64,000 bases of DNA from Hyphomicrobium nitrativorans NL23 (lineage in GTDB: Bacteria; Pseudomonadota; Alphaproteobacteria; Rhizobiales; Hyphomicrobiaceae): the NCBI RefSeq assembly GCF_000503895.1, contig NC_022997.1:3537821-3601820 (forward strand), written 5' to 3'. Shown here in pieces: positions 1-64,000 of the stretch. Position 1 is the stretch's first letter. Each line of letters starts with the position of its first letter. The notes beneath the pieces are model-generated. The model worked only from the letters and a program-made list of their open reading frames with translations. It did not search any database and had not been told where the DNA came from. The position numbers and the translations under genes were made by a program.

Positions 1-229
1 CGATGTCGACGGGATCAATTCCAGCGCGCACCAGAGCCTGGCGGGCCGCTGCCGCGCCCAGCGTCGAGGTCAACTCGTCGTCGCCCGCGATATGGCGCTG
101 ACGAATGCCGCTTCTCTCGACGATCCACTCGTCGGAGGTGTCAACGATCTTCGACAAATCCGCATTCGTCATCACGCGCTTCGGCAGATGAGCGCCCACA
201 CCGCGAATGACCGATCGAATGACTGCCAC
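1..229 (-). CDS. fabH: Beta-ketoacyl-ACP synthase III (partial, N-terminal part)
   Basis: The product condenses acetyl-CoA with malonyl-ACP to start type II fatty-acid synthesis in the cytoplasm. Only the first 76 or so codons lie in the window; the rest continues past the left edge. The visible N-terminus has the FabH pattern: a G-hG-hhP-R-hhTN segment, then [19 protein letters not shown], the substrate-lid signature of the family. The start is a GTG at 227-229, preceded by an AGAGGA Shine-Dalgarno sequence about six bases upstream. It follows plsX by 30 bases on the same strand, the usual plsX-fabH operon, so the two are probably cotranscribed. Confidence 0.93.
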
Positions 230-259
230 GAAGTCCTCTTTTCTTCTTTCCGGAGCTTA

Positions 260-1336
260 TCAGGACCCAGGTGCGGGAGCGGTTCCCTCCTGCCGGGGAG
301 CCTCGGAAACGGTGTCGAGGCGATGATGGAAGGTTTCGAGATCGGCCGCGAGGCGCTCGATCAGCCCGCTTACCGACATTTCGTAACCGAGATCGACGGC
401 GCTCGCAAAGCCGAGGGCGTCGGTGCCGCCGTGACTCTTCACCGCGATGCCGTTGAGACCCAAAAACGTGCCGCCGTTGATGCGACGCGGGTCGATCTTC
501 TCTTTGAGAACGCGGAAGCCGCCACGCGCCAAGAAGGCCCCCGCCCGGGACAACCACGTCCGCATCATCGCGTCTTTCACGTACTGGCCGATCTGGCGCG
601 CCGTACCCTCGGCCGTCTTGAGTGCGATGTTTCCGGCAAAGCCTTCGACAACAACCACATCGACCTTCCCCTGGCCGATCTCGTTGCCTTCGATGAAGCC
701 GCGATAGTCGAGCGGCAGCTCCACCGCCTTCAGAAGCGCGTGCGCCTCCTTGACCTCCTCGGCGCCCTTCACCTCCTCGACGCCCACATTGAGCAGGCTG
801 GCGGTGGGGCGTTCGACATGAAAGAGTGCGCGCGCCATGGCAGCGCCCATCAGCGTGAAATCGGTGAGCTGGCGGCTCGTGGCGCCGATGTTGGCGCCCA
901 CGTCGAGCACGATGCACTCGGCGTTGATCGTTGGCCAGAGCGCGGCGATGGCCGGGCGCTCTATTCCCTTCATCGGGCGCAGGATGAGCTTGGCCATGGC
1001 CATGAGCGCGCCGGTGTTGCCGGCGGAGACGGCCGCAGCCGCCTCGCCTGTCCGTACCGCATCGAGCGCGAGCCACATGCTGGAGCCTTTGCCGCGCCGC
1101 AGCGCCTGACTCGGCTTCTCGTTCATGGCCACGACCTGCGTGGTGTGGACGATGCGCGACCGGGCGGCGAGCGCGGGATGGGCTGCGAGAACGGGCGCAA
1201 TACGCGCCTCGTCGCCCACCAGGATGAAGCTCAAGCCCGGATGACGTTCCAGCGAGATCGCGGCCCCGGGAACGATGACCTCGGGACCATGGTCGCCGCC
1301 CATAGCGTCGAGCGCTAATGTTCGTTGCTGTCCCAT
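260..1336 (-). CDS. plsX: Phosphate acyltransferase PlsX
   Basis: PlsX converts acyl-ACP and phosphate to acyl-phosphate, the acyl donor for PlsY in phosphatidic acid synthesis; it is a peripheral membrane enzyme. The 358-residue protein has normal family length. The N-terminus carries the diagnostic [19 protein letters not shown] segment and further conserved blocks are [20 protein letters not shown] and [13 protein letters not shown]. It starts at an ATG (1334-1336) and is followed by fabH on the same strand. The long upstream gap to the DUF177 gene suggests its own promoter. Confidence 0.97.
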
Positions 1337-1679
1337 CTTGCGCGTTCTGACCTTGTCGGCCGGGCTCCCGTAGCCCGTGGAAAAATGGCGGGACTCGCAT
1401 CGCGGGAATTGCGAACGGGATCAGACGACTTCGTGCCGACCCGATCCACATCCCGACCATGAGCTATGCCGCTCACGTCCCAGACGATCAAGTGCCCGGT
1501 GTGGTCCTGGAAAACCTGTCCCAAACCCCGTGTTCGGACGGACGGGAAAATACCCGTTTGCGCTTGCGAAACAACTTTTTTTCGGAACGCCCCGGTCTCG
1601 TATGGCGACGGGCGGGAAGCCACCGGGGAAACGCTGGCCGCTCAGTGTCTTGGCTCGCGCCTTTTCTCGATGCGTGGGC
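1337..1679. other. Intergenic gap between plsX and the DUF177 gene
   Basis: The 343 bases between these two minus-strand genes hold no convincing gene. In many bacteria rpmF (ribosomal protein L32) sits here; reading both strands shows no L32-like sequence. The gap probably contains the plsX-fabH promoter and the end of the upstream transcript. A short imperfect inverted repeat (acgggtattttcccgt) lies near 1549-1555. Confidence 0.5.
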
Positions 1680-2201
1680 TCATGTCTCGCGCTTCAGCTG
1701 GGCGAGTGCGGCAAACGGCCCCTTGTCCTCCTTGATCTTGGGATCGACCCAATCGAATTCGACATCCGGTTTGCGCGGATAGGGATCGAGGGCCGCCGAC
1801 AGAACCTCATAGATCAGGCTCCCGGCGTCGATCCGGTCGTTCTCGATCGGCGCCATATCGGCAATGGAAGAGACCTCACGGTCACCGGCAACGACCGGCT
1901 CGTCTTCGAGCGCAGCCGCGGGGGCGAGCGTGACGGAGAATTCCTCGCGGATATGGGCCGGCACCGGATCGAGGCTCACCACACACGCCTGCGTGACCTC
2001 GGCATCGAGATCTCCCGTAAAAGCGTAGCGGCCGCTGCCCAAGGACTTGAGCCGGTATGTTGCCTTCAGGCTGTCGCAGGAGAGAATATCGAGCTCGCGC
2101 GCGAGCTCCGTCCGCTCTTCCTCCGTGGCCACACGAATTTGGTTCACGTCAGCCGGGCCGATGTCCGCGAGGGCGTGGACCCAGTCTCGTAGCGCCGTCA
2201 T
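1680..2201 (-). CDS. DUF177 (YceD-like) family protein
   Basis: This 173-residue cytoplasmic protein belongs to the DUF177/YceD family. Bacterial members are usually encoded next to rpmF, plsX and fabH, and some have been linked to 23S rRNA or L32 biogenesis; the exact role here is not known. Family features seen are the VTQACVVSLDPVPAHI core (a single Cys in the strand before the conserved P) and the acidic YPRKPDVEFDWVDPKIKEDKGPFAAL C-terminus, split here by residue context. The ATG at 2199-2201 overlaps the TGA of the upstream chaperone gene (ATGA), so translation is probably coupled. A longer reading frame to 2510 overlaps that gene and was not used. Confidence 0.9.
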   Translation of the reverse strand: MTALRDWVHALADIGPADVNQIRVATEEERTELARELDILSCDSLKATYRLKSLGSGRYAFTGDLDAEVTQACVVSLDPVPAHIREEFSVTLAPAAALEDEPVVAGDREVSSIADMAPIENDRIDAGSLIYEVLSAALDPYPRKPDVEFDWVDPKIKEDKGPFAALAQLKRET

Positions 2202-2803
2202 GTGGGTGTCTCCATAAGATCGTCGGCGGATAAGGGCGCGAATGCGATGCGGCCTGCGAGCAGGCCATCTTCCGGCTCTGTCTTCAGACGCTCGACGGTG
2301 GCGAGCGCGAAGCCTGCAAGCGCGTTGGCGCCGGCGGGCGCTTCGCCAAGGCCCGGGATCGTGGAGGCCAGCTCGGCCGCAAGGGCCGGGACCGGAGCGG
2401 ACGCGCGGGCCGCTGTGGAATAGGCCTTGCAACGTTCGCCGAGCGCCTGGGCCGCCTTCTTCACCTTTCTCGGCACGGCCATATCGCCGACGCCCATCTC
2501 GCGCAGGCAATCGTCAACGTCCGTCACGTAGGCCTCGGTGAGCAGCCGCGCCACACGGCGCGCCCGTGGGGTGCCGGCTTGCAGGCGGTCCAGCACAGGA
2601 AACAGGGCCAAAATGATCAATCCGGCGCGGCCTTCCGGGGTATCCTGGACACCGAAGCGCTCGAAAATGAGCGGACGGCGGGCCTCAGCCACGACCGCGC
2701 CATAAAGGTCGACTGCTGTCTGGCGATCTTGAGTTCTTCGTCTAAACCAGGCGAGCACGTGCGGTTTTCCAGTTTTTACTACAGGGGATGACAGGGTCCG
2801 CAC
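2198..2803 (-). CDS. Ubiquinol-cytochrome c chaperone family protein
   Basis: The 201-residue protein resembles the Cbp3/UQCC1 family, which helps assemble cytochrome b into the bc1 complex. The segment with AVDLYGAVVAEARRP and RFGVQDTPEGRAGLIIL matches the conserved core, followed by the helical part containing TDVDDCLREMGVGD and VPRKVKKAA. The reading frame opens at a GTG (2801-2803) with GAGG five bases upstream; an internal GTG at 2757-2759, which would give V/M-LAWFRRR as in most relatives, is an alternative start. It overlaps the DUF177 gene by four bases and is divergent from bamE, a common Hyphomicrobiales arrangement. Confidence 0.88.
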   Translation of the reverse strand: MRTLSSPVVKTGKPHVLAWFRRRTQDRQTAVDLYGAVVAEARRPLIFERFGVQDTPEGRAGLIILALFPVLDRLQAGTPRARRVARLLTEAYVTDVDDCLREMGVGDMAVPRKVKKAAQALGERCKAYSTAARASAPVPALAAELASTIPGLGEAPAGANALAGFALATVERLKTEPEDGLLAGRIAFAPLSADDLMETPT

Positions 2804-2879
2804 CGTTGCCTCGCGGCCTTCTTTTGGCTAAGGGCGAACGCTAAGGGTTTCCATCAGTCTCCCAGGGGGTCGTTTCAGT

Positions 2880-3377
2880 ATGCGCCGTCACGACGCGTCG
2901 CGCCAGGGCGTGCAGAGCCGCAGGGCGGGAGAGGTTGCGCTTCGCGCGCTGATGCCTCTGCTCATCGCGTCGACTGTGCTCATCACCGCCTGCAGCGAGC
3001 AAATCATCAAACGCGGCCACCAGTTCCGCGAATCCGACGTCGCGCAGATCTATCCCGGCATGGGCCAGGAACAGGTGCGCCTCGTGCTGGGCACGCCGAC
3101 CACGACGACGAGCATCGGCAACGGCTCGGCCTATTACTACATCTCCAGCACGGAGCGGCAGGTCGCGTTCATGAAGGGAAGCGAAGTGGACCGGCAGGTG
3201 CTCGCGGTTTACTTCACGCCGACGCAAACCGTCGACCGCGTGGCGCAATACGGCATGCAGGACGGCAAGGTGTTCGACTTCGTCTCCCGCACCACACCGG
3301 CGCCGGGCGGCAAGGAAGACGGCATCGTGAAGCAGCTCTTCCGCAACCTCGGAACCAAGCAGATCTTCGGCGACTAG
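2880..3377 (+). CDS. bamE: Outer-membrane assembly lipoprotein BamE (SmpA/OmlA)
   Basis: BamE is the small lipoprotein of the BAM complex that inserts beta-barrel proteins into the outer membrane. A signal peptide with lipobox LITAC puts the lipidated Cys at residue 38. The mature part carries the SmpA/OmlA fold: IYPGMGQEQVRLVLGTP followed by a YYYIS strand and a RQVLAVYFT strand. The N-region before the hydrophobic stretch is long, so translation might start at the internal Met25. It is transcribed away from the bc1 chaperone gene, and its stop codon lies within an intergenic repeat. Confidence 0.93.
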   Translation: MRRHDASRQGVQSRRAGEVALRALMPLLIASTVLITACSEQIIKRGHQFRESDVAQIYPGMGQEQVRLVLGTPTTTTSIGNGSAYYYISSTERQVAFMKGSEVDRQVLAVYFTPTQTVDRVAQYGMQDGKVFDFVSRTTPAPGGKEDGIVKQLFRNLGTKQIFGD

Positions 3378-3453
3378 AGCGTTTTCCGATCCGATGGAAC
3401 CGCGGAACGGTTCTTAGATTTTGTTTTATCGATCTTCTATCGGAAAATCCGCT
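3376..3453. repeat. Dispersed palindromic intergenic element (rhizobial type)
   Basis: The segment begins agcgttttccgat and ends atcggaaaatccgct, an imperfect inverted repeat, with a second hairpin ggaaccgcggaacggttc inside. The order (GAGCG-TTTTCC-GAT, GGAACCG...CGGTTC, TTTTGTTTTATCG, ATCGGAAAA) resembles the short mosaic palindromes scattered through many rhizobial genomes. It starts inside the bamE stop codon and may form the end of that transcript. The resemblance is from memory of such elements; a second copy was not found in this window. Confidence 0.55.
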
Positions 3454-3513
3454 CCCGCTTTTCCGGAGGCGCTTCAAACGCGCGGCCGTTTCCTGCTTGA
3501 ACGAGAGATCCGA

Positions 3514-4146
3514 ATGACCAGCTCGAACGACACCGGGCCAAATCTCGTGGACGACATTCGTGCGTTCGTGCGCCCGCAGGTGGCGCGCGGCACCCGGACG
3601 TTTGCCGACATTCTCGACGAGGCAATCGAGGTGCTGCTCGAAGAGCACGAGGACGCAGACCAGGGAACGGTCGAGCGTCTGGCGCAGGCCGAAATCGAGG
3701 CGGCATTCGCCGAGCATCTCTCCGCGCAGGCGACGTGGCCCAAGATCACGGATTGCGACCGGCTCGACCGCGCCTTCGACGTGCTCAACGAGGGCGGGAT
3801 CGTCGCACGCCACGACTTCACGTGCTGCCAGAACTGCGGCTTTGCAGAAATCGGCGAAGAGATCGCCGAGGCCATGAAGGCGGGCATCGATGTGACCGGC
3901 TTCACGTTCTATCACACACAGGACACAGACAACGCCACGGAAGGCGGTGGCCTTTACCTCAGTTACGGCCATGTCGAGGGGGGAGACGTCAATGCCATCG
4001 CAGTGGGACGCGTCGTCGTGAGCGCGCTCCACGCGGCGGGGCTCCAGACGGAGTGGGACGGGACGGTCGGCAAACGCATCGCGGTGCGGCTCGACTGGCA
4101 AAGACGCATTGCACCCTCTGCAGCCGTGAACCCTTCCAAGGCGTGA
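3514..4146 (+). CDS. DUF6891-like protein
   Basis: A 210-residue cytoplasmic protein without signal peptide or membrane segment. The conserved block ARHDFTCCQNCGFAEI, with three close cysteines, followed by GFTFYHTQDTD and LYLSYG, matches the DUF6891 family; no activity is established for it. The C-terminal part (VVVSALHAAGLQTEWDG..KRIAVRLDW) is also typical. The start is the ATG at 3514, which has a purine-rich GAGAG sequence upstream; an in-frame extension to 3421 would run into the repeat region and was rejected. It stands alone between bamE and hppA. Confidence 0.8.
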   Translation: MTSSNDTGPNLVDDIRAFVRPQVARGTRTFADILDEAIEVLLEEHEDADQGTVERLAQAEIEAAFAEHLSAQATWPKITDCDRLDRAFDVLNEGGIVARHDFTCCQNCGFAEIGEEIAEAMKAGIDVTGFTFYHTQDTDNATEGGGLYLSYGHVEGGDVNAIAVGRVVVSALHAAGLQTEWDGTVGKRIAVRLDWQRRIAPSAAVNPSKA

Positions 4147-4185
4147 AAACGCGACACCTTCCACAAATTGCCCTCTTCATACAAA

Positions 4186-4211
4186 GAGGCCCCGGATCGC
4201 TCCGGGGCCTC
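4186..4211 (-). terminator. Intrinsic terminator of hppA
   Basis: A perfect 11-bp stem (gaggccccgga / tccggggcctc) with a four-base loop lies 30 bases past the hppA stop. Read on the minus strand it is followed by TTTGT, as expected for a Rho-independent terminator. Being symmetric, it may also stop the converging plus-strand transcript. Confidence 0.85.
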
Positions 4212-4241
4212 TCGTCGTTCGTCTCGTGACTTCCGTGTCGC

Positions 4242-6395
4242 TTAGTGCGCGAGCACGGCGAGCAGCAGCAGGGCCACGATGTTGGTGATCTTGATGGCCG
4301 GGTTCACGGCGGGGCCAGCGGTGTCCTTGTAGGGATCGCCAACGGTATCGCCCGTGACGGACGCCTTATGGGCCTCCGAGCCCTTCTCGTGCTTCACGCC
4401 GTCCTTGTCGACGAAGCCGTCCTCGAAGGCCTTCTTAGCGTTATCCCAGGCGCCGCCGCCGGACGTCATCGAGATGGCGACGAAGAGGCCCGTCACGATC
4501 ACGCCGAGCAGCATTGCGCCGACCGCCGAGAACGCAGCGCCGCGTCCGCCGATGGCATCCACGACGAAGAACAGAACGATGGGCGAGAGCACCGGAAGCA
4601 GAGACGGGATCACCATCTCCTTGATGGCCGACTTGGTCAGAAGGTCGACAGCGCGGGCATAATCCGGGCGCTCCGTGCCCTTCATGATGCCGGGCTTGGC
4701 CTTGAACTGACGGCGCACCTCTTCGACGATGGAGCCCGCCGCACGGCCGACCGCGGTCATGGCGATGCCGCCGAACAGATACGGGATGAGACCGCCGAGC
4801 AGAAGGCCGACGACGACATACGGGTTGTCGAGGCCGAAGTTGATCTCCACGCCGCGGAAGAACTGATAGACGGTCGAGCCCGGCTCGTTCGCCTTCGCGA
4901 TGAAGTACTGGAGATCGTAGTTGTAGGCCGCGAACAGCACGAGCGCGCCGAGACCGGCCGAGCCGATGGCGTAGCCCTTGGTGACGGCCTTGGTGGTGTT
5001 GCCGACCGCGTCGAGCGCGTCCGTCGAGCGGCGCACTTCCTTCGGCAGACCCGCCATCTCGGCGATACCGCCAGCATTGTCCGTCACGGGACCGAAGGCG
5101 TCGAGCGCCACGATCATGCCCGCGAGGCCGAGCATCGTCGTGGTGGCGATGGCCGTGCCGAAGAGGCCCGCAATGTTGTAGGTGAACAGGATGCCGGCAA
5201 CGATGGCGATGGTCGGCAGCGCGGTCGCTTCGAGAGACACCGCGAGGCCCTGGATCACGTTGGTGCCGTGGCCGGTGACGGAGGACTGGCTGATCGAGCG
5301 CACGGGGCGATACCCGATACCCGTGTAGTACTCGGTGATCCAGACGATGAGGCCCGTCAGCGCAAGGCCGACGAGGCCACACAGGAACAGGCCCTGGCCG
5401 GTGATCGAAACGCCGTTGGCGACGCCGACTTCACCGAACCCGCCGAGAACGTAATGCGTCGCCGCCCAGAGACCGGCAATCGAAAGAACACCCGAGGCGA
5501 TGACGCCCTTGTAGAGCGCGCCCATGATCGAGTTGTTGGCGCCGAGCTTAACGAAGTAGGTGCCGACGATCGAGGTGACGATACAGGCGGCGCAAATGGC
5601 GAGCGGATAGACCATCAGCGCGCTGAAGTTGGCCTGGCCCGCGAAGAAGATCGCGGCGAGCACCATCGTGGCGACGACCGTCACCGCGTAGGTCTCGAAC
5701 AGGTCGGCGGCCATGCCGGCGCAGTCGCCAACGTTGTCGCCCACGTTGTCGGCGATGGTGGCCGGGTTACGCGGGTCGTCCTCGGGGATGCCCGCTTCGA
5801 CCTTGCCGACGAGATCGCCGCCGACGTCCGCACCCTTGGTGAAGATGCCGCCGCCGAGACGGGCGAAGATCGAGATGAGAGACGCGCCGAAGCCGAGCGC
5901 TACGAGCGCGTCAATCACGGTGCGATCGGACGGGGCGTAGGCCAGAATCTCGGTGAGGATGTAATAGTAGATGGCGACACCGAGCAGGGCGAGACCAGCA
6001 ACCAGCATGCCGGTGACTGCGCCCGCCTTGAATGCGATGTCGAGGCCGCGGCCGAGCGAGACGGTGGCGGCCTGGGCCGTGCGAACGTTGGCGCGCACGG
6101 AGACGTGCATGCCGATGTAGCCCGCGAGACCGGAGAGAACGGCGCCGACCAGGAAGCCGACGGCGACGGGGAGACCCAGGAGCACCCAGGTAAGCGCGAA
6201 GATGACAACGCCGACGACGCCAATGGTCTGATACTGGCGGTTGAGATAGGCCTGCGCACCTTCACGGATGGCGCCGGCGATCTCCTGCATCCGCGCGTTG
6301 CCCGCGTCGGCCTTCATGACCGTCTGAATCGTGAAGACGGCATAGAGGATCGCCAACGCCCCGCAGGCGATGATCCCCCAAAGTATCTCTGTCAT
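4242..6395 (-). CDS. hppA: Membrane-bound proton-translocating pyrophosphatase
   Basis: HppA couples hydrolysis of pyrophosphate to proton pumping across the inner membrane. The 717-residue protein has the usual length and about 16 membrane segments. The substrate-binding motif [16 protein letters not shown] and [18 protein letters not shown] are intact, as is the C-terminal [14 protein letters not shown] block. The motif DAVGNTTKA has Lys at residue 469; in this family Lys at that place marks the potassium-independent proton-pumping class. It is a single gene with its own promoter region to the right and a strong terminator to the left. Confidence 0.98.
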
Positions 6396-6680
6396 TGAAA
6401 CAGTCCCCTATCTGGCCAGCTCGTTGGCTGCGATCTCACATGAGTTCGCGCGGGACCATGCCAAAAGACACCTTCAGTGGCAACATGGACACAAGGAGCA
6501 CAAGACGTTTGGAGCGCTTCTAAAGTCTGTGAGGAATACCGCTTTCTTTTCAAATCTCTACCGCGGCGCACACCGACGTGAGCTGGCGCGTGCGGCCGTT
6601 CTCGGCAACGCGACACCGGCGGAAGCCCCTGCCGCACCCGGCCGAATCAAATCGCAGGCGGCCCGCCGGGCATGACGTCG

Positions 6681-7253
6681 CTAAAGCAGAGGCTCCTCCA
6701 CGACGCGCTCGCCGTCGACGACGAGGGCCTTGATCGCCACCTCGCCGGAGGTGCCGACGGCCAAAACCGCCGAGATCTTCTTTTCCAGCACCTTCTTCTC
6801 AAGCTCGCGGCCCGTGCCTTCCGGCACGAAATAGCTCTCGATGCCATAACGAACGGACGCGATCGGGCCTTGCCCTGGCCTATTGTAGACTGAGTTCACG
6901 ATGCCTTTCAGGACGACGTGCTCCGGATTGGCGGGCGTGGCGAGGCTGAGAGCGCTGCTCGCAACTTCCCATCGGCCCTCACCTTCGCCGGGCATCAGCG
7001 TCACGTAGACCGTATCGCCCTGCCGCGTCTCGTTCGGCACGGGAACGTTGCCGCCTTGGCTGAAGCCATAGCCGAGGATCACGTAATCGCCGCGGAAGAT
7101 GTCGCGCGGATCGACCGGGATCACTTCGGCCACGATCTCGCGGCCGTCGCGCAGAAGGGATATGCGGCCGTAGATGATGTGCACAAGCACGGCGGTCTGG
7201 ATCAAGGCGACGAGCGCGACCGCGATCCACGACTTGGGCGACATGCGGATCAT
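6681..7253 (-). CDS. GDYXXLXY-domain membrane-anchored protein
   Basis: A 190-residue protein with one N-terminal membrane segment (about residues 8-27) and an extracytoplasmic domain. The family-defining motif RGDYVILGY is at residues 54-62, preceded by VIPVDPRDIFRG. Its function is unknown. The gene overlaps the upstream DUF2157 gene by four bases; these two families occur together in many bacteria, which suggests that the products act as one membrane complex. Confidence 0.9.
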   Translation of the reverse strand: MIRMSPKSWIAVALVALIQTAVLVHIIYGRISLLRDGREIVAEVIPVDPRDIFRGDYVILGYGFSQGGNVPVPNETRQGDTVYVTLMPGEGEGRWEVASSALSLATPANPEHVVLKGIVNSVYNRPGQGPIASVRYGIESYFVPEGTGRELEKKVLEKKISAVLAVGTSGEVAIKALVVDGERVVEEPLL

Positions 7254-8347
7254 GCGGACACTCCCTCAGCAAGCGCGACGCGGCGAGCGTGGATTCGATA
7301 GGCAAGGGCTGCGAGGCCAGCCACGATGACGCCCGCAACCAGGAAGAACAGGGACGTATCCAGCAGCGTGCCGACGGTCTTGCTGTAAATCGAAAGGATC
7401 TCCACCGAGAAGGCGATATAGCCCAGCCAGAGAGCGCCGCGGTTGCCGGAATGGAGCCCCCAGGCAATCGCCGCGATGGACAGCGCGAGGGCGAGCACGG
7501 CGAGCAGGATGAAGACATCGAGATCCGGGTTCTCCACGAACTGGAGCGCCAGAAGCCCAGCGAACGCGATCACGAGACCGTAGTTGAGGATGCCGTGCCA
7601 CAGGGCCCGTAGATCCGGCTTCAGTTGCTCGCCCACAAGCCCGATGCCGCCAATGCCGAGGCCCAGCGCAACGACGAGGCCGTGGGCGTGGCCGTCAAAG
7701 AGCCGATAGCCGAGGCTGATCAGAAAGCCAGACAGCGCAATCCCAGAAAGGTGGAGCCCGGGCCGCCAGCGCTGCCAATAGAACGCCGCCGAGATCAGCG
7801 CCCACGGAAGCAGGAAGGGCCAGAACACGCGTTCGAGCCGCAACGCTTCCATCACACCCCAGACGACGATCAGGACCATGGTGAAGGCGAGCGCCGGATT
7901 GGAGCGCAGGGCGACGCCTGCGAGGAAGCTGCCCGCCGCCCAGACCAGCACGAAGTCGGCCGGGCTGCCGTCCATGTGGTACATCTGCGAGATCAGCATG
8001 ATGCTCGCGCCGAAGATGGCGACACCGAGCAGGATCGCTGCATCGGCGAAGGCCGTCATATTGCGTTGCGCCATCGCATGCGCGGTGGCGTAGGATGCCC
8101 ACAGCGCGCCGATCAGCATTCCGATTCTCAGAATGCGGGGCATTTCCTGCCAGTTCGCTGCGACGAAGCTCATGGCCGCGAAGCCGATCAACACCGCCGC
8201 CAGGATGGCGAGCGCGTTTGCGAGGCCCAAGCCGTGCGCCCCGCTCGCGACATCTCGACGGATGGCGGCTTCGCCCTCCGGCGTGACCCAGCCCGCTTCG
8301 CGCCATCGCGCGAGATCGCGTTCGATACGTTTGCGATAACTTCTCAT
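7250..8347 (-). CDS. DUF2157 multi-pass membrane protein
   Basis: A 365-residue inner-membrane protein of unknown role. The N-terminal cytoplasmic part (RSYRKRIERDLARWREAGW..EAAIRRDV) followed by about ten or more hydrophobic helices is the DUF2157 arrangement. It is the first gene of a two-gene operon with the GDYXXLXY protein, joined by an ATGA-type overlap. The pairing is the only clue to function. Confidence 0.9.
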   Translation of the reverse strand: MRSYRKRIERDLARWREAGWVTPEGEAAIRRDVASGAHGLGLANALAILAAVLIGFAAMSFVAANWQEMPRILRIGMLIGALWASYATAHAMAQRNMTAFADAAILLGVAIFGASIMLISQMYHMDGSPADFVLVWAAGSFLAGVALRSNPALAFTMVLIVVWGVMEALRLERVFWPFLLPWALISAAFYWQRWRPGLHLSGIALSGFLISLGYRLFDGHAHGLVVALGLGIGGIGLVGEQLKPDLRALWHGILNYGLVIAFAGLLALQFVENPDLDVFILLAVLALALSIAAIAWGLHSGNRGALWLGYIAFSVEILSIYSKTVGTLLDTSLFFLVAGVIVAGLAALAYRIHARRVALAEGVSA

Positions 8348-8527
8348 GCGGGGGACGGCCCTTGCTGCGGGGTGTTGTCGTTGACGGAGCCATCGAAGCG
8401 GCGGCTGAGGCTCCTGCCTTACGCTGAACTCTGATCATCCAGGTCTTAGTGTTCGCGGGGGCTGTGTCAGGAACGTGGCCGATGAGGCGCGCGCTTTCGC
8501 ACGAGATGCCCGGCGCAAAAAATGCAG

Positions 8528-8555
8528 GCTGCCCGGGTGGATTTGCCCGGGCAGC
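8528..8555 (-). terminator. Intrinsic terminator after the proline-rich anchored protein gene
   Basis: A 10-bp stem (gctgcccggg / cccgggcagc) with an eight-base loop. On the minus strand it is followed, after five bases, by a run of six T. It lies about 33 bases beyond the stop of the small minus-strand gene. Confidence 0.8.
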
Positions 8556-8588
8556 GCTACGCGTTCTTTCTTGAGGTTTCGTCGCGGC

Positions 8589-8816
8589 TTAAGGCGTTGC
8601 CGGCGATGGAGACGGTTCCGGCGCGGCATCGGGTGCCGGCGTCGGCTCGGGAGCCGGTGCAGGATCAGACGGCGTCGGCTCGGGCGCTGCACTCGGCGTC
8701 GTCGCCTCGGGTGTCGCCGACGGCGTGTCCGTTACGGGTTGCGGGGTAAACGCGACGTAGGCGATCACGGCCAACGCAATCGCGGCGGCGACGGCAATGA
8801 CAACTTTCGTGTCCAT
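8589..8816 (-). CDS. Small membrane-anchored Pro/Ala/Glu-rich protein
   Basis: A 75-residue protein with one hydrophobic N-terminal segment (about residues 4-22, VVIAVAAAIALAVIAYVAF) and a tail made almost only of Pro, Ala, Ser, Thr, Glu and Asp in a PEPTP-like rhythm. The start ATG (8814-8816) has a clear GGAGGA sequence nine bases upstream and the gene ends in a good terminator, which supports it being real. The function is unknown; it may span part of the periplasm. A much longer reading frame in the same frame, running to 10988, is antisense to cydAB and was discarded. Confidence 0.75.
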   Translation of the reverse strand: MDTKVVIAVAAAIALAVIAYVAFTPQPVTDTPSATPEATTPSAAPEPTPSDPAPAPEPTPAPDAAPEPSPSPATP

Positions 8817-8999
8817 GGCGTAGTCCTCCGTGCTCAGAAAAATATGGGCGCGATTCATAGCACGCTTTCCCCTTTTGAGCCAGGAACGGCTCCCTTTCCA
8901 TTCCTTAGGGGCTCGACGGCGGCAGCGGCTTTCGCCACAATGCGCGCGCTTTACGTGATCGCGCGCGTGTTGGGCGCCCAACTCTTGAGGCGAAGGGCC

Positions 9000-10397
9000 A
9001 TGGAACTCGACGCAACAATGCTGGCCCGTATCCAGTTCGCGTTCACGGTCTCGTTTCACATCATCTTTCCCAGTTTCACCATCGGGCTCGCGGCCTTCAT
9101 CGCGACACTGCTCGTGCGCTGGCGCATCACGGGGCAAGACCATCTGCACCGGCTCGCCCGCTTCTGGACGAAGATTTTCGCCGTCAGCTTCGCGATGGGC
9201 GTGGTGTCGGGCATCGTGCTCTCGTACGAACTCGGCACCAACTGGAGCCGCTTCTCGCACGTCGTCGGCAACGTGATGGGACCGCTGCTCGGCTACGAAG
9301 TGCTGACCGCATTTTTTCTCGAAGCCTCGTTCCTCGGCATCATGCTGTTCGGCTGGAACCGGGTCTCGCCCAACTTGCACGTGGCCTCGGCGGTGCTGGT
9401 CGCCATCGGCACGTCGCTCTCCGCGTTCTGGATTTTGGCGGCCAACAGCTGGATGCACACCCCCACGGGGCACGAGGTGCGCGACGGCATCGCCTACCCG
9501 GTGGACTGGCTCGCGATCATCTTCAATCCGAGCTTTCCCTACCGCTTCTCGCACATGTTCACGGCCGCGTTCCTTACGACATCGATCGTGGTGGCTGCGG
9601 TAGGCGCGCGCTATCTCCTGACCAATCGATTCAACGAAGAAGCGCGGACCATGCTTCGGATGGGCATCGGCATGGTGGCGCTGCTGGCCCCGCTCCAACT
9701 CGTCATCGGCGACCTGCATGGCCTCAACACGGCGGAGCATCAGCCGGCCAAGGTGGCCGCCATGGAAGCGCACTGGGACAGCAGCAAACCGGCGCCGCTG
9801 GTGCTGTTCGCGCTGCCCTCCGACAAGGACGAGACCAACCATTACGAGATCTCGATCCCGAACGTCGCGAGCTACATCATCACGCACGACTGGGAAGGCC
9901 GGTTCCCCGGCCTCAAGGATTTTGCGGTGGAGGACCGGCCTCCGGTTGCGCCCGTGTTCTTCGCGTTCCGCGTGATGGTCGGGCTCGGGATGCTGATGAT
10001 CGCGGGCGGGCTGTTCGGCGCGTACCTCTGGTGGCGCGGGCGCCTGTTCGAGGCGGGATGGTTCCTCAAGGCGGTTTCCATTTCGTGGCCCGCAGGCTTC
10101 GTCGCTATCCTCGCAGGCTGGTGGGTCACGGAAACGGGGCGTCAGCCGTGGATCGCGCACGGCATCCTGCGCACCAAAGATGCGGCCTCGCCCGTGGCGG
10201 CGGGCGCGGTGCTGACCACGCTCATCCTGTTTGTGATCGTCTACTCCGTCGTGTTTTCGATGGGCATCTACTACATCAACCGGCTCATCGAGAAGGGCCC
10301 GACGGGCGCGGCGGTCAAGCCATCGGGCGGTGTGCCGTCGCGGCCGCTGTCGGCAGCCGAGGAAGCCACCCACGAAGCCATCGAAGGGACGAGGTGA
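9000..10397 (+). CDS. cydA: Cytochrome bd-type (CIO) ubiquinol oxidase subunit I
   Basis: Subunit I oxidises quinol and carries the b and d haems of the bd-type terminal oxidase in the inner membrane. The 465-residue protein has the conserved N-terminal LARIQFAFTVSFHIIFPSF (haem ligand His20), RFWTKIFAVSFAMGVVSGI and the GRQPWIAHG block. The periplasmic Q-loop is short, as in the cyanide-insensitive oxidase subgroup (CioA). The start chosen is the ATG at 9000, with an AAGGG-type ribosome site; the frame extends upstream to 8475 but that part has no family similarity. cydB follows after three bases. Confidence 0.96.
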   Translation: MELDATMLARIQFAFTVSFHIIFPSFTIGLAAFIATLLVRWRITGQDHLHRLARFWTKIFAVSFAMGVVSGIVLSYELGTNWSRFSHVVGNVMGPLLGYEVLTAFFLEASFLGIMLFGWNRVSPNLHVASAVLVAIGTSLSAFWILAANSWMHTPTGHEVRDGIAYPVDWLAIIFNPSFPYRFSHMFTAAFLTTSIVVAAVGARYLLTNRFNEEARTMLRMGIGMVALLAPLQLVIGDLHGLNTAEHQPAKVAAMEAHWDSSKPAPLVLFALPSDKDETNHYEISIPNVASYIITHDWEGRFPGLKDFAVEDRPPVAPVFFAFRVMVGLGMLMIAGGLFGAYLWWRGRLFEAGWFLKAVSISWPAGFVAILAGWWVTETGRQPWIAHGILRTKDAASPVAAGAVLTTLILFVIVYSVVFSMGIYYINRLIEKGPTGAAVKPSGGVPSRPLSAAEEATHEAIEGTR

Positions 10398-10400
10398 GCC

Positions 10401-11414
10401 ATGGAAGACACATCCTATTGGCTGCCCGTGATCTGGTTTCTCATTCTCGGCGTCGCCGTCGCGCTTTATGTGGTGCTCGACGGCTTCGATCTCGGGATCG
10501 GAATCCTGTTTCCCGCAAATCCGGCGGAAGCCGACCGCGACCAGATGATGAACTCGGTCGCTCCGTTCTGGGACGGTAACGAAACGTGGCTCGTGCTCGG
10601 CGGCGGCGGTCTCTTCGTCGCCTTCCCGATGGCCTACGCCATCATCATGCCCGCAATCTATCTGCCGGTCCTGATCATGCTGCTGGCGCTCGTGTTCCGC
10701 GGCGTCGCTTTCGAATTCCGCTGGGTCGCCAAACCTCGTCATCAGATGTGGGATCTCTCGTTCGCGGGCGGCTCGATCGTTGCCGCGTTCATGCAAGGCG
10801 TCATCCTCGGCGCGCTTTTGCAGGGCCCGCAGGTCCAGGGCGACGCTTACGCGGGCGGCACCTTCGATTGGCTGACGCCCTTCTCTCTCTTGACGGGCGT
10901 CGGCGTGGTTGCGGGGTATGCGCTGATCGGCGCGACGTGGCTCGTGATGAAGACGGACGGCGAAGTGCAGGCCCGCGCGCGGGTTCACGCACAGCTTTTG
11001 CTGCCGGTGGTTCTCATCGCCCTTGCTGTCGTGAGCTTGTGGACGCCGATCGCCATCCCGCGCATTTTCGAGCGCTGGTTCACGCTGCCGAACTTCTTGG
11101 TGCTGGCCCCGATCCCGCTGCTGACCGCGTTCGCCGCGTGGTCATGCTGGTCGGGACTGCACAAAGGCGACGATAAGCGGCCGTTCGTCTCCACGATCGG
11201 GCTTTTCCTGCTCGGCTTCTTCGGCCTTGGCGTCTCGAACGTGCCGTTCATCGTGCCGCCGTCTGTCGACATCTGGCAAGCCGCGGCGCATCCCTCGTCT
11301 CAGCTCTTCATGCTGGTTGGCGTCTTGATCCTGCTGCCCATCATTCTGGCCTATACCGTGTTCGTCTACTATACGTTCCGGGGAAAAGTCCGAGCCGGCG
11401 AGGGCTACCATTGA
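10401..11414 (+). CDS. cydB: Cytochrome bd-type ubiquinol oxidase subunit II
   Basis: Subunit II is the partner membrane subunit needed for haem insertion and stability of the oxidase. The 337-residue protein has about eight membrane segments and the conserved YVVLDGFDLGIGILFP and PFWDGNETWLVLGGGGLF blocks near the N-terminus. It follows cydA by three bases and overlaps the next gene by four, so all three are probably one operon. No cydCD or cydX-like gene was found nearby. Confidence 0.96.
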   Translation: MEDTSYWLPVIWFLILGVAVALYVVLDGFDLGIGILFPANPAEADRDQMMNSVAPFWDGNETWLVLGGGGLFVAFPMAYAIIMPAIYLPVLIMLLALVFRGVAFEFRWVAKPRHQMWDLSFAGGSIVAAFMQGVILGALLQGPQVQGDAYAGGTFDWLTPFSLLTGVGVVAGYALIGATWLVMKTDGEVQARARVHAQLLLPVVLIALAVVSLWTPIAIPRIFERWFTLPNFLVLAPIPLLTAFAAWSCWSGLHKGDDKRPFVSTIGLFLLGFFGLGVSNVPFIVPPSVDIWQAAAHPSSQLFMLVGVLILLPIILAYTVFVYYTFRGKVRAGEGYH

Positions 11415-12124
11415 TCCGCACCGTTGCAGCTTCCGTCCTTTCGTTATCGTTCGGCGTTGCCGGTCTGCCGACAGCCGCGCATACGCAGGCCAAAGTTGCC
11501 GTCGAGATCGAGGGCGGCAATATCGTGTTGACGAAAGACGGCAGCCGCACTCCGCTAACGGACCAAGCGCGCGATAGCGAAGCCGTGCTCTCGCCAGATG
11601 GGCAATGGGTCTATTTCACGCGAACGGCCGAGGCCGGCAAGCGCACGGACGACGACGAGTTTCCGGATTGCACGGCGCTTTCCACACCAGACGAGTTGAG
11701 GCGTATCCGGATCGACGGAGGCGACGATACGCTGCTCATGACGGGGCGACCCGGCACCGAGCCGACCGATGCCCTCTGCGGCTTTTTCGATAAACAGTTC
11801 TCGGCCGACGGCGGCACGCTCTACTTCCTCTCGCCCGCATGGACGACGTCAGCCGCGCTCCACGCCATGACACTCGAAAACACGTCGACCCGTTACATCA
11901 TCCCGGCCAATGCCTATGCCGTGCTCTCCTGGTGCACCTCGGAAAAGCTCGCAGGCGCCATCGTGGCCGAGCAGCATCGCTACTTCGAACTCGGCGGCAG
12001 CTTCGATTGGTACTGGCTGTTCGACGGCACGGGCAGCAAGGAGATCGGCCCCGTGGGCGAATTCGACAGCGTAGACGATCTCAAGACCTTCCTTAACGAG
12101 GGCGGCCACTGCACGGGATCTTGA
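11411..12124 (+). CDS. Secreted PD40/TolB-like beta-propeller protein
   Basis: A 237-residue protein with a Sec signal peptide (cleavage probably after AAHTQA) and two repeats of the type found in WD40-like PD40 propellers, SEAVLSPDGQWVYFTRT and DKQFSADGGTLYFLSP. It is short for a full propeller. The likely start is a TTG (11411-11413) overlapping the cydB TGA, so it is translationally coupled to the oxidase genes. Its role is not known; location in the periplasm next to the oxidase is inference. It contains several cysteines that might form disulfides. Confidence 0.7.
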   Translation: MIRTVAASVLSLSFGVAGLPTAAHTQAKVAVEIEGGNIVLTKDGSRTPLTDQARDSEAVLSPDGQWVYFTRTAEAGKRTDDDEFPDCTALSTPDELRRIRIDGGDDTLLMTGRPGTEPTDALCGFFDKQFSADGGTLYFLSPAWTTSAALHAMTLENTSTRYIIPANAYAVLSWCTSEKLAGAIVAEQHRYFELGGSFDWYWLFDGTGSKEIGPVGEFDSVDDLKTFLNEGGHCTGS

Positions 12125-12214
12125 GTGCCGCGTGGCCGGTTCGGAGCCCCGGCGCGGCGCTTTCACGCGGCGGGCCTCGCGCGCCTTCCGCCTCGTTGTG
12201 ATAGGTTCCGGCGC

Positions 12215-13630
12215 ATGACCATCAACAGCCCCATTCACGTCATCGGCGGCGGTCTTGCCGGATCCGAAGCCGCCTGGCAGATCGCCCATCAGGGCGTTCC
12301 CGTCATTCTCCATGAAATGCGCCCCGTTCGCACGACGGACGCGCACAAGACCGACGGGCTTGCCGAACTCGTCTGCTCGAACTCGTTTCGGTCTGACGAT
12401 TGGGAGACCAATGCCGTCGGGCTGCTGCACGAAGAAATGCGGCGCATGAATTCGCTCATCCTGGCGGCGGGCGACCGGCAAAAGCTTCCGGCGGGCGGCG
12501 CGCTCGCGGTGGACCGCGACGCGTTTTCGGCGGACGTGACGGCGCGGCTTTCCGAGCATCCGCTCGTGACCATTGTGCGGAGCGAGGTCGCCGGGCTGCC
12601 GCCTGCCGATTGGGACAACGTCGTCGTCGCGACGGGGCCGCTGACGTCACCTGCGCTGAGCGAGGCGGTCCGCGCGCGCACGGGCGAAGGCGAACTTGCA
12701 TTCTTCGATGCCATCGCGCCCGTCATCCATCTCGACAGCATCGACCAGACCATCGTCTGGCGGCAGTCGCGCTACGATAAGGCGGGCCCCGGCGGCACGG
12801 GTGCCGACTATCTCAACTGCCCGATGTCGAAGGACGAGTACGAGGCCTTCATCGATGCCATGCTCGCGGGCGAGAAGACCGTCTTCAAGGAGTGGGAAGC
12901 CTCCACGCCCTACTTCGACGGCTGTTTGCCCGTCGAAGTGATGGCGGAACGCGGACGCGACACGCTGCGTTTCGGGCCCATGAAACCCGTCGGGCTCACC
13001 GATCCACGCACAGGGCGGAGGCCCTATGCCGTCGTGCAGCTCCGGCAGGATAACGCGCACGGGACACTGTGGAACATGGTCGGGTTCCAGACCAAGCTGA
13101 AGCATGGCGAGCAGGTGCGCGTGTTCCGCATGATCCCGGGTTTGCAGGACGCCGACTTCGCCCGGCTTGGGGGACTTCACCGCAACACGTTCCTCAATTC
13201 TCCGAAGCTGCTCGACGGAGGGCTCAGGCTCAAGGCCGAGCCGCGTCTGCGGTTTGCGGGACAGATCACCGGCGTAGAAGGCTACGTGGAGAGCGCCGCC
13301 ATTGGACTGCTCGCCGGGCGGTTTGCAGCCGCCGACCGCACGGGGCGCGATGCCGGTCCGCCGCCCGCGACGACGGCGCTCGGCGCATTGCTTGCGCACA
13401 TCACCGGCGGCCATTTGCTCGACGGAAGCGACGGCGGATCTTCCTCATTCCAGCCGATGAACATCAACTACGGCCTGCTGCCGCCGCTGGACGAGGCGCC
13501 AACGACCGACGCCGACGGTCGGAAGCTCAAAGGGAAAGCCCGCGGCGCGGAAAAGAAGCGCCTCATGTCGCGGCGCGCGCTCGCCGATCTCGGGCAGTGG
13601 ATCGCGGCGCGGGAGCCCGCGGAGACATAG
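12215..13630 (+). CDS. trmFO: FADH2/folate-dependent tRNA uracil-54 C5-methyltransferase TrmFO
   Basis: TrmFO uses methylene-tetrahydrofolate and FAD to make ribothymidine at position 54 of tRNA. The 471-residue protein has the normal length, the FAD-binding [18 protein letters not shown] at the N-terminus, the [11 protein letters not shown] block with a conserved Cys, and the C-terminal [13 protein letters not shown] signature. The start is the ATG at 12215, which places the dinucleotide motif at the very N-terminus; the frame continues upstream to 12125 without similarity. Confidence 0.97.
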
Positions 13631-13656
13631 CGTGCTCCCCACGCTTGGCGTCGTGC

Positions 13657-13748
13657 CCCCTCACCCGGAAGCGGGCGCGTGCTTCTCTTCACCTCTCCCA
13701 TAGGGAGAGGTCGACGCGCCGGCGCGAGCCCGAGCGCCGGGTGAGGGG
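13657..13748. repeat. Nested intergenic palindrome (CCCTCACCC / GGGTGAGGG type)
   Basis: The outer arms are cccctcaccc (13657-13666) and gggtgagggg (13739-13748). Inside is a second perfect arm pair, cctctccc (13692-13699) and gggagagg (13703-13710), with a three-base loop. A shorter relative with the same two words lies at 49119-49156. Such elements are common between genes in GC-rich proteobacteria. It separates trmFO from the next gene and could act as a transcript end. Confidence 0.75.
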
Positions 13749-13769
13749 TTAGACGGTACGGAGTTTGGC

Positions 13770-14942
13770 ATGGGCGACGCCGAACAGATGATCGTGAAGG
13801 TGGCGGGGCGGATCGAGACGATTGCCGCCGATGCGTGGGACGCGTGCGCTAATCCCGAGACGCTCGCTTACAATCCGTTCGTTTCCCATGCCTTTCTTCA
13901 CGCGCTCGAACAGTCGGGATCTGTCGGCGACGGCACGGGGTGGCATCCTCAGCACCTCGTGCTCGAAGGGCCGAACGGCGCGATTGCAGGCGTCATGCCG
14001 CTCTATCTCAAGACCGACAGTCACGGCGAATACGTGTTCGATCACGCGTGGGCCGACGCACTGGAACGGGCGGGCGGGCATTACTATCCGAAGCTTCAGT
14101 GCTCCGTGCCGTTTACGCCTGTTCCAGGGCGGCGCATTCTCGTGCGGCCTGGGCAGGACGAAGCGCAGGTCGAGCACATCCTCGCCGCGGCGGCGGTCGC
14201 GGTTTCCGAACGGGTCGAGGCGTCGTCGGTGCACGTGACCTTTCTCACCGAGGGCGAGTGGCGCCGCCTCGGCGAGACGGGGTTTCTGCAGCGGACAGGA
14301 CAGCAGTTTCACTGGACGAACGCGGGCTACGCGACTTTCGACGATTTCCTCGCAACGCTCTCCTCACGCAAGCGCAAGGCCATCCGCAAAGAGCGCGCCG
14401 AAGCACAGGCGGGCGTCGAGATCGTGAGCGTCACGGGACACGACATCACAGACGCGCACTGGGATGCATTTTTCGATTTTTACATCGATACCGGCCTGAG
14501 GAAGTGGGGCCGACCCTATCTCAACCGCGAATTTTTCTCTTTCCTTGGCGCGGCGCTCGCCGACCGCTGCCTGCTCATGTTCGCAAGCGAGGGTGGAGAC
14601 CTCATCGCGGGCGCATTGCATCTCATCGGCGGCGACTGTCTCTACGGGCGCTATTGGGGCGAAACGCGGCATCACCCGTTCCTGCATTTCGAGCTTTGCT
14701 ATTATCGGGCCATCGACTATGCGATCGCGCACGGTCTGGCTCGCGCGGAAGCCGGTGCCCAGGGCGGACACAAGCTCGCGCGCGGCTACCTTCCCGAGAC
14801 GACCTATTCCCTGCACTGGATCGCGGATCCCAGGCTTGAAGCCGCGGTTGCGCGCTATCTCGCGGAGGAGCGGCGCGAGATCCAGACGGTCAAGGCCGTG
14901 CTGCGGGATCGCGGACCGTACAAGAAGGACGAGCCGGCGTAG
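13770..14942 (+). CDS. GNAT / FemAB-like family protein (DUF482)
   Basis: A 390-residue cytoplasmic protein of the DUF482 family, which has a GNAT-like fold related to FemAB aminoacyltransferases and is often annotated as peptidoglycan-related. Conserved parts are NPFVSHAFLHALEQSGSV, the basic SSRKRKAIRKERAEA stretch, and the C-terminal ARAEAGAQGGHKLARGY with ETTYSLHW. The acceptor and donor are not known. The ATG at 13770 has GGAG six bases upstream. It precedes a HIT-family gene on the same strand. Confidence 0.88.
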   Translation: MGDAEQMIVKVAGRIETIAADAWDACANPETLAYNPFVSHAFLHALEQSGSVGDGTGWHPQHLVLEGPNGAIAGVMPLYLKTDSHGEYVFDHAWADALERAGGHYYPKLQCSVPFTPVPGRRILVRPGQDEAQVEHILAAAAVAVSERVEASSVHVTFLTEGEWRRLGETGFLQRTGQQFHWTNAGYATFDDFLATLSSRKRKAIRKERAEAQAGVEIVSVTGHDITDAHWDAFFDFYIDTGLRKWGRPYLNREFFSFLGAALADRCLLMFASEGGDLIAGALHLIGGDCLYGRYWGETRHHPFLHFELCYYRAIDYAIAHGLARAEAGAQGGHKLARGYLPETTYSLHWIADPRLEAAVARYLAEERREIQTVKAVLRDRGPYKKDEPA

Positions 14943-15035
14943 GTGCACGCGCGGCCCTTGGCATTGGGGGCTTGCGGAGCGCGGTCGCGGGTGCTCTTAG
15001 AAAGGCGGTATCCAGGCAAGAGAGAGCGACACGCG

Positions 15036-15458
15036 ATGGCCTACGACAACGACAACATCTTCGCCAAGATCCTGCGCGGCGAGATCCCGTGTCACAAGGT
15101 GTTCGAGAACGACGACGTGATCGCGTTCATGGATGTCATGCCTCAGGGACCTGGGCATACGCTGGTGGTGCCCAAAGCCGCGTCGCGCAACCTGCTGGAT
15201 GCCGATCCTGCCGTGCTCGGAAAGCTGCTGCCCCTCGTACAGAAAATCGCGCTCGCGGTGAAGGAGGCATTCACGGCCGACGGCGTCAGTATCTTTCAAT
15301 ACAACGAAGCGGCGGGCGGGCAGAGCGTTTTCCACCTCCACATCCATGTGGTGCCGCGTCACGAGGGCGTGCCGCTCGGCCGGCATTCGGACACGATGGA
15401 AGACCAGGCCGTGCTCGCGGCCAACGCGGAGAAGGTGCGCGCCGCACTCGGCGCGTGA
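15036..15458 (+). CDS. HIT family nucleotide-binding hydrolase
   Basis: A 140-residue HIT-domain protein, probably an adenosine 5'-phosphoramidase-type hydrolase of the HINT branch. The catalytic histidine triad is HLHIHVVPR near residues 99-107, with the preceding YNEAAGGQSVFH block, and the N-terminus has the typical FAKILRGEIPCHKV. The start is the ATG at 15036, after AGAGAG; the longer frame from 14943 lacks support. It converges on the following minus-strand gene. Confidence 0.93.
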   Translation: MAYDNDNIFAKILRGEIPCHKVFENDDVIAFMDVMPQGPGHTLVVPKAASRNLLDADPAVLGKLLPLVQKIALAVKEAFTADGVSIFQYNEAAGGQSVFHLHIHVVPRHEGVPLGRHSDTMEDQAVLAANAEKVRAALGA

Positions 15459-15475
15459 CGGCCTGAAAGCGGTAT

Positions 15476-16018
15476 TCAGCGAACCGGCGACAGCTTGTCG
15501 TCGATGCTCTCGCGCAGGCGGATCGGGGGCGTCCAGTCTTCGACGGAGACGGCCGGCTCCGCAGGCTGGGGTACGAGCGCCGGAGCCGGTGCGGCGACCT
15601 TGGAGGCGACAGCGCCATAGCAACCGGCAACACACGCGACTTCGTCGAGCGGCACGGAGCGGCCGTCGCTCGTCGACGTTGGGACCATCATGCTTTCGCT
15701 CGTTTCCACCACGGGCGGGATTTCGGGACGAACGAACACGACTTGCGGCGCGCGGGTGTCGGCGCAGCCCGCTTCGCAGACAACGATCTCCTTGCCGGGA
15801 TACGAGGCCGAAAGCGCGTGTGGCTTTGGGAGTAAGGCTTTCTCGGCTTCGAGCACCGACCTGGCGCGGCGGGTGTAATAATCCACTTCCGACGATGCAG
15901 CGGGCGGCGCGGCTTTCTCGGCTTCCTCGACGGCACCGGCGCCGGCAGGAAGAATGGCGAGCGTCGCAAGGGCTGCCACAACCACGAACGGCGAACGCAC
16001 CAACCCAACGCTTCTCAT
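15476..16018 (-). CDS. Secreted protein of unknown function
   Basis: A 180-residue protein with a Sec signal peptide (FVVVAALATLAILPAGAGA) and four cysteines in two CxxxC pairs, VVCEAGCAD and VACVAGCYG, which could form disulfides in the periplasm. The rest is rich in Ala, Pro and Val and has no recognised domain. The ATG at 16016-16018 has a GGGATGAG sequence upstream; a Met 12 codons earlier is a weaker start. It converges on the HIT gene with only 17 bases between. Confidence 0.65.
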   Translation of the reverse strand: MRSVGLVRSPFVVVAALATLAILPAGAGAVEEAEKAAPPAASSEVDYYTRRARSVLEAEKALLPKPHALSASYPGKEIVVCEAGCADTRAPQVVFVRPEIPPVVETSESMMVPTSTSDGRSVPLDEVACVAGCYGAVASKVAAPAPALVPQPAEPAVSVEDWTPPIRLRESIDDKLSPVR

Positions 16019-16109
16019 GGTCTCATCCCGCTCTGAGATTGTCGTCCGGCGCAATTCGCGCCACGCCTTAGGACATTCTCAAAGCCGGGTTAACGAAATG
16101 CTGCCGGCC

Positions 16110-17570
16110 TCAGCGGCTCCCGGCGGGAAAGCGCCAGTATGCGCCGCGGTCGGTCGTGACCTCTTCCAGCCGCGGCGTGCGCAGCTTGGGCGGGCGAATT
16201 CCCCGCTCAATCAGAACCGCGATGTCGTCGAGCAACGCGTTGTTTTCGGCGTAGCCCGAATGGTTGAGCCCGAGGCTATCCATGCTGGCGGCGGTGACGT
16301 CGATGGTGTCGATGCCCGGCAGGACGAGCGGCCCCGTCACCGGCACGTCGCCCGCGCGCGGGATGCCGCCGTAGAAGTTCCGCGATACGATGAGCGCACG
16401 GTCGTTGCCGGCCGCGTAGAGCGTCACACCGCTTGCGAGGCCTTTGAGCTCGCGCGCGATGTTCTCGAAGTTGTCGCGGTCAACGTCGGGCGCTGCCAGG
16501 ATCACCTGGCTGATGCGCACGTCGTCCGGCTTGGAGCGGCGCAATTCGCGCAGAACCTGGAGCGTCGGCTGGTTGCCCATGCTGTGCGCGATGACGCTGA
16601 CCGACTTCGCGCCGGTCTTGTTGATGACCATCTCCATGAACTCGCGGAGATAGGGCTCGGCCTGGCCGGAACTTTCGCGGTCGTAGGTGTAGCTCGCGAT
16701 GCCGCCGCCGGAGGGCCAGCTATAGGCGAACGGTGCGCCGTCGAACTTCAGATCGTAGGCGATCTGCGCGGTGCGATAGATCGCGTAATCGAAGCTCGTG
16801 TTGTAGCCATGTACGAATATGAAGGCGTGGTCCTTGTAGCGCTTGGACGCGGCCAGCCGTTCGCGCACCACCGTCAGGAAATCCTCCTCCGAGAGCGTCT
16901 TCACCTCCTGCATGGTGAAGTGGCGGTTCGGGTCCTCCGCTTCCTCGTACAGCGTGATGTTGAAAACGCGGATCGCCCACGGCCGTTCGATCAACGGCTC
17001 GCGGTGCGCCTTCGGCACCGTGACGAGCGCGCGCCCGAGTTCGAGGCGGCGGCCGCGATCCGTGCCGTAATCGAGGCGGTCCTTTGTGGATCTCTCCGCG
17101 CGGTCGGTACCGTAGTAGACCGGAACCACGTCCCATTCGCCGACGGCGGCGCCTGCGACCTCGGGTGGCGGCGGAGGCGCGGCTTCGGCAGGAGGCTGGT
17201 ACTCGGCCGAAGACGGCGGGGGCGGCAGAGGTACGCGACCGGCAGGAGGCGGAGCCGCGCCTGCGCGCGGGGGCGGCGCCGGACGGAATGAAGGTGCGGG
17301 CTGTCCGCCGCCTTTCGGATCGAACCGCTGGCGCTGGTTATAGTCGGTCGCGGGCGGCGGCGACGGGACGGGCGCGGGTGCGGGCTCGGCGATCATGTCC
17401 GTATCGTCCATGCCCCCGCTATCGGGCGCGCCGGACACATCCGGCGGCGGCGAACCCGCCGTTGGCGGGTCCGGGGCTTCAGAGCGATTGGGCGCCTCGC
17501 CACACGACGCCAGGGCCAATGCCGCGAGACATACAGCCAGCAACCCAAATCTGCGCACAACTCCCTCCAC
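16110..17570 (-). CDS. Lipoprotein alpha/beta hydrolase (DUF900)
   Basis: A 486-residue predicted lipoprotein: lipobox ALASC puts the modified Cys at residue 23. A Pro-rich linker (about residues 30-140) leads to a DUF900 alpha/beta hydrolase domain. The nucleophile elbow is VIAHSMGNQ with Ser330, the oxyanion region is FIFVHGYNTSF, and AAPDVD probably carries the acid. The likely product is an esterase or lipase facing the periplasm or outer membrane; the substrate is unknown. The linker would hold the catalytic domain away from the membrane. Confidence 0.87.
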   Translation of the reverse strand: MEGVVRRFGLLAVCLAALALASCGEAPNRSEAPDPPTAGSPPPDVSGAPDSGGMDDTDMIAEPAPAPVPSPPPATDYNQRQRFDPKGGGQPAPSFRPAPPPRAGAAPPPAGRVPLPPPPSSAEYQPPAEAAPPPPPEVAGAAVGEWDVVPVYYGTDRAERSTKDRLDYGTDRGRRLELGRALVTVPKAHREPLIERPWAIRVFNITLYEEAEDPNRHFTMQEVKTLSEEDFLTVVRERLAASKRYKDHAFIFVHGYNTSFDYAIYRTAQIAYDLKFDGAPFAYSWPSGGGIASYTYDRESSGQAEPYLREFMEMVINKTGAKSVSVIAHSMGNQPTLQVLRELRRSKPDDVRISQVILAAPDVDRDNFENIARELKGLASGVTLYAAGNDRALIVSRNFYGGIPRAGDVPVTGPLVLPGIDTIDVTAASMDSLGLNHSGYAENNALLDDIAVLIERGIRPPKLRTPRLEEVTTDRGAYWRFPAGSR

Positions 17571-17752
17571 ACCCTGCTCATCGACGCCGCTATTGAAGGA
17601 TTGCCATCGCGTTCCCAGGTCTTTCGCGTGGTCACCATCGAGAGCTGGCGGAGCCTAGGCCCGAACGCACGACAGATCAACGAGATCGCGCGGGCGCGCG
17701 GCACCTCCCCTGCCCGCTTTTTGCACAGCTAATCTGAGCGGTCCTAAAACCA

Positions 17753-18424
17753 ATGCGGCAGAGAGACACCATCCTCTTGACGGGATTCGGTCCTTTTCCG
17801 GGCGTAGCGCAGAACGTGAGCGAACGCTTCGTTTCGAAGCTCGCGCACCTCGCCGCCCGCCGCTTCAGCGCGCACCGGGTGGTGGCGCGCGTCCTGCCAA
17901 CCGAGTGGGAGCGCGCGCCGCAACGGCTGGAAGCGCTCTACGAGCGGGAACGTCCGAAACTGGTGCTGCATTTCGGCGTGTCGGCGGACGCGAGTTCGTA
18001 TGTTCTCGAAGGTATCGCCCGCAACACGTGCAAGCCGGCAGAAGACGCGGCCGGGGCGTTGCCGCCCGCAGACGTCGTCATCCAGGGCGGCTCCGACACG
18101 CTCGACGCGAAGCTCCCGGCCGACGACATCGTCGAGCGTCTCCTCGCCCTTCGTGTGCCCATCGTCACATCCCACGATGCGGGCGGCTACCTCTGCAATG
18201 CGCTGCTTTACCGCTCGCTGTTCGTCGCCAACCAGCTTCGGGAACCGCCCGTCGTCGGCTTCTTCCATATTCCGCGCGTCATCCCGGCGGCGCAGGCCAA
18301 GCCCGGCAAGACGAACGAGTTGCGCTTCGACTGGGGCACCGCGCTCACCGGGGGGCTCGAAATCATCCGAACCTGCCTCGGCCGCCCCCCGCCCAGGCGT
18401 CACCCACGGGCGAAAGCGCGTTAA
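17753..18424 (+). CDS. pcp: Pyroglutamyl-peptidase I family (C15) protein
   Basis: The 223-residue protein resembles peptidase family C15, which removes N-terminal pyroglutamate from peptides in the cytoplasm. The N-terminal ILLTGFGPFPG is diagnostic. Candidate catalytic residues are Glu86 (in YVLEGIARN), Cys148 (in SHDAGGYLCNALLYRSL) and His172 (in GFFHIP). The tail is basic. It precedes the Tat-exported repeat protein gene by about 50 bases on the same strand. Confidence 0.9.
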   Translation: MRQRDTILLTGFGPFPGVAQNVSERFVSKLAHLAARRFSAHRVVARVLPTEWERAPQRLEALYERERPKLVLHFGVSADASSYVLEGIARNTCKPAEDAAGALPPADVVIQGGSDTLDAKLPADDIVERLLALRVPIVTSHDAGGYLCNALLYRSLFVANQLREPPVVGFFHIPRVIPAAQAKPGKTNELRFDWGTALTGGLEIIRTCLGRPPPRRHPRAKAR

Positions 18425-18474
18425 CGTCCTTTAACCGGCTCCGGTGCATGATCTCGCGTCTGGAGATCACCCTT

Positions 18475-19830
18475 ATGCCCCTCGATCGGCGCACGCTTCT
18501 TTCGACCGGACTTATCGCAACCGGATTCGCCGCAACGACCGCTTCGGCGGGGGCGGGGCCGCGTGCGCGCCCTGAGGCGACGGCTCCATCGGTCTTATCC
18601 GTTGCGCCGACGAGCGGCGACCAGACGGCAGAGGTGCAGGCCGCCATCGACAAAGCGGCCGAACGCGGCGTGCCCGTGGTTCTCGCGCCGGGGCGGTTCC
18701 AAGTCGGCGCGCTGACGCTGCGGCCGCGGAGCCACCTGATCGGGACGCCGCGCCAGAGCGTGCTGCAATTCATCGGCGGCGCAACGTTTCTCGCCGCCGA
18801 GGGCGCGCCCGACGTGCGCCTCGAAGGCCTTGTCGTCGACGGTGACCGGCTGGCGATGGACGCGGCGCGTGCGACCTCGCTGATCGCGCTCGTCGATTGC
18901 GAGGCGTTCGTGCTCTCGGATGTTGTCGTGCGGGAGGGTTTGCTCAACGGCATCGGGCTTACGCGCTGCTCCGGCCGCGTCAACGACTGCACGATTGCCG
19001 GCATGTCGGACGCCGGGCTTCTCAGCCTCGACGCTCGCGGCCTCGATATCGCGCACAATTTCGTCACCGATTGCGCGAACAACGGCATCCAGGTCTGGCG
19101 CAGCGCGCCCGGCGACGATGCCACCATCATCTCGGGCAACCGCATCGAACGTATCGCCGCAAAGGGCGGCGGCACCGGACAGAACGGAAACGGCGTCAAC
19201 GTCTTTCGCGCGGGCGGGGTGCTGGTCGCGAACAACCGCATCACGGACTGCGCCTATACCGCCATCCGCGGCAACGGCGCGGACAACATCCAGATGATCG
19301 GTAATTCGTGCTCGAAGGCCGGCGAGGTGGCGCTCTATGCGGAGTTCGCCTTCGAGGGCGCGCTGATCTCCGGCAATGTCGTCGAGAAGGCCGCGAGCGG
19401 CATTTCCGTGACCAACTTCAACGAGGGGGGCCGCCTCGCTGTCGTGCAGGGCAACCTGATCCGCGACCTGTTCCGGCGCGAGCACGAGATCGTGGACGTG
19501 CGCGGGATCGGGATCGGGATCGAGGCCGACACAGTCGTCTCCGGCAATGTAATCGAGAACGCGCCATCAGCAGGGATCAGCGCGGGCTGGGGGCCTTACC
19601 TGCGCGACGTTTCCATTACGGGGAACCTGATCCGCAACGCCGGTATCGGGATCGCGGTCTCGTCCGACGCGGCAGGCGGCGCGTGCCTGATCAGCAACAA
19701 CATGATTTCCCGCACGCAGAATGGCGCGATCAGGACCATGGACCACGCCGTTCCGCACGGGCCGGATCTTGCGTCCGCCGACGCGCAGCCGCCCGCACGC
19801 ATCGTCGTCAGCGGCAACGTTGCGGTGTAG
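18475..19830 (+). CDS. Tat-exported right-handed beta-helix repeat protein (TIGR03808-like)
   Basis: A 451-residue protein with a twin-arginine signal (MPLDRRTLLSTG, then a weakly hydrophobic Ala/Gly stretch). After VAPTSGDQTAEVQAAIDKAA, a pectate-lyase-like opening, the protein has many degenerate repeats of the form I-S-G-N-hh-x-N, as in parallel beta-helices. This matches a family of Tat-exported repeat proteins known in Hyphomicrobiales, whose substrate is unknown. The ATG at 18475 has GGAG nine bases upstream; the frame is open far upstream over pcp, which is not used. Confidence 0.88.
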   Translation: MPLDRRTLLSTGLIATGFAATTASAGAGPRARPEATAPSVLSVAPTSGDQTAEVQAAIDKAAERGVPVVLAPGRFQVGALTLRPRSHLIGTPRQSVLQFIGGATFLAAEGAPDVRLEGLVVDGDRLAMDAARATSLIALVDCEAFVLSDVVVREGLLNGIGLTRCSGRVNDCTIAGMSDAGLLSLDARGLDIAHNFVTDCANNGIQVWRSAPGDDATIISGNRIERIAAKGGGTGQNGNGVNVFRAGGVLVANNRITDCAYTAIRGNGADNIQMIGNSCSKAGEVALYAEFAFEGALISGNVVEKAASGISVTNFNEGGRLAVVQGNLIRDLFRREHEIVDVRGIGIGIEADTVVSGNVIENAPSAGISAGWGPYLRDVSITGNLIRNAGIGIAVSSDAAGGACLISNNMISRTQNGAIRTMDHAVPHGPDLASADAQPPARIVVSGNVAV

Positions 19831-19841
19831 CGCGCGGCTTT

Positions 19842-20531
19842 TTACTCCTGCGGCTCGGCCGGGGCCGGAGGATTGGCGCGGATGAGCGTCAGCAGCTCGC
19901 TATCCTTCGAAATCTGCGTCGTGTCGCGGCACTGGTCCTTCGCCTCTTCCGAGCACTCGACCGTCACCGTGTAGGGTACGCCGAAGCGCGTGATCGTGTA
20001 CTCGGCCAGGAAGCCCTCCTCGCCTCCATAATCGGTTTCGTCGAACACCGACACGGCCGGACCGGCGGTCGGCGCCGCGCCTCGGCTCTCGTCCGTGAAA
20101 AGCTCAATGGCGCCTTCCGGGAATTCGTGCTGGACGCGAAGATCGGCGGAGACCGAAACCGTCACATCACCGTAACGTTCGACGAGCTGGTACCAGACGG
20201 GCTCGGCCTCATCCATGACCACGTCGCGCTCGACGGCCGGGCGCGGGCCGATGTTCAACGTCTTTTCCACAATGCCTGGCGTGCTGTCGAAGGCCAGGAC
20301 GGGGAGCTTGAGCTTAGCAAGCTGATCGTCGGCCGTCGGCCCCAGAGACCGCGCCGCGGCATCGCGATGCGCACTGACGAAGCTCTTGATTTCAGGATCG
20401 GACCACTCGACCGCGATGAGCTTGCCCGCTGCCAGAGCGGCCGCGGACCCTGCGAGGATCGCAAGCGTTGACGAGGCGATTGCCGGGGCGGCCAGAGACT
20501 GCACCCGGGCGCACAAGCCCTTGATCGACAT
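19842..20531 (-). CDS. Exported protein of unknown function
   Basis: A 229-residue protein with an N-terminal signal or anchor (about residues 10-36, LAAPAIASSTLAILAGSAAALAA split across an Ala-rich helix). The mature part has alternating acidic and hydrophobic segments and a Cys pair in ECSEEAKDQC that may form a disulfide. The tail is Pro-rich. No family was recognised. It converges on the beta-helix protein gene with 11 bases between the stops. Confidence 0.65.
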   Translation of the reverse strand: MSIKGLCARVQSLAAPAIASSTLAILAGSAAALAAGKLIAVEWSDPEIKSFVSAHRDAAARSLGPTADDQLAKLKLPVLAFDSTPGIVEKTLNIGPRPAVERDVVMDEAEPVWYQLVERYGDVTVSVSADLRVQHEFPEGAIELFTDESRGAAPTAGPAVSVFDETDYGGEEGFLAEYTITRFGVPYTVTVECSEEAKDQCRDTTQISKDSELLTLIRANPPAPAEPQE

Positions 20532-20843
20532 GCGTTCGTTCCCTCAGTTCCTCGGCCGGCTCGCTTCCAACGGGAAGTCTAGCCATGCCGTCCGTTTCCA
20601 ATCAAGCCCGATAGGGGCATCGTCTCTTGCGTGCCACGCTCGGCTGCTCGCGTTCCGTCGGCGGGTTGAAGGGTGGAGCCCCGCATAGTATCTCGACATC
20701 GAGGCTCGCGTTCTCGTGGGCCCGCTCCCGCTTGGCTCGCGTCATTGGGGGGAGCACACCGTCAGTTCTCGTCGTCTGTCACGATCTCCGCCGTACCAGC
20801 AGCTTTCGGCGCGATCGTGACGAAGCGTTGCGTGGAGACCCGC
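20532..20843. other. Divergent intergenic region before the AsmA-like gene
   Basis: The 312 bases separate a minus-strand gene from a plus-strand gene and should hold both promoters. No RNA gene or further coding region was recognised. The AsmA frame stays open through part of it (from 20673), but that part has no signal-anchor character. Confidence 0.4.
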
Positions 20844-22985
20844 ATGGTAGAAGATACCGGAGCGCCAACCGCCTCGGCGGCGGCAGCGGGACCCAGAAAG
20901 CGCAGCAAAGGCTGGCGGATTTTCCGCCTCGTGCTGATCGGCGTCGTCGTCTCGGCGGGATTGCTGCTCGCCTTCCCGCCGCTCGGGCTGATTAAGGACC
21001 AGATCGCCAAGAGCGCGGGCGACGCAATCGGCCGCACAGTGACCATCGGCGAGATGGACTACCGGCTGAACCCGTTCCTCACGCTCGAATTCAAAGACGT
21101 GCGCGTGTCGAACCCACCCGGAATGGCGGAGCGCGACCTGTTTCGCACCGACACCGCCCGCGCGACGGTCGAGTTCTTCCCGCTGCTCAAGGGGCGGGTC
21201 CGGCTGGACAGCCTCGCATTGATCAACCCGCTGCTTTCGCTCGAAGAAGCGGCGGACGGGAGACGGAACTGGGTCGTGACATCGCCAGGCACCGCGCCGG
21301 GCGTCGCGCCGCAGGCAGCGACAGCGACGGTTGCGGAGTTCCGCCCACCCTCCGTCACGACGGTGGAAAACGGTCATGTCACTTATGCGAGCGCCGCGGC
21401 CAGCAGCCAGCACGCGGCGAGCCGGATCAACGGCACCGTGCTGCTCGATCCCGCAACCGGCGGGGCGACGGCAAAAGGCAATCTCGACGCGGGCGGCGAG
21501 ACGGTGACTTTCGATGCCGCGCTCGGCGATTACGACGCGCCCCTGACGGGGGGCTCGTCGTCCCTCAAAGGTTCGCTCGAAGCGCGTCTCCTCAAAGCTA
21601 CGCTCGACGGTGATGCCGCGTTCGCCTCGGACGCCGAATTCATAGGCGGGCTTGCGGCATCGACGCCCTCGCTCATCGATTTCGTGCGTTGGGTCGGCAC
21701 CGACACGGCACCGGGCGGAGAACCGCTCAAAACATCGCTCGAAGGGCACGTCGTCGCTACCACGGGCGACATCGCGTTCACCGACACCGACGTGATGGTC
21801 AACACGACGGCGAGCCGCTTCAACGGCACGCTCTATTTCGCAGGCGAACGGCCGAAAGTCGCGGGCGACATCGCCAGCGAACACATCGACATCGACCGCA
21901 TTCTCGGCACGACGCGGCGGACCTCGTTCATGCCGCTCGAACCCGAGACGACATTCGAGCCGCTCGTGGCACCCGGCTGGGAGCAGCTTCTCGCCGACCT
22001 CAAGGCGCTCGAAGCCGGACCGCAGGCCGCGCCGCAGGCGGCTCCTTCAGCCGTGGCCGCGCCAGCGTGGAGCGAGCAGCCGTTCAATCTCAAGGCGATC
22101 CGCGCGGTCGATCTCGATGTCACGATCCGTGCGATGCAGGTGAGCTACGGCCAACTCGACCTGAAGCACGGCAAGGTCAAGGCCGACATCGCGGACGGCG
22201 TGCTCGACGCGAAAATCGAGGAACTCGCCGTCGGTGCGGGCAACGCGGTCGGTACGCTCAATCTCGACGCGCGCGCAGAGCCGCCGAAAGCCGCCGTCAA
22301 CCTGACGCTTAACAATGTGGCGGCCGAACCGATCGCCATCGAGCTTACCGGCAATCCGCTGCTCAGCGGCACGTCCAATGTCGAGATCAGCGCGACTGCG
22401 GCCGGGCAGAACCAAAGCCAGCTTACGGCGACGCTCGACGGCAAGGCGCGTTTCCAGATGGGGCAGGGCGCGTTGCGTGGCTTCAACGTGCGGCGCATGA
22501 TCTTCGAGTGGTGGAAGAGCTGGACGTTCGATCTCTCGCAACGCACGAGCTTCGAACGGCTCGATGCGCAGTACGACATCCGCCGCGGCATCATGCAAAG
22601 CCGGCCCGGACTTTCGATGGGCGGCCCGGAGGTGGAGATCAACTCGACGGGATCGGTCAACGTGCCGGCGCGCAGCCTGAACCAGGAGATCCGCGTGAAG
22701 GCGATCCCGCCGCCGACGGCGCTGCCGATCCCCGTGCGGATTTCGGGAAGCTGGGCGAGCCCGTCCATCGGGATCGACTGGTGGGGCCTGTTCTCGGCCG
22801 CGCCGGATCTCGGCGGACCGCAGGCGCTTCAGCCCGCACCGGAGCCGCCGCCGGCAGAGGTCGAAGTGGCGATCCGCCGTGTGCTGGCGCTCAACCTTCC
22901 GTCCGACCAACTCTCGCCGCAGGCGCGGGATATGCTCCGCTCTCTGCTGCCGAGGAATGACGATCCGACTGAAGAGTCTCCTTAG
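20844..22985 (+). CDS. AsmA family protein
   Basis: A 713-residue inner-membrane-anchored protein with one N-terminal membrane segment (about residues 26-46) and a large periplasmic part. The start of the domain, [32 protein letters not shown], is the AsmA N-terminal pattern, and the C-terminal part with [14 protein letters not shown] is also typical. AsmA-like proteins are relatives of bridge-type lipid transporters and affect outer-membrane make-up. The ATG at 20844 has GGAG six bases upstream. Codon use is like its neighbours. Confidence 0.9.
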
Positions 22986-23092
22986 AGATCAGTCGAAAAT
23001 GGGCGTGCGTTGCCACGGCAAGACAGTTTGGGCATTATCCGGCGGGGGATCCAGATGCACAGCCAAGCTGCAATGGATACAGGGGGTGTGGC

Positions 23093-24712
23093 GTGAGGGT
23101 AGCTCGTGGACTGGCGTTGTGCGCCGTGCCGGTGGCAATCGGCGGCGCGTTGCTCGCGGCCTCGGCACCGACGCATCAGGACCGCGCGCATGCGGCAGGG
23201 CCCAGCGCACCGCCCTCTCATCTCATCGGCCGCGATATCGCGACGTACGCGCTGATCCAGAGCATCGCGGGGCCGGGCCTCGGCGCCGGGACGATGCCGG
23301 GTGTTGCGACACGTAAAGGTCAACCCGCTTTCGATCCGTCTTGTCTTGCCGATAACGGTGGAACAGACGGCGTGCAGCTTGCGCGTTGCAGTCTGCTTCC
23401 ATTGCCGGGCGAAGAGCCATCCGAACCGGAGCCCCCCGGCGGCGGGACGGGCCCGGAAACGCCTCCTCCCTCAAGCGGCGGCCAGACGCCCGAACAGGCG
23501 GGGTTCGCGTACTATCCTCCCGGCAAGATGCACGACAACGATCTGCGTCAAGGCCGCGTGGGCGACCGCTACGTCTATCTGCCGAACATCGTGTTCCCGC
23601 TCAAGCTCGGGCAGGGCCAGTTTCCGCACATGAACTCGCAGATCTTCGGATACGGCGGCGGCGGATGGGGCGGCAAAGGCAAGGCGGGCGGCTCGGAAAG
23701 CGACCGGCGCAACTTCGATCCGCTGCGCCAGCAGGACAATTTCTGCGAGGTGCGCTCGTGGGCGATGCCGATGTGTCCGAGCGGCACGGGCCATCAGGGC
23801 CAGGACATCCGTCCGCCGACGTGGCAGGACAATCATTGGGACGTCATCGCGGCGACCGATGGCACCGTCACCAACGTGACCAGCAATACGACGGTGCAGA
23901 TCAAAGCGCCCGACGGCACCGACTATTACTATCTCCACATGCATCCGCGCTCGATCACCGTGAAGACGGGCGCGAAGGTCAAGCAGGGCCAAGTGCTCGG
24001 CAAGGTCTCCCGCTACATGGGCGGCAAAGTCGGCACGAGCCTGCATCTGCACTTGCAGGTTCGTCAGCGGATTTCCGTCGGCGGCAAGGTGCAGCAGGTT
24101 TACGTGCCGATCTATACGTCGCTGATCGCGGCGCTCCGGCGCGAGAAGGGACTCGAAGCGGGGATCGGAGCGGACGGCAATCTCGCCGTCGACCACCTGC
24201 TCGAAATCGGCGCGCCTAAGCCGCCGCCAACGCCGCAGCCCGAGCCGTCGCCCGAGCCAGAGCCAACGCCTCAACCTGAGCCGGCACCCGAACCAGAACC
24301 CGCGCCCGAACCTGCGCCGCAGCCGGAACCTCAGCCCGAGCCGACACCGGAGCCTGGACCTACGCCTGAGCCCGAACCTCAGCCGGAACCCACACCGACG
24401 CCGGAGCCGGAGCCCGAACCGCAGCCTCAGCCTCAGCCCGAGCCTGAGCCGACCCCGGAACCGGAGCCACAACCGGAGCCCGCTCCGACGCCAGAGCCAG
24501 AGCCGGAACCGACACCTGCGCCTGCGCCGGAGCCTGAACCCGCGCCGCCGGCCGAAGAACAAGGCTGGTGGGATTGGATCAAGGGCTGGTGGCCGTGGGG
24601 CGGCTCGCAAGAGCCTGCCTCTGGAGTTCAGCCTACACCGCCCGCGCAACCGTCCGAAGACGGCTGGTGGGAGCGCATCAAGAAGAACTGGGGCGAGCGG
24701 CTGGGCTACTAG
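23093..24712 (+). CDS. Secreted M23 family metallopeptidase with Pro/Glu repeat and Trp-rich tail
   Basis: A 539-residue exported protein starting at a GTG with AGGGGG upstream. After a signal peptide ([18 protein letters not shown]) comes an M23/LytM-type domain with all four zinc and catalytic residues: His234 and Asp238 in GHQGQDI, and His318 and His320 in LHLHLQV. This family cuts peptide cross-links of peptidoglycan, or glycine-rich peptides. Residues about 377-487 are an uninterrupted Pro-Glu repeat, followed by a [13 protein letters not shown] segment and a WWERIKKNW segment. The gene is 51 bases upstream of the S8/M4 protease gene, probably one operon. Confidence 0.88.
24221..24550 (+). 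repeat. Pro-Glu coding repeat inside the M23 gene
   Basis: About 110 codons encode an irregular run of P-E-P with Gln, Thr or Ala as the fourth member ([17 protein letters not shown] and variants). The DNA unit is a degenerate six- or twelve-base repeat (cc-gag-cc) that could slip in replication. The peptide would be an extended, acidic, rigid spacer of the kind that spans periplasm or cell wall. Confidence 0.9.
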
Positions 24713-24763
24713 CGCCTCGCCTCTCTGTCCGCTTCCCTTTCCGTTGTATCAGGAGCCGCAACG

Positions 24764-27700
24764 ATGCCGAGACATACGCCGGGATACGCCGTGGCGATGC
24801 TCATGGCGCTTACTGTGCCGATCCTTTCGACGGCGGAAGCGCAACTTCCGCCCTCGCAGTACGACCGGCTGCAGCGCACGCTCGAAGAGCGCTTCGCGCC
24901 GCCGAAGCAGCAACGGCCGAGAGCGCCCGCCACCGGCGGCACGTCCGGTTCGACGGGCGATTTCATCTATGTCGAGCCCGACGGCAAGGCGAAGCAGACG
25001 ACGCCCGCGCCTCTCCCGAAGCGCTCCGACGTAAGCTCCGACGGGAGTTGGGGCAAATCGATCTATTCTTTCTTCGCAACCCGCCTCGGCGGGGCTACGA
25101 GGCAAACGGAAGTGGCCGACGTGCGCGTGGCGGAAGGCCCCGCGCGAGCGGAACCTGCCGAGGCCGTGCAAGAGACCGAAGCGGATTCCAAGACCGAAGA
25201 GGTGCGCCAGCGCTCCCGCGAGCGGCGCGCCGAGCGGAACCGCGAACGGCGGCGCTATCATCGACGTCCGGAGCGCGGCACGGGCGAGCGTCACCGCCAC
25301 CGCGTGCCCGTCGCCAAGCCGAACAGCTACGTCATCCAGCTTGCGCCCGACGCCGCGGCCGACGACATCGACTCGTTGCTCACGAAATACGGGCTCACCG
25401 TTACCAAAATGATCGCCCCTCTCGGCGTGCTCACCGTCGAACTCGATCCCGCCGCGGTGCGCCGCGAGGCCGCGCGTGCCGCGCCGGAGCCTGCGATCCA
25501 AGATACCAAGACGCAGCTTCAGTCCATTCTCGAACCGCCGCTGATCCAGGAGCTGCGCGAGGAGAAGATCGTCGACGCCGCGTTCGTCAACTCGGTGATG
25601 GAAGCCCGCCATCTTCCCGGCCCGACCGGGGCTTCGATCACAGTCGATAACGAAGTGTTCTCGTGGCGCTGGAACGCAGGGGCTGGCGAGGACGGAAACT
25701 GGGGACTGAAACAGATCCGCGTGCCGCCCGTCTGGACCGTGCTCAAACGCCATCGCGAGGCCAATCCGGATGCGTTGCGCCCGAAGATCGGCATCGTGGA
25801 CGGCGGTTTCGCGACCGATCCCGCCGTGTCATTCGCGTCCATGCAGAACGTGCGCCCGCTCGCGACGCATCAGGCCGGTTGCGGCACGCATCACGGGATG
25901 CACATCGCCGGTATCATCGGCGCACGCCAGAGCGGGCGGCCGGGCATCGACGGCATCATTCCGGACGCGCGCATCGACGCGATTGCGATCGACGACGCCA
26001 TCGTCGGAGATTCGGGCATCGTCGGCATCGACGCGGGCTGGCAGGTGCACGCGCTTCTGTTCGACGATGTGCTCGCGCGGACGCTCGACTACGTCTATGC
26101 GGACCTTTTGAAACCCGACAACCTGCGCGTCATCAACATCAGCCTGGGCTACAATTTCGTGGCGTCGAACCTGCTCGGCGACGCGCATCCGCAGGATGTG
26201 CCGGGGCTCGGGTTGCACATCATGCATCAGGCGAACCTGATCCGGCTGATGGCGAGCCGGGTGCAGGAGAACGTGCTGTTCGTGGTGGCGGCGGGCAACG
26301 ATTCCGACGGCCGCGAGGACCCCATCGAAGCCAAATGGGCGTCTCCCTTCGCCTGGGCCGGCACACAGCGCTCGGCGGCCGGCGAAACGCCGTCCAACAT
26401 TCTGGTCGTCGAAGCGATCGACCGGGACGGGCTTCGCGCCGACTTCTCGAACACGGGCGGGCACGTCTCGGCGCCTGGTGTCGACATCATGAGCACACTC
26501 GACGCGAACCGGATGCCATTCGGCGTGTGCAGCGGAACCTCGCAGGCCGCACCGCACGTGGCCGCGCTCGCCACCATCCTTTTCGAACTCGCACCCGACA
26601 AATCGCCTGCGGACATTGCGCGCATTCTGCGCGAGACCGGCACGCCGCCTGAAGAAGACGAGGAGAACGCGCCCACCATCGACGCGTTCGACGCCGTCGT
26701 CGCGCTGGCGCCCGACAAGGCCCGCCTCGTAGCCGACCTCGACGGCGACGGCGTGGTCGGCCCGAACGATCTCGCGCTGTTCCAGCGGCATCTCGAAAAG
26801 GTCGCGACGGCAGCAACGGCCAACACCACCTTTGCCGAGGACCTCAACGGCGATGGCGTGATCGACGACAACGAGTGCTTCTGGCCCAGGATCGACCTCA
26901 ACGGCAGCGGGCATGGTGCGCTCGCGTCGCGAGATGCGCGGAAAATCGGCGGGGCCGACCTCACCGATCTCGCTGTGATCGAACTCTTCTGGTCCGATCC
27001 GGCAGTTCCGTTCGGCACGGCAATCGCCGCTTCCGGCCTTGCGACGCCAGCCGAGATCTACACGGTCGCGGAACTCGACCCGGCTCCGATCACGCAGTGC
27101 CGCCGCACGATCGGGCCCGATCTCACAGTTGCGGACGCCACGCCGGTCACGCCGGGCTCCGGCACCTCGACAGCGCTTGCAGCCACGGCCAGTGGCGCGA
27201 CAGGCGGCGTCGCGGATGCCAAAGCCGTTCGCGCCGACGTCGAAAAAGCCATCGCGGAGTTGCGTAAGACCCATCCCAACCTGCGCGTTACGCTCGATCC
27301 GAAGACGGGACTGCCGAGTTCCGTCATGGGCATCTCGCCGCTTCCGGGCACGACGTCCATCGGCGCGGGCCGCACGGGCGACCTCACGGAGGAAGAGGTC
27401 AAGAGGGCGGTCGATGCCTACTTCGGGCAAGGCGGACTTGGCTCGCTTCATCCGTCGCGGAACACGCGCGTGACCTCCGAATACCTCGGCCGCCGCAAAG
27501 ACCCCGACTTCCCGGATCGCTACGTTGCCGACGTGGAGCAGCGGATCGACGGTGTGCCGGTGTTCGGTTCACAGGCCAAGCTCACGGTCTCGCGCGCGCT
27601 CGGGGTGACGAAATACAGCGGCACGACGTCCAACGTCGCAATCGAGACGACGACGCCGAAGATTGCGGAAGGCGAGGCCATCGCGGCCGCGCGCGCCAAG

Positions 27701-28912
27701 TTGGCAGAGGTGCTGCGCAGCTCGCCGGATGCGTCGCGTGCATTCCCGCTGGCGCCGAACCCGGAGAAGGTCGAGGTCGGAAAGCCCGATCTCATCGTGT
27801 TCGATCCGGCGCTGGTCGGAAAAGTTCAGGATGGCGGGCGCACGCGGCTTGCGTGGCTGGTCTCCATCGACGCATTCCGCATCTTCGTGGACGCGGAGAC
27901 GGGCGAGCCATTTTACTATTATCGCGATCAGCCATCGGGGATGCTGAGGCGCATCTACGATCTCGGACAGAATACGACGTTCCCGGGTGCGACCGCGATT
28001 GACGAGAAGGAACGGCGGCGAACGGAAAAACTCTCGCCGGAGGCGCTGATTGCGTTTCGGAACGCCGGTATCGTGCGCGACTACTTTTTCATCACCTTCG
28101 GCCGCAACAGCTTCGACGACAACGACGGCAGCGGTGGTGCACCGCTCGAAGCCTATGTCCGCTACGGAGAGACAAAAAACGCCTACTGGTGCACGGGCAA
28201 ATCCTATGGCTGTCCCGGCGCCAACGTGATGGTGTACGGGCCCGGCTATGCGGATGCCCTCGATATCGTCGCGCACGAGATGACGCACGGCGTCATCGTG
28301 CACGAGAAGAACCTGCTCTATCTCAACGAGCCGGGTGCGGTGAACGAGTCTCTTGCCGACATCTTCGGCGCGCTCATCGAGCTGGAGTTCAAGGGAGAGG
28401 CCGGGAACTGGCTGATCGGCGAGCGGACGCCGGGCTTCTCCGTCACGTCGCCGCTGCGCAGCCTCGCCGATCCGAACTTGCGGAATGTGCAGGGCCAATC
28501 GATGTTCGACCGGACGCAGCGGTACTCGCTCGCCAATCGCGGGCAGCCGGACCATTACAGCGAAGTTCTGACGCCCGCCGACACCATGTGCGGCTCCACC
28601 GCCTATAACGATAACGGCTGCGTGCACTTCAATAGCGGCATCCTGAACAAGATGGCCTACCTCACCTCCGAGGGCGGCACGCATCGGGGCGTCACGGTGC
28701 GCGGCATCGGGCGCTACAAGCTCGCGCGGATCACGTATCGCGCGATGACGGTCGGACTCAATCGCAGCTCGACGCTGTCGCACGCCGCGAATGCGTTCGT
28801 CGAAGGATGCTTCGAGCTTGCGAGCGGCGAGATCGGCGGGCTGGTCCCGGCGGACTGCGAGCAGGTGATGGCGGCGCAACGCGCCGTCGGTCTCGACGTG
28901 CCGTCGAGCTGA
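24764..28912 (+). CDS. Giant secreted protease: S8 subtilisin + dockerin-like loops + FTP propeptide + M4 thermolysin
   Basis: A 1382-residue exported protein. Order: signal peptide (1-26); low-complexity, very basic linker (about 140-185); inhibitor-like region VIQLAPDAAADDIDSLL; S8 domain with Asp346, His377 (HHGMHIAG), Asn512 and Ser593 (GTSQAAPH); two EF-hand/dockerin-like calcium loops at 658-669 and 693-704; FTP/PepSY-type propeptide (about 820-1060); M4 domain with HEMTH (His1171, Glu1172, His1175), third zinc ligand Glu1195 in NESLADIFG, and Asp1283/His1288 in DNGCVHFNSG. Spacing of all active-site residues fits the reference enzymes. Both proteases should be active and each carries its own pro-region. 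It follows the M23 gene in a probable operon. Confidence 0.92.
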   Translation: MPRHTPGYAVAMLMALTVPILSTAEAQLPPSQYDRLQRTLEERFAPPKQQRPRAPATGGTSGSTGDFIYVEPDGKAKQTTPAPLPKRSDVSSDGSWGKSIYSFFATRLGGATRQTEVADVRVAEGPARAEPAEAVQETEADSKTEEVRQRSRERRAERNRERRRYHRRPERGTGERHRHRVPVAKPNSYVIQLAPDAAADDIDSLLTKYGLTVTKMIAPLGVLTVELDPAAVRREAARAAPEPAIQDTKTQLQSILEPPLIQELREEKIVDAAFVNSVMEARHLPGPTGASITVDNEVFSWRWNAGAGEDGNWGLKQIRVPPVWTVLKRHREANPDALRPKIGIVDGGFATDPAVSFASMQNVRPLATHQAGCGTHHGMHIAGIIGARQSGRPGIDGIIPDARIDAIAIDDAIVGDSGIVGIDAGWQVHALLFDDVLARTLDYVYADLLKPDNLRVINISLGYNFVASNLLGDAHPQDVPGLGLHIMHQANLIRLMASRVQENVLFVVAAGNDSDGREDPIEAKWASPFAWAGTQRSAAGETPSNILVVEAIDRDGLRADFSNTGGHVSAPGVDIMSTLDANRMPFGVCSGTSQAAPHVAALATILFELAPDKSPADIARILRETGTPPEEDEENAPTIDAFDAVVALAPDKARLVADLDGDGVVGPNDLALFQRHLEKVATAATANTTFAEDLNGDGVIDDNECFWPRIDLNGSGHGALASRDARKIGGADLTDLAVIELFWSDPAVPFGTAIAASGLATPAEIYTVAELDPAPITQCRRTIGPDLTVADATPVTPGSGTSTALAATASGATGGVADAKAVRADVEKAIAELRKTHPNLRVTLDPKTGLPSSVMGISPLPGTTSIGAGRTGDLTEEEVKRAVDAYFGQGGLGSLHPSRNTRVTSEYLGRRKDPDFPDRYVADVEQRIDGVPVFGSQAKLTVSRALGVTKYSGTTSNVAIETTTPKIAEGEAIAAARAKLAEVLRSSPDASRAFPLAPNPEKVEVGKPDLIVFDPALVGKVQDGGRTRLAWLVSIDAFRIFVDAETGEPFYYYRDQPSGMLRRIYDLGQNTTFPGATAIDEKERRRTEKLSPEALIAFRNAGIVRDYFFITFGRNSFDDNDGSGGAPLEAYVRYGETKNAYWCTGKSYGCPGANVMVYGPGYADALDIVAHEMTHGVIVHEKNLLYLNEPGAVNESLADIFGALIELEFKGEAGNWLIGERTPGFSVTSPLRSLADPNLRNVQGQSMFDRTQRYSLANRGQPDHYSEVLTPADTMCGSTAYNDNGCVHFNSGILNKMAYLTSEGGTHRGVTVRGIGRYKLARITYRAMTVGLNRSSTLSHAANAFVEGCFELASGEIGGLVPADCEQVMAAQRAVGLDVPSS

Positions 28913-28986
28913 TCGCAGCGCCTGCGGAAAAGAGAACCGGCCGGAGAGGTTGATCCTCCCCAGCCGTCATTCTTGAAAAATGCGTC

Positions 28987-29982
28987 CTACGAGATCGGCG
29001 AGATCGTGCCGCCTTCGACAAGCGCTTTCAGCATCACCGCCGCGCCGCACTGATTGGAGACCGCGTTCGCGTCCCACACGTTGTCGCGGACGAACTTGCC
29101 CTTGGTGTAGTGGTTGGAGAAGCTCCAGAGGTAGGGCGTGTTGATCTTGTAGAGCAGACGGCTGCGCCAGCCGTTGTAGGATTCCCAGCGGTAGAGCGTG
29201 CTTGCGAGATCCCAATCCGCCTGCTCGTCGAGCTTGTCGTAGCGCAGCGCGTCCGTCGCGCTCGATACCCAATCCGACGGCGGCAGCCACGGCACGGGGC
29301 GGCCCGCCGGAACGCGCGTCGTCTTGGCGCGCAAGGGATCGCCGTTGTGAAGGTGCGAGTTCATGTCGAAACCGCATTCCATGCCGTGGATGATGGCCAC
29401 GACATACCACGGCACACAGGTGCGCTCGGTCACGGCCTCGTAGTTCTTGCGGCGCGCGGGATCGGTGATGCGCGTCAGATACCACTGCACAGTGGAGCGC
29501 TTGTCGGCGCGGATCTGGCATGTGGCGAAGAGCTGGCGGTAGCCGTCGGCCACCTCCGAGAGTGGCGGGCGCTGGATGGGCTGTGCCTGCGGGCCCTCCG
29601 GGATATCACGAGGAACGCGCTCCTCGTCGAGCAGCGAACGGAGAAGATCGGACGCGCGCTCCACGAGCCGGTCCACATCGGCCGACGTTGCGCCCGGCGC
29701 ATCGGGCGCGGATGCCGCGACCGAATCCATGAAGTCCACGATAGACGTCTGCAGCTCGATGAAATCCTCGCCCGCGGCCGAGGGCGCGAGCCCCATGCGC
29801 GGCACGGAGAGACCGAGGCGCTGCGCTTCCTCCGAGAGGTCAGCGAGGGACGACCACTTGTCTCTCACGATCTGGGCATATGCGGGCGTGAACAGATCGA
29901 TGTGGGCGGCGAATGGCGCGGCGAAGGCCGCGGCAGCAAGACCCATCACAACCTGCCGCCTGTCGATGTTCCCCCGTGTCAT
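28987..29982 (-). CDS. Tat-exported lysozyme-like protein (putative)
   Basis: A 331-residue protein with a twin-arginine signal (NIDRRQVVMGLAAAAFAAPFAA, cut short here at 22 residues of context). The C-terminal half has the pattern HGMECGFDMNSHLHNGDPL, LYRWESYNGWRSR and SPYLW-like TPYLWSFSNHYTKGKFV, which recalls small muramidase-like or phage-lysozyme-like proteins where the first Glu (Glu202 here) would be catalytic. The family call is from memory of such motifs and is moderate. It converges on the S8/M4 gene and is the third potential wall- or protein-degrading enzyme in a row. Confidence 0.7.
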   Translation of the reverse strand: MTRGNIDRRQVVMGLAAAAFAAPFAAHIDLFTPAYAQIVRDKWSSLADLSEEAQRLGLSVPRMGLAPSAAGEDFIELQTSIVDFMDSVAASAPDAPGATSADVDRLVERASDLLRSLLDEERVPRDIPEGPQAQPIQRPPLSEVADGYRQLFATCQIRADKRSTVQWYLTRITDPARRKNYEAVTERTCVPWYVVAIIHGMECGFDMNSHLHNGDPLRAKTTRVPAGRPVPWLPPSDWVSSATDALRYDKLDEQADWDLASTLYRWESYNGWRSRLLYKINTPYLWSFSNHYTKGKFVRDNVWDANAVSNQCGAAVMLKALVEGGTISPIS

Positions 29983-30141
29983 GGGTTCTCCCCTCGTCTC
30001 ACGCTAAGCTAGGCGGAACAGCCTTCAGGGCCTGCGCCATCCGGCGCGGATTATTGCACCAACTGCCCACGCGGCACAAACCTGCGGGAGGGCTTAGCCG
30101 CTCATGACGGCAAAGGTGCGGCCTTGGCGTCACGGGGCCTA

Positions 30142-30921
30142 TCAGGCCAAGGCGACACCGCACGCGGCTGGCCATCCGAGGCCGGCCAGCGTGTCGCCGC
30201 GGGGCTTATATTCGCAGCCGATCCAGCCTGTGTGGCCCGATGCGTCCACCGTGCGGAACAGGACTGCATAGTCCAACTCGCCCGATCCGCCGGGCTCGCC
30301 CCGGTCGGGCGGGTCCGCGCACTGATAATGGCGCGTGATCGCGGCGAACTCCGCGATGGCAGCTTCGACGCCGCCCTCCGACACGTGGCGATGGTAGAGG
30401 TCGAATTGCAGGCCGAGATTGGGCGCCCCTACCTCGGCAATGACATCGGCTGCGTCGCACGTACGTGTTAGGAAGTAGCCCGGCATGTCGCGCGTGTTGA
30501 TCGGCTCGATCAGGATGTCGACGCCCTGCTCCGCCGCCCAAGCCGCCGCAAGGCGAAGGTTCGCGACATAGACTTCGCGCGTGGCCCCGTGATCCGTGAG
30601 ACCGGCCATGGCATGAAGGCGCGGACATCCCAATGCGTCCGCATAAGTCAGCGCGAGATCGACGGCGGAGGCGAACTCATCCTCGCGGCCCGGCAACGCC
30701 GCGAAGCCGCGCTCGCCTTTGTCCCAGTGACCGGGCGGCAGGTTGAAGAGCACCAGCTCCAGGCCGTTCGCATCGAGCCGCGCGCGGATCTCGTCTGCCG
30801 GCGTCGCGTAGGGAAACATGAATTCGACGCCCTTGAAGCCCGCATTGGCAGCGGCCTCGAAGCGATCCAGGAACGGCAGCTCGGTGAACAGGAAGCTCAG
30901 ATTCGCGGCAAAGCGAGGCAT
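30142..30921 (-). CDS. hyi: Hydroxypyruvate isomerase-like TIM-barrel protein
   Basis: A 259-residue protein of the xylose-isomerase-like TIM-barrel superfamily, closest in motif to hydroxypyruvate isomerase (hydroxypyruvate to tartronate semialdehyde) and the OtnI group. Metal and catalytic residues are Glu139 in LIEPINTRDMPGYFL, Asp174 and His177 in LQFDLYHRHV, and Glu237 in IGCEYKP. The N-terminal ANLSFLFTELPFLDRF is typical. No glyoxylate carboligase or tartronate reductase gene is nearby, so the pathway here is uncertain. Confidence 0.88.
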   Translation of the reverse strand: MPRFAANLSFLFTELPFLDRFEAAANAGFKGVEFMFPYATPADEIRARLDANGLELVLFNLPPGHWDKGERGFAALPGREDEFASAVDLALTYADALGCPRLHAMAGLTDHGATREVYVANLRLAAAWAAEQGVDILIEPINTRDMPGYFLTRTCDAADVIAEVGAPNLGLQFDLYHRHVSEGGVEAAIAEFAAITRHYQCADPPDRGEPGGSGELDYAVLFRTVDASGHTGWIGCEYKPRGDTLAGLGWPAACGVALA

Positions 30922-30969
30922 GGCGATCTCGACGTAGCGTGGCGGAGGTTCAATCGAACGAACGGGACA

Positions 30970-31389
30970 TCAATCAAGTGGACGGGATTGGCGCAACTTC
31001 TTGACGTTGCCGCGCTTCACCTTGCTATCGACGCGGCGTGCCTTGGCCGCGCGGCTCGGCTTGGTGGGTACGCGCCGCTTCGGCACATACAGAGCTTTCA
31101 CGACGAGTTCGACCAAGCGCGCGCGTGCGTCCTCCCGGTTCAGTTCCTGCGTGCGGAAGCGTTCGGCGCGGATGATGAGCACGCCTTCATCCGTCATGCG
31201 GCTTCCCGCAAGACGTTCGAGCCGTTCGCGCACCGCTTCGGGCAAGCTCGGCGAGCTGCGCACGTCGAACCTGAGCTCGACGGCGGTCGAGACCTTGTTG
31301 ACGTTCTGCCCGCCGGGGCCGGACGCGCGAATGAACCGCTCCGTCAGCTCGCGCTCGTCGATCGCAATCTTGTCTGTGATCTCCAGCAT
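30970..31389 (-). CDS. arfB: Alternative ribosome-rescue peptidyl-tRNA hydrolase ArfB
   Basis: ArfB frees ribosomes stalled on mRNAs without stop codons by hydrolysing peptidyl-tRNA. The 139-residue protein has the release-factor GGQ motif at residues 26-28 in FIRASGPGGQNVNKV. The C-terminal tail is strongly basic (KPSRAAKARRVDSKVKRG region), as needed to enter the empty mRNA channel. Length and layout fit the family. It is encoded between the hydroxypyruvate isomerase-like gene and a small membrane protein gene on the same strand. Confidence 0.95.
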   Translation of the reverse strand: MLEITDKIAIDERELTERFIRASGPGGQNVNKVSTAVELRFDVRSSPSLPEAVRERLERLAGSRMTDEGVLIIRAERFRTQELNREDARARLVELVVKALYVPKRRVPTKPSRAAKARRVDSKVKRGNVKKLRQSRPLD

Positions 31390-31424
31390 GGCGGGGATTT
31401 AGCAGAGTTCGGACAGCCTGCGCT

Positions 31425-31760
31425 CTATAAAAGCGATGCGATGGCGAGCCCGACGGCGAGCACGGCCGCAACGTCGCGCCAGAGCACGTCTCCCGTGCCC
31501 CAGGCCGCCGCCACCGCGACCAGCACGAGCACGGGGAGCACGAGACGGGTCGCGATGCCGAGCGCGCTCTTGCCCGAAAACGGTTGCGCAAGCAGGCTCC
31601 TGCGCTCCCCCCACCCGTCGACACCGACGACCGCCGCCAACGCCGCGCCCGTGATCGTGGCCCACCACCATGCAGGCGACGCGCCATCACCGAAGGCCAG
31701 GATCGTGAAGGCCATGACCGAGAAGGCCAGCACGAGTTGCAGGATCGAGCTTGGAAACAT
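31425..31760 (-). CDS. Small multi-pass membrane protein of unknown function
   Basis: A 111-residue, very hydrophobic protein with three or four predicted membrane segments (about residues 5-22, 30-46, 66-86 and 91-110). The middle loop holds GVDGWGERRSLLAQPFSGKSALG. No family was recognised. The start ATG (31758-31760) has no strong ribosome site, and longer frames upstream overlap rfbD. It lies 35 bases before arfB on the same strand. Confidence 0.6.
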   Translation of the reverse strand: MFPSSILQLVLAFSVMAFTILAFGDGASPAWWWATITGAALAAVVGVDGWGERRSLLAQPFSGKSALGIATRLVLPVLVLVAVAAAWGTGDVLWRDVAAVLAVGLAIASLL

Positions 31761-31831
31761 GAGGCTTTCTGTTGGGGAGATTGGCGACGAGAAAAGTTCG
31801 GCGCCGAGTATAGCCCGGACTTCTCTCGGCG

Positions 31832-32716
31832 CTAGCTTTCGAGGTGACGGGCAATGCAAGCCGCGACGCCGTCCTGCCAGGGCGGCAGACGGAGACCGAA
31901 CCGCTCGTAAAGCCGGGCGCAATCGAGCGTGGAGTTTTTCGGACGTGGCGCGGCGGTCGGATAGTCCGAACTCGCAATCGGCACGACGGTCGGCTCGGTA
32001 TCGTTCGTGACGCAGGCGCGGGCCAGAATTTCAGTCGCGAGGCCGTGCCAGCTGGTCACGCCCGAACCCGCCGCGTGGTAGGTGCCCCACACGTCATCCG
32101 CGCGTTCCACCGCAAGACGATGGGCAATGTCGAGCAGAAGCGCGGCCAGATGCGGCGCATAGGTGGGGTTTCCGTGCTGGTCGGCCACGACGCGCAACGG
32201 CTCGCTGGCGTTGGCGCTCGCGAGGATGTTGGTCGCGAAGTTGCGGCCGCTCGGGCCGAATACCCACCCGGTGCGAACAATCACATGGCGCGGGTTTACT
32301 TCCGCGACGGCCCTTTCGCCTTCGACTTTCGAGCGGCCGAACACCGTCTGCGGCGACGGCGCGTCGGTCTCGACATAGGGCTCTTTTTTCGTGCCGTCGA
32401 AGACGTAGTGTGTCGAGACGTGAAGGACCGGAATATCCCGGCGCGCGGCAGCGCATGCGAGCAGGCGGGCACCGTCGCGATTGAGCGCGAAGGCGGCTTC
32501 CTCATCGGTCTCGGCGCGGTCCACGGCCGTGTAAGCGGCGGTATTGATGACGACGTTCGGCGAGATGTCGGAGAATGCGCGCTCGATGGAACGCGGGTCG
32601 CGGACGTCGAGAGCGGCTCGCCCGGCGGCGAGCGCCTTGATGTGCGGCAGAGACGGCGCGGCTTCGATCAGCGCGCGTGCCACCTGCCCATGCCAGCCGG
32701 CAATCAACAGTCGCAT
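31832..32716 (-). CDS. rfbD: dTDP-4-dehydrorhamnose reductase-like SDR protein
   Basis: A 294-residue extended short-chain dehydrogenase of the RmlD/RfbD type, which reduces dTDP-4-keto-rhamnose. The NAD(P)-binding glycine motif is GWHGQVARAL, followed by VVINTAAYTAVDRAE and STHYVFDGT. At the active site the usual Y-G-x-x-K reads F-G-R-S-K: Phe126 replaces the catalytic Tyr, while Lys130 remains. Consensus STDYVFDG is also changed to His at 103. No rfbA, rfbB or rfbC gene is nearby. It may be active by another route, have a different substrate, or be a non-catalytic relative. Confidence 0.85.
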   Translation of the reverse strand: MRLLIAGWHGQVARALIEAAPSLPHIKALAAGRAALDVRDPRSIERAFSDISPNVVINTAAYTAVDRAETDEEAAFALNRDGARLLACAAARRDIPVLHVSTHYVFDGTKKEPYVETDAPSPQTVFGRSKVEGERAVAEVNPRHVIVRTGWVFGPSGRNFATNILASANASEPLRVVADQHGNPTYAPHLAALLLDIAHRLAVERADDVWGTYHAAGSGVTSWHGLATEILARACVTNDTEPTVVPIASSDYPTAAPRPKNSTLDCARLYERFGLRLPPWQDGVAACIARHLES

Positions 32717-32907
32717 GAGCCCTCGGACCTGAAGATGGCAGCGACCTTGTGGCTGCTATCCTAACAGATTTCGCGAAGACCGTGGCATAAGCACGTCGGA
32801 TCGGTGTGCGGCAAAGAAATCCGGGCGCCATGCCCGAGACCGAGCACGACGCCCGCTGTCATCTACACGTCAGAACGGCGGGGCTGAAATGCCCTCTTTT
32901 CCGATCT

Positions 32908-33297
32908 TCAGGCGCAGACGGCGAGACGAACCGGACTGTTGCCGTCCGCAGCGGGCACGGAGGCTTCCCTCTCGGCGGCCACACCTGCCAAGGGCGAGAC
33001 ACCGCTCAGAGCGCTGCTCACGATGTCTTGATCGATGCCGTGGTTGAGCGCTTCGCGTGCGAGATCCTGCGCGTACTTGAGCAACGCATCCTGCGCGGCC
33101 ACTTGGAACGCTTCGACGAACGCCGCACGGGCGCGGCTGCCGCCGATAAATCCTTCGCCGCTCGCGAAGTCGATCGTGTACTCAGACCCCGACACCCGCG
33201 AGATCCCGAGGATGAGATTGCGCGTCGCGCGCAACTCCCGCTCGAACTCGAAAGCGAGGTCCCTTTTCATGGCCATGAAATCAGCGAGCTTTCCCAT
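32908..33297 (-). CDS. Protein of unknown function
   Basis: A 129-residue, mostly helical cytoplasmic protein with no signal peptide. Notable parts are the basic-acidic N-terminus MAMKRDLAFEFEREL and the central SGSEYTIDFASGEGFIGGS followed by a long helix AFVEAFQVAAQDALLKYAQDLA. No family was recognised. It stands alone, with an AT-rich upstream region. Confidence 0.6.
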   Translation of the reverse strand: MGKLADFMAMKRDLAFEFERELRATRNLILGISRVSGSEYTIDFASGEGFIGGSRARAAFVEAFQVAAQDALLKYAQDLAREALNHGIDQDIVSSALSGVSPLAGVAAEREASVPAADGNSPVRLAVCA

Positions 33298-33454
33298 CTC
33301 GAAATTCCCTTGCGCGTTTCGATTTGCCCTGACTGGAAAGCTCGATTTATTCGGTTAGCAAATAGTTAACTTGAAACGCGCGTCGAGATTTTTTATCGCT
33401 ATATCATATAGTTGATGATTTACAGGGGACCTGCCGCGACGCCTGTGCCCCGGC
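33298..33454 (-). promoter_or_regulatory. AT-rich upstream region of the 129-residue protein gene
   Basis: Between 33340 and 33425 the base composition falls sharply against the GC-rich background, with tracts such as tttttatcgctatatcatatag and gcaaatagttaactt. This is the only AT-rich stretch between the 129-residue protein gene and the oxidoreductase gene; it probably holds the promoter of the former. No factor-binding site could be named. Confidence 0.4.
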
Positions 33455-35065
33455 TCATTTCGCGGGCGTGCGCCACCAGCCCCGCATGTCGCGGAGAATT
33501 TCGCGGGCCGCGTTATGGCCCGGCACGCCCGTCACGCCGCCGCCGGGATGCGCACCCGAGGCGCAGAGGTACAGGCCCTTGAGCGGCATTCGATAGTCGG
33601 CGTGCCCCAGCGCAGGGCGCAACGAGAAGAGCTGATCGAGCGACAGCGCGCCGTGGAAGATGTCGCCATCCACCATGCCGAAACGTTCCTCCATGTCGAG
33701 GGGCGACAGGATCTGGCGGCCAAGGACGGCGGATTTGAAGTTGGGCGCGTGGCGCGTCACCGTCTCGATGACGAGATCGGCGAAGGCTTCCTTCTCGCGC
33801 GGGTCGCTCCAACTGCGCGGCGCGGGGAGATGCGGCGCGACGTGCTGGACGAACAGGCTTGCCACGTGCCGGCCGGGCGGCGCCAGCGTGTCATCCAGCG
33901 TGGATGGAATGAGCATCTCGACGACCGGCTCTTTCGACCATCCGGTCGTCTTCGCGTCGAGCCAGGCGCGTTCGAGATAGTCCAGCGTGGGGCCGATGAC
34001 GATGCCCGAGGCGAGGTGATCGGTGCCGCCGCTGTTCGGGCGGCAGGTGAAGTCCGGCAGCTCGGAGAGCGCGACATTCATGCGGAAGGTGCCGGAGCCC
34101 GACTTAAAGTTCGCGAGGCGCGCGTGCAGCGCAGGCTCGACCGCGCCTTCCGGCACCATGCGAGAGAACAAGAGCTTGGGCGGCACGGCCGCGGCGACGC
34201 TTCGGGCGCGCACGACTTCGCCCGACTGAAGCACGACGCCGACTGCGCGCCCGTTCACGACGTCGACTTCGGCGACGGGGGCGTCGATACGGATTTTTGC
34301 GCCTTTTTCGCGTGCGGCACTGGCGATGGCGGCGCTGATTGCGCCCATGCCGCCAACGGCGTGACCCCAAACGCCGACCTTGCCGTTCACCTCACCGAAG
34401 CAGTGATGAAGCAGAACGTAGGCGGTGCCCGGCGTCGAGGGCGCGGCGTAGGTGCCGACGATACCGTCGAACGCGAAGGCGGCTTTCACCGTCTCGTTCT
34501 CGAACCAGCGGGCGAGATAATCGGATGCACTCTCGGTGAAGAGGCTCGTCAAGTCGCGCTGCGCTTCGAGTGGCAGCTTGAGGATGTCGCGCGAGAGACG
34601 CGCGCTCTTCCAGAATGCGGTGAGACCTCCGCCAGCGTTTGGCGGCGTTTCGAGCAGCAGCCCTTTCAGCACACTGGCCGCGCGGTCGAGCGCTTCGTCG
34701 TAGGCGGGGAGGCGCGCGGCATCCCGTTCCGAAAACGCCGCGATGGCGGCCTGACGGCCCGCAAGGCCATAGGGCATGACGAGAGCGCGGCGCTCGTCGA
34801 CAGGCCAGAAGTTGGCGACGGCGCGCTCCACGATCCGGAGGCCGTGGCGATGCAGATCGAGGTCGCGGATGACCTTCGGGTTCAGCAGGCTCACGGTGTA
34901 GGAGGCGACGGAATTTCGGAAACCGGGGTGAAACTCTTCCGTGAATGCAGCGCCGCCCACGTGCGCATTCTTTTCCAGAACCACCACATCGAGGCCGGCC
35001 GCGGCCAGATACGCAGCGGCGGTGAGGCCGTTGTGGCCACCGCCTATGATCGCAACATCATGCAA
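33455..35065 (-). CDS. FAD-dependent oxidoreductase, CrtI / PYROXD2-like
   Basis: A 536-residue flavoprotein of the phytoene-dehydrogenase-like family. The dinucleotide motif IIGGGHNGLTAAAYLAAAGLDV leads the protein (given here only in part: GGGHNG), then EKNAHVGGAA. The C-terminal FAD-contacting block is LYLCASGAHPGGGVTGVPG. No other carotenoid gene is nearby, and its length and motifs fit the PYROXD2-like branch, of unknown substrate, better than true carotenoid desaturases. Confidence 0.88.
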   Translation of the reverse strand: MHDVAIIGGGHNGLTAAAYLAAAGLDVVVLEKNAHVGGAAFTEEFHPGFRNSVASYTVSLLNPKVIRDLDLHRHGLRIVERAVANFWPVDERRALVMPYGLAGRQAAIAAFSERDAARLPAYDEALDRAASVLKGLLLETPPNAGGGLTAFWKSARLSRDILKLPLEAQRDLTSLFTESASDYLARWFENETVKAAFAFDGIVGTYAAPSTPGTAYVLLHHCFGEVNGKVGVWGHAVGGMGAISAAIASAAREKGAKIRIDAPVAEVDVVNGRAVGVVLQSGEVVRARSVAAAVPPKLLFSRMVPEGAVEPALHARLANFKSGSGTFRMNVALSELPDFTCRPNSGGTDHLASGIVIGPTLDYLERAWLDAKTTGWSKEPVVEMLIPSTLDDTLAPPGRHVASLFVQHVAPHLPAPRSWSDPREKEAFADLVIETVTRHAPNFKSAVLGRQILSPLDMEERFGMVDGDIFHGALSLDQLFSLRPALGHADYRMPLKGLYLCASGAHPGGGVTGVPGHNAAREILRDMRGWWRTPAK

Positions 35066-35166
35066 GGTTTCGGTTTCCGCTTGAAGCGACAGTCGGATGC
35101 GCTGCCGCCGGGCAGACTAGAGGGCTTGCGCGCGAGGTCAAACGGCGCTCGCCTCCGGTTTCCCCC

Positions 35167-35451
35167 TCAGCCCCAGGTACAGCGTACCCGGTGGCAGCTC
35201 CGGCCGCGGTTGTTTCCGGCCGTGCAGGCCGAGCGCACGAAGCGGCAGACACGGCAGCTGTAGGACGAGAGGCAGCCGCGATAGCTGCCGCCAGGGGCAA
35301 ACCGGCAGGTGGTGATCGACTGGCAGTCGCGCCCGGGGTTGATCAGGCCGCCCGGGCCTTCCTGCGCGAAGGCGCCGCTGTGGAACGCGGCCACACCAAA
35401 AAGCAGCAGCGCACTCACAGCGCCGATCGACAATTTCCGCAACATCTTCAT
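35167..35451 (-). CDS. Cysteine-rich secreted small protein
   Basis: A 94-residue protein with a clear signal peptide (MKMLRKLSIGAVSALLLFG, cleavage near GAFAQ) and a mature part of about 65 residues with eight cysteines and many Arg, Gly and Ser. The even Cys number suggests four disulfides. The chosen ATG (35449-35451) has GGAGGG nine bases upstream; the ATG six bases earlier is too close to it. No known family was recognised. It stands between the oxidoreductase and a divergent DUF3829 gene. Confidence 0.7.
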   Translation of the reverse strand: MKMLRKLSIGAVSALLLFGVAAFHSGAFAQEGPGGLINPGRDCQSITTCRFAPGGSYRGCLSSYSCRVCRFVRSACTAGNNRGRSCHRVRCTWG

Positions 35452-35639
35452 GGGCATAGCCCTCCGACCCGCAGAGAACGCCAATTTTCTGCCACTTTTT
35501 GGCGGCTGGCAATGAGGCATCGGCATTAGGCTAATCAATCCCGCATCGGCTGTGCCGCACGGCACACGCCGCCGGCGTATTTCCCATTTAAACAGTTGGC
35601 CCCATCATCCTTCCGCACGCCCTACCGATGAGAGACGCC

Positions 35640-36575
35640 ATGCCTCGCTTTCGTTTGCTCGCTCTGGCCGCAAGCGCCGCCCTGTTGGCCAGCCTGCCCG
35701 CAACTGGGCCTGCCCACGCCGACGACGCCTCGCTCACCGAAAAGCTCAACGCTTATGTCGGGTGCCTCAATCGTCTTTCCGGCCGCGCCTTTGATTCCCG
35801 GGAACGCTACTTCAGCTGGGTCGGCAAAAAAGGCCCGACGGGCAAGGAGCGCATCATCTACGGCACGTACACGATCTACGACACGTCCGACTGCCGAAGC
35901 GGCGTCGAGCGCGCGAACACTCTGGAGCCGCGCAATGGCGAGTTGGAGGACGCAGCGTCGGCCTATGTGGAGGCAGTGGTTGCGCTCGAACCTCTCTTGA
36001 AGGAGGCGGACGACTACTATTCGCAGGAGGACTACAAGGACGACAAGATGGCGAAGGGCAAGGCGCTGCATCCCAAACTCGTCGCCGCCTGGACCGCATT
36101 TGCGGACGCCGACACCAAGCTCCGCTCCGGTATCGACGTTGTCCAGGACATGTTGGCCGTCGAAGAGCTGGCGAACATCGAAAGCACCGAGGGCCGCACG
36201 GCGCGCTATCACATCCAGGCGCTGATGATGCACGCCAAGCGCCTTATGCGCGTGCAAAGCGCGACCAAGCCCGACCTCGCGAAAATCACCGAAACGCTTG
36301 GCGAATACGAGACCATCACCAAGGCGACCGACGCCTACGCCGCCGAGAGCAAGGACGACAAAATCGGATCGAGCTTCATCAGCTCCGCGAAGTCGTTCCT
36401 CGTCACCGCGAAGCAATTGATGCGCCGCGTGCGAGACAAGGTGCCGTATTCGGAGGGCGAGAAAATGATCCTCAATGCCGGCGGCGGCGCGTGGATGGTC
36501 GAAGGCTCTCCCGGACGGCTGATGCACGACTACAATCAGCTCGTGGACAGCTACAATCGCGGGGCACGCTTCTGA
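35640..36575 (+). CDS. DUF3829 (YiiG-like) exported protein
   Basis: A 311-residue exported helical protein of the DUF3829/YiiG family, of unknown role. A signal peptide (LLALAASAALLASLP) ends at AHADD. The mature part starts LTEKLNAYVGCLNRLS and contains DDYYSQEDYKDDKMAKGKALH, followed by long helices and the C-terminal YNQLVDSYNRGARF. GAGAG precedes the ATG at 35640 by five bases; an in-frame ATG at 35628 lacks a ribosome site. Confidence 0.85.
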   Translation: MPRFRLLALAASAALLASLPATGPAHADDASLTEKLNAYVGCLNRLSGRAFDSRERYFSWVGKKGPTGKERIIYGTYTIYDTSDCRSGVERANTLEPRNGELEDAASAYVEAVVALEPLLKEADDYYSQEDYKDDKMAKGKALHPKLVAAWTAFADADTKLRSGIDVVQDMLAVEELANIESTEGRTARYHIQALMMHAKRLMRVQSATKPDLAKITETLGEYETITKATDAYAAESKDDKIGSSFISSAKSFLVTAKQLMRRVRDKVPYSEGEKMILNAGGGAWMVEGSPGRLMHDYNQLVDSYNRGARF

Positions 36576-36597
36576 CGCGGCGAGCGCCGCACCGCCA

Positions 36598-37014
36598 TCA
36601 CGCTTTTTTCGTTTTCCCTTCCACATGGCGAGCGAAGTTGTCGAGGATGGCCTGCCAGCCTTCGCGCTGCTGCTCGACTGAGTGCGTCTCCTCGCTGTCG
36701 AATGTGACGCGAACCGTGACACCCTCCGGACCGGGCTCGAACGCGACCACCGCCTTGCGTCCGCCGAACTCGTATTCGATGCGCTCGTGTTCAACGATTT
36801 TCGTGTACGTGCCGGCAAAGTCGAAGCCCATGCTGCCGTCCTTCGCCTCCATGCGAGAGGAGAAGGCGCCGCCCTCGCGCAGGTCCACCGCGGCAGCCGT
36901 CGTGTGCCAATCGTCGGACGCCGCGTTCCATTGCTTGATGTCGTCGGGCGTGGTGTAGGCCCGCCAGACTTCGGCGACGGGGGCGGCGACTGTCGTTTCG
37001 ACCGTGATTTTCAT
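36598..37014 (-). CDS. SRPBCC / AHSA1-like domain protein
   Basis: A 138-residue START-like protein: the N-terminal ITVETTVAAPVAEVWRAYTTPDDIKQW and the C-terminal TFDSEETHSVEQQREGWQAILDNF are the AHSA1 ends (shown in part). Such proteins form a hydrophobic ligand pocket; the ligand here is unknown. It is a single gene converging on the DUF3829 gene. Confidence 0.9.
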   Translation of the reverse strand: MKITVETTVAAPVAEVWRAYTTPDDIKQWNAASDDWHTTAAAVDLREGGAFSSRMEAKDGSMGFDFAGTYTKIVEHERIEYEFGGRKAVVAFEPGPEGVTVRVTFDSEETHSVEQQREGWQAILDNFARHVEGKTKKA

Positions 37015-37218
37015 GGGCGATCCTTTCGAAGGGGTTCAAGTCACAGCGTCAGATCTTTCTCAAGCGCTACCGCTCCGGCTCCCGGTTCTGGGCCAAGGAC
37101 GCACCAGCACCACCCATGCCGACATCGTCCGACAGAAACTTCGCAACGCCGCTCGGCGCTCAAGAGGTCCGGTAGATCCGATCGAGCGTTTCCGCCTCAC
37201 CCTGCCTTCCAAACGAAA

Positions 37219-37246
37219 AGACCTTCGCAGTGGGCCGCGAAGGTCT
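37219..37246 (-). terminator. Intrinsic terminator of ilvE
   Basis: A 10-bp stem (agaccttcgc / gcgaaggtct) with an eight-base loop, 28 bases past the ilvE stop. On the minus strand it is followed by TTTTCGTTT. Confidence 0.8.
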
Positions 37247-37273
37247 CACGTTTTCGCCATTTCACGCGAGCGC

Positions 37274-38167
37274 CTATTCGGCGGCTTTGCGCTTCGGCTG
37301 CACGAGCGCCATGTAATCGTTGAGAAGAGTTTCGGAGATCTGGCCCGGCGTATACTTGACGTGTCCGATCTCGGAGACGGGCGTGACCTCGGCTGCGGTG
37401 CCGGTGATGAAGCATTCCGTGAACGAGCCGAGTTCCTCCGGCAGAATTGCGCGTTCCTGGACCTCGTAGCCGCGCTGCTTGGCAAGGTCGATCACCGTAC
37501 GGCGCGTGATGCCGTCGAGGAAGCAATCAGCTTCGGGCGTGTGGATCACGCCGTCCTTGATCAGGAAGATATTGGCGCCCGTGCACTCGGCCACGCGGCC
37601 ACGCCAGTCGAGCATCAAGGCGTCGGCGTAGCCGTTCCGCTCCGCGCGGTGCTTCTCGACGGTGCAGATCATGTAGAGGCCAGCTGCCTTGGCGCGGGAC
37701 GGGGCGGTGGCCGGATCGGGCCTACGATACTTCGCGTGGCCGATGCGAATGCCCTTGAGGCGCTGCTCCATCGGGAAGTAGGAGCCCCATTCCCAAGCGG
37801 CGATGGCCAGATGCGTCTTCGTCTGCTGGGCGGAGATGCCCATCTGCTCGCTGCCGCGCCAGGCAATCGGGCGCACGTAGCAATCGACGAGATTGTTGGC
37901 CGCCATAACATCGCGGCAAGCCTGGTCAATCTCGGCGACCGACTGCTCGATCTTGAATTCGAGGATCTCGGCGCTGTCGATCAAGCGCTGCGAGTGTTCC
38001 GTCAGCTTGAAAATCTCGCCGCCGTAGGCACGCTCGCCTTCGAACACCGCGCTGCCATAGTGCAGAGCGTGGGTCAGGATATGGATCGAGGCATCGCGCC
38101 AGGGGACCATACGGCCGTCTATCCAGATGAACCCGTCGCGGTCATGATAGGGAACGATCTCGGCCAT
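37274..38167 (-). CDS. ilvE: Branched-chain amino acid aminotransferase
   Basis: IlvE transfers the amino group between glutamate and the keto acids of Ile, Leu and Val. The 297-residue protein is a class IV PLP enzyme: the PLP Lys is Lys160 in PSRAKAAGLY, and the family blocks IHILTHALHYGSAVFEG and CTGANIFLIKDG are intact. The ATG at 38165-38167 has GAGGA seven bases upstream; the open frame beyond it overlaps the divergent promoter region. It is divergent from the marR-type gene. Confidence 0.95.
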   Translation of the reverse strand: MAEIVPYHDRDGFIWIDGRMVPWRDASIHILTHALHYGSAVFEGERAYGGEIFKLTEHSQRLIDSAEILEFKIEQSVAEIDQACRDVMAANNLVDCYVRPIAWRGSEQMGISAQQTKTHLAIAAWEWGSYFPMEQRLKGIRIGHAKYRRPDPATAPSRAKAAGLYMICTVEKHRAERNGYADALMLDWRGRVAECTGANIFLIKDGVIHTPEADCFLDGITRRTVIDLAKQRGYEVQERAILPEELGSFTECFITGTAAEVTPVSEIGHVKYTPGQISETLLNDYMALVQPKRKAAE

Positions 38168-38366
38168 AGTGACGTCCTCGGTACGTTTCTTCGGTTTGGG
38201 CAGGTTCAGGTTGCACGCTTCGTACCCAGGAGGTACGGCGGGCCTGGGCTCGCCGCAGCATTCTCTGTGCAGGGAGCTCAAGGCGCCGCGAGAACGGCAA
38301 AGAACGGTCTTCCGCCCCTCGCGCTCGGCACGGCGACCGCCTGAAAATGACTTGCCAGGAGTATCA

Positions 38367-38960
38367 ATGGCCTTCAAATATGTCAACATGGCTGACATAA
38401 CTCGCGACCCTCCACGCTCCCGCCGCAACGGCCCCCAGCGAAACCGCTCGGAGGCCGGGGCTACCGCGTCTCGGCCGGATCTCATCAGCCACGTGGAGCT
38501 TCTCTTTTTTGCCTACCGGGACTTTACAGGCGACCCCGACGCCATTCTCGCGCAATACGGCTTCGGGCGCGCGCATCACCGGGTCCTGCATTTCGTCAAC
38601 CGAAACCCCGGCCTCAGAGTTGCCAACCTTCTCGACATCCTGAAGATCACAAAGCAGTCTCTGGCGCGCGTGCTGAAACAGCTCATCGGGGAGGGTTTCA
38701 TCGTGCAGAAGGCCGGGGCCGAGGATCGCCGGGAACGGCTGCTTTTCGTGACCGTCAAGGGGACGAGGCTCGCGGAGCGCCTCACGACGCTGCAGGTGAA
38801 GCGGGTGGAGGACGCCCTCAGCGCTGCCGGGCCCGAGGCCGAGGCGGCAACGCGCGCGTTCCTCCTCGCCATGATCGCGGACGCGGACCGGCAGCAGGTG
38901 GAAGCGCTGGTCAAGTTCGCGCCCGAGGGCGATAAGTCGAACGAGGAGGACAGCCGATGA
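38367..38960 (+). CDS. petP: MarR family transcriptional regulator (PetP-like)
   Basis: A 197-residue winged-helix regulator. The wing-helix region is LRVANLLDILKITKQSLARVLKQL followed by AEDRRERLLFVT (parts shown). It overlaps the response-regulator gene by four bases. The MarR / OmpR-type pair next to ilvE recalls petP-petR of Rhodobacter; the symbol is given on that basis. The ATG at 38367 has AGGA seven bases upstream; an ATG at 38388 is an alternative. Confidence 0.85.
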   Translation: MAFKYVNMADITRDPPRSRRNGPQRNRSEAGATASRPDLISHVELLFFAYRDFTGDPDAILAQYGFGRAHHRVLHFVNRNPGLRVANLLDILKITKQSLARVLKQLIGEGFIVQKAGAEDRRERLLFVTVKGTRLAERLTTLQVKRVEDALSAAGPEAEAATRAFLLAMIADADRQQVEALVKFAPEGDKSNEEDSR

Positions 38961-39682
38961 CCTCACTCTCCGGCCAACGCGCGGAGCCGCTCCCCGACGA
39001 CGCGCCACACGTGTTGATCGTGGACGACGACCTCAAGATCCGGGACTTGCTCGCGCGGTATCTGTTCGGGCAAGGGTTCCGCGTCACGACCGCGTCGGAT
39101 GCGGAAACGGCGCAGGCCTCCCTCAGAGGGCTCGATTTCGACATTGTCCTGCTCGACGTCATGATGCCGGGCAAGAGCGGGCTGGAGCTGGCGCGCGAGA
39201 TCAAAGCCGTGCGCGATATCCCGATCTGCATGCTGACCGCGCGCGCCGAGCCCGAACAGCGCATCGAAGGGCTCGAAATCGGCGTCGAAGACTATGTGCC
39301 GAAGCCGTTCGAGCCGCGCGAATTGCTGCTCCGCCTGCGCAACATCCTGCGGCGCGGGCAGACGCAGCAGCCGAGCCAGCAAACGCTCGCAGACGAGATC
39401 CAGATGGGGCCTTTCGTGTTTCACATCGCGCGGGGCGAGTTGCGCAACAACAACGAAACGGTGAAACTGACCGAGCGTGAGCGCGACTTGCTGCGGCAGT
39501 TCGCTCAGAAGCCGGGTGTGCCGATCCAGCGGCACGAACTCGCCACGGAAGACGCAACCGGAAACGACCGTGCCGTGGACGTGCAGATCAACCGCCTCCG
39601 CCGCAAAATCGAAAGCGATCCTTCCAACCCGGTCTATCTTCAGACCGTGCGCGGCAAGGGCTACATCCTGTACACGGATTGA
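38957..39682 (+). CDS. petR: OmpR-family response regulator (PetR-like)
   Basis: A 241-residue two-component regulator. The receiver domain has the acidic pocket DDD near residue 23, phospho-acceptor Asp67 in VLLDVMMPGKSG, and the conserved Lys in YVPKPFEP. The C-terminal winged helix contains LTERERDLLRQFAQKPGVPI and VDVQINRLRRKIESDP. It is placed between a MarR regulator and a histidine kinase, and all three overlap or nearly touch, so they form one operon. Confidence 0.93.
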   Translation: MTSLSGQRAEPLPDDAPHVLIVDDDLKIRDLLARYLFGQGFRVTTASDAETAQASLRGLDFDIVLLDVMMPGKSGLELAREIKAVRDIPICMLTARAEPEQRIEGLEIGVEDYVPKPFEPRELLLRLRNILRRGQTQQPSQQTLADEIQMGPFVFHIARGELRNNNETVKLTERERDLLRQFAQKPGVPIQRHELATEDATGNDRAVDVQINRLRRKIESDPSNPVYLQTVRGKGYILYTD

Positions 39683-39695
39683 TCCAGTGGACTTG

Positions 39696-41126
39696 ATGGG
39701 CCCCTTCTCGAACGCGTCAGACCGGGCGGGCCGCGCCTTCAGGTCGTTCTGGGAGGTCTCCGCCCCGGCCCTCAAGCATTTGCGGGCGGGATACCGCACG
39801 TTCGTGCGCCTCCTGGCAGACATGATGCCCAAGGGGCTTTATGCTCGCGCACTCATCATCATCATCGCCCCCATTGTCGTGCTCGAAGGCGTCATCGCGT
39901 TCGTGTTCATGGAGCGGCATTGGCAGAACGTGACGCGGCGTCTTTCGGAGACGACGGCGCGCGACATCGCGGCGCTGATCGAATTCTACGACGGCTCGCC
40001 CGCCACCAAGTACGACGACATCATCCGCATCGCGCGCGACCGCCTCAATCTCTCCATGCAGATCATGCCGCCGGGCGACCTGCCGGAAGCGCGGCCGAAA
40101 CCGTTCTTCGACCTGCTCGACCGCGCCCTTTCGCGCGAGATCTCGCGCCACGTCCAGCGTCCGTTCTGGATCGATACGGTCGGACAGTCGCGGCACGTGG
40201 AAATCCGCGTCCAGCACTCGGATTCGATCCTGCGTTTTCTCGCCGTGCGCACGCAGACGTACGCCTCGAACTCTCACATCTTCCTGCTCTGGATGGTAGG
40301 TTCGTCGGTGATCCTGCTCACCGTCGCCATTCTGTTTCTCCGCAATCAGATCCGCCCGATTCTCAGGCTTGCGGAAGCGGCAGACGACTTCGGCAAGGGA
40401 CGCGCCATCTCCGACGACCTCGAACCGCGCGGCGCGCGCGAGGTGCGCCAAGCCGCCGCCGCCTTCCTTGAGATGCGCGACCGCATCCGCCAGCACGTGG
40501 ACCAGCGCACGACCATGCTCGCCGGTGTGAGCCACGACCTCAGGACCGTGCTGACGCGTTTCAAGCTCGAACTCGCCTTCATGGAGGAAAGTCCCGACGT
40601 CCAGTCGCTCAAGGCGGACGTCGACGAGATGCAGCACATGCTGGAGGACTATCTCGCGTTCGCGCGCGGCGACGGGGGCGAGGAGGCCAAACGCACCAAT
40701 CTCACGGAACTGCTCGAAGAGATCCACGAGGAGGCGCAGGTTTACGGAACGGATATCGAGCTCAAGTTCCGCAAACGGCGCGGTGATGTCGTGCTTCCGC
40801 TCAAGCGCCAGGCGTTCAAGCGGGCCATCACCAACCTCGTCTCGAACGCGGTGCGCTACGGCGACAAAATCATCATTCGGGTCGCCACCGAGGGGCAATG
40901 GCTCCGCATCGAGGTGGACGACAACGGGCCGGGCATTCCGGCTTCCGAGCGTGAAAACGTCTTCAAGCCGTTCTACCGCATCGACCGCTCGCGCAATCAG
41001 GACGACGGCAACAGCGGCCTCGGGCTTGCCATCGCGCGCGACATCGCCAAGAGCCACGGCGGCGACGTCACGCTCGGCGAAAGCTCCATGGGGGGCCTGC
41101 GCGCGATCATCTCCGTTCCGCTTTAG
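39696..41126 (+). CDS. EnvZ-like sensor histidine kinase
   Basis: A 476-residue inner-membrane kinase with two membrane segments (about residues 50-70 and 196-216), a periplasmic sensor region, HAMP, dimerisation and ATPase domains. The H-box is AGVSHDLRTVLTRFK with His280; the common Pro after RT is Val here. N-, G1- and G2-boxes are NLVSNAVRYG, DDNGPGIP and GNSGLGLAI. The partner is the regulator just upstream. A GTG nine bases before the chosen ATG is also possible; neither has a strong ribosome site. Confidence 0.9.
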   Translation: MGPFSNASDRAGRAFRSFWEVSAPALKHLRAGYRTFVRLLADMMPKGLYARALIIIIAPIVVLEGVIAFVFMERHWQNVTRRLSETTARDIAALIEFYDGSPATKYDDIIRIARDRLNLSMQIMPPGDLPEARPKPFFDLLDRALSREISRHVQRPFWIDTVGQSRHVEIRVQHSDSILRFLAVRTQTYASNSHIFLLWMVGSSVILLTVAILFLRNQIRPILRLAEAADDFGKGRAISDDLEPRGAREVRQAAAAFLEMRDRIRQHVDQRTTMLAGVSHDLRTVLTRFKLELAFMEESPDVQSLKADVDEMQHMLEDYLAFARGDGGEEAKRTNLTELLEEIHEEAQVYGTDIELKFRKRRGDVVLPLKRQAFKRAITNLVSNAVRYGDKIIIRVATEGQWLRIEVDDNGPGIPASERENVFKPFYRIDRSRNQDDGNSGLGLAIARDIAKSHGGDVTLGESSMGGLRAIISVPL

Positions 41127-41579
41127 ATCTCAAATATCCTGAGTTGCATGCGCGGCCAATCTGTCGCGTCTCGGGCAATACTTCCTGCCACCGAGCAGGG
41201 CCGAATACCGTATTTTATAATAATTCAAATCACTTAAACGTATTATCCGCGCGCGCTTTCTCTTCACTACACAAACGCGTGATCGGGAAAAAGCCCCTGT
41301 TGCGGCAACTGTTACAGTATAGCATAACTCTTGTCGTGAGGGTGATGCTGCACTTGCAGCGGCGTCGATACCCAAACAGCCGAACGGCGGGACCGCCACC
41401 TGCCCTCGGCCGTGATCGAAGCACAGTGCTCCGTGTGACCGCCAAGCTATCCTCCTTGCTTGAATCGGTCCCCACCGTACGAGATCGCACCAGAGGATCC
41501 GATCGCCGGGGCCTTCGGGCTCATTCGGATCCGGTAAGAGGTTACGCAGTCGCGGGTGTGGTGAAGTTCCACGCCATGA
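41127..41579. other. Intergenic region between the kinase gene and proC
   Basis: The 453 bases lie between converging genes and hold no convincing coding region. The part 41205-41280 is AT-rich (tattttataataattcaaatc) and stands out from the genome background. Near 41495-41532 two copies of ggatccg/cggatcc flank a GC-rich segment, and at 41311-41328 there is gttacagtatagcataac, an imperfect palindrome. It may be a decayed insertion, a small RNA or a regulatory region; no choice can be made. Confidence 0.4.
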
Positions 41580-42404
41580 TCATTTCGCCAGCTCGCGGCT
41601 GCGCACCACTGCCGAGACCACAGCCTCCCGCAAATTGTCTTCCATGCCGCCCTTGGCCATCAGTACGTCGAGGGCCGCCGCCGTCGTGCCGCCGGGCGAG
41701 GTCACGTTGCGGCGGAGTTGGGCCGCGTCGAGATCGGACTGCGCGAGAAGCTCACCCGCGCCGGAGACGGTTGCGCGCGCAAGCTGACGCGCAAGTGCCC
41801 CATCGAGGCCCACTGCGACAGCGGCCTTCGCCAAGCATTCAGCGAGCAGAAAGACATAAGCCGGACCCGAGCCCGAGATGGCGGTGACGGCGTCCATCAG
41901 GGTCTCGTCCTCGACCCAGGCCACCTCACCGACGGCCGACATCAGCGCCTCGCAGATCGCGCGGCCGGCCGGCGTGACGCTCTCGTTCGCGACACACACG
42001 GTGATGCCGCGCCCGACGGCGGCCGGCGTGTTCGGCATGGCGCGCACGACGGCAGCGCCCGGCGCGAGGTGGGTTTCGAAGCTTTCGAGGGTGCGGCCGG
42101 CTGCAATCGACACCACCAGCGTGTCCGGCCCCGCAAGGGCGGCGACCGCGGGGAAGACGGCGTCCATCATCTGAGGTTTCACGGCCGCAAGGACGACCCC
42201 CGGCGGCGACGGCAGGTTTTCGACGCGCGCCTCGGCCGCGATCCCGTGACGGGCGAGCAAGGCGGCCACGTCGTTCGGCGGCGAGGGATCCTGCACGCGC
42301 ACGCGGGCGGGATCGAAGCCGCGCGCGATCAGCCCTTCGAGCAGCGCGCCGCCCATCTTGCCAGCTCCGACGAGAAGGAGCGGTCCATCAAATGAGAATG
42401 ACAT
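41580..42404 (-). CDS. proC: Pyrroline-5-carboxylate reductase
   Basis: ProC makes proline from pyrroline-5-carboxylate with NADPH. The 274-residue protein has the Rossmann motif LLVGAGKMGGALLEGL at the N-terminus and the C-terminal signature GSGPAYVFLLAECLAKAAV, followed by TVSGAGELL and VTSPGGTTAAALDVL. Length is as usual. It is downstream of the ybjN-like gene by 54 bases on the same strand. Confidence 0.96.
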   Translation of the reverse strand: MSFSFDGPLLLVGAGKMGGALLEGLIARGFDPARVRVQDPSPPNDVAALLARHGIAAEARVENLPSPPGVVLAAVKPQMMDAVFPAVAALAGPDTLVVSIAAGRTLESFETHLAPGAAVVRAMPNTPAAVGRGITVCVANESVTPAGRAICEALMSAVGEVAWVEDETLMDAVTAISGSGPAYVFLLAECLAKAAVAVGLDGALARQLARATVSGAGELLAQSDLDAAQLRRNVTSPGGTTAAALDVLMAKGGMEDNLREAVVSAVVRSRELAK

Positions 42405-42458
42405 CGGCTTCCTGACCGGCTCGGGCGCCGCGAAGCCGCGAAAAGCCTGGGGCGCAGT

Positions 42459-42956
42459 TTAGGCTTGGCCCTCGGTCTGGAACATCGTCGACACGAGCGC
42501 CTCCCGGCTCTCCTTACCCGCCCAAACGACGAACTGGAAGGCCTGATAGTAGCGCTCGCAGGCTTCGAGCGCCGTCTTGAGGACCGCTTCGCATTGCCCC
42601 GGCGTGACGACGGCGCCGTTGAGCACGAGGCCATGGCGGAACATCACCAAGCCCTCCTGCGTCCAGAGATCGAAATGGCCGAGCCAGAGCTGCTCGTTGA
42701 TCTGGGCGATCAGCCGGTACATCTCGTTCAAGCGCGCGTCGGGGACCCGGAAGTCGAAGGCGCAGGCCAGATGCAGGGCCTCCAAGTCGTCGCGCCAGTT
42801 GAGGGAGACATGATAGTCGGTCCAGGCGCCGCTGACCACGAGCGTCAGCTCGTCATCGCCGGTGCGGTCGGTCGCCCAATCGTAGTTTGCGGCCAACTGC
42901 TCCACGAGATCGATCGGGTGAATGAGACGCTCGTGGCTCTTCTCGGACGATGCCAT
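42459..42956 (-). CDS. YbjN domain-containing protein
   Basis: A 165-residue cytoplasmic protein of the YbjN family (type III secretion chaperone-like fold), of unknown function; in E. coli YbjN affects motility and stress responses. Family-like parts are HPIDLVEQLAANYDWATDR, LHLACAFDFRVPDARLNEMYRLIAQINEQLWLGHFDLW (given in part) and MFRHGLVLNGAVVTP. Location before proC is usual in Hyphomicrobiales. Confidence 0.88.
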   Translation of the reverse strand: MASSEKSHERLIHPIDLVEQLAANYDWATDRTGDDELTLVVSGAWTDYHVSLNWRDDLEALHLACAFDFRVPDARLNEMYRLIAQINEQLWLGHFDLWTQEGLVMFRHGLVLNGAVVTPGQCEAVLKTALEACERYYQAFQFVVWAGKESREALVSTMFQTEGQA

Positions 42957-43328
42957 TCTGGCTCCTTAAAACCTCTGTGGCCGATCCCCTTGAAGGGTCC
43001 GGTCGTCCCCCGCCCGGCGGCTTCGATTACGCCGCCGACAGCACGCTCGGCTCATGACGGGATTGGGGCGAAACGCGACTTCTCCTCAGCCGTCGCGACG
43101 AAAACAGAGGGAGGCGCGAGTCGCAAGCCGACGGCGGCATTGTCCACGAGCAATGTCGGAGAAACCCACGGGTTCCCGCGGGATAAGGCATGTTTGAGGC
43201 GTTCACTCACAGGCGATGTTGAAAAGCCTGCGTTCCGGTGGACGGCGCGCGATAGCGCTCGACACGCTCGCGCGAATGTCGGGTGGAGAGTGACACACCG
43301 CGATTGGCAACTGCGGCCGATCAAACCG
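42957..43328. other. Intergenic gap between ubiK and the ybjN-like gene
   Basis: The 372 bases contain no gene that could be supported on either strand. A 90-codon minus frame at 43052-43324 has no family similarity or ribosome site. The ybjN-proC promoter is probably here. Confidence 0.4.
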
Positions 43329-43595
43329 CTATGCGCGACCTTCGAGGGTGGCGAGACGCGCTTCGACTTGCGTTACGAGTTCGGATAGACGCTCGTTCTC
43401 GGCGCGGGCCTTCTCGGCCATGGCACGCACCGCCTCGAACTCCTCGCGCTTCACGACATCCAGCTTTTCGAGCATCCGCTCGGCCTGCGTCTGCATGACG
43501 GTCTCCGCCTCGCGGCGAAAGCCCTGCGCAGCGCCCGCGGCGTCCGTCATCAGCTTGGCGAATTCGTCCAGCAGGCGATTGGAAGTCTGGGTCAT
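43329..43595 (-). CDS. ubiK: Ubiquinone biosynthesis accessory factor UbiK (BMFP family)
   Basis: An 88-residue coiled-coil protein of the BMFP family; in E. coli UbiK supports the soluble ubiquinone-synthesis complex. The pattern LLDEFAKLMTDAAGAAQGFRRE, then KREEFEAVRAMAEKARAENERL and a C-terminal leucine-rich coiled coil (VTQVEARLATLEGR) is diagnostic. The ATG at 43593-43595 has GGAA upstream; the longer frame crosses the divergent lgt promoter. It is divergent from lgt. Confidence 0.9.
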   Translation of the reverse strand: MTQTSNRLLDEFAKLMTDAAGAAQGFRREAETVMQTQAERMLEKLDVVKREEFEAVRAMAEKARAENERLSELVTQVEARLATLEGRA

Positions 43596-43834
43596 CGGCG
43601 TTCCTTCGGGTGCGCGGGTGCGAAACCCGCTCCTGTCGACCCGGACTATGGTGACTTCGCGCCCGCCATTCAAGCGGGGCGGCCCCTCATCGGCATTATC
43701 GGCGCACCTGCCCACATCCGAGCCGCCGCCTCGGCTTGACTTGCCTTCCCCGACCCGTCAGCGTCCGCTCGCCCGCCGCCCTCCTCCCTTGGGCAGTCGT
43801 ACCGCGCCGTCCAAACGAGCCAGAAGAACACCGC

Positions 43835-44686
43835 ATGACCCCTCTCGCCCTTCCGTTTCCGGAGTTCGATCCGGTTGCCTTTTCGCTCGGACCGCTCACC
43901 GTGAAGTGGTACGGCCTCGCCTATCTTGCCGGTCTCATCATCGGATGGATCTATGTGCGGCGGCTTTTGTCCACGCCGCGCCTCTGGCGCAACGAGACGC
44001 CGCCGTTCGGCGTGGAAAAGGTCGACGACCTCTTGCTTTACATCACCCTCGGCGTGGTGCTCGGCGGGCGTCTCGGCTACGTGTTTCTTTATGAGCCGGG
44101 GAGCTATCTCACGCAGCCGTGGGAGATCCTTGCGATCTGGAAAGGCGGGATGAGCTTCCACGGCGCGCTCGTCGGCTGCGCGGTTGCGGCCTGGGCGTTT
44201 GCGCGGCGGAACGGCGTCAGCGCGCTTTCGACGATGGACCTCGGCACGGCGGCGGTGCCGATCGGCATCTTCTTCGGGCGGGTCTCGAACTTCATCAACG
44301 GCGAACTGTTCGGCCGCGTCAGCGACGTGCCGTGGGCGATGGTGTTTCCGAGCGCGCAATGGCTGCATCCGGACGTCGAGCCCGCAACACGCCATCCGAG
44401 CCAGCTCTATCAGGCGGCGCTGGAAGGCCTCGTGCTGTTCCTCGTGCTGAGGGTTCTTACGCATCATGCGGGCGCACTCAAAAGGCCGGGACTGGTGGCA
44501 GGCACGTTCCTCGCGGGATACGCAATCGCGCGCTCCATCGGCGAAGTGTTCCGCGAGCCGCATGCCATCCATGCGCTCAACATCGGGCCGTTCACGGCGG
44601 GGCAAATGTATTCGCTGCCGATGCTCGCGCTTGGGCTCTATCTGATCTGGCGCGCGCGCCGCGAGGCCGCGCCGCAGGCACCATGA
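43835..44686 (+). CDS. lgt: Prolipoprotein diacylglyceryl transferase
   Basis: Lgt transfers diacylglycerol from phosphatidylglycerol to the lipobox Cys of prolipoproteins in the inner membrane. The 283-residue protein has seven membrane segments and the family blocks VKWYGLAYLAGLI, GGRLGYVFLYEP, SFHGALVG and the Lgt signature GRVSNFINGELFGR with its essential Arg. The ATG at 43835 places the conserved N-terminus correctly. Its TGA overlaps the next ATG. The window encodes at least three of its substrates. Confidence 0.97.
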   Translation: MTPLALPFPEFDPVAFSLGPLTVKWYGLAYLAGLIIGWIYVRRLLSTPRLWRNETPPFGVEKVDDLLLYITLGVVLGGRLGYVFLYEPGSYLTQPWEILAIWKGGMSFHGALVGCAVAAWAFARRNGVSALSTMDLGTAAVPIGIFFGRVSNFINGELFGRVSDVPWAMVFPSAQWLHPDVEPATRHPSQLYQAALEGLVLFLVLRVLTHHAGALKRPGLVAGTFLAGYAIARSIGEVFREPHAIHALNIGPFTAGQMYSLPMLALGLYLIWRARREAAPQAP

Positions 44687-45789
44687 CGACCGCGCCACGC
44701 GATACGCCGCTCGCACAGAAGCTCAAAGCGAAGATCGTCCGCGAGGGGCCGATCAGCGTCGCCGACTTCGCGTCGGCGTGCCTCTCCGATCCGGAGCACG
44801 GCTACTACCGGCGCATGCCCGCCATCGGCGCGGCGGGCGATTTCGTCACGGCGCCGGAGATCAGCCAGGTGTTCGGCGAATTGATCGGGCTCTGGTGCGC
44901 GGTCGTGTGGCAGCAGATGGGGGCGCCACGCTCGTTCAATGTCGTGGAGCTCGGGCCGGGACGCGGGACGCTGATGCGCGACGCGCTTCGTGCGACGCGG
45001 ATCGTGCCGGGGTTTCACGATGCGCTGTCGGTGCATCTCGTCGAAAGCAACGCCGCGCTCCTTCCGCTTCAGCAGAAGGCCCTCGTACCGAGCGGGGCGG
45101 CGGCGGTCTGGCACGGCAGCACAGGAGACGCCGCGCTCGCCCTTTCGCAAAGCGCGGCGCCGTTCCTCGTCATCGCCAACGAATTTCTCGATACCTGTGC
45201 CGCCGAGCAGTACGTCGTCGAAAATGGCCAACCGATCCCTCGCGCGGTCGGCCTCGACAGCAACGGCGATCTTGTCTTTACGCTTCTCCCGGAGCGTGCA
45301 CCTCCGCCGGATCTCGCACTCCCAGACGCCGCATGCGACGGGGATTGCATCGAGATCCAGGACTTCAGCTTTTTCGCGCCGTTTCAGCGGCTGATGGCGG
45401 ATCGGCCAGGCGCCGCGCTCTTCATCGATTACGGGGCGGAGCGTTCGCATCCTTCGGACACACTCCAAGCCGTACAGCACCAGCAACAATGCTCACCGCT
45501 CGCATCTCCGGGCGAAGCCGATCTCTCGTTCCAGGTGGATTTCGCGCGTTTCCGTGCGTCCGCGCTCTCGGAGGGCGTTGCCGTGGATGGACCCGTGCCG
45601 CAAGCGGCATTCCTGGGACAACTCGGCATCGTCGAGCGTGCCTCGCGTCTCATGTCGGCGAACCCGGACAAGGCGGGGGCGATCGAGATCGGCGTGCAGC
45701 GGCTCATGGCGCCTGTCGGCATGGGCTCGCGCTTTCTCGCCATCGGCGTGCGCTCAGCCGCGCTGCCCGTGCTTCCGGGATTTGAATGA
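44683..45789 (+). CDS. MidA/NDUFAF7-like SAM-dependent methyltransferase
   Basis: A 368-residue protein of the COG1565 family; the mitochondrial relative NDUFAF7 (MidA) dimethylates an Arg of complex I subunit NDUFS2. The conserved N-terminus is GPISVADFASACLSDPEHGYY, and the SAM site is VVELGPGRGTLMRD, with FDTC-like EFLDTCAAEQY later. Start ATG overlaps the lgt stop (ATGA), so the genes are coupled. Complex I as the target here is inference. Confidence 0.92.
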   Translation: MTTAPRDTPLAQKLKAKIVREGPISVADFASACLSDPEHGYYRRMPAIGAAGDFVTAPEISQVFGELIGLWCAVVWQQMGAPRSFNVVELGPGRGTLMRDALRATRIVPGFHDALSVHLVESNAALLPLQQKALVPSGAAAVWHGSTGDAALALSQSAAPFLVIANEFLDTCAAEQYVVENGQPIPRAVGLDSNGDLVFTLLPERAPPPDLALPDAACDGDCIEIQDFSFFAPFQRLMADRPGAALFIDYGAERSHPSDTLQAVQHQQQCSPLASPGEADLSFQVDFARFRASALSEGVAVDGPVPQAAFLGQLGIVERASRLMSANPDKAGAIEIGVQRLMAPVGMGSRFLAIGVRSAALPVLPGFE

Positions 45790-45876
45790 GGCGGCGCTTC
45801 GCGGTTCAATCCGAAACGGAAACCGCTTAGATACGGCTCACGCAACGCGACGCTACATCGAAACACAAAGGACGCC

Positions 45877-46650
45877 ATGCTGAGCCCCATCGAGGCCGAC
45901 AACCTCTCGATCCTCCCCGGCATCCGCCACGGCTTTTTCACGAGGCAGGGTGGCGCTTCACGCGGGCTCTACACGAGCCTCAACTGCGGGGCGGGTTCGA
46001 AGGACGATCCCGTCGCCGTGGTCGAAAACAGATCGCGCGTGGCCGAGCATCTGGGCAGCGTCATGGACGACGTTCAAACCGTTTACCAAATTCACAGCGG
46101 GACGGCGCACGCGGTCGACAGCCTTCAACCGCGCGACAGCTTGCCCAAGGCCGACGCGCTCGTCACGCGCACGCGGGGGCTCGTGATCGGCGTTCTCACC
46201 GCGGATTGCGCGCCGGTGCTGTTCGCGGACGCGGAAGCGGGCGTCGTGGGCGCCGCCCACGCTGGCTGGCGCGGGGCCATCGGCGGGATTCTGGAAGCCA
46301 CCGTGGCGCTGATGGAAGAAAACGGCGCGGACCGTTCGCGCATTCTCGCGGCGCTCGGACCGACAATCGGGCCCAAATCCTACGAGGTGGGGCCGGAGTT
46401 CGTCACCGAGTTCGAGACGGCCGATGCCGCCAACGCACGATTTTTTACCATACCGAAGGGCCGCCCGACGCCGCACTTCGATTTGCCGTCCTTCGTTCTC
46501 GAAAGACTCGGCGGGCTCGGTCTCAGAGGGATCGAGCGCCAAGCGCACTGCACATACGAGAACGAATCGATGTTCTTCAGCTTCCGGCGCTCGACACATC
46601 GAAAAGAGCCTGATTACGGACGCCAAATCTCCGCCATTGTTGTGGCCTAA
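45877..46650 (+). CDS. pgeF: PgeF/YfiH family peptidoglycan editing factor
   Basis: A 257-residue protein of the DUF152/YfiH family, described as a peptidoglycan editing factor, and in other members as a purine nucleoside phosphorylase or polyphenol oxidase. Metal-site residues are in TADCAPVLF and AAHAGWRGAIGG, with QIHSGTAH earlier and CTYENESMFFSFRR at the end. It continues the lgt / methyltransferase series on the same strand and may be cotranscribed. Confidence 0.92.
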   Translation: MLSPIEADNLSILPGIRHGFFTRQGGASRGLYTSLNCGAGSKDDPVAVVENRSRVAEHLGSVMDDVQTVYQIHSGTAHAVDSLQPRDSLPKADALVTRTRGLVIGVLTADCAPVLFADAEAGVVGAAHAGWRGAIGGILEATVALMEENGADRSRILAALGPTIGPKSYEVGPEFVTEFETADAANARFFTIPKGRPTPHFDLPSFVLERLGGLGLRGIERQAHCTYENESMFFSFRRSTHRKEPDYGRQISAIVVA

Positions 46651-46852
46651 CTGCAAAATCCACAACCATGCTGTGTATCCTGAGGACAGAATTAGCCACG
46701 TCAGCCTTTTCGTCTCGATTCCGTCTGGACGCACGGCGGAGGGATAGCTACAGGACTCGGAGTGGGTACCGGCAACGTTCAGGAGACTTGGGCCGCAAAG
46801 TGTGTACGCCGGCCGCCGGAGAACAGCGGATCATTCATAGGGGGGCGTCATC

Positions 46853-47950
46853 GTGACGACCATTGATGCTGCTGCGGCATGGCGTGGGAAGCGGTGTGTC
46901 GCGTTTGCAGTCCTGACGGGCTTTATCGGACTTGGCCTTGCCGGATGCGAGACGGGCTCCAGCCTTTTTGCAGGCGGTTCAGACCCTAATGCGTCCATTG
47001 CGGCGGGACAGCCGCCCGCTGCAACGGCTTCGCAATCGGCACGCATCGCCATTGCGCCCGTGATCGGCGCGCCGGATGCGGTGGCCAAGCAGCTTCAGAC
47101 GCAGCTCACCACCGATATCGAGGCACGGCGGATCACCGTCGCCAAGTCTGCCAACGAATCCGCGGAATACACGCTGCGCGGCTATGTGGTGTCGGCGCGC
47201 GAGCAGGGCCGCACGAAGGTGTCCTACATCTGGGACGTGACCGATCCTGCCGGACAGCGCGTCAATCGCATCACGGGCGAAGAGGTGATCACGGGTGCGC
47301 GTTCCAGCGATCCGTGGGCGGCCGTCACGCCTCAGGTCGTGAGCACGATCTCGAACAAGACGGTTGGCTCGCTCGCGACGTGGCTTCCGACGCAGCAAAG
47401 CGCGGCGCCGGTAGCCATGGGCGGATCGCCGGCGGGCACGGCGCAGCATTCGCCTGCCGTCGCGGGTAGCCTGCAGACCGCCGCTTCATCGGTTGCTCAC
47501 TCGCAGCCTGGAAGCGCTTACACGCCGGTTGCCGCTCCGACGAGCACAACCGCAACCACGACAACCGGAAGCATCGGGCGCGGCAACGTGACGGCGCTGG
47601 TCCCCAACGTCTCCGGCGCGCCCGGCGACGGCGGCGTCTCGCTCACCAACGCCATTCAGCGCGAGCTGACCCGGAACGGCGTTGCGCTCACCGGCGCTCC
47701 GTCGACGCAGACCTACCGCGTCGAGGGCAAGGTGGTGGTCGGCCAGGGCCAGAACGGGAAGCAGCCGATCCAGATCGACTGGGACGTCAAGGACCCGCAG
47801 GGCAAGACCTTGGGCACGGTGTCGCAGAAGAACGAAATCCCGCAAGGCTCGCTCGACGGGGCCTGGGGCAAGACCGCAGACGCCGCGGCCTCCGCCGCAG
47901 CGCAAGGCATCCTGAAACTTCTTCCCGGCCAAGGCCAGGCGCCGGGCTAA
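46853..47950 (+). CDS. Lipoprotein with two copies of a divergent domain
   Basis: A 365-residue predicted lipoprotein: lipobox GLAGC, lipidated Cys at residue 32. The protein has two related halves, about 63-178 and 245-358, joined by a Ser/Thr/Ala/Pro-rich linker; each half has Y-x-h-x-G, WDV-DP-G and a closing WA/W-G helix. The function is unknown. The GTG start at 46853 has GGGG upstream; ATG alternatives would remove the signal peptide. It lies between pgeF and prs on the same strand. Confidence 0.8.
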   Translation: MTTIDAAAAWRGKRCVAFAVLTGFIGLGLAGCETGSSLFAGGSDPNASIAAGQPPAATASQSARIAIAPVIGAPDAVAKQLQTQLTTDIEARRITVAKSANESAEYTLRGYVVSAREQGRTKVSYIWDVTDPAGQRVNRITGEEVITGARSSDPWAAVTPQVVSTISNKTVGSLATWLPTQQSAAPVAMGGSPAGTAQHSPAVAGSLQTAASSVAHSQPGSAYTPVAAPTSTTATTTTGSIGRGNVTALVPNVSGAPGDGGVSLTNAIQRELTRNGVALTGAPSTQTYRVEGKVVVGQGQNGKQPIQIDWDVKDPQGKTLGTVSQKNEIPQGSLDGAWGKTADAAASAAAQGILKLLPGQGQAPG

Positions 47951-48049
47951 CCGGCGGATGCCCTCCGGCCCCTCCGCCCCCCATGCCCGGCTGAGGGGCA
48001 GTCGGCTGAGGGGCGCTGGCCACACTGGCCTCACAGACCGTTCAACATG

Positions 48050-48082
48050 GCGAGCCCGGGTGGTTTACACACCCGGGCTCGC
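48050..48082 (+). terminator. Strong hairpin between the lipoprotein gene and prs
   Basis: A 13-bp perfect stem (gcgagcccgggtg / cacccgggctcgc) with a seven-base loop. There is no T-run after it on either strand, so it may be a factor-assisted end of the upstream transcript, or a structure in the leader of prs, which starts 88 bases on. Confidence 0.6.
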
Positions 48083-48169
48083 GCGCTATGACGCGCGTCA
48101 TCGGACCGTCGCATGAGGGCATCCATGCCATTCGATGCGCGTGGTGAAAGTGCCAGGGGCAGCCAGACC

Positions 48170-49102
48170 ATGAAGATTGTCGCCGGAAACAGTAACCGGC
48201 CTCTGGCGGATGCCATCTCCCAGTATCTCAAGCTGCCGCCTGCGCGCTCGCAGGTGAAGCGCTTTGCGGACATGGAAGTGTTCGTCGAGATCCAGGAGAA
48301 CGTGCGCGGACAGGACGTGTTCGTCATTCAGTCGACGTCGTTCCCCGCGAACGACAACATGATGGAGTTGCTGATCCTCATCGATGCGCTGAAGCGCTCG
48401 TCCGCGCGGCGGATCACGGCAGTGCTCCCCTATTACGGCTATGCGCGCCAGGATCGCAAACCCGGCCCGCGCACCCCCATTTCGGCGAAACTCGTCGCCA
48501 ACCTGATCGAGCGCGCCGGCGCCGACCGCGTGCTGACGGTCGATCTCCACGCCGGGCAGATCCAGGGCTTTTTCGACATCCCGACGGACAACCTCTTCGC
48601 CGCGCCCGTCATGGTGCGCGACATCGAAGACCAATACGGCACCGAGAACCTCGTCGTCGTCTCGCCTGACGTCGGCGGCGTGGTGCGCGCCCGCGCACTC
48701 GCCAAGCGCATCGACGTTCCGATCGCCATCTGCGACAAGCGGCGCGAGCGGCCGGGCGAATCCGAGGTCATGAACGTGATCGGCGACGTCGAAGGCAAGC
48801 GCTGCATCCTCATCGACGATATCGTCGACAGCGGCGGCACGATCGTGAATGCCGCGGACGCTCTTCTGGAAAAGGGCGCGACGGAAGTGGTCTGCTACGT
48901 CACCCACGGCGTGCTTTCGGGCGGCGCCGTGTCGCGGATCCAGAACTCGCGGCTGAAGGCGCTCGTCATCACGGATTCGATCCTGCCGACGGCAGCCGTG
49001 CAGGCCGCACGCAACATCCGCGTGCTGTCGATTGCGCCGCTCCTGGGCGAGGCGATCCTCAGGACCTCGCGCGAGGAAAGCGTGTCGAGCCTGTTCTACT
49101 AG
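48170..49102 (+). CDS. prs: Ribose-phosphate pyrophosphokinase
   Basis: Prs makes phosphoribosyl pyrophosphate from ribose 5-phosphate and ATP for nucleotide, His and Trp synthesis. The 310-residue protein has the class I blocks [40 protein letters not shown] and the PRPP-binding loop [12 protein letters not shown] (parts shown). The ATG at 48170, with AGGGG upstream, gives the conserved N-terminus MKIVAGNSN; the open frame from 48113 is not needed. Confidence 0.97.
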
Positions 49103-49118
49103 GCAGAACCGACCGCCG

Positions 49119-49156
49119 CCCTCACCCGCTCGCGGCCTCTCCCCACCGGGGAGAGG
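49119..49156. repeat. Short relative of the CCCTCACCC intergenic palindrome
   Basis: The words ccctcaccc and cctctcccc-acc-ggggagagg (perfect 9-bp arms) repeat the pattern of the element at 13657-13748, without the second outer arm. It lies 17 bases after the prs stop and may end the prs transcript. Confidence 0.65.
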
Positions 49157-49322
49157 CGAAAAAAGCGCTGCCCCCCTTTGCCTCTTTGCGGGTGTTCATT
49201 TCGGGTGCACGACTGTGCCCCGCTTGGGCTGGCATCCCCCTCCGAAGCTCCCCATAATTCCGTACCGATTCGCTTTGTGCCGTGCATGCGTTCCTCTGCA
49301 TTTTCCTTGAATCCCGGGACCC

Positions 49323-51839
49323 ATGCCTACCAAGAGCCTCACGCCCGAGCGGCAGAATACCCGGGTCGAGCTCATCATGCTGGCCGCGGCCAGTCTTGGC
49401 TGCGTGACGGTGCTGACGGCGACCATCGCATCGGGGCGACGGCTGCTCGAAGGCGGCGGATTCCCGGGCGGAACGTGGCTGCTGGCCGGGCTCGTCGCCG
49501 TCGCAGGCATGGGCACCGTCTATCTGCTTTTCCGCACGCTCACGGTCATGCGCCGGCAGGCTGCCCGCTCCCGCGAGGAAGCTCGTCGCTTGCGCCGGGC
49601 GCTCGCCGCCTCCGAAGCGCTCATCAAGGCCGAGCCGCAGGCGCTGCTGCACTGGGAGCAGGGCAAGGGCTTTTCCGTCGTCACGCATACCCTGACGGGC
49701 GTTCCCGGCTTCCCTGCGAACACCATCGAGCTGATCCGGTTCGGCTTCTGGCTCGACCAGAAGAGCCACACGGCCCTCAAGTCGGCGCTCGACGGTCTCC
49801 TGGCCGAGGGCCGAGCGTTCAATCTGATTTTGAAGACACTTGCGGGCGGACACGTGGAAGCGGATGGGCGCGCGGCCGGTGGACGGGCGGTGCTACGCTT
49901 CAAGGACGTGGCCGGATATAAGCGCGATCTTTCCGTCATTCTCGATCAGCACATGCGCCTGGCGCGGGACGTCCGCGCAAGCCGCGCGCTGCTCTCCGCG
50001 CTTCCGCATCCGGCCTGGCTGCGGGACCAGACCGGGCGGCTCACGTGGGTCAACGCGGCTTACATCAAGGCGGTGGATGCCGAGAGCGAAGCGGAAGTCG
50101 TGGACGGGCAAATCGAGCTGCTCGAAACGCGCCAGCGCAAGGCGGTGGCCCGCGTGCTGAAAATGGGCGACACGTTCAAGGAGCGTATGCCGCTGGTGGT
50201 CGGCTCGGAGCGCAAGTCGCATGAAGTGACCGTGCTGCCGCTCGGCGACGCGACGGCGGGTGCTGCCATCGACGTTGCCGACGTGGAAAGCGTGAAGGGC
50301 GAGTTGGACCGGCAGGTCGCCGCCTACGACAAGACATTGGATCGTGTTGCGACGGCGGTCGCGATTTTCAATACGGACCGCAAGCTCACCTTCTTCAACG
50401 CGGCCTATCAGAAGCTCTGGGAACTCGATACCGACTGGCTTCAAAGCGGGCCGACCGACGGAATGGTGCTCGACCGGCTTCGCGAATTCGGGCGCCTTCC
50501 GGAAGTCGTGAACTATCGCGAGTGGAAAACGAAGGTTCTGCGCTGCTACACGGACGAGACGGAGCAGGAGGACTGGTGGCATCTGCCCGACGGGCGCAGG
50601 CTGCACGTCATGGCCGCGCAACGTCCGGACGGTGGCGTGACCTACCTCTACGAAGACGAAACCGAACGGCTCGAACTCGAAAGCAATTTCAAGCAGCATA
50701 TCGACGTGCAGACGGAGACGCTGAACGCGCTCAAAGAGGGCGTGGCGGTGTTCGCGACCGACGGGCGGCTTTCGCTCTTCAATTCCGCGTTCGCATCCAT
50801 CTGGCGGCTATCGCCCCAACAGCTTTCGGAACACCCTCACATCGACGCGTTCGTTCGTGTCGCGAAGGTGCTGTTCGACGAGCCTGCAAAATGGTCCGAG
50901 ATCGTCCACATCGTGACGTCATTCGATGCGCGCGATCCGGTCGAAGGGCAGATGCTGAGGCCGGACAACAGCGTGATCGACTATGCGGCCGCGCCGCTGC
51001 CGGACGGCGGCACGCTGCTCACGTTCGTCGATGTCACGGATTCCAAGCGCTACGAGCGCGCGCTGATCGAACGCAACGAGGCGCTGGAGACGGCCGATAA
51101 GCTGAAGAACCAGTTCATCGGTCACATCTCCTACGAACTGCGAACGCCGCTCACCAACATCATCGGCTTCTCGGAACTTTTGGCCAACCCGATCTTCGGC
51201 GATCTTACCTCGCGCCAGAAAGACTATCTCGACGACATCGCGTTCTCGTCGAAAACGCTGCTTCAGATCATCGACGACATTCTGGACCTCGCGACCATCG
51301 ATGCGGGCGGACTCGAGCTCAAGCTCGAAACCGTGGACGCGCGCGCGCTCATCGACCGCGCAATCGGTGCGGTGCGCGAGCGGGCCGCGCGGGCGCGCCT
51401 CACTCTCGACATCGCCATCGCGGACGATGCGACGACGTTCATGGCCGACCCGGAGCGCACACGCCAAGTGCTGTCCAACCTGCTCTCGAACGCCGTCGGC
51501 TTCTCGAAGCCGGAGGGCGTAATCCACATTTCGTGCTGGCGGGAAGCCGGCGCTATGGTGTTCTCGGTGGAGGATCAGGGGGTCGGCATCCCGAAGGAAC
51601 AGCAGCGGCGCATCTTCAACCGCTTCGAGAGCATGAGCCAGGGCGGCAAGCACCGGGGCGCAGGGCTTGGGCTTTCCATCGTCAAGAGCCTGGTCGATCT
51701 GCACGGCGGCGATATGGTGCTCGACAGCGAGCCTGGAAGGGGTACGAAGGTGACGGTACGCTTCCCGGAACGCGGTCTTGAGCAGGAGCAGGATGGTTCC
51801 CCCGCAACCCCCACCACACCACGCGTGGCTGAAGGCTGA
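49323..51839 (+). CDS. divL: DivL-like PAS-containing pseudo-histidine kinase (tyrosine at the phosphoacceptor site)
   Basis: An 838-residue membrane protein with two N-terminal segments (about 16-35 and 47-66), several PAS-like regions (from about 100 to 580), and a kinase core. In the H-box the expected S-H-E-L-R-T-P reads S-Y-E-L-R-T-P, with Tyr604 in place of the His, as in DivL of Caulobacter, which controls CckA and cell-cycle phosphorelay. The ATPase part is intact: NLLSNAVGF, EDQGVGIP and GAGLGLSIVKS. Its position before tsaE is usual in Hyphomicrobiales. The last 47 bases overlap the next gene. Confidence 0.9.
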   Translation: MPTKSLTPERQNTRVELIMLAAASLGCVTVLTATIASGRRLLEGGGFPGGTWLLAGLVAVAGMGTVYLLFRTLTVMRRQAARSREEARRLRRALAASEALIKAEPQALLHWEQGKGFSVVTHTLTGVPGFPANTIELIRFGFWLDQKSHTALKSALDGLLAEGRAFNLILKTLAGGHVEADGRAAGGRAVLRFKDVAGYKRDLSVILDQHMRLARDVRASRALLSALPHPAWLRDQTGRLTWVNAAYIKAVDAESEAEVVDGQIELLETRQRKAVARVLKMGDTFKERMPLVVGSERKSHEVTVLPLGDATAGAAIDVADVESVKGELDRQVAAYDKTLDRVATAVAIFNTDRKLTFFNAAYQKLWELDTDWLQSGPTDGMVLDRLREFGRLPEVVNYREWKTKVLRCYTDETEQEDWWHLPDGRRLHVMAAQRPDGGVTYLYEDETERLELESNFKQHIDVQTETLNALKEGVAVFATDGRLSLFNSAFASIWRLSPQQLSEHPHIDAFVRVAKVLFDEPAKWSEIVHIVTSFDARDPVEGQMLRPDNSVIDYAAAPLPDGGTLLTFVDVTDSKRYERALIERNEALETADKLKNQFIGHISYELRTPLTNIIGFSELLANPIFGDLTSRQKDYLDDIAFSSKTLLQIIDDILDLATIDAGGLELKLETVDARALIDRAIGAVRERAARARLTLDIAIADDATTFMADPERTRQVLSNLLSNAVGFSKPEGVIHISCWREAGAMVFSVEDQGVGIPKEQQRRIFNRFESMSQGGKHRGAGLGLSIVKSLVDLHGGDMVLDSEPGRGTKVTVRFPERGLEQEQDGSPATPTTPRVAEG

Positions 51840-53376
51840 CGCCTCGGAGTCCGCTGTCCACCGGCTGGCCGAACATGTGGCACTCAAGCTGGCAGCTGGC
51901 GACGTGCTCGCGCTTCACGGCGACCTCGGCGCGGGCAAGACGACGTTCGCGCGCGCGCTCATCCGCGCGGTTCTGGCCGACGCCGATGCCGAAATCCCGA
52001 GCCCGACTTTTTCGCTGGTGCAGACCTACACGTCGGTGCGCCTCGACCTCATGCATCTCGATCTCTATCGCATCGGGCACGAGGACGAGCTTCTGGAACT
52101 CGGCCTCGACGATCATCTGGCGGTGGGCGCTGCTCTGATCGAATGGCCCGAGCGGGCGCCGGGATTTCGGGCGCCGAACCGTCTCGACATTCACATCTCT
52201 CAAGGCACGGGTGCGGACGAACGTACGGCGCGCTTCGAAGGGCACGGCACGTGGGCGGCTCGCCTCGGCCGCCTCGCGGCGATGTCCGATTTCCTCGACG
52301 CCAATCCGCCGTGGGACGCAGCGCGCGCGCTTCACCTTCAGGGGGACGCGTCGACGCGCGCTTACGCGCGACTATCGAGCGACGAGCGTACGGCGATCCT
52401 CATGGATCAACCGCGACAGCCGGACGGGCCGCCGATCCGGGACAGAAAGCCTTACAGCCGCATCGCCCAGCTTGCCGAGGACGTGCGCCCTTTCGTGGCG
52501 GTCGCGTCGGCGTTACGCGAGGCAGGCCTCAGCGCGCCCGAGATTTACGCGGCGGATCTCGATCGCGGCTTTCTCGTTCTCGAAGACTTCGGCGACCGCG
52601 TGTTCGGGCGCGAGATGGTGTCAGGAACGTCTCAGGCTGAGCTTTGGCGCGCAGGGGTCGATACGCTGCTCACGATGAGTACGTTGACCGTGCCCAACGC
52701 CATTCCGCTTCCCGACGGCAGCGTTCACATCGTGCCTGTGCAGGACCACGAAGTGCTCGGCATCGAAGCGGACCTGCTCGCGCAGTGGTATTGGCCGGCG
52801 ATCCACGGCACGCCGATCCCGGAGTGCGCGCACGACGAATTCACGCGCCTTTGGGATGACGTCTTTGCGCGCCTCGCGGCCGAACCAAAGGGGTGGGTGC
52901 TGCGCGACTATCATTCGCCGAACCTCGTCTGGCTTCCGGACCGCGACGGAGCGCGCCGCGCAGGGCTACTCGACTTCCAGGATGCGCTCTCAGGATCGCT
53001 CGCCTACGATCTGGTGTCGCTGCTGGAGGACGCGCGCGTCGACGTTCCCGCTCCACTCGCAGACACGCTGCTCGCGTACTACCTCGACGTGCGGCGCGCA
53101 ACGCAGCCAGGTTTCGACGCGGACGCGTTCCGTTTCGCCTATGCCGCGCTCGGCGTCCAGCGCAACACCAAGATCCTGGGTATTTTCGCACGCCTCGCGA
53201 TGCGCGACGGGAAACCTTCGTATTTGCGTCATATCCCGCGCCTATGGGGGTATCTTGCGCGCGGTCTGGCGCACCCGGATCTGGCCCCGGTCCGCGGATG
53301 GTTCGACCGGCATTTTCCGGAAGCGGTGCGCCAGGCGGTGCCCGACCTTCCTCATTCGAAAAGCCCCTCTCAATGA
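51793..53376 (+). CDS. tsaE: Fusion: TsaE (tRNA t6A ATPase) and AmgK-like sugar kinase
   Basis: A 527-residue two-domain protein. Residues about 1-155 are TsaE, the ATPase that helps make threonylcarbamoyl-A37 in tRNA: Walker A GDLGAGKTTFARA, then PSPTFSLVQTY and DLYRIGHEDELLELGLDD. Residues about 175-527 are an aminoglycoside-phosphotransferase-like kinase, as in AmgK, which phosphorylates MurNAc/GlcNAc at C1: LQGDASTRAYARL, catalytic DYHSPNLVW and metal DFQDALSG. Start ATG at 51793 follows AGGAG; a TTG at 51778 is an alternative. murU overlaps its stop, supporting the recycling role. Confidence 0.93.
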   Translation: MVPPQPPPHHAWLKADASESAVHRLAEHVALKLAAGDVLALHGDLGAGKTTFARALIRAVLADADAEIPSPTFSLVQTYTSVRLDLMHLDLYRIGHEDELLELGLDDHLAVGAALIEWPERAPGFRAPNRLDIHISQGTGADERTARFEGHGTWAARLGRLAAMSDFLDANPPWDAARALHLQGDASTRAYARLSSDERTAILMDQPRQPDGPPIRDRKPYSRIAQLAEDVRPFVAVASALREAGLSAPEIYAADLDRGFLVLEDFGDRVFGREMVSGTSQAELWRAGVDTLLTMSTLTVPNAIPLPDGSVHIVPVQDHEVLGIEADLLAQWYWPAIHGTPIPECAHDEFTRLWDDVFARLAAEPKGWVLRDYHSPNLVWLPDRDGARRAGLLDFQDALSGSLAYDLVSLLEDARVDVPAPLADTLLAYYLDVRRATQPGFDADAFRFAYAALGVQRNTKILGIFARLAMRDGKPSYLRHIPRLWGYLARGLAHPDLAPVRGWFDRHFPEAVRQAVPDLPHSKSPSQ

Positions 53377-54098
53377 AAGAACCCGTGACGACTGCAATGG
53401 TGCTGGCCGCCGGCCTCGGCACGCGGATGCGTCCGCTCACCGATGCGGTGCCGAAGCCGCTTGTGCGGCTCAAGGGCAAGCCTCTGCTCGACCACGTGCT
53501 CGACCGGCTGGCGGCGGATGGCATTCAACGCGCGGTGGTCAACGTGCATTACATGCCCGACCAGATCGAGGCGCACGTTGCGGGGCGGACGTCTCCCGCG
53601 ATCACGATTTCCGACGAGCGCGGGGTGCTGCTGGATACGGGCGGCGGGGTGGCCCGCGCGCTGCCGCTGCTCGGAGACACGCCGTTCCTGATCCACAATT
53701 CCGATTCCGTCTGGGCCGAAGGGATCGGATCGAACATCCGCCGCCTCGTCCGCGCGTTCGATCCCGAGCGCATGGACAGCCTTCTGCTGCTCGCGCTCGG
53801 CGCCGACAGCCTCGGCTATGACGGCCGCGGCGATTTCGCGATGGCTTCGGACGGCGCGCTTACGCGACGCGGCGAGAGATCGGAAGCACCGTTCGTGTTC
53901 GCGGGCGTCTCGATCGCGCATCCGCGGCTGTTCGAGGATGCACCGGAAGCCCCCTTTTCGCTCAACGTGTTGTGGAACCGCGCCATGGCACGCGGGCGTC
54001 TGTTCGGGCTTCGGCTGGAAGGCACCTGGATGCACATCGGGACACCGCAGGCGGTGGATGATGCGGAACGGTGGATAGATCGCGCCGCGGGCGTCTGA
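53373..54098 (+). CDS. murU: N-acetylmuramate alpha-1-phosphate uridylyltransferase MurU
   Basis: MurU makes UDP-MurNAc from MurNAc-1-phosphate and UTP in the cell-wall recycling route that bypasses MurA and fosfomycin. The 241-residue protein has the nucleotidyltransferase motif AAGLGTRMRPLT then PKPLVRLKGKPLLDHVL. HNSDSVW carries the metal Asp. The ATG overlaps the upstream TGA (ATGA), so it is coupled to the AmgK-like kinase whose product it uses. Confidence 0.93.
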   Translation: MKEPVTTAMVLAAGLGTRMRPLTDAVPKPLVRLKGKPLLDHVLDRLAADGIQRAVVNVHYMPDQIEAHVAGRTSPAITISDERGVLLDTGGGVARALPLLGDTPFLIHNSDSVWAEGIGSNIRRLVRAFDPERMDSLLLLALGADSLGYDGRGDFAMASDGALTRRGERSEAPFVFAGVSIAHPRLFEDAPEAPFSLNVLWNRAMARGRLFGLRLEGTWMHIGTPQAVDDAERWIDRAAGV

Positions 54099-54186
54099 TT
54101 CCCACCGTTGGGGTGTACGGTCGCCTCCGATTCCCGCGGCTCATGAGGGGCTCGCGCGCTCGGAAGTTCGGGATACGCCGATCACC

Positions 54187-57100
54187 ATGACCAAGCCGGA
54201 AGGCGCCAACATCTACACTGTCGAGGCCGGACGCCCGTTTCTCGACTGTCTTGCCGCGGCCATTCTCGACGGCACGCTCCCGAGGGCGGGCGGGTCCGCA
54301 CCGTCCGTGCTCGATCTCCCGAGCATCACTCTCTACCTGCCGACGCGGCGCGCCACGCGCGCGCTCCAGGATGCGTTTCGGCGTGCCGCTGGCGGCCGCG
54401 CGCTGCTGCTTCCGAAAGTCGTGCCCGTATCCGAGGGCGAGGAGGATCTTTCGCTCATCACGGCAGCGGCGTCATCGCAGGCCGGCGAGATGAGCGCCGC
54501 CATTCCACCTGCCATTTCCGAACTGGAACGGCGCCTCGTGTTGACGAGCCTGATCCGGCGCTGGACGGAGACGTTAGCTGCGCAAGACGGCGAAGGTGGC
54601 CTCGCGGTCGATGTCATCGCCAGCACCTCTGCCCAGGCCGCGGTGCTGGCGCACGAACTGGCACAGCTCATGGACATGGTGGAGACCGAGGGCGTGAACC
54701 TCGACCGTCTTGCCGAACTCGTGCCCGAAACCTTCTCGGAGCACTGGCAACGGACGCTTCGTTTTCTGGAAGTAATTACGCAGGCGTGGCCCGGTTATCT
54801 CGCGGGGACGGGATTGATGTCGGCTGCCGCACGTCGCAACGCCGTGATCCGCGCCGAGGCGGAACGGCTGCGAACCGCGCCACCCACAGCGCCTGTTATC
54901 GTGGCGGGCGTCACCGGATCTATCCCGGCGACCGTCGAACTGATGCGCGCGGTGGCGGACCTTCCGAACGGCGCGATCGTGCTGCCGGCGCTCGATACGG
55001 CGCTCGACGATCCGAGCTTTGCGCGCATCGCGCCCGAGCATCCCGAGCATCCGCAGTTCGGCCTCAAGAAGCTGCTCGACGCGCTTGGACACGACCGGCG
55101 CGACGTGGCGCATCTCGGAGACGTGTCGAGCGGTGGATCGCGGACGCGGCTGATCTCGGAGGCGATGCGCCCCGCCGGGACAACGGCGCTGTGGGAAGCC
55201 TTCGCCGCCGAAGCGCGCCGCGATCCCGCCACGGCGCTGCCGCACGGTCTCAGCCTCGTCGAAGCGCCGACGGCGCAGGACGAAGCGGAGGCGGTTGCGC
55301 TGATCCTGCGCGAAGCGGCGGAAACGCCCGGCCGTACGGCGGCTCTCGTCTCGCCCGACCGCCTGCTTGCGCGGCGGGTTGCGGTGCGGCTCGAAGCCTG
55401 GGGCATCACGGTCGACGATTCCGCCGGGCGCCCGCTCCGCAAGACGCCGCCTGGTGCGTTGCTCGATCTCGTGATCGATGCGGTGGAGACACGTTTCGCG
55501 CCTGCTGCCGTTGTCTCGCTTTTGAAGCATCCACTCGCGCGGCTCGGTCTCGACCCGTTCGCGGTGCGCCGCGCGGCGCGTGCGCTCGAACTCGCGGCGT
55601 TCCGGACGCCCTATCTGGGAGACGGGATCGCAGGTCTCGAAGCGGCGTTCGAACGGGCATCCGACAATCGGGCTCAAGGCGTGCGTCAGCATCCTGCCGT
55701 CGACCGGCTGTGGGACGAAGACTGGCAAGGCGCACACGATCTGATCCGGCGTCTCTCCCTCGCTTTCACGCCGCTCACCGAGATTTACGCGCGCGACGGC
55801 GACGCGACGCTCCGCGATCTCGCGGATGCGCATTGCAAGGTTGCGGAGGCCGTGACGACGCTTCCGGTGGAAGACGGCATGGACACCGCCTCGGAATGTC
55901 CGCTCTGGCGGGACGAAGCCGGCGCGACGGCCGCGCGCTTCTTTGCGAGCCTGCTGGACGACGGGCTGCCTCCGCTCGATCTCCCCGCCGCCGACTACGC
56001 CGATCTCTATCGCAGTCTCGCGGCCGCCGAGACGGTGCGTCCGCGCGGCCCTGTGCATCCCAGGCTGTTCATTTGGGGGCCATTCGAAGCGCGTTTGCAG
56101 CAAACGGACGTGGTCGTGCTCGGCTCGCTCAACGAGGGCACGTGGCCACAAGCCGCCGATCCCGGGCCGTGGCTCAACCGGCCGATGCGAGAAGCGCTCG
56201 GATTACCCTCGCCGGAGGAAAAGAACGGGCAAGCCGCGCACGATTTCGCCACGCTGCTTGCCGCACCCGAGGTCGTGCTGACGCGCGCTGCGAAGAAGGA
56301 TGGCGTGCCGACCGTGCCGTCGCGCTGGCTGCTGCGGCTGAAAGCGTTGCTCGACGGCATGGGCGCCCAGCATGCGCTAACGCCCAAACTGCCCTGGCTC
56401 CACTGGGCGCGCGAGCGCGACCGGGCCAAGCCCGAGCCGCGTCTCGCGGTGCCCGAGCCCCGCCCGGCGGTCGCGTCGCGCCCGCGCAAGCTCTCGGTCT
56501 CACGGATCGAGACATGGATCGCGAACCCGTATGCGATTTTTGCGCGCGAGATCCTGGGTCTCCAGCCGCTTTCGCCGCTCGGCGAGCAGCCGGGACCGGC
56601 GCTGCGCGGCAGCATCATTCATCACGCGCTTTCGGAATTCGCAAAAGCGTATCCGGCGGCGCTTCCAGAGAATGCGGAAGCCGAACTCGTCCGCTTTGCG
56701 CGCGCCACGCTCGATGCTTATGCCGCGCATCCTCGCATCGCGGCCTTCTGGGTGCCGCGCTTCGCACGCTTCGCCGCGTGGTTCGCCAAGACGGAAGCCG
56801 CGCGGCGCGAGGGCGTGCAGCAGGTGACGGCCGAGGTCGCAGGAGAGCTGATTTTCGACGCGCCGGGTGGGCCGTTCAAGCTCACGGCGAGGGCGGACCG
56901 CATCGATATCGCGGCGCACGGCCTCGTGATTTCCGACTACAAGACGGGCGCGCCGCCGACGGACAGGAAAGTGCTTGCGGGTGCGTCTCCGCAGTTGCCG
57001 CTGGAAGCGGCCATCGCGCTCGATACCGGCCCCGGCTTCGAGAAGATTGCGCACCTCCCCGTCACCGCGTTGCGCTACATCCGCGCGTCGGGCGGCGAAC

Positions 57101-57318
57101 CGCCGGGCGAGGAACGCGACATCAAGGCGGACGATGTGGCCGCTCTCGCCGCGCAGGCACTCGATGGTCTCAAGCGGCATGTCGCGCGCTTCGACGATCC
57201 GGCGACGCCTTACCGGCCCTTGCGGCGCTCCGGTTTCAACTACGATTACGACGACTACGCCCACCTCGCGCGCGTCGCGGAGTGGTCGTCGGGCGCGACG
57301 ATGCAAGAGGAGGCGTGA
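54187..57318 (+). CDS. addB: Double-strand break repair protein AddB
   Basis: AddB is the second subunit of the AddAB helicase-nuclease, which processes DNA ends for RecA. The 1043-residue alphaproteobacterial-type protein has an inactive helicase-like body and a C-terminal PD-(D/E)XK nuclease: SVSRIETWIANPYAIFAREIL, then LTARADRIDI and VISDYKTGAPP. The cysteines that hold an iron-sulfur cluster in B. subtilis AddB were not seen near the nuclease (NPYAIF replaces a Cys-containing site). addA follows after three bases. Confidence 0.95.
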   Translation: MTKPEGANIYTVEAGRPFLDCLAAAILDGTLPRAGGSAPSVLDLPSITLYLPTRRATRALQDAFRRAAGGRALLLPKVVPVSEGEEDLSLITAAASSQAGEMSAAIPPAISELERRLVLTSLIRRWTETLAAQDGEGGLAVDVIASTSAQAAVLAHELAQLMDMVETEGVNLDRLAELVPETFSEHWQRTLRFLEVITQAWPGYLAGTGLMSAAARRNAVIRAEAERLRTAPPTAPVIVAGVTGSIPATVELMRAVADLPNGAIVLPALDTALDDPSFARIAPEHPEHPQFGLKKLLDALGHDRRDVAHLGDVSSGGSRTRLISEAMRPAGTTALWEAFAAEARRDPATALPHGLSLVEAPTAQDEAEAVALILREAAETPGRTAALVSPDRLLARRVAVRLEAWGITVDDSAGRPLRKTPPGALLDLVIDAVETRFAPAAVVSLLKHPLARLGLDPFAVRRAARALELAAFRTPYLGDGIAGLEAAFERASDNRAQGVRQHPAVDRLWDEDWQGAHDLIRRLSLAFTPLTEIYARDGDATLRDLADAHCKVAEAVTTLPVEDGMDTASECPLWRDEAGATAARFFASLLDDGLPPLDLPAADYADLYRSLAAAETVRPRGPVHPRLFIWGPFEARLQQTDVVVLGSLNEGTWPQAADPGPWLNRPMREALGLPSPEEKNGQAAHDFATLLAAPEVVLTRAAKKDGVPTVPSRWLLRLKALLDGMGAQHALTPKLPWLHWARERDRAKPEPRLAVPEPRPAVASRPRKLSVSRIETWIANPYAIFAREILGLQPLSPLGEQPGPALRGSIIHHALSEFAKAYPAALPENAEAELVRFARATLDAYAAHPRIAAFWVPRFARFAAWFAKTEAARREGVQQVTAEVAGELIFDAPGGPFKLTARADRIDIAAHGLVISDYKTGAPPTDRKVLAGASPQLPLEAAIALDTGPGFEKIAHLPVTALRYIRASGGEPPGEERDIKADDVAALAAQALDGLKRHVARFDDPATPYRPLRRSGFNYDYDDYAHLARVAEWSSGATMQEEA

Positions 57319-57321
57319 GGC

Positions 57322-60300
57322 ATGACCGTTCTCGCTTCCATCGCCGCGGAGCTTGCGGAAACGACGCGGCGCCAAGCCGCCGCCGCCGATCCGCTCGCCT
57401 CGTGCTGGGTGTCGGCTAACGCAGGCACCGGCAAGACGCACGTGCTCACAATGCGCGTGCTGCGGCTTCTGCTTGCGGGCACGCCACCCGAACGCATCCT
57501 GTGCCTCACCTTCACGAAGGCGGCCGCGGCGGAAATGTCGAAGCGCGTGTTCGAGAGCCTTGCAAAATGGGTCATGCTGCCCGAAGCGGAGCTGGGCGAG
57601 ACACTCACGAAGTTCCTCGGCCGTGCGCCGAGCGACGAGGAAATGCTGCTCGCGCGTACGCTTTTCACGCGTGCGACGGAGACGCCGGGCGGGCTCGGCA
57701 TCGTCACTATTCATGCGTTTGCAGAGCGCCTGTTGCAAAGATTTCCGCTTGAAGCGGGCGTCACGCCGGGCTTCTCGATCCTGGACGATACGACCGCGAA
57801 GAAGCTGATGCGGGACGCGATCGATCACGTCATCGGCGCGGCCGCGCGCGACCCCAAGAGCACGCTCGGCCGCGCGCTCGAAGCGGCCATCGCCTACGCC
57901 GCCGACGATCACTTCGACGACATCCTGACAGACGCTGTGAGCCGCCGCGAATGGCTCGAAGGGATCGCGCGGCTTCCGTCCGATACAGAGGGAGGACCAG
58001 AGGGCCTCGACATGGCCGAGCGGCTCTATCGCCGTCACTTCGGCGTTCGCTCGGATATCACGCGGGCTGCCATCGAGAAGGAAGCGGCCGAGTTGCTCTC
58101 GGGTGCGCAGTTCGCACATCTCCGCGACGTTTTGAGGGGCGGCACGAAAACCGACGCGGGGATGGCTGACAAAATTTCTTCCGCCCTCGCTGCCCCCAGC
58201 GACGGCGCTCGCATGGAGGCGCTTTGCGGGCTCTTTCTCAAGAGCAACGGCGATCCGCGCGACAAATTCCTAACCAAGGCGTTGAAGGAAAAGAACCCGG
58301 AAGCCGAACCTATGCTCGCGCGCGCGCAGAGCCGGTTCCTTTCGCTCTGGAGCGAGCGGCAGGGCGCGGTCGCGACCGAAGCGACGATGGCGCTGATCCG
58401 GCTCGCCGACGCAGTGCGGCAGCGCTATCACAACGCCAAGGTGCGCCGCGCCGCGCTCGACTTCGACGATCTCATTCAGCGCGCGCAGAACCTGCTCGCC
58501 AACAGCTCGTCCGTCGAATGGGTGCTGTACAAGCTCGACCGCGGTCTCGACCATATTCTCGTGGACGAGAGCCAGGATACCAGCCCATCGCAATGGCGCG
58601 TCGTCGAAGCCATCGCGGGCGAGTTCTTCTCGGGCACCGGCGCGCGCGAAGACGTCGTGCGCACGCTGTTCGCGGTCGGCGACGAGAAGCAGTCGATCTA
58701 TTCGTTCCAGGGCGCGGCGCCCGAGATGTTCTCGGCCATGGGCGACCGCTTCGCAACGCTCACGGAGAGCGCGGGCGCCACGTGGCAACGCATCCCGCTC
58801 ACGCTGTCGTTCCGCACCGTGGCGCCCGTGCTCGACGCGGTGGATCGCGTGTTTGCCGATACGTCGCGCACGCCCGGCGTCACGCCTGCGCCCCACGTTG
58901 CGCAACGCGCCGGCCATGCGGGCCTCGTCGAACTCTGGGAGACGGAGCAGTACGAGGACGTGGAACCGGCCGACGCGTGGTCTCCGCTCGAAGACAAGAC
59001 GGCGGAACCGCCCGTGGTGCGGCTCGCCAACCGCATCGCGGACACGATCAAAAGCTGGATCGCGACGGGCGAAACGCTTGTCTCCACCGGCCGGCCGATC
59101 ACGCCGGGCGATATCCTGATCCTGGTCCAGAAGCGCAACCCGTTCGCCGCGCCGATGGTGCAGGCGCTGAAGGCGCGCGGCATTCCAGTCGCAGGCGCCG
59201 ACCGGATGCGGCTCACCGAGCAGATCGCGGTGCAGGATATGCTCTCGCTCGGCGATTTCCTGACGCTTCCCGAAGACGATCTCGCGCTCGCAGAAGTGCT
59301 TAAAAGCCCGATCTTCGGCCTCGACGACACCGATCTCGAAACGCTCGCGTGCGGGCGCAAGGGCACGCTGTGGAAGGCGCTCTTGGATACCGCGCGCGAT
59401 GTGCCGCGGTTCGTGGAGGCTGCCGAAACGCTCAAGCGCTGGCGCAAGGCGGCCGACTTCCGCCCGCCGTTCGAATTCTTTGCCGACATCCTGGATCGCG
59501 ACGGCGTGCGCCGCCGCCTGATCGCGCGGCTGGGACTCGATGCGGCGGACCCGCTCGACGAATTCCTCGATCTCGCGCTCACCTACGACGACGGCGCGCC
59601 GCCGTCGCTTGCGGGCTTCCTCGCCTTCATGCGCGACGGCGAACGCGACATCAAACGCGACATGGAACATGGCCGCAACGAAGTGCGCGTGATGACGGTT
59701 CACGGCGCGAAGGGCCTCGAAGCGCCTGTCGTTTTTCTTCCCGATACGTGCAACGTCGGCTCGGCGGCGAGCCGCGGTGGGCGACCGATGACACTCGACG
59801 ACATGCCGCGACCTGCGGGGTTGGCAGCACCCTTCGTATGGCCCGTGAAGGGCACGAGCGGGATCGACGCCATTCAGAGTGCGCGCCAGACATTGGCCCA
59901 GCGCGAGCGCGAAGAGCGCAACCGCCTGCTCTACGTCGCGATGACGCGCGCGCGCGACCGGCTTTACGTTGCAGGCTTCGAAGGCAAGCGGGGCCGCGGC
60001 ACCGGCTGCTGGTACGATCTCATCGAAGCCGGGCTTGCCGATTGTCTGGAGCGTATCGCGCTGAAGGGCGGCCGCGAGGTGCGCAGGCTCGAAGCGCCGC
60101 AGACGGCGGAGGTCAAAGCGCCCGATCACGCCGCCGAAACGGAAACGCATGCTTCTCCACCGCCGGCCTGGAGCGTGCAGCCCGCGCCACGCGAGCCGCA
60201 GCTCACGGTTCCGCTCGCGCCGTCACGGCTTGCGCCTTATGAGACCGACGATGAAGGCGAACCGCTTCGCGTCTCGCGATCGCCCGATGCGCGCGACGAA

Positions 60301-60894
60301 CCTGCCGCGCTCAGTCCGGGCAACCTTCACGGCGAGAGCCGTTTCCTGCGCGGCACGCTCACGCACGCGCTGCTCGAACACCTGCCGCAGATCGCGCCCG
60401 ACGCGCGCGCACGCGTGGCGGAAGCTTACCTCGCGGAGCGGGGTCGCGGCCTACCCGAGCGCACGCGCGCGAGCATCGCCACGGAAGTGCTCGGCCTGAT
60501 CTCCGATCCGTCGTTCGCGCCTGTGTTCGGTCCCGATAGCCGGGCCGAGGTTCCGATCGTGGCCGTCATCCCGCGCCCGGAAGGAGCGAGCCCTGGGCCG
60601 CCGCTTCGGATCGCCGGGCAGATCGACCGACTCGCAATCACAGACGACGCGATCCTCATCGTCGACTACAAGACCAACCGCGCCGCGCCAGTGAACCACT
60701 CGGCCGTCGCCGCCGTTTACCTTTACCAGCTCGCCGCCTACCGGCTGGCTGTCCGCGACATCTTTCCCGGCCGAGCGGTCCGCGCCGCTCTGCTCTGGAC
60801 AGAAAGCCCTCATCTGATGGAAATTCCTGAGGAAATTCTAGAGGCACACGCCAAAGACCTGTGGCATGTCGACAGGCTCCGCCTTGACGCTTGA
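57322..60894 (+). CDS. addA: Double-strand break repair helicase-nuclease AddA
   Basis: AddA is the UvrD-type helicase and 3'-strand nuclease of AddAB. The 1190-residue protein has Walker A ANAGTGKTHVLTMRV, motif Ia LTFTKAAAAEMSKRV, motif II ILVDESQDTSP, motif III AVGDEKQSIYSFQGA, motif V VMTVHGAKGLEAPVVFLPD and motif VI RLLYVAMTRARDRLYV (in part). The C-terminal nuclease has GQIDRLAI and ILIVDYKTNR. It is three bases after addB and precedes trxA, the usual order. Confidence 0.97.
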   Translation: MTVLASIAAELAETTRRQAAAADPLASCWVSANAGTGKTHVLTMRVLRLLLAGTPPERILCLTFTKAAAAEMSKRVFESLAKWVMLPEAELGETLTKFLGRAPSDEEMLLARTLFTRATETPGGLGIVTIHAFAERLLQRFPLEAGVTPGFSILDDTTAKKLMRDAIDHVIGAAARDPKSTLGRALEAAIAYAADDHFDDILTDAVSRREWLEGIARLPSDTEGGPEGLDMAERLYRRHFGVRSDITRAAIEKEAAELLSGAQFAHLRDVLRGGTKTDAGMADKISSALAAPSDGARMEALCGLFLKSNGDPRDKFLTKALKEKNPEAEPMLARAQSRFLSLWSERQGAVATEATMALIRLADAVRQRYHNAKVRRAALDFDDLIQRAQNLLANSSSVEWVLYKLDRGLDHILVDESQDTSPSQWRVVEAIAGEFFSGTGAREDVVRTLFAVGDEKQSIYSFQGAAPEMFSAMGDRFATLTESAGATWQRIPLTLSFRTVAPVLDAVDRVFADTSRTPGVTPAPHVAQRAGHAGLVELWETEQYEDVEPADAWSPLEDKTAEPPVVRLANRIADTIKSWIATGETLVSTGRPITPGDILILVQKRNPFAAPMVQALKARGIPVAGADRMRLTEQIAVQDMLSLGDFLTLPEDDLALAEVLKSPIFGLDDTDLETLACGRKGTLWKALLDTARDVPRFVEAAETLKRWRKAADFRPPFEFFADILDRDGVRRRLIARLGLDAADPLDEFLDLALTYDDGAPPSLAGFLAFMRDGERDIKRDMEHGRNEVRVMTVHGAKGLEAPVVFLPDTCNVGSAASRGGRPMTLDDMPRPAGLAAPFVWPVKGTSGIDAIQSARQTLAQREREERNRLLYVAMTRARDRLYVAGFEGKRGRGTGCWYDLIEAGLADCLERIALKGGREVRRLEAPQTAEVKAPDHAAETETHASPPPAWSVQPAPREPQLTVPLAPSRLAPYETDDEGEPLRVSRSPDARDEPAALSPGNLHGESRFLRGTLTHALLEHLPQIAPDARARVAEAYLAERGRGLPERTRASIATEVLGLISDPSFAPVFGPDSRAEVPIVAVIPRPEGASPGPPLRIAGQIDRLAITDDAILIVDYKTNRAAPVNHSAVAAVYLYQLAAYRLAVRDIFPGRAVRAALLWTESPHLMEIPEEILEAHAKDLWHVDRLRLDA

Positions 60895-60975
60895 GGGGCC
60901 CATTCCTACTTTCACGGTCCGTTTGAGCCGGGCTCGCAGATCCCCGGCACATGACGCAATAGGAGAAACACCGAA

Positions 60976-61308
60976 ATGACCGCACTCGTATCCGACGACA
61001 CCTTCGACCAAGAGGTCCTGAAGTCGAGCGAGCCTGTCCTCGTGGACTTTTTCGCCGAATGGTGCGGTCCATGTAAGGCCATGGCGCCAGCGCTCGAGCA
61101 GGTTGCATCCGAGCTCAAGGGCAAGGTCAAGGTGGTGAAAATCGACGTGGACCAGAGCCCCGGGATCACCACCAAGTACGGCATCCGCGCCATGCCGACG
61201 CTGATCATCTTCAAGAACGGCGAGGTTGCCGGCCAGCACGTCGGCGCGCTCGTTCAGAAGCGCAAGCTCGAAGAGTGGCTCGGCCAGCACGTCGACAACG
61301 TCGCTTAA
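60976..61308 (+). CDS. trxA: Thioredoxin
   Basis: A 110-residue thioredoxin with the active site WCGPCK (Cys30 and Cys33), cis-Pro loop RAMPTLIIFKNG and normal length. It reduces cytoplasmic disulfides. GGAG precedes the ATG. It ends in a terminator, after which the arsenic genes begin; ArsC of the arsenic operon is of a type that may use thioredoxin as its reductant. Confidence 0.97.
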   Translation: MTALVSDDTFDQEVLKSSEPVLVDFFAEWCGPCKAMAPALEQVASELKGKVKVVKIDVDQSPGITTKYGIRAMPTLIIFKNGEVAGQHVGALVQKRKLEEWLGQHVDNVA

Positions 61309-61332
61309 GCGACGATGCATTCCGAAACGTTC

Positions 61333-61356
61333 AAGGGCTCCCTCGCGGGAGCCCTT
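61333..61356 (+). terminator. Intrinsic terminator of trxA
   Basis: A 10-bp stem (aagggctccc / gggagccctt) with loop tcgc, 25 bases after the trxA stop, followed by atcgttt. It separates trxA from the arsenic operon. Confidence 0.85.
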
Positions 61357-61415
61357 ATCGTTTCAGCGCGTCCTTCCGCAAGCCGGATCGGGACGGCCAT
61401 GTCGCCCCGCATAAA

Positions 61416-61446
61416 GATACTTGCATTATTCAAATATCCTTGTATC
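61416..61446 (+). promoter_or_regulatory. Putative ArsR operator / promoter of the arsenic operon
   Basis: An AT-rich segment bounded by gatac (61416-61420) and gtatc (61442-61446), with attattcaaatatcc inside, sits just before arsR. ArsR-family sites are imperfect AT-rich dyads next to the start of the gene. It is the only AT-rich stretch here; the site is inferred from place and symmetry. Confidence 0.5.
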
Positions 61447-61454
61447 GTTTCTTT

Positions 61455-61808
61455 ATGAATGAAACACACGCCGTCACCGCGCTCGCTGCACTGGCTCATC
61501 CGCAGCGCCTTCGCATCTTTCGCCTGCTCGTCCTCGAAGGACCGAACGGCCTTGCGGCGTCGGAGATTGCCGAGGCCGTCCAAGCCAGCCCGACGGGCGC
61601 CTCGTTCCACTTGAAGGAACTCGACCGCGCCGGCCTCATCCGCGGCACGCGCGACGGCCGCTATGTCCGCTACGCCGTGAGCGTCGAGACCATGCGCCAG
61701 CTTCTGAACTACCTGACCGAGGATTGCTGCCAGGGGCGGCCGGATCTCTGCGGCAAGACGATCCGGCGCACCAAGTCACTTTGCAGGAGCAAGGACGGAC
61801 CGCAATGA
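61455..61808 (+). CDS. arsR: ArsR-type metalloregulator, C-terminal Cys type
   Basis: A 117-residue winged-helix repressor, with ALAHPQRLRIFRLL and SHLKEL-like SFHLKELDRAGLI. The usual ELCVCDL metal site in the recognition region is absent (GLAASEIAE instead). Three close cysteines, Cys91, Cys92 and Cys99 (EDCCQGRPDLCG), are in the place used for arsenite by the AfArsR group; a further Cys is at 110. The TGA overlaps the arsC ATG. It should repress the operon until As(III) binds. Confidence 0.92.
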   Translation: MNETHAVTALAALAHPQRLRIFRLLVLEGPNGLAASEIAEAVQASPTGASFHLKELDRAGLIRGTRDGRYVRYAVSVETMRQLLNYLTEDCCQGRPDLCGKTIRRTKSLCRSKDGPQ

Positions 61809-62326
61809 CCGATACGCCACTCAACGTCCTGTTCCTGTGCACCCACAATTCCGCCCGGTCGATTATCGCCGAATGCGTCATGAACCGCCTTGGCGCGGGG
61901 CGCTTCAGGGGCTTCAGCGCCGGCAGCCAGCCAAGCGGGCGCGTGCATCCCTACGCGATGGACCTGTTGAAGCAGCTCGACTACGACACGTCGGATCTCA
62001 GCTCGAAATCGTGGGAGGTGTTCACGGCCTTGGACGCCCCGAGGCTGGATTTCGTGTTCACCGTTTGCGACAACGCGGCCCACGAGGTGTGCCCCGTTTG
62101 GCCGGGCCAGCCGATCAGCGCCCATTGGGGATTGCCGGACCCGTCAGCGGCCCAAGGGACGGAGAGCGAGCGGCGCCTTGCCTTCGCGGACACCCACCGC
62201 ATGCTGTATCAGCGCATCAGCATTTTCACCTCGCTGCCGCTCGCCACATTGGACAAGCTCTCGCTGCAGAGGCGGCTCGAAGACATCGGGCGAGGCGAGG
62301 TGATGTCATCGGAGCCAACGACTTGA
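61805..62326 (+). CDS. arsC: Arsenate reductase, low-molecular-weight phosphatase type
   Basis: A 173-residue arsenate reductase of the PTPase-fold group, which reduces arsenate to arsenite. The P-loop is FLCTHNSARS (Cys12, C-x5-R), and the further redox cysteines are in FTVCDNAAHEVCP (Cys88 and Cys96). It overlaps both neighbours by four bases, so the three arsenic genes are one transcript. Reduction by thioredoxin is inferred from the family; trxA is next door. Confidence 0.94.
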   Translation: MTDTPLNVLFLCTHNSARSIIAECVMNRLGAGRFRGFSAGSQPSGRVHPYAMDLLKQLDYDTSDLSSKSWEVFTALDAPRLDFVFTVCDNAAHEVCPVWPGQPISAHWGLPDPSAAQGTESERRLAFADTHRMLYQRISIFTSLPLATLDKLSLQRRLEDIGRGEVMSSEPTT

Positions 62327-63024
62327 GCGCGTCTTCCTTGCGGGAGAAGTTCGTCGCAGAGGCGCTTGGCGCAGGCTTTCTGTTGGCGGCTATCGTCGGC
62401 TCGGGCCTCATGGCCGAGCGGCTGGCGGGCGGAAACGCGGCCCTCGCGCTCCTCGGAAACACGCTGCCGACGGGCGCGATGCTCGTGGTTCTGATCACCA
62501 TGCTGGCGCCAATCTCGGGCGCGCACATCAATCCCGCGGTGTCGCTCGCATTCTTCCTGCGCCGAGAGTTGACCGGCCGGGAGTTTCTCGCCTACGCGGC
62601 GGCGCAACTCGGCGGCGCCGTAGCTGGCGTCCTGATTGCGCACGCCATGTTCGACGCGCCGCTCCTGCAGGTGTCGGCCACGACACGGAGCGGGTTTGCG
62701 CAGACCTTCTCGGAAGGCGTGGCAACATTCGGGCTGGTGCTCACGATCCTGCTGACGCTGCGGGCGAGGCCACAGGCGGTCGCCGTCGGTGTCGGGCTTT
62801 ACATCACGGCCGCCTTCTGGTTCACCGCCTCCACCTCGTTCGCCAATCCTGCGGTTACAATCGCGCGGACCCTGACCGACAGCTTCGCGGGAATACGACC
62901 TGACGACGTACCGGGATTTCTCCTCGCGCAAGTCGTGGGCACGGTGTCGGCCCTGATGGTCCTGAGGGCGCTGGCACCAGGATCGCTCCGGCAGACCGAA
63001 CCCGCGCGTCTGACCATAGACTGA
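62323..63024 (+). CDS. aqpS: Aquaglyceroporin family channel (AqpS-like)
   Basis: A 233-residue MIP-family membrane channel with six segments and both NPA boxes, SGAHINPAVSL and SFANPAVTIAR; the Arg after the second box is the selectivity-filter Arg. In Sinorhizobium meliloti AqpS takes the place of an arsenite pump and lets arsenite flow out after ArsC reduction. The start is a TTG (62323-62325) overlapping the arsC TGA, with GGAG eight bases upstream. No arsB or acr3 gene was seen. Confidence 0.92.
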   Translation: MSASSLREKFVAEALGAGFLLAAIVGSGLMAERLAGGNAALALLGNTLPTGAMLVVLITMLAPISGAHINPAVSLAFFLRRELTGREFLAYAAAQLGGAVAGVLIAHAMFDAPLLQVSATTRSGFAQTFSEGVATFGLVLTILLTLRARPQAVAVGVGLYITAAFWFTASTSFANPAVTIARTLTDSFAGIRPDDVPGFLLAQVVGTVSALMVLRALAPGSLRQTEPARLTID

Positions 63025-63074
63025 CGGGACCACGCTTTCATCCCGCACAGGGCTGAAAGTGGACCGGCCGCGGA

Positions 63075-64000
63075 TCAGTTAGCTTGCGGCTCGACGCCTT
63101 CCTGCAGCGCGAGCACGTGGCCCGCGAGATAGAGCGAGCCGGTGATCAGGATGCGCTTCGGGCCAGGGTCAATCGCATCGATACGCTTCAGCGCTGCCTC
63201 GACGGAGCCTTCCGCTTCCGCATTGAGAGAGACAGATTGCGCGGTTTCTGCGAGTTCATTGGGCTGGAAGGGGCTTTCGTGTGCGCCCGGGATCGGCACG
63301 CCGACGACATGGCGCGCAAGACCGCGGAATGCCCCGAGGAAACCCGCTGCGTCCTTCAAGCCCAGCATTCCGACCACGAGATAAAGCGGTTTCGGTGCGC
63401 GCTCTTCGAGATCGGCAAGCGTTTCGGCAAGGAAACGCCCTGCTGCGGGATTGTGCCCTCCATCCAGCCACAATTCCGAGCCGGGCTTGAGAAGCGACGG
63501 CAGAGGTCCGCCATCGATGCGCTGCATCCGGGCGGGCCAGCGCGCTTCGGTCAAACCGCGCTCGATCGCGTCCTCGGACACCTTGACGCCTTCGAGCAGG
63601 CTATCGAGTTCCAAAGCGGCGGCAACGGCCGCGCCCGCGTTGATGATCTGATGGGGACCGATGAGCGCGGGCAAAGGCAGATCGAGCAACTGATCGGCGC
63701 GCTGCACGACGAGGCGGCCGCGCTGTTCGTAGGCATCGTAGGCGCTGCCCCATACGACAAGGGGCGCCTTGAGGCGCGCCGCCTCGCGCGCGATCACCTC
63801 ATGCACGGCGTCTTCCTGCTGCGAGACCACGCACGGCACGCCCGGCTTCAGGATGCCGGCCTTTTCCGCCGCGATCAGCTCGACGGTGCCTCCGAGCTTG
63901 TCGGCATGATCGTAGGAGATCGGCGTCAACACCGTCAGCACGGGCTTCTCGACGACGTTGGTCGCGTCGAGACGACCGCCGAGGCCGACCTCCAGCAGCA
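63075..64000 (-). CDS. folC: Folylpolyglutamate / dihydrofolate synthase (C-terminal part; 5' end beyond the window)
   Basis: FolC adds glutamate to dihydropteroate and to folates. About 308 C-terminal codons are in the window; the gene runs off the right edge. Visible blocks are ISYDHADKLGGTVELIAAEKAGILKPGVP (in part), GPHQIINAGAA, and LWLDGGHNPAAGRFLAE, which carries the Mur-ligase-like DGAHN site. It converges on the arsenic operon; in related genomes folC and trxA are direct neighbours. Confidence 0.95.
   Translation of the reverse strand, partial: LLEVGLGGRLDATNVVEKPVLTVLTPISYDHADKLGGTVELIAAEKAGILKPGVPCVVSQQEDAVHEVIAREAARLKAPLVVWGSAYDAYEQRGRLVVQRADQLLDLPLPALIGPHQIINAGAAVAAALELDSLLEGVKVSEDAIERGLTEARWPARMQRIDGGPLPSLLKPGSELWLDGGHNPAAGRFLAETLADLEERAPKPLYLVVGMLGLKDAAGFLGAFRGLARHVVGVPIPGAHESPFQPNELAETAQSVSLNAEAEGSVEAALKRIDAIDPGPKRILITGSLYLAGHVLALQEGVEPQAN

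What the first reader, a model, noticed from the sequence alone, without database searches (positions are those of the whole stretch)
24764..28912. One secreted polypeptide carrying two complete, unrelated proteases (S8 and M4)
The 1382-residue protein has a full S8 triad (Asp346, His377, Ser593, with Asn512) and a full M4 site (His1171, Glu1172, His1175, Glu1195, Asp1283, His1288). Between them lie two dockerin-like calcium loops (658-669, 693-704) and an FTP-type propeptide for the M4 part. Serine and metalloprotease modules in one chain would allow one to cut or mature the other. I know of S8 and M4 proteases each with many accessory domains, but not of this order as a described family.
Basis: partly seen in the sequence, partly recalled or inferred. 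Interest (0 to 1): 0.75.

Follow-up and report, generated by a model that had tools for sequence, protein, structure and literature searches.

The report
Two proteases fused in one gene
A Hyphomicrobium gene really does encode two unrelated, apparently intact protein-cutting enzymes in one exported chain; relatives show it most likely arose by joining two neighbouring genes, and it sits beside genes for enzymes that probably cut the bacterial cell wall.

Summary
The 1382-residue ORF (24764-28912, +) carries a subtilisin-family (S8) and a thermolysin-family (M4) protease with every named catalytic residue. It is not an assembly artefact. Of 103 genomes of its family, 20 carry the pair: 15 as one chain (8 of its own genus, 7 of two other genera) and 5 as two adjacent genes, S8 then M4. 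In those five the S8 gene stops just after a Cys; 79-97 nt later M4 starts with a signal-peptide-like sequence of its own. The fused chain has a variable linker there. Fused and split forms form separate groups with one change between them; stand-alone M4 outgroups favour a single fusion. Both catalytic domains are under purifying selection, the linker much less. An M23 peptidase gene lies upstream in 17 of 17 judgeable loci; a putative murein hydrolase gene lies beside it in 19 of 20. 'Secreted' is unproven: the one secretin gene found is Tad-pilus CpaC type. Best reading: an exported two-zymogen polyprotein serving an envelope-lytic gene group. The fusion is well supported; the mechanism is inferred.

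The parts
24764..24841 (+). Signal-peptide-like N-terminus (residues 1-26), cut site by eye after AEA
   Evidence: read from the sequence; 15-residue hydropathy maximum 1.98 near residue 10; no signal-peptide program was available
24842..25309 (+). Low-complexity N-terminal extension (27-182), with conserved R87 and W96
   Evidence: residues 1-182: mean identity 0.51 within the genus, 61 of 200 columns gapped; R87 and W96 invariant in 10 fused chains
25310..25663 (+). Putative S8 propeptide (183-300)
   Evidence: conserved segment before the catalytic domain, omega 0.28; no Pfam propeptide hit
25694..26698 (+). S8 catalytic domain (311-645): D346, H377, N512, S593
   Evidence: Pfam S8 1.4e-26; catalytic residues in 20 of 20; omega 0.18
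26711..27043 (+). Dockerin-like calcium loops (658-669, 693-704) and a third DLNGSG loop (from 711)
   Evidence: Dockerin_1 3.2e-05; Asp, Asn or Glu kept in 20 of 20 at 658, 660, 662, 669, 693, 695, 697, 704
27044..27229 (+). Linker region (761-822), with the fusion point after C779
   Evidence: mean identity 0.40, omega 0.52, 23 of 77 columns gapped; split junctions
27230..27898 (+). M4 propeptide region (823-1045)
   Evidence: FTP below cut-off, E 0.14; omega 0.18
27899..28909 (+). M4 catalytic domain (1046-1382): HEMTH 1171-1175, E1195, D1283, H1288
   Evidence: Pfam M4 1.1e-12 and M4_C 4.5e-30; thermolysin 8e-38; omega 0.12
23093..24712 (+). Upstream M23 peptidase gene, 51 nt before the fusion gene; Pro/Glu-rich stalk and Trp-rich C-terminus
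   Evidence: Pfam M23 2.3e-12; found upstream in 17 of 20 loci, the other three starting within 460 nt of the S8 frame
28987..29982 (-). Downstream convergent gene: putative Tat-exported murein hydrolase
   Evidence: no hit in Pfam up to E 1, NCBIfam up to 0.1 or PHROGs up to 0.01; 31.6% identity over 45% to a Bradyrhizobium phage protein with PG_binding_1; beside S8-M4 in 19 of 20 genomes
20673..22985 (+). AsmA-family gene upstream of M23; part of the neighbourhood, perhaps not of the system
   Evidence: Pfam AsmA 7e-35; match upstream in the 14 other fused loci, downstream in 4 of 5 split loci

Best explanation
This is a genuine, lineage-specific gene fusion: one exported preproprotein with two protease zymogens in series. 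Order: signal peptide, low-complexity extension, S8 propeptide, S8 protease, calcium-binding dockerin-like segment, flexible linker, M4 propeptide, M4 protease. It most likely arose once, in an ancestor of three genera of its family, from two adjacent genes (S8 then M4) when the S8 stop, a spacer of about 80 nt and the M4 signal peptide gave way to an in-frame linker. Likely working (inferred): the chain is exported once, so both enzymes arrive in equal numbers; S8 folds with its propeptide and calcium, matures itself, and cuts the unconserved linker and perhaps the M4 propeptide; M4 then finishes its own maturation. The two proteases serve a conserved gene group with an M23 peptidase and a putative Tat-exported murein hydrolase, that is, breakdown or remodelling of cell envelopes (own wall during budding, or dead or competing cells). 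Shown: the fusion, the intact sites, selection on both modules, the two-gene form in relatives, the gene neighbourhood. Inferred: direction of the change, processing, activity, location, substrate.
For: Both families above Pfam cut-offs. Catalytic residues conserved in 20 of 20. One frame in 15 genomes from three genera, two adjacent genes in 5 genomes from two others. Split junction: S8 ends PC[NQR]*, M4 starts (as chosen) 79, 97, 79, 80 and 80 nt later with a signal-peptide-like N-terminus. Fused and split rows fall on two sides of one branch, one change of state; the 13 M4 outgroups lie in frames of 342-774 aa, and the nearest found, in Sinorhizobium, starts with its own signal-like sequence. 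Within the genus omega is 0.18 (S8), 0.12 (M4), 0.18 (M4 propeptide) and 0.52 (linker). M23 upstream in 17 of 17 judgeable loci. A near-full-length homologue of the downstream gene in 20 of 20 genomes with the pair against 1 of 83 without.
Against: No activity or processing data. No conserved site in the linker, so S8-to-M4 processing cannot be read from sequence. AlphaFold models were too poor to place the domains (pLDDT 38.2 and 48.9). The one secretin found is not of type II, so an extracellular role is uncertain. The downstream gene is a murein hydrolase only by a weak match, and any match to it at 1e-15 is also found in 8 of 83 genomes without the pair. In one fused genome (G020) that gene lies on another contig. 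Support for the fused group is moderate once outgroups are added (87/85, 82/84), with long-branch warnings. Dockerin_1 falls below its cut-off in G020 (20.6 bits). At least 5 genomes of genus g25, which holds 4 of the split pairs, lack the pair, so it is not universal there.
Confidence: 0.6

Rival explanations
1. A nutritional exoenzyme: the fused chain is released from the cell and digests environmental protein, with no tie to the cell wall genes.
For: S8 and M4 enzymes are typically exoproteases (established knowledge); a Sinorhizobium plasmid has a related M4 among other peptidase genes.
Against: Conserved neighbourhood with M23 and a putative murein hydrolase; only a CpaC-type secretin found in the genome; the genus is described as restricted facultative methylotrophs (PMC3894282, whole text read).
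Confidence: 0.25
2. The chain is never cut and works as one enzyme with two active sites of different specificity.
For: No conserved cut site seen in the linker; no evidence that the domains separate.
Against: Both halves keep a conserved region in the propeptide position, and the linker is variable and rich in Ala, Thr, Gly and Pro, an easy protease target.
Confidence: 0.15
3. The fused gene is ancestral and the five two-gene genomes arose by fission.
For: The 20-row trees fix one change, not its direction.
Against: M4 outgroups lie in frames far too short for both modules; fission would also need a new signal peptide, start and stop.
Confidence: 0.1
4. Artefact: two genes joined by a sequencing or assembly error.
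For: If the strain is H. nitrativorans NL23, the genome was assembled mainly from 454 reads at 22x (PMC3894282).
Against: One open frame in 15 genomes of three genera, with purifying selection on the modules.
Confidence: 0.01

Closest known systems
S8 subtilases (Pfam PF00082)
   Same: Catalytic Asp, His, Asn and Ser, a conserved region before the catalytic domain, match to solved subtilisins
   Different: Followed in the same chain by a whole second protease of another family
M4 thermolysin-like proteases (Pfam PF01447, PF02868)
   Same: HExxH, distal Glu, Asp/His pair, M4 and M4_C domains, match to thermolysin
   Different: No signal peptide of its own; preceded by an S8 module; FTP motif below cut-off
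Adjacent S8 and M4 genes of G023, G068, G072, G073, G074
   Same: Same modules in the same order; downstream gene in 5 of 5, M23 in the 2 whose contigs reach that far
   Different: Two genes; Asp1283 replaced by Phe, Tyr or Leu
Sinorhizobium meliloti M4 (WP_339073277.1)
   Same: About 41% identity over window residues 819-1377, propeptide region included
   Different: No S8 module in the chain; a C-terminal cytochrome c domain instead

Membership tests
Peptidase S8 | Pfam domain above curated cut-off | tested here: met
   93.9 bits against 21.8
Peptidase S8 | Catalytic Asp, His, Ser with oxyanion Asn | tested here: met
   D346, H377, S593, N512 in 20 of 20
Peptidase S8 | Serine peptidase activity | not testable with these tools
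   needs an assay
Peptidase M4 | Pfam M4 and M4_C above cut-off | tested here: met
   49 against 22.4 and 105.2 against 24.4 bits
Peptidase M4 | HExxH, distal Glu, Asp and His of the active site | tested here: met
   H1171, E1172, H1175, E1195, H1288 in 20 of 20; D1283 in 15 of 15 fused, 0 of 5 split
Peptidase M4 | FTP propeptide motif | tested here: inconclusive
   12.5 bits against cut-off 21
Peptidase M4 | Zinc binding and peptidase activity | not testable with these tools
   needs an assay
Dockerin type I | Two calcium loops, Pfam above cut-off | tested here: met
   24.5 against 22.9 bits; below cut-off in G020, 20.6 bits
Dockerin type I | A cohesin partner | tested here: not met
   no PF00963 match at E 0.001 in the own genome; hence only 'dockerin-like'
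Type II secreted exoprotease | Type II secretion secretin in the genome | tested here: not met
   one PF00263 match, a 546-aa protein with T2SS-T3SS_pil_N beside a CpaD gene

The most novel reading that the evidence does not exclude
A single-chain, self-starting protease cascade that arms a cell-wall-lysing kit: S8 wakes first, frees and activates M4, and the pair then activates or trims the neighbouring M23 peptidase (held on a Pro-rich stalk with a Trp-rich tip) and the putative Tat-exported murein hydrolase, giving timed local wall opening, for example at the budding prostheca or against neighbouring cells.
Probability: 0.2. Interest if true: 0.75.

Novelty: new variant of a known kind. Interest (0 to 1): 0.45.

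Why it matters
Two unrelated protease zymogens in one exported chain, with relatives that keep the same two genes unfused, give a natural before-and-after pair for asking what fusing two proteases changes (equal dosage, order of activation, location). The conserved link to putative wall-cutting enzymes suggests an uncharacterised envelope-lytic system in budding methylotrophs and their relatives.

Tried and rejected
Sequencing or assembly error: rejected, one frame in 15 genomes. Chance motif matches: rejected by Pfam scores and conservation.

True cellulosomal dockerin: not supported, no cohesin match in the genome.

Structure: two AlphaFold jobs with 7 close sequences each gave mean pLDDT 48.9 (downstream gene) and 38.2 (residues 183-1382); no fold search was run on them.

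Identity of the downstream gene: no hit in Pfam (E up to 1), NCBIfam (0.1) or PHROGs (0.01); the PDB search with its alignment gave three weak hits, best E 0.056; one phage record matched. I recalled, and did not test, a lysozyme-family group (COG5526).

Shared Trp-rich tag: the DNA pattern for GWWxxIK occurs twice in the own genome, both times in the M23 tail, so that exact form is no genome-wide sorting tag.

Same order elsewhere: 0 of 9 plasmid records with a match at 1e-20 cover 80% of the protein; likewise 0 of 9 phage records at 1e-8 (5 listed). In the class sample 2 of 385 genomes matched alignment A1 at 1e-12, the own one and an M4-only frame; that call scored at most 2 candidates a genome.

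Rooting with Sinorhizobium: I meant to add both the S. meliloti and the S. medicae M4; only the S. meliloti row entered the tree.

Literature: ten searches in all. Seven bore on the fusion, its parts or its host (one search listed 20 of 22 papers, 15 of 22); no title or abstract start in those listings describes an S8-M4 fusion. Searches (the species; bacteriolytic M23; 10 of 162 listed) were also made. Read: PMC3894282 whole; abstract and passages of PMC3327674; nothing else beyond listings. The library lacks most subscription papers, and no domain-architecture database was on hand.
Full report
WHAT IS THERE. The ORF at 24764-28912 (+) is 1382 codons with no stop inside. Pfam places S8 (373-626), Dockerin_1 (657-701), M4 (1051-1178) and M4_C (1183-1351) above their cut-offs, and FTP (925-953) below its cut-off. 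Sequence search of solved structures gives thermolysin-type enzymes for the C-terminal part and subtilisins for the middle part. The genome is one contig of 3,653,837 bases, exactly the length published for Hyphomicrobium nitrativorans NL23 (PMC3894282, whole text); six named relatives are Hyphomicrobium or Hyphomicrobiales. The strain name is an inference from that length. The genome holds one M4_C match and two S8 matches at E 0.001, one of each in this gene.

DISTRIBUTION. A profile of ten fused chains (A1) was searched in 103 genomes of the family: 20 match at 1e-20. In 15 the S8 and M4 modules are in one open frame: 8 of genus g1, 1 of g14, 6 of g23. In 5 they are two neighbouring frames on the same strand, S8 first: 4 of g25 and 1 of g17 (in G073 the S8 frame is cut by the contig start). 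At least 5 other g25 genomes have no match. In a sample of 385 genomes of the class the only other match at 1e-12 was an M4-only frame of 372 aa, with at most 2 candidates scored a genome. In 397 genomes of the order, 17 have M4_C; apart from the fused chains the longest frame holding it is 774 aa. In 398 genomes of the phylum, 41 have M4_C; apart from the two fused chains the longest frame is 835 aa. Those frames were judged by length only, not searched for S8. Other phyla were not sampled.

ANATOMY OF THE FUSION. In all five split genomes the S8 protein ends with Cys and one further residue (PCN, PCQ or PCR before the stop). The M4 start that I chose lies 79, 97, 79, 80 and 80 nt after the stop (G023 also has earlier in-frame ATGs, at 43 and 55 nt) and begins with a hydrophobic, signal-peptide-like stretch. 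In the fused chains a Cys (C779, invariant in ten) stands at the aligned place (G023 aligned) and is followed by a linker without such a stretch in the window protein: the 15-residue hydropathy maximum between residues 745 and 850 is 1.31 at 747, before C779, against 1.98 at the N-terminus. G020 has a longer linker. The simplest account is loss of the S8 stop and of the M4 start and signal peptide, leaving a linker.

DIRECTION. Trees of S8, of M4 and of both put the five split and fifteen fused rows on two sides of one branch with 100/100 support (rooted at the midpoint for drawing only). With 13 other M4 rows as outgroup the two groups have 100/95 (split) and 87/85 (fused). The state changes once. 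Since the outgroup M4 frames are 342-774 aa, and a Sinorhizobium M4 that matches about 41% over the whole M4 module has its own signal-like start and no S8 module, fusion is the more economical direction. In the tree with that protein it joined the split group (93/91), the fused group had 82/84, and the chosen outgroup was not one side of any branch. Long-branch warnings came.

SELECTION. Among the eight chains of the genus (28 pairs), median omega is 0.18 for S8, 0.12 for M4, 0.18 for the M4 propeptide region, 0.20 for the calcium segment, 0.28 for the S8 propeptide region, 0.49 for residues 1-182 and 0.52 for the linker (27 of 28 pairs with finite dS) (simple Nei-Gojobori, median dS 0.72-1.22, so rough). 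Both enzymes are maintained. The linker varies in sequence and length, so no conserved cut site is seen.

NEIGHBOURHOOD. An M23 peptidase gene ends 51 nt before the start codon. It is found upstream in 17 of 20 loci; in the other three (G068, G072, G073) the contig begins within 460 nt of the S8 frame, so they cannot be judged. Its C-terminus is a Pro-rich stalk ending in a Trp-rich tip in 16 of 17 (G002 ends differently). The gene downstream (28987-29982, minus) starts with an RRQ-type, Tat-like sequence (by eye). A homologue lies beside S8-M4 in 19 of 20 genomes, in G020 on another contig. It runs on the same strand as the fusion in the 7 other genus members but convergent in the window, so the linkage survives a change of orientation. 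A homologue covering at least 300 model positions is present in 20 of 20 genomes with the pair and 1 of 83 without; counting any match at 1e-15 it is 20 of 20 against 8 of 83. Fisher p-values (2e-20 and 3e-15) ignore relatedness; by genus the figures are 5 of 5 against 1 of 20 (p = 1e-4), or against 6 of 20 counting any match (p = 0.009). Its function rests on 31.6% identity over 45% of its length to a Bradyrhizobium phage protein that has PG_binding_1; the matched part lies before that domain, so 'murein hydrolase' is a guess of moderate strength.

WHERE IT WORKS. The only secretin match in the genome is a 546-aa protein with the pilus N-terminal domain, next to CpaD, that is, a Tad pilus secretin. 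No type II secretin was found by that search. Signal-like N-termini on the fusion, M23 and downstream proteins (by eye) suggest export to the periplasm; passage through the outer membrane is open.

HOW IT LIKELY WORKS. From established knowledge of the families, S8 and M4 enzymes are made as zymogens and mature by cutting off their propeptides. One chain carrying both would deliver them in equal number, and an easily cut linker would let them part. Which enzyme cuts first is not known. The gene company suggests a role in wall or envelope lysis or remodelling. These steps are inferred.

WHAT DID NOT WORK. The two structure predictions were poor for want of diverse sequences, so nothing is claimed from them. 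No paper describing this order of domains was found in the searches named in Tried and rejected, but that library is partial.

VERDICT. It is, as far as I could test, a new architecture built from two very well known enzyme families, of moderate interest, more so if the envelope-lysis link is borne out.

Noticed in passing
L070:7914-10073 (Sinorhizobium meliloti pEm1132a): The nearest M4 found without an S8 module carries a C-terminal cytochrome c domain (Cytochrome_CBB3 3.1e-06, CRGCH): another unusual M4 fusion, on a plasmid with S8 and M12 peptidase genes.
   Followed up: partly
23093-24712: The M23 protein ends in a long Pro/Glu-rich stalk and a Trp-rich tip ([20 protein letters not shown]). 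A Trp-rich tip is seen in 16 of 17 loci; the DNA pattern for GWWxxIK occurs nowhere else in the genome.
   Followed up: partly
25037-25078: The fused chain's variable N-terminal extension keeps a short Trp-bearing stretch (SWGKSIYSFF here, GWYDTIKKKVWG in genus g23) that looks somewhat like the M23 tip. Meaning unknown.
   Followed up: partly
28610-28612: Asp1283 (equivalent of a thermolysin active-site Asp, recalled) is Asp in 15 of 15 fused chains and Phe, Tyr or Leu in 5 of 5 split M4 proteins.
   Followed up: partly
28987-29982: The downstream gene is convergent here but on the same strand as the fusion in the other 7 genus members: a local inversion that kept the linkage.
   Followed up: no
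L026 (M23 region): In G002 the frame holding M23 ends in a different, non-Pro-rich sequence, perhaps a frameshift in the repeat.
   Followed up: no
20673-22985: A match to this AsmA-family gene lies upstream in the 14 other fused loci; in 4 of the 5 split loci a weaker match (22-25%) lies downstream instead.
   Followed up: no
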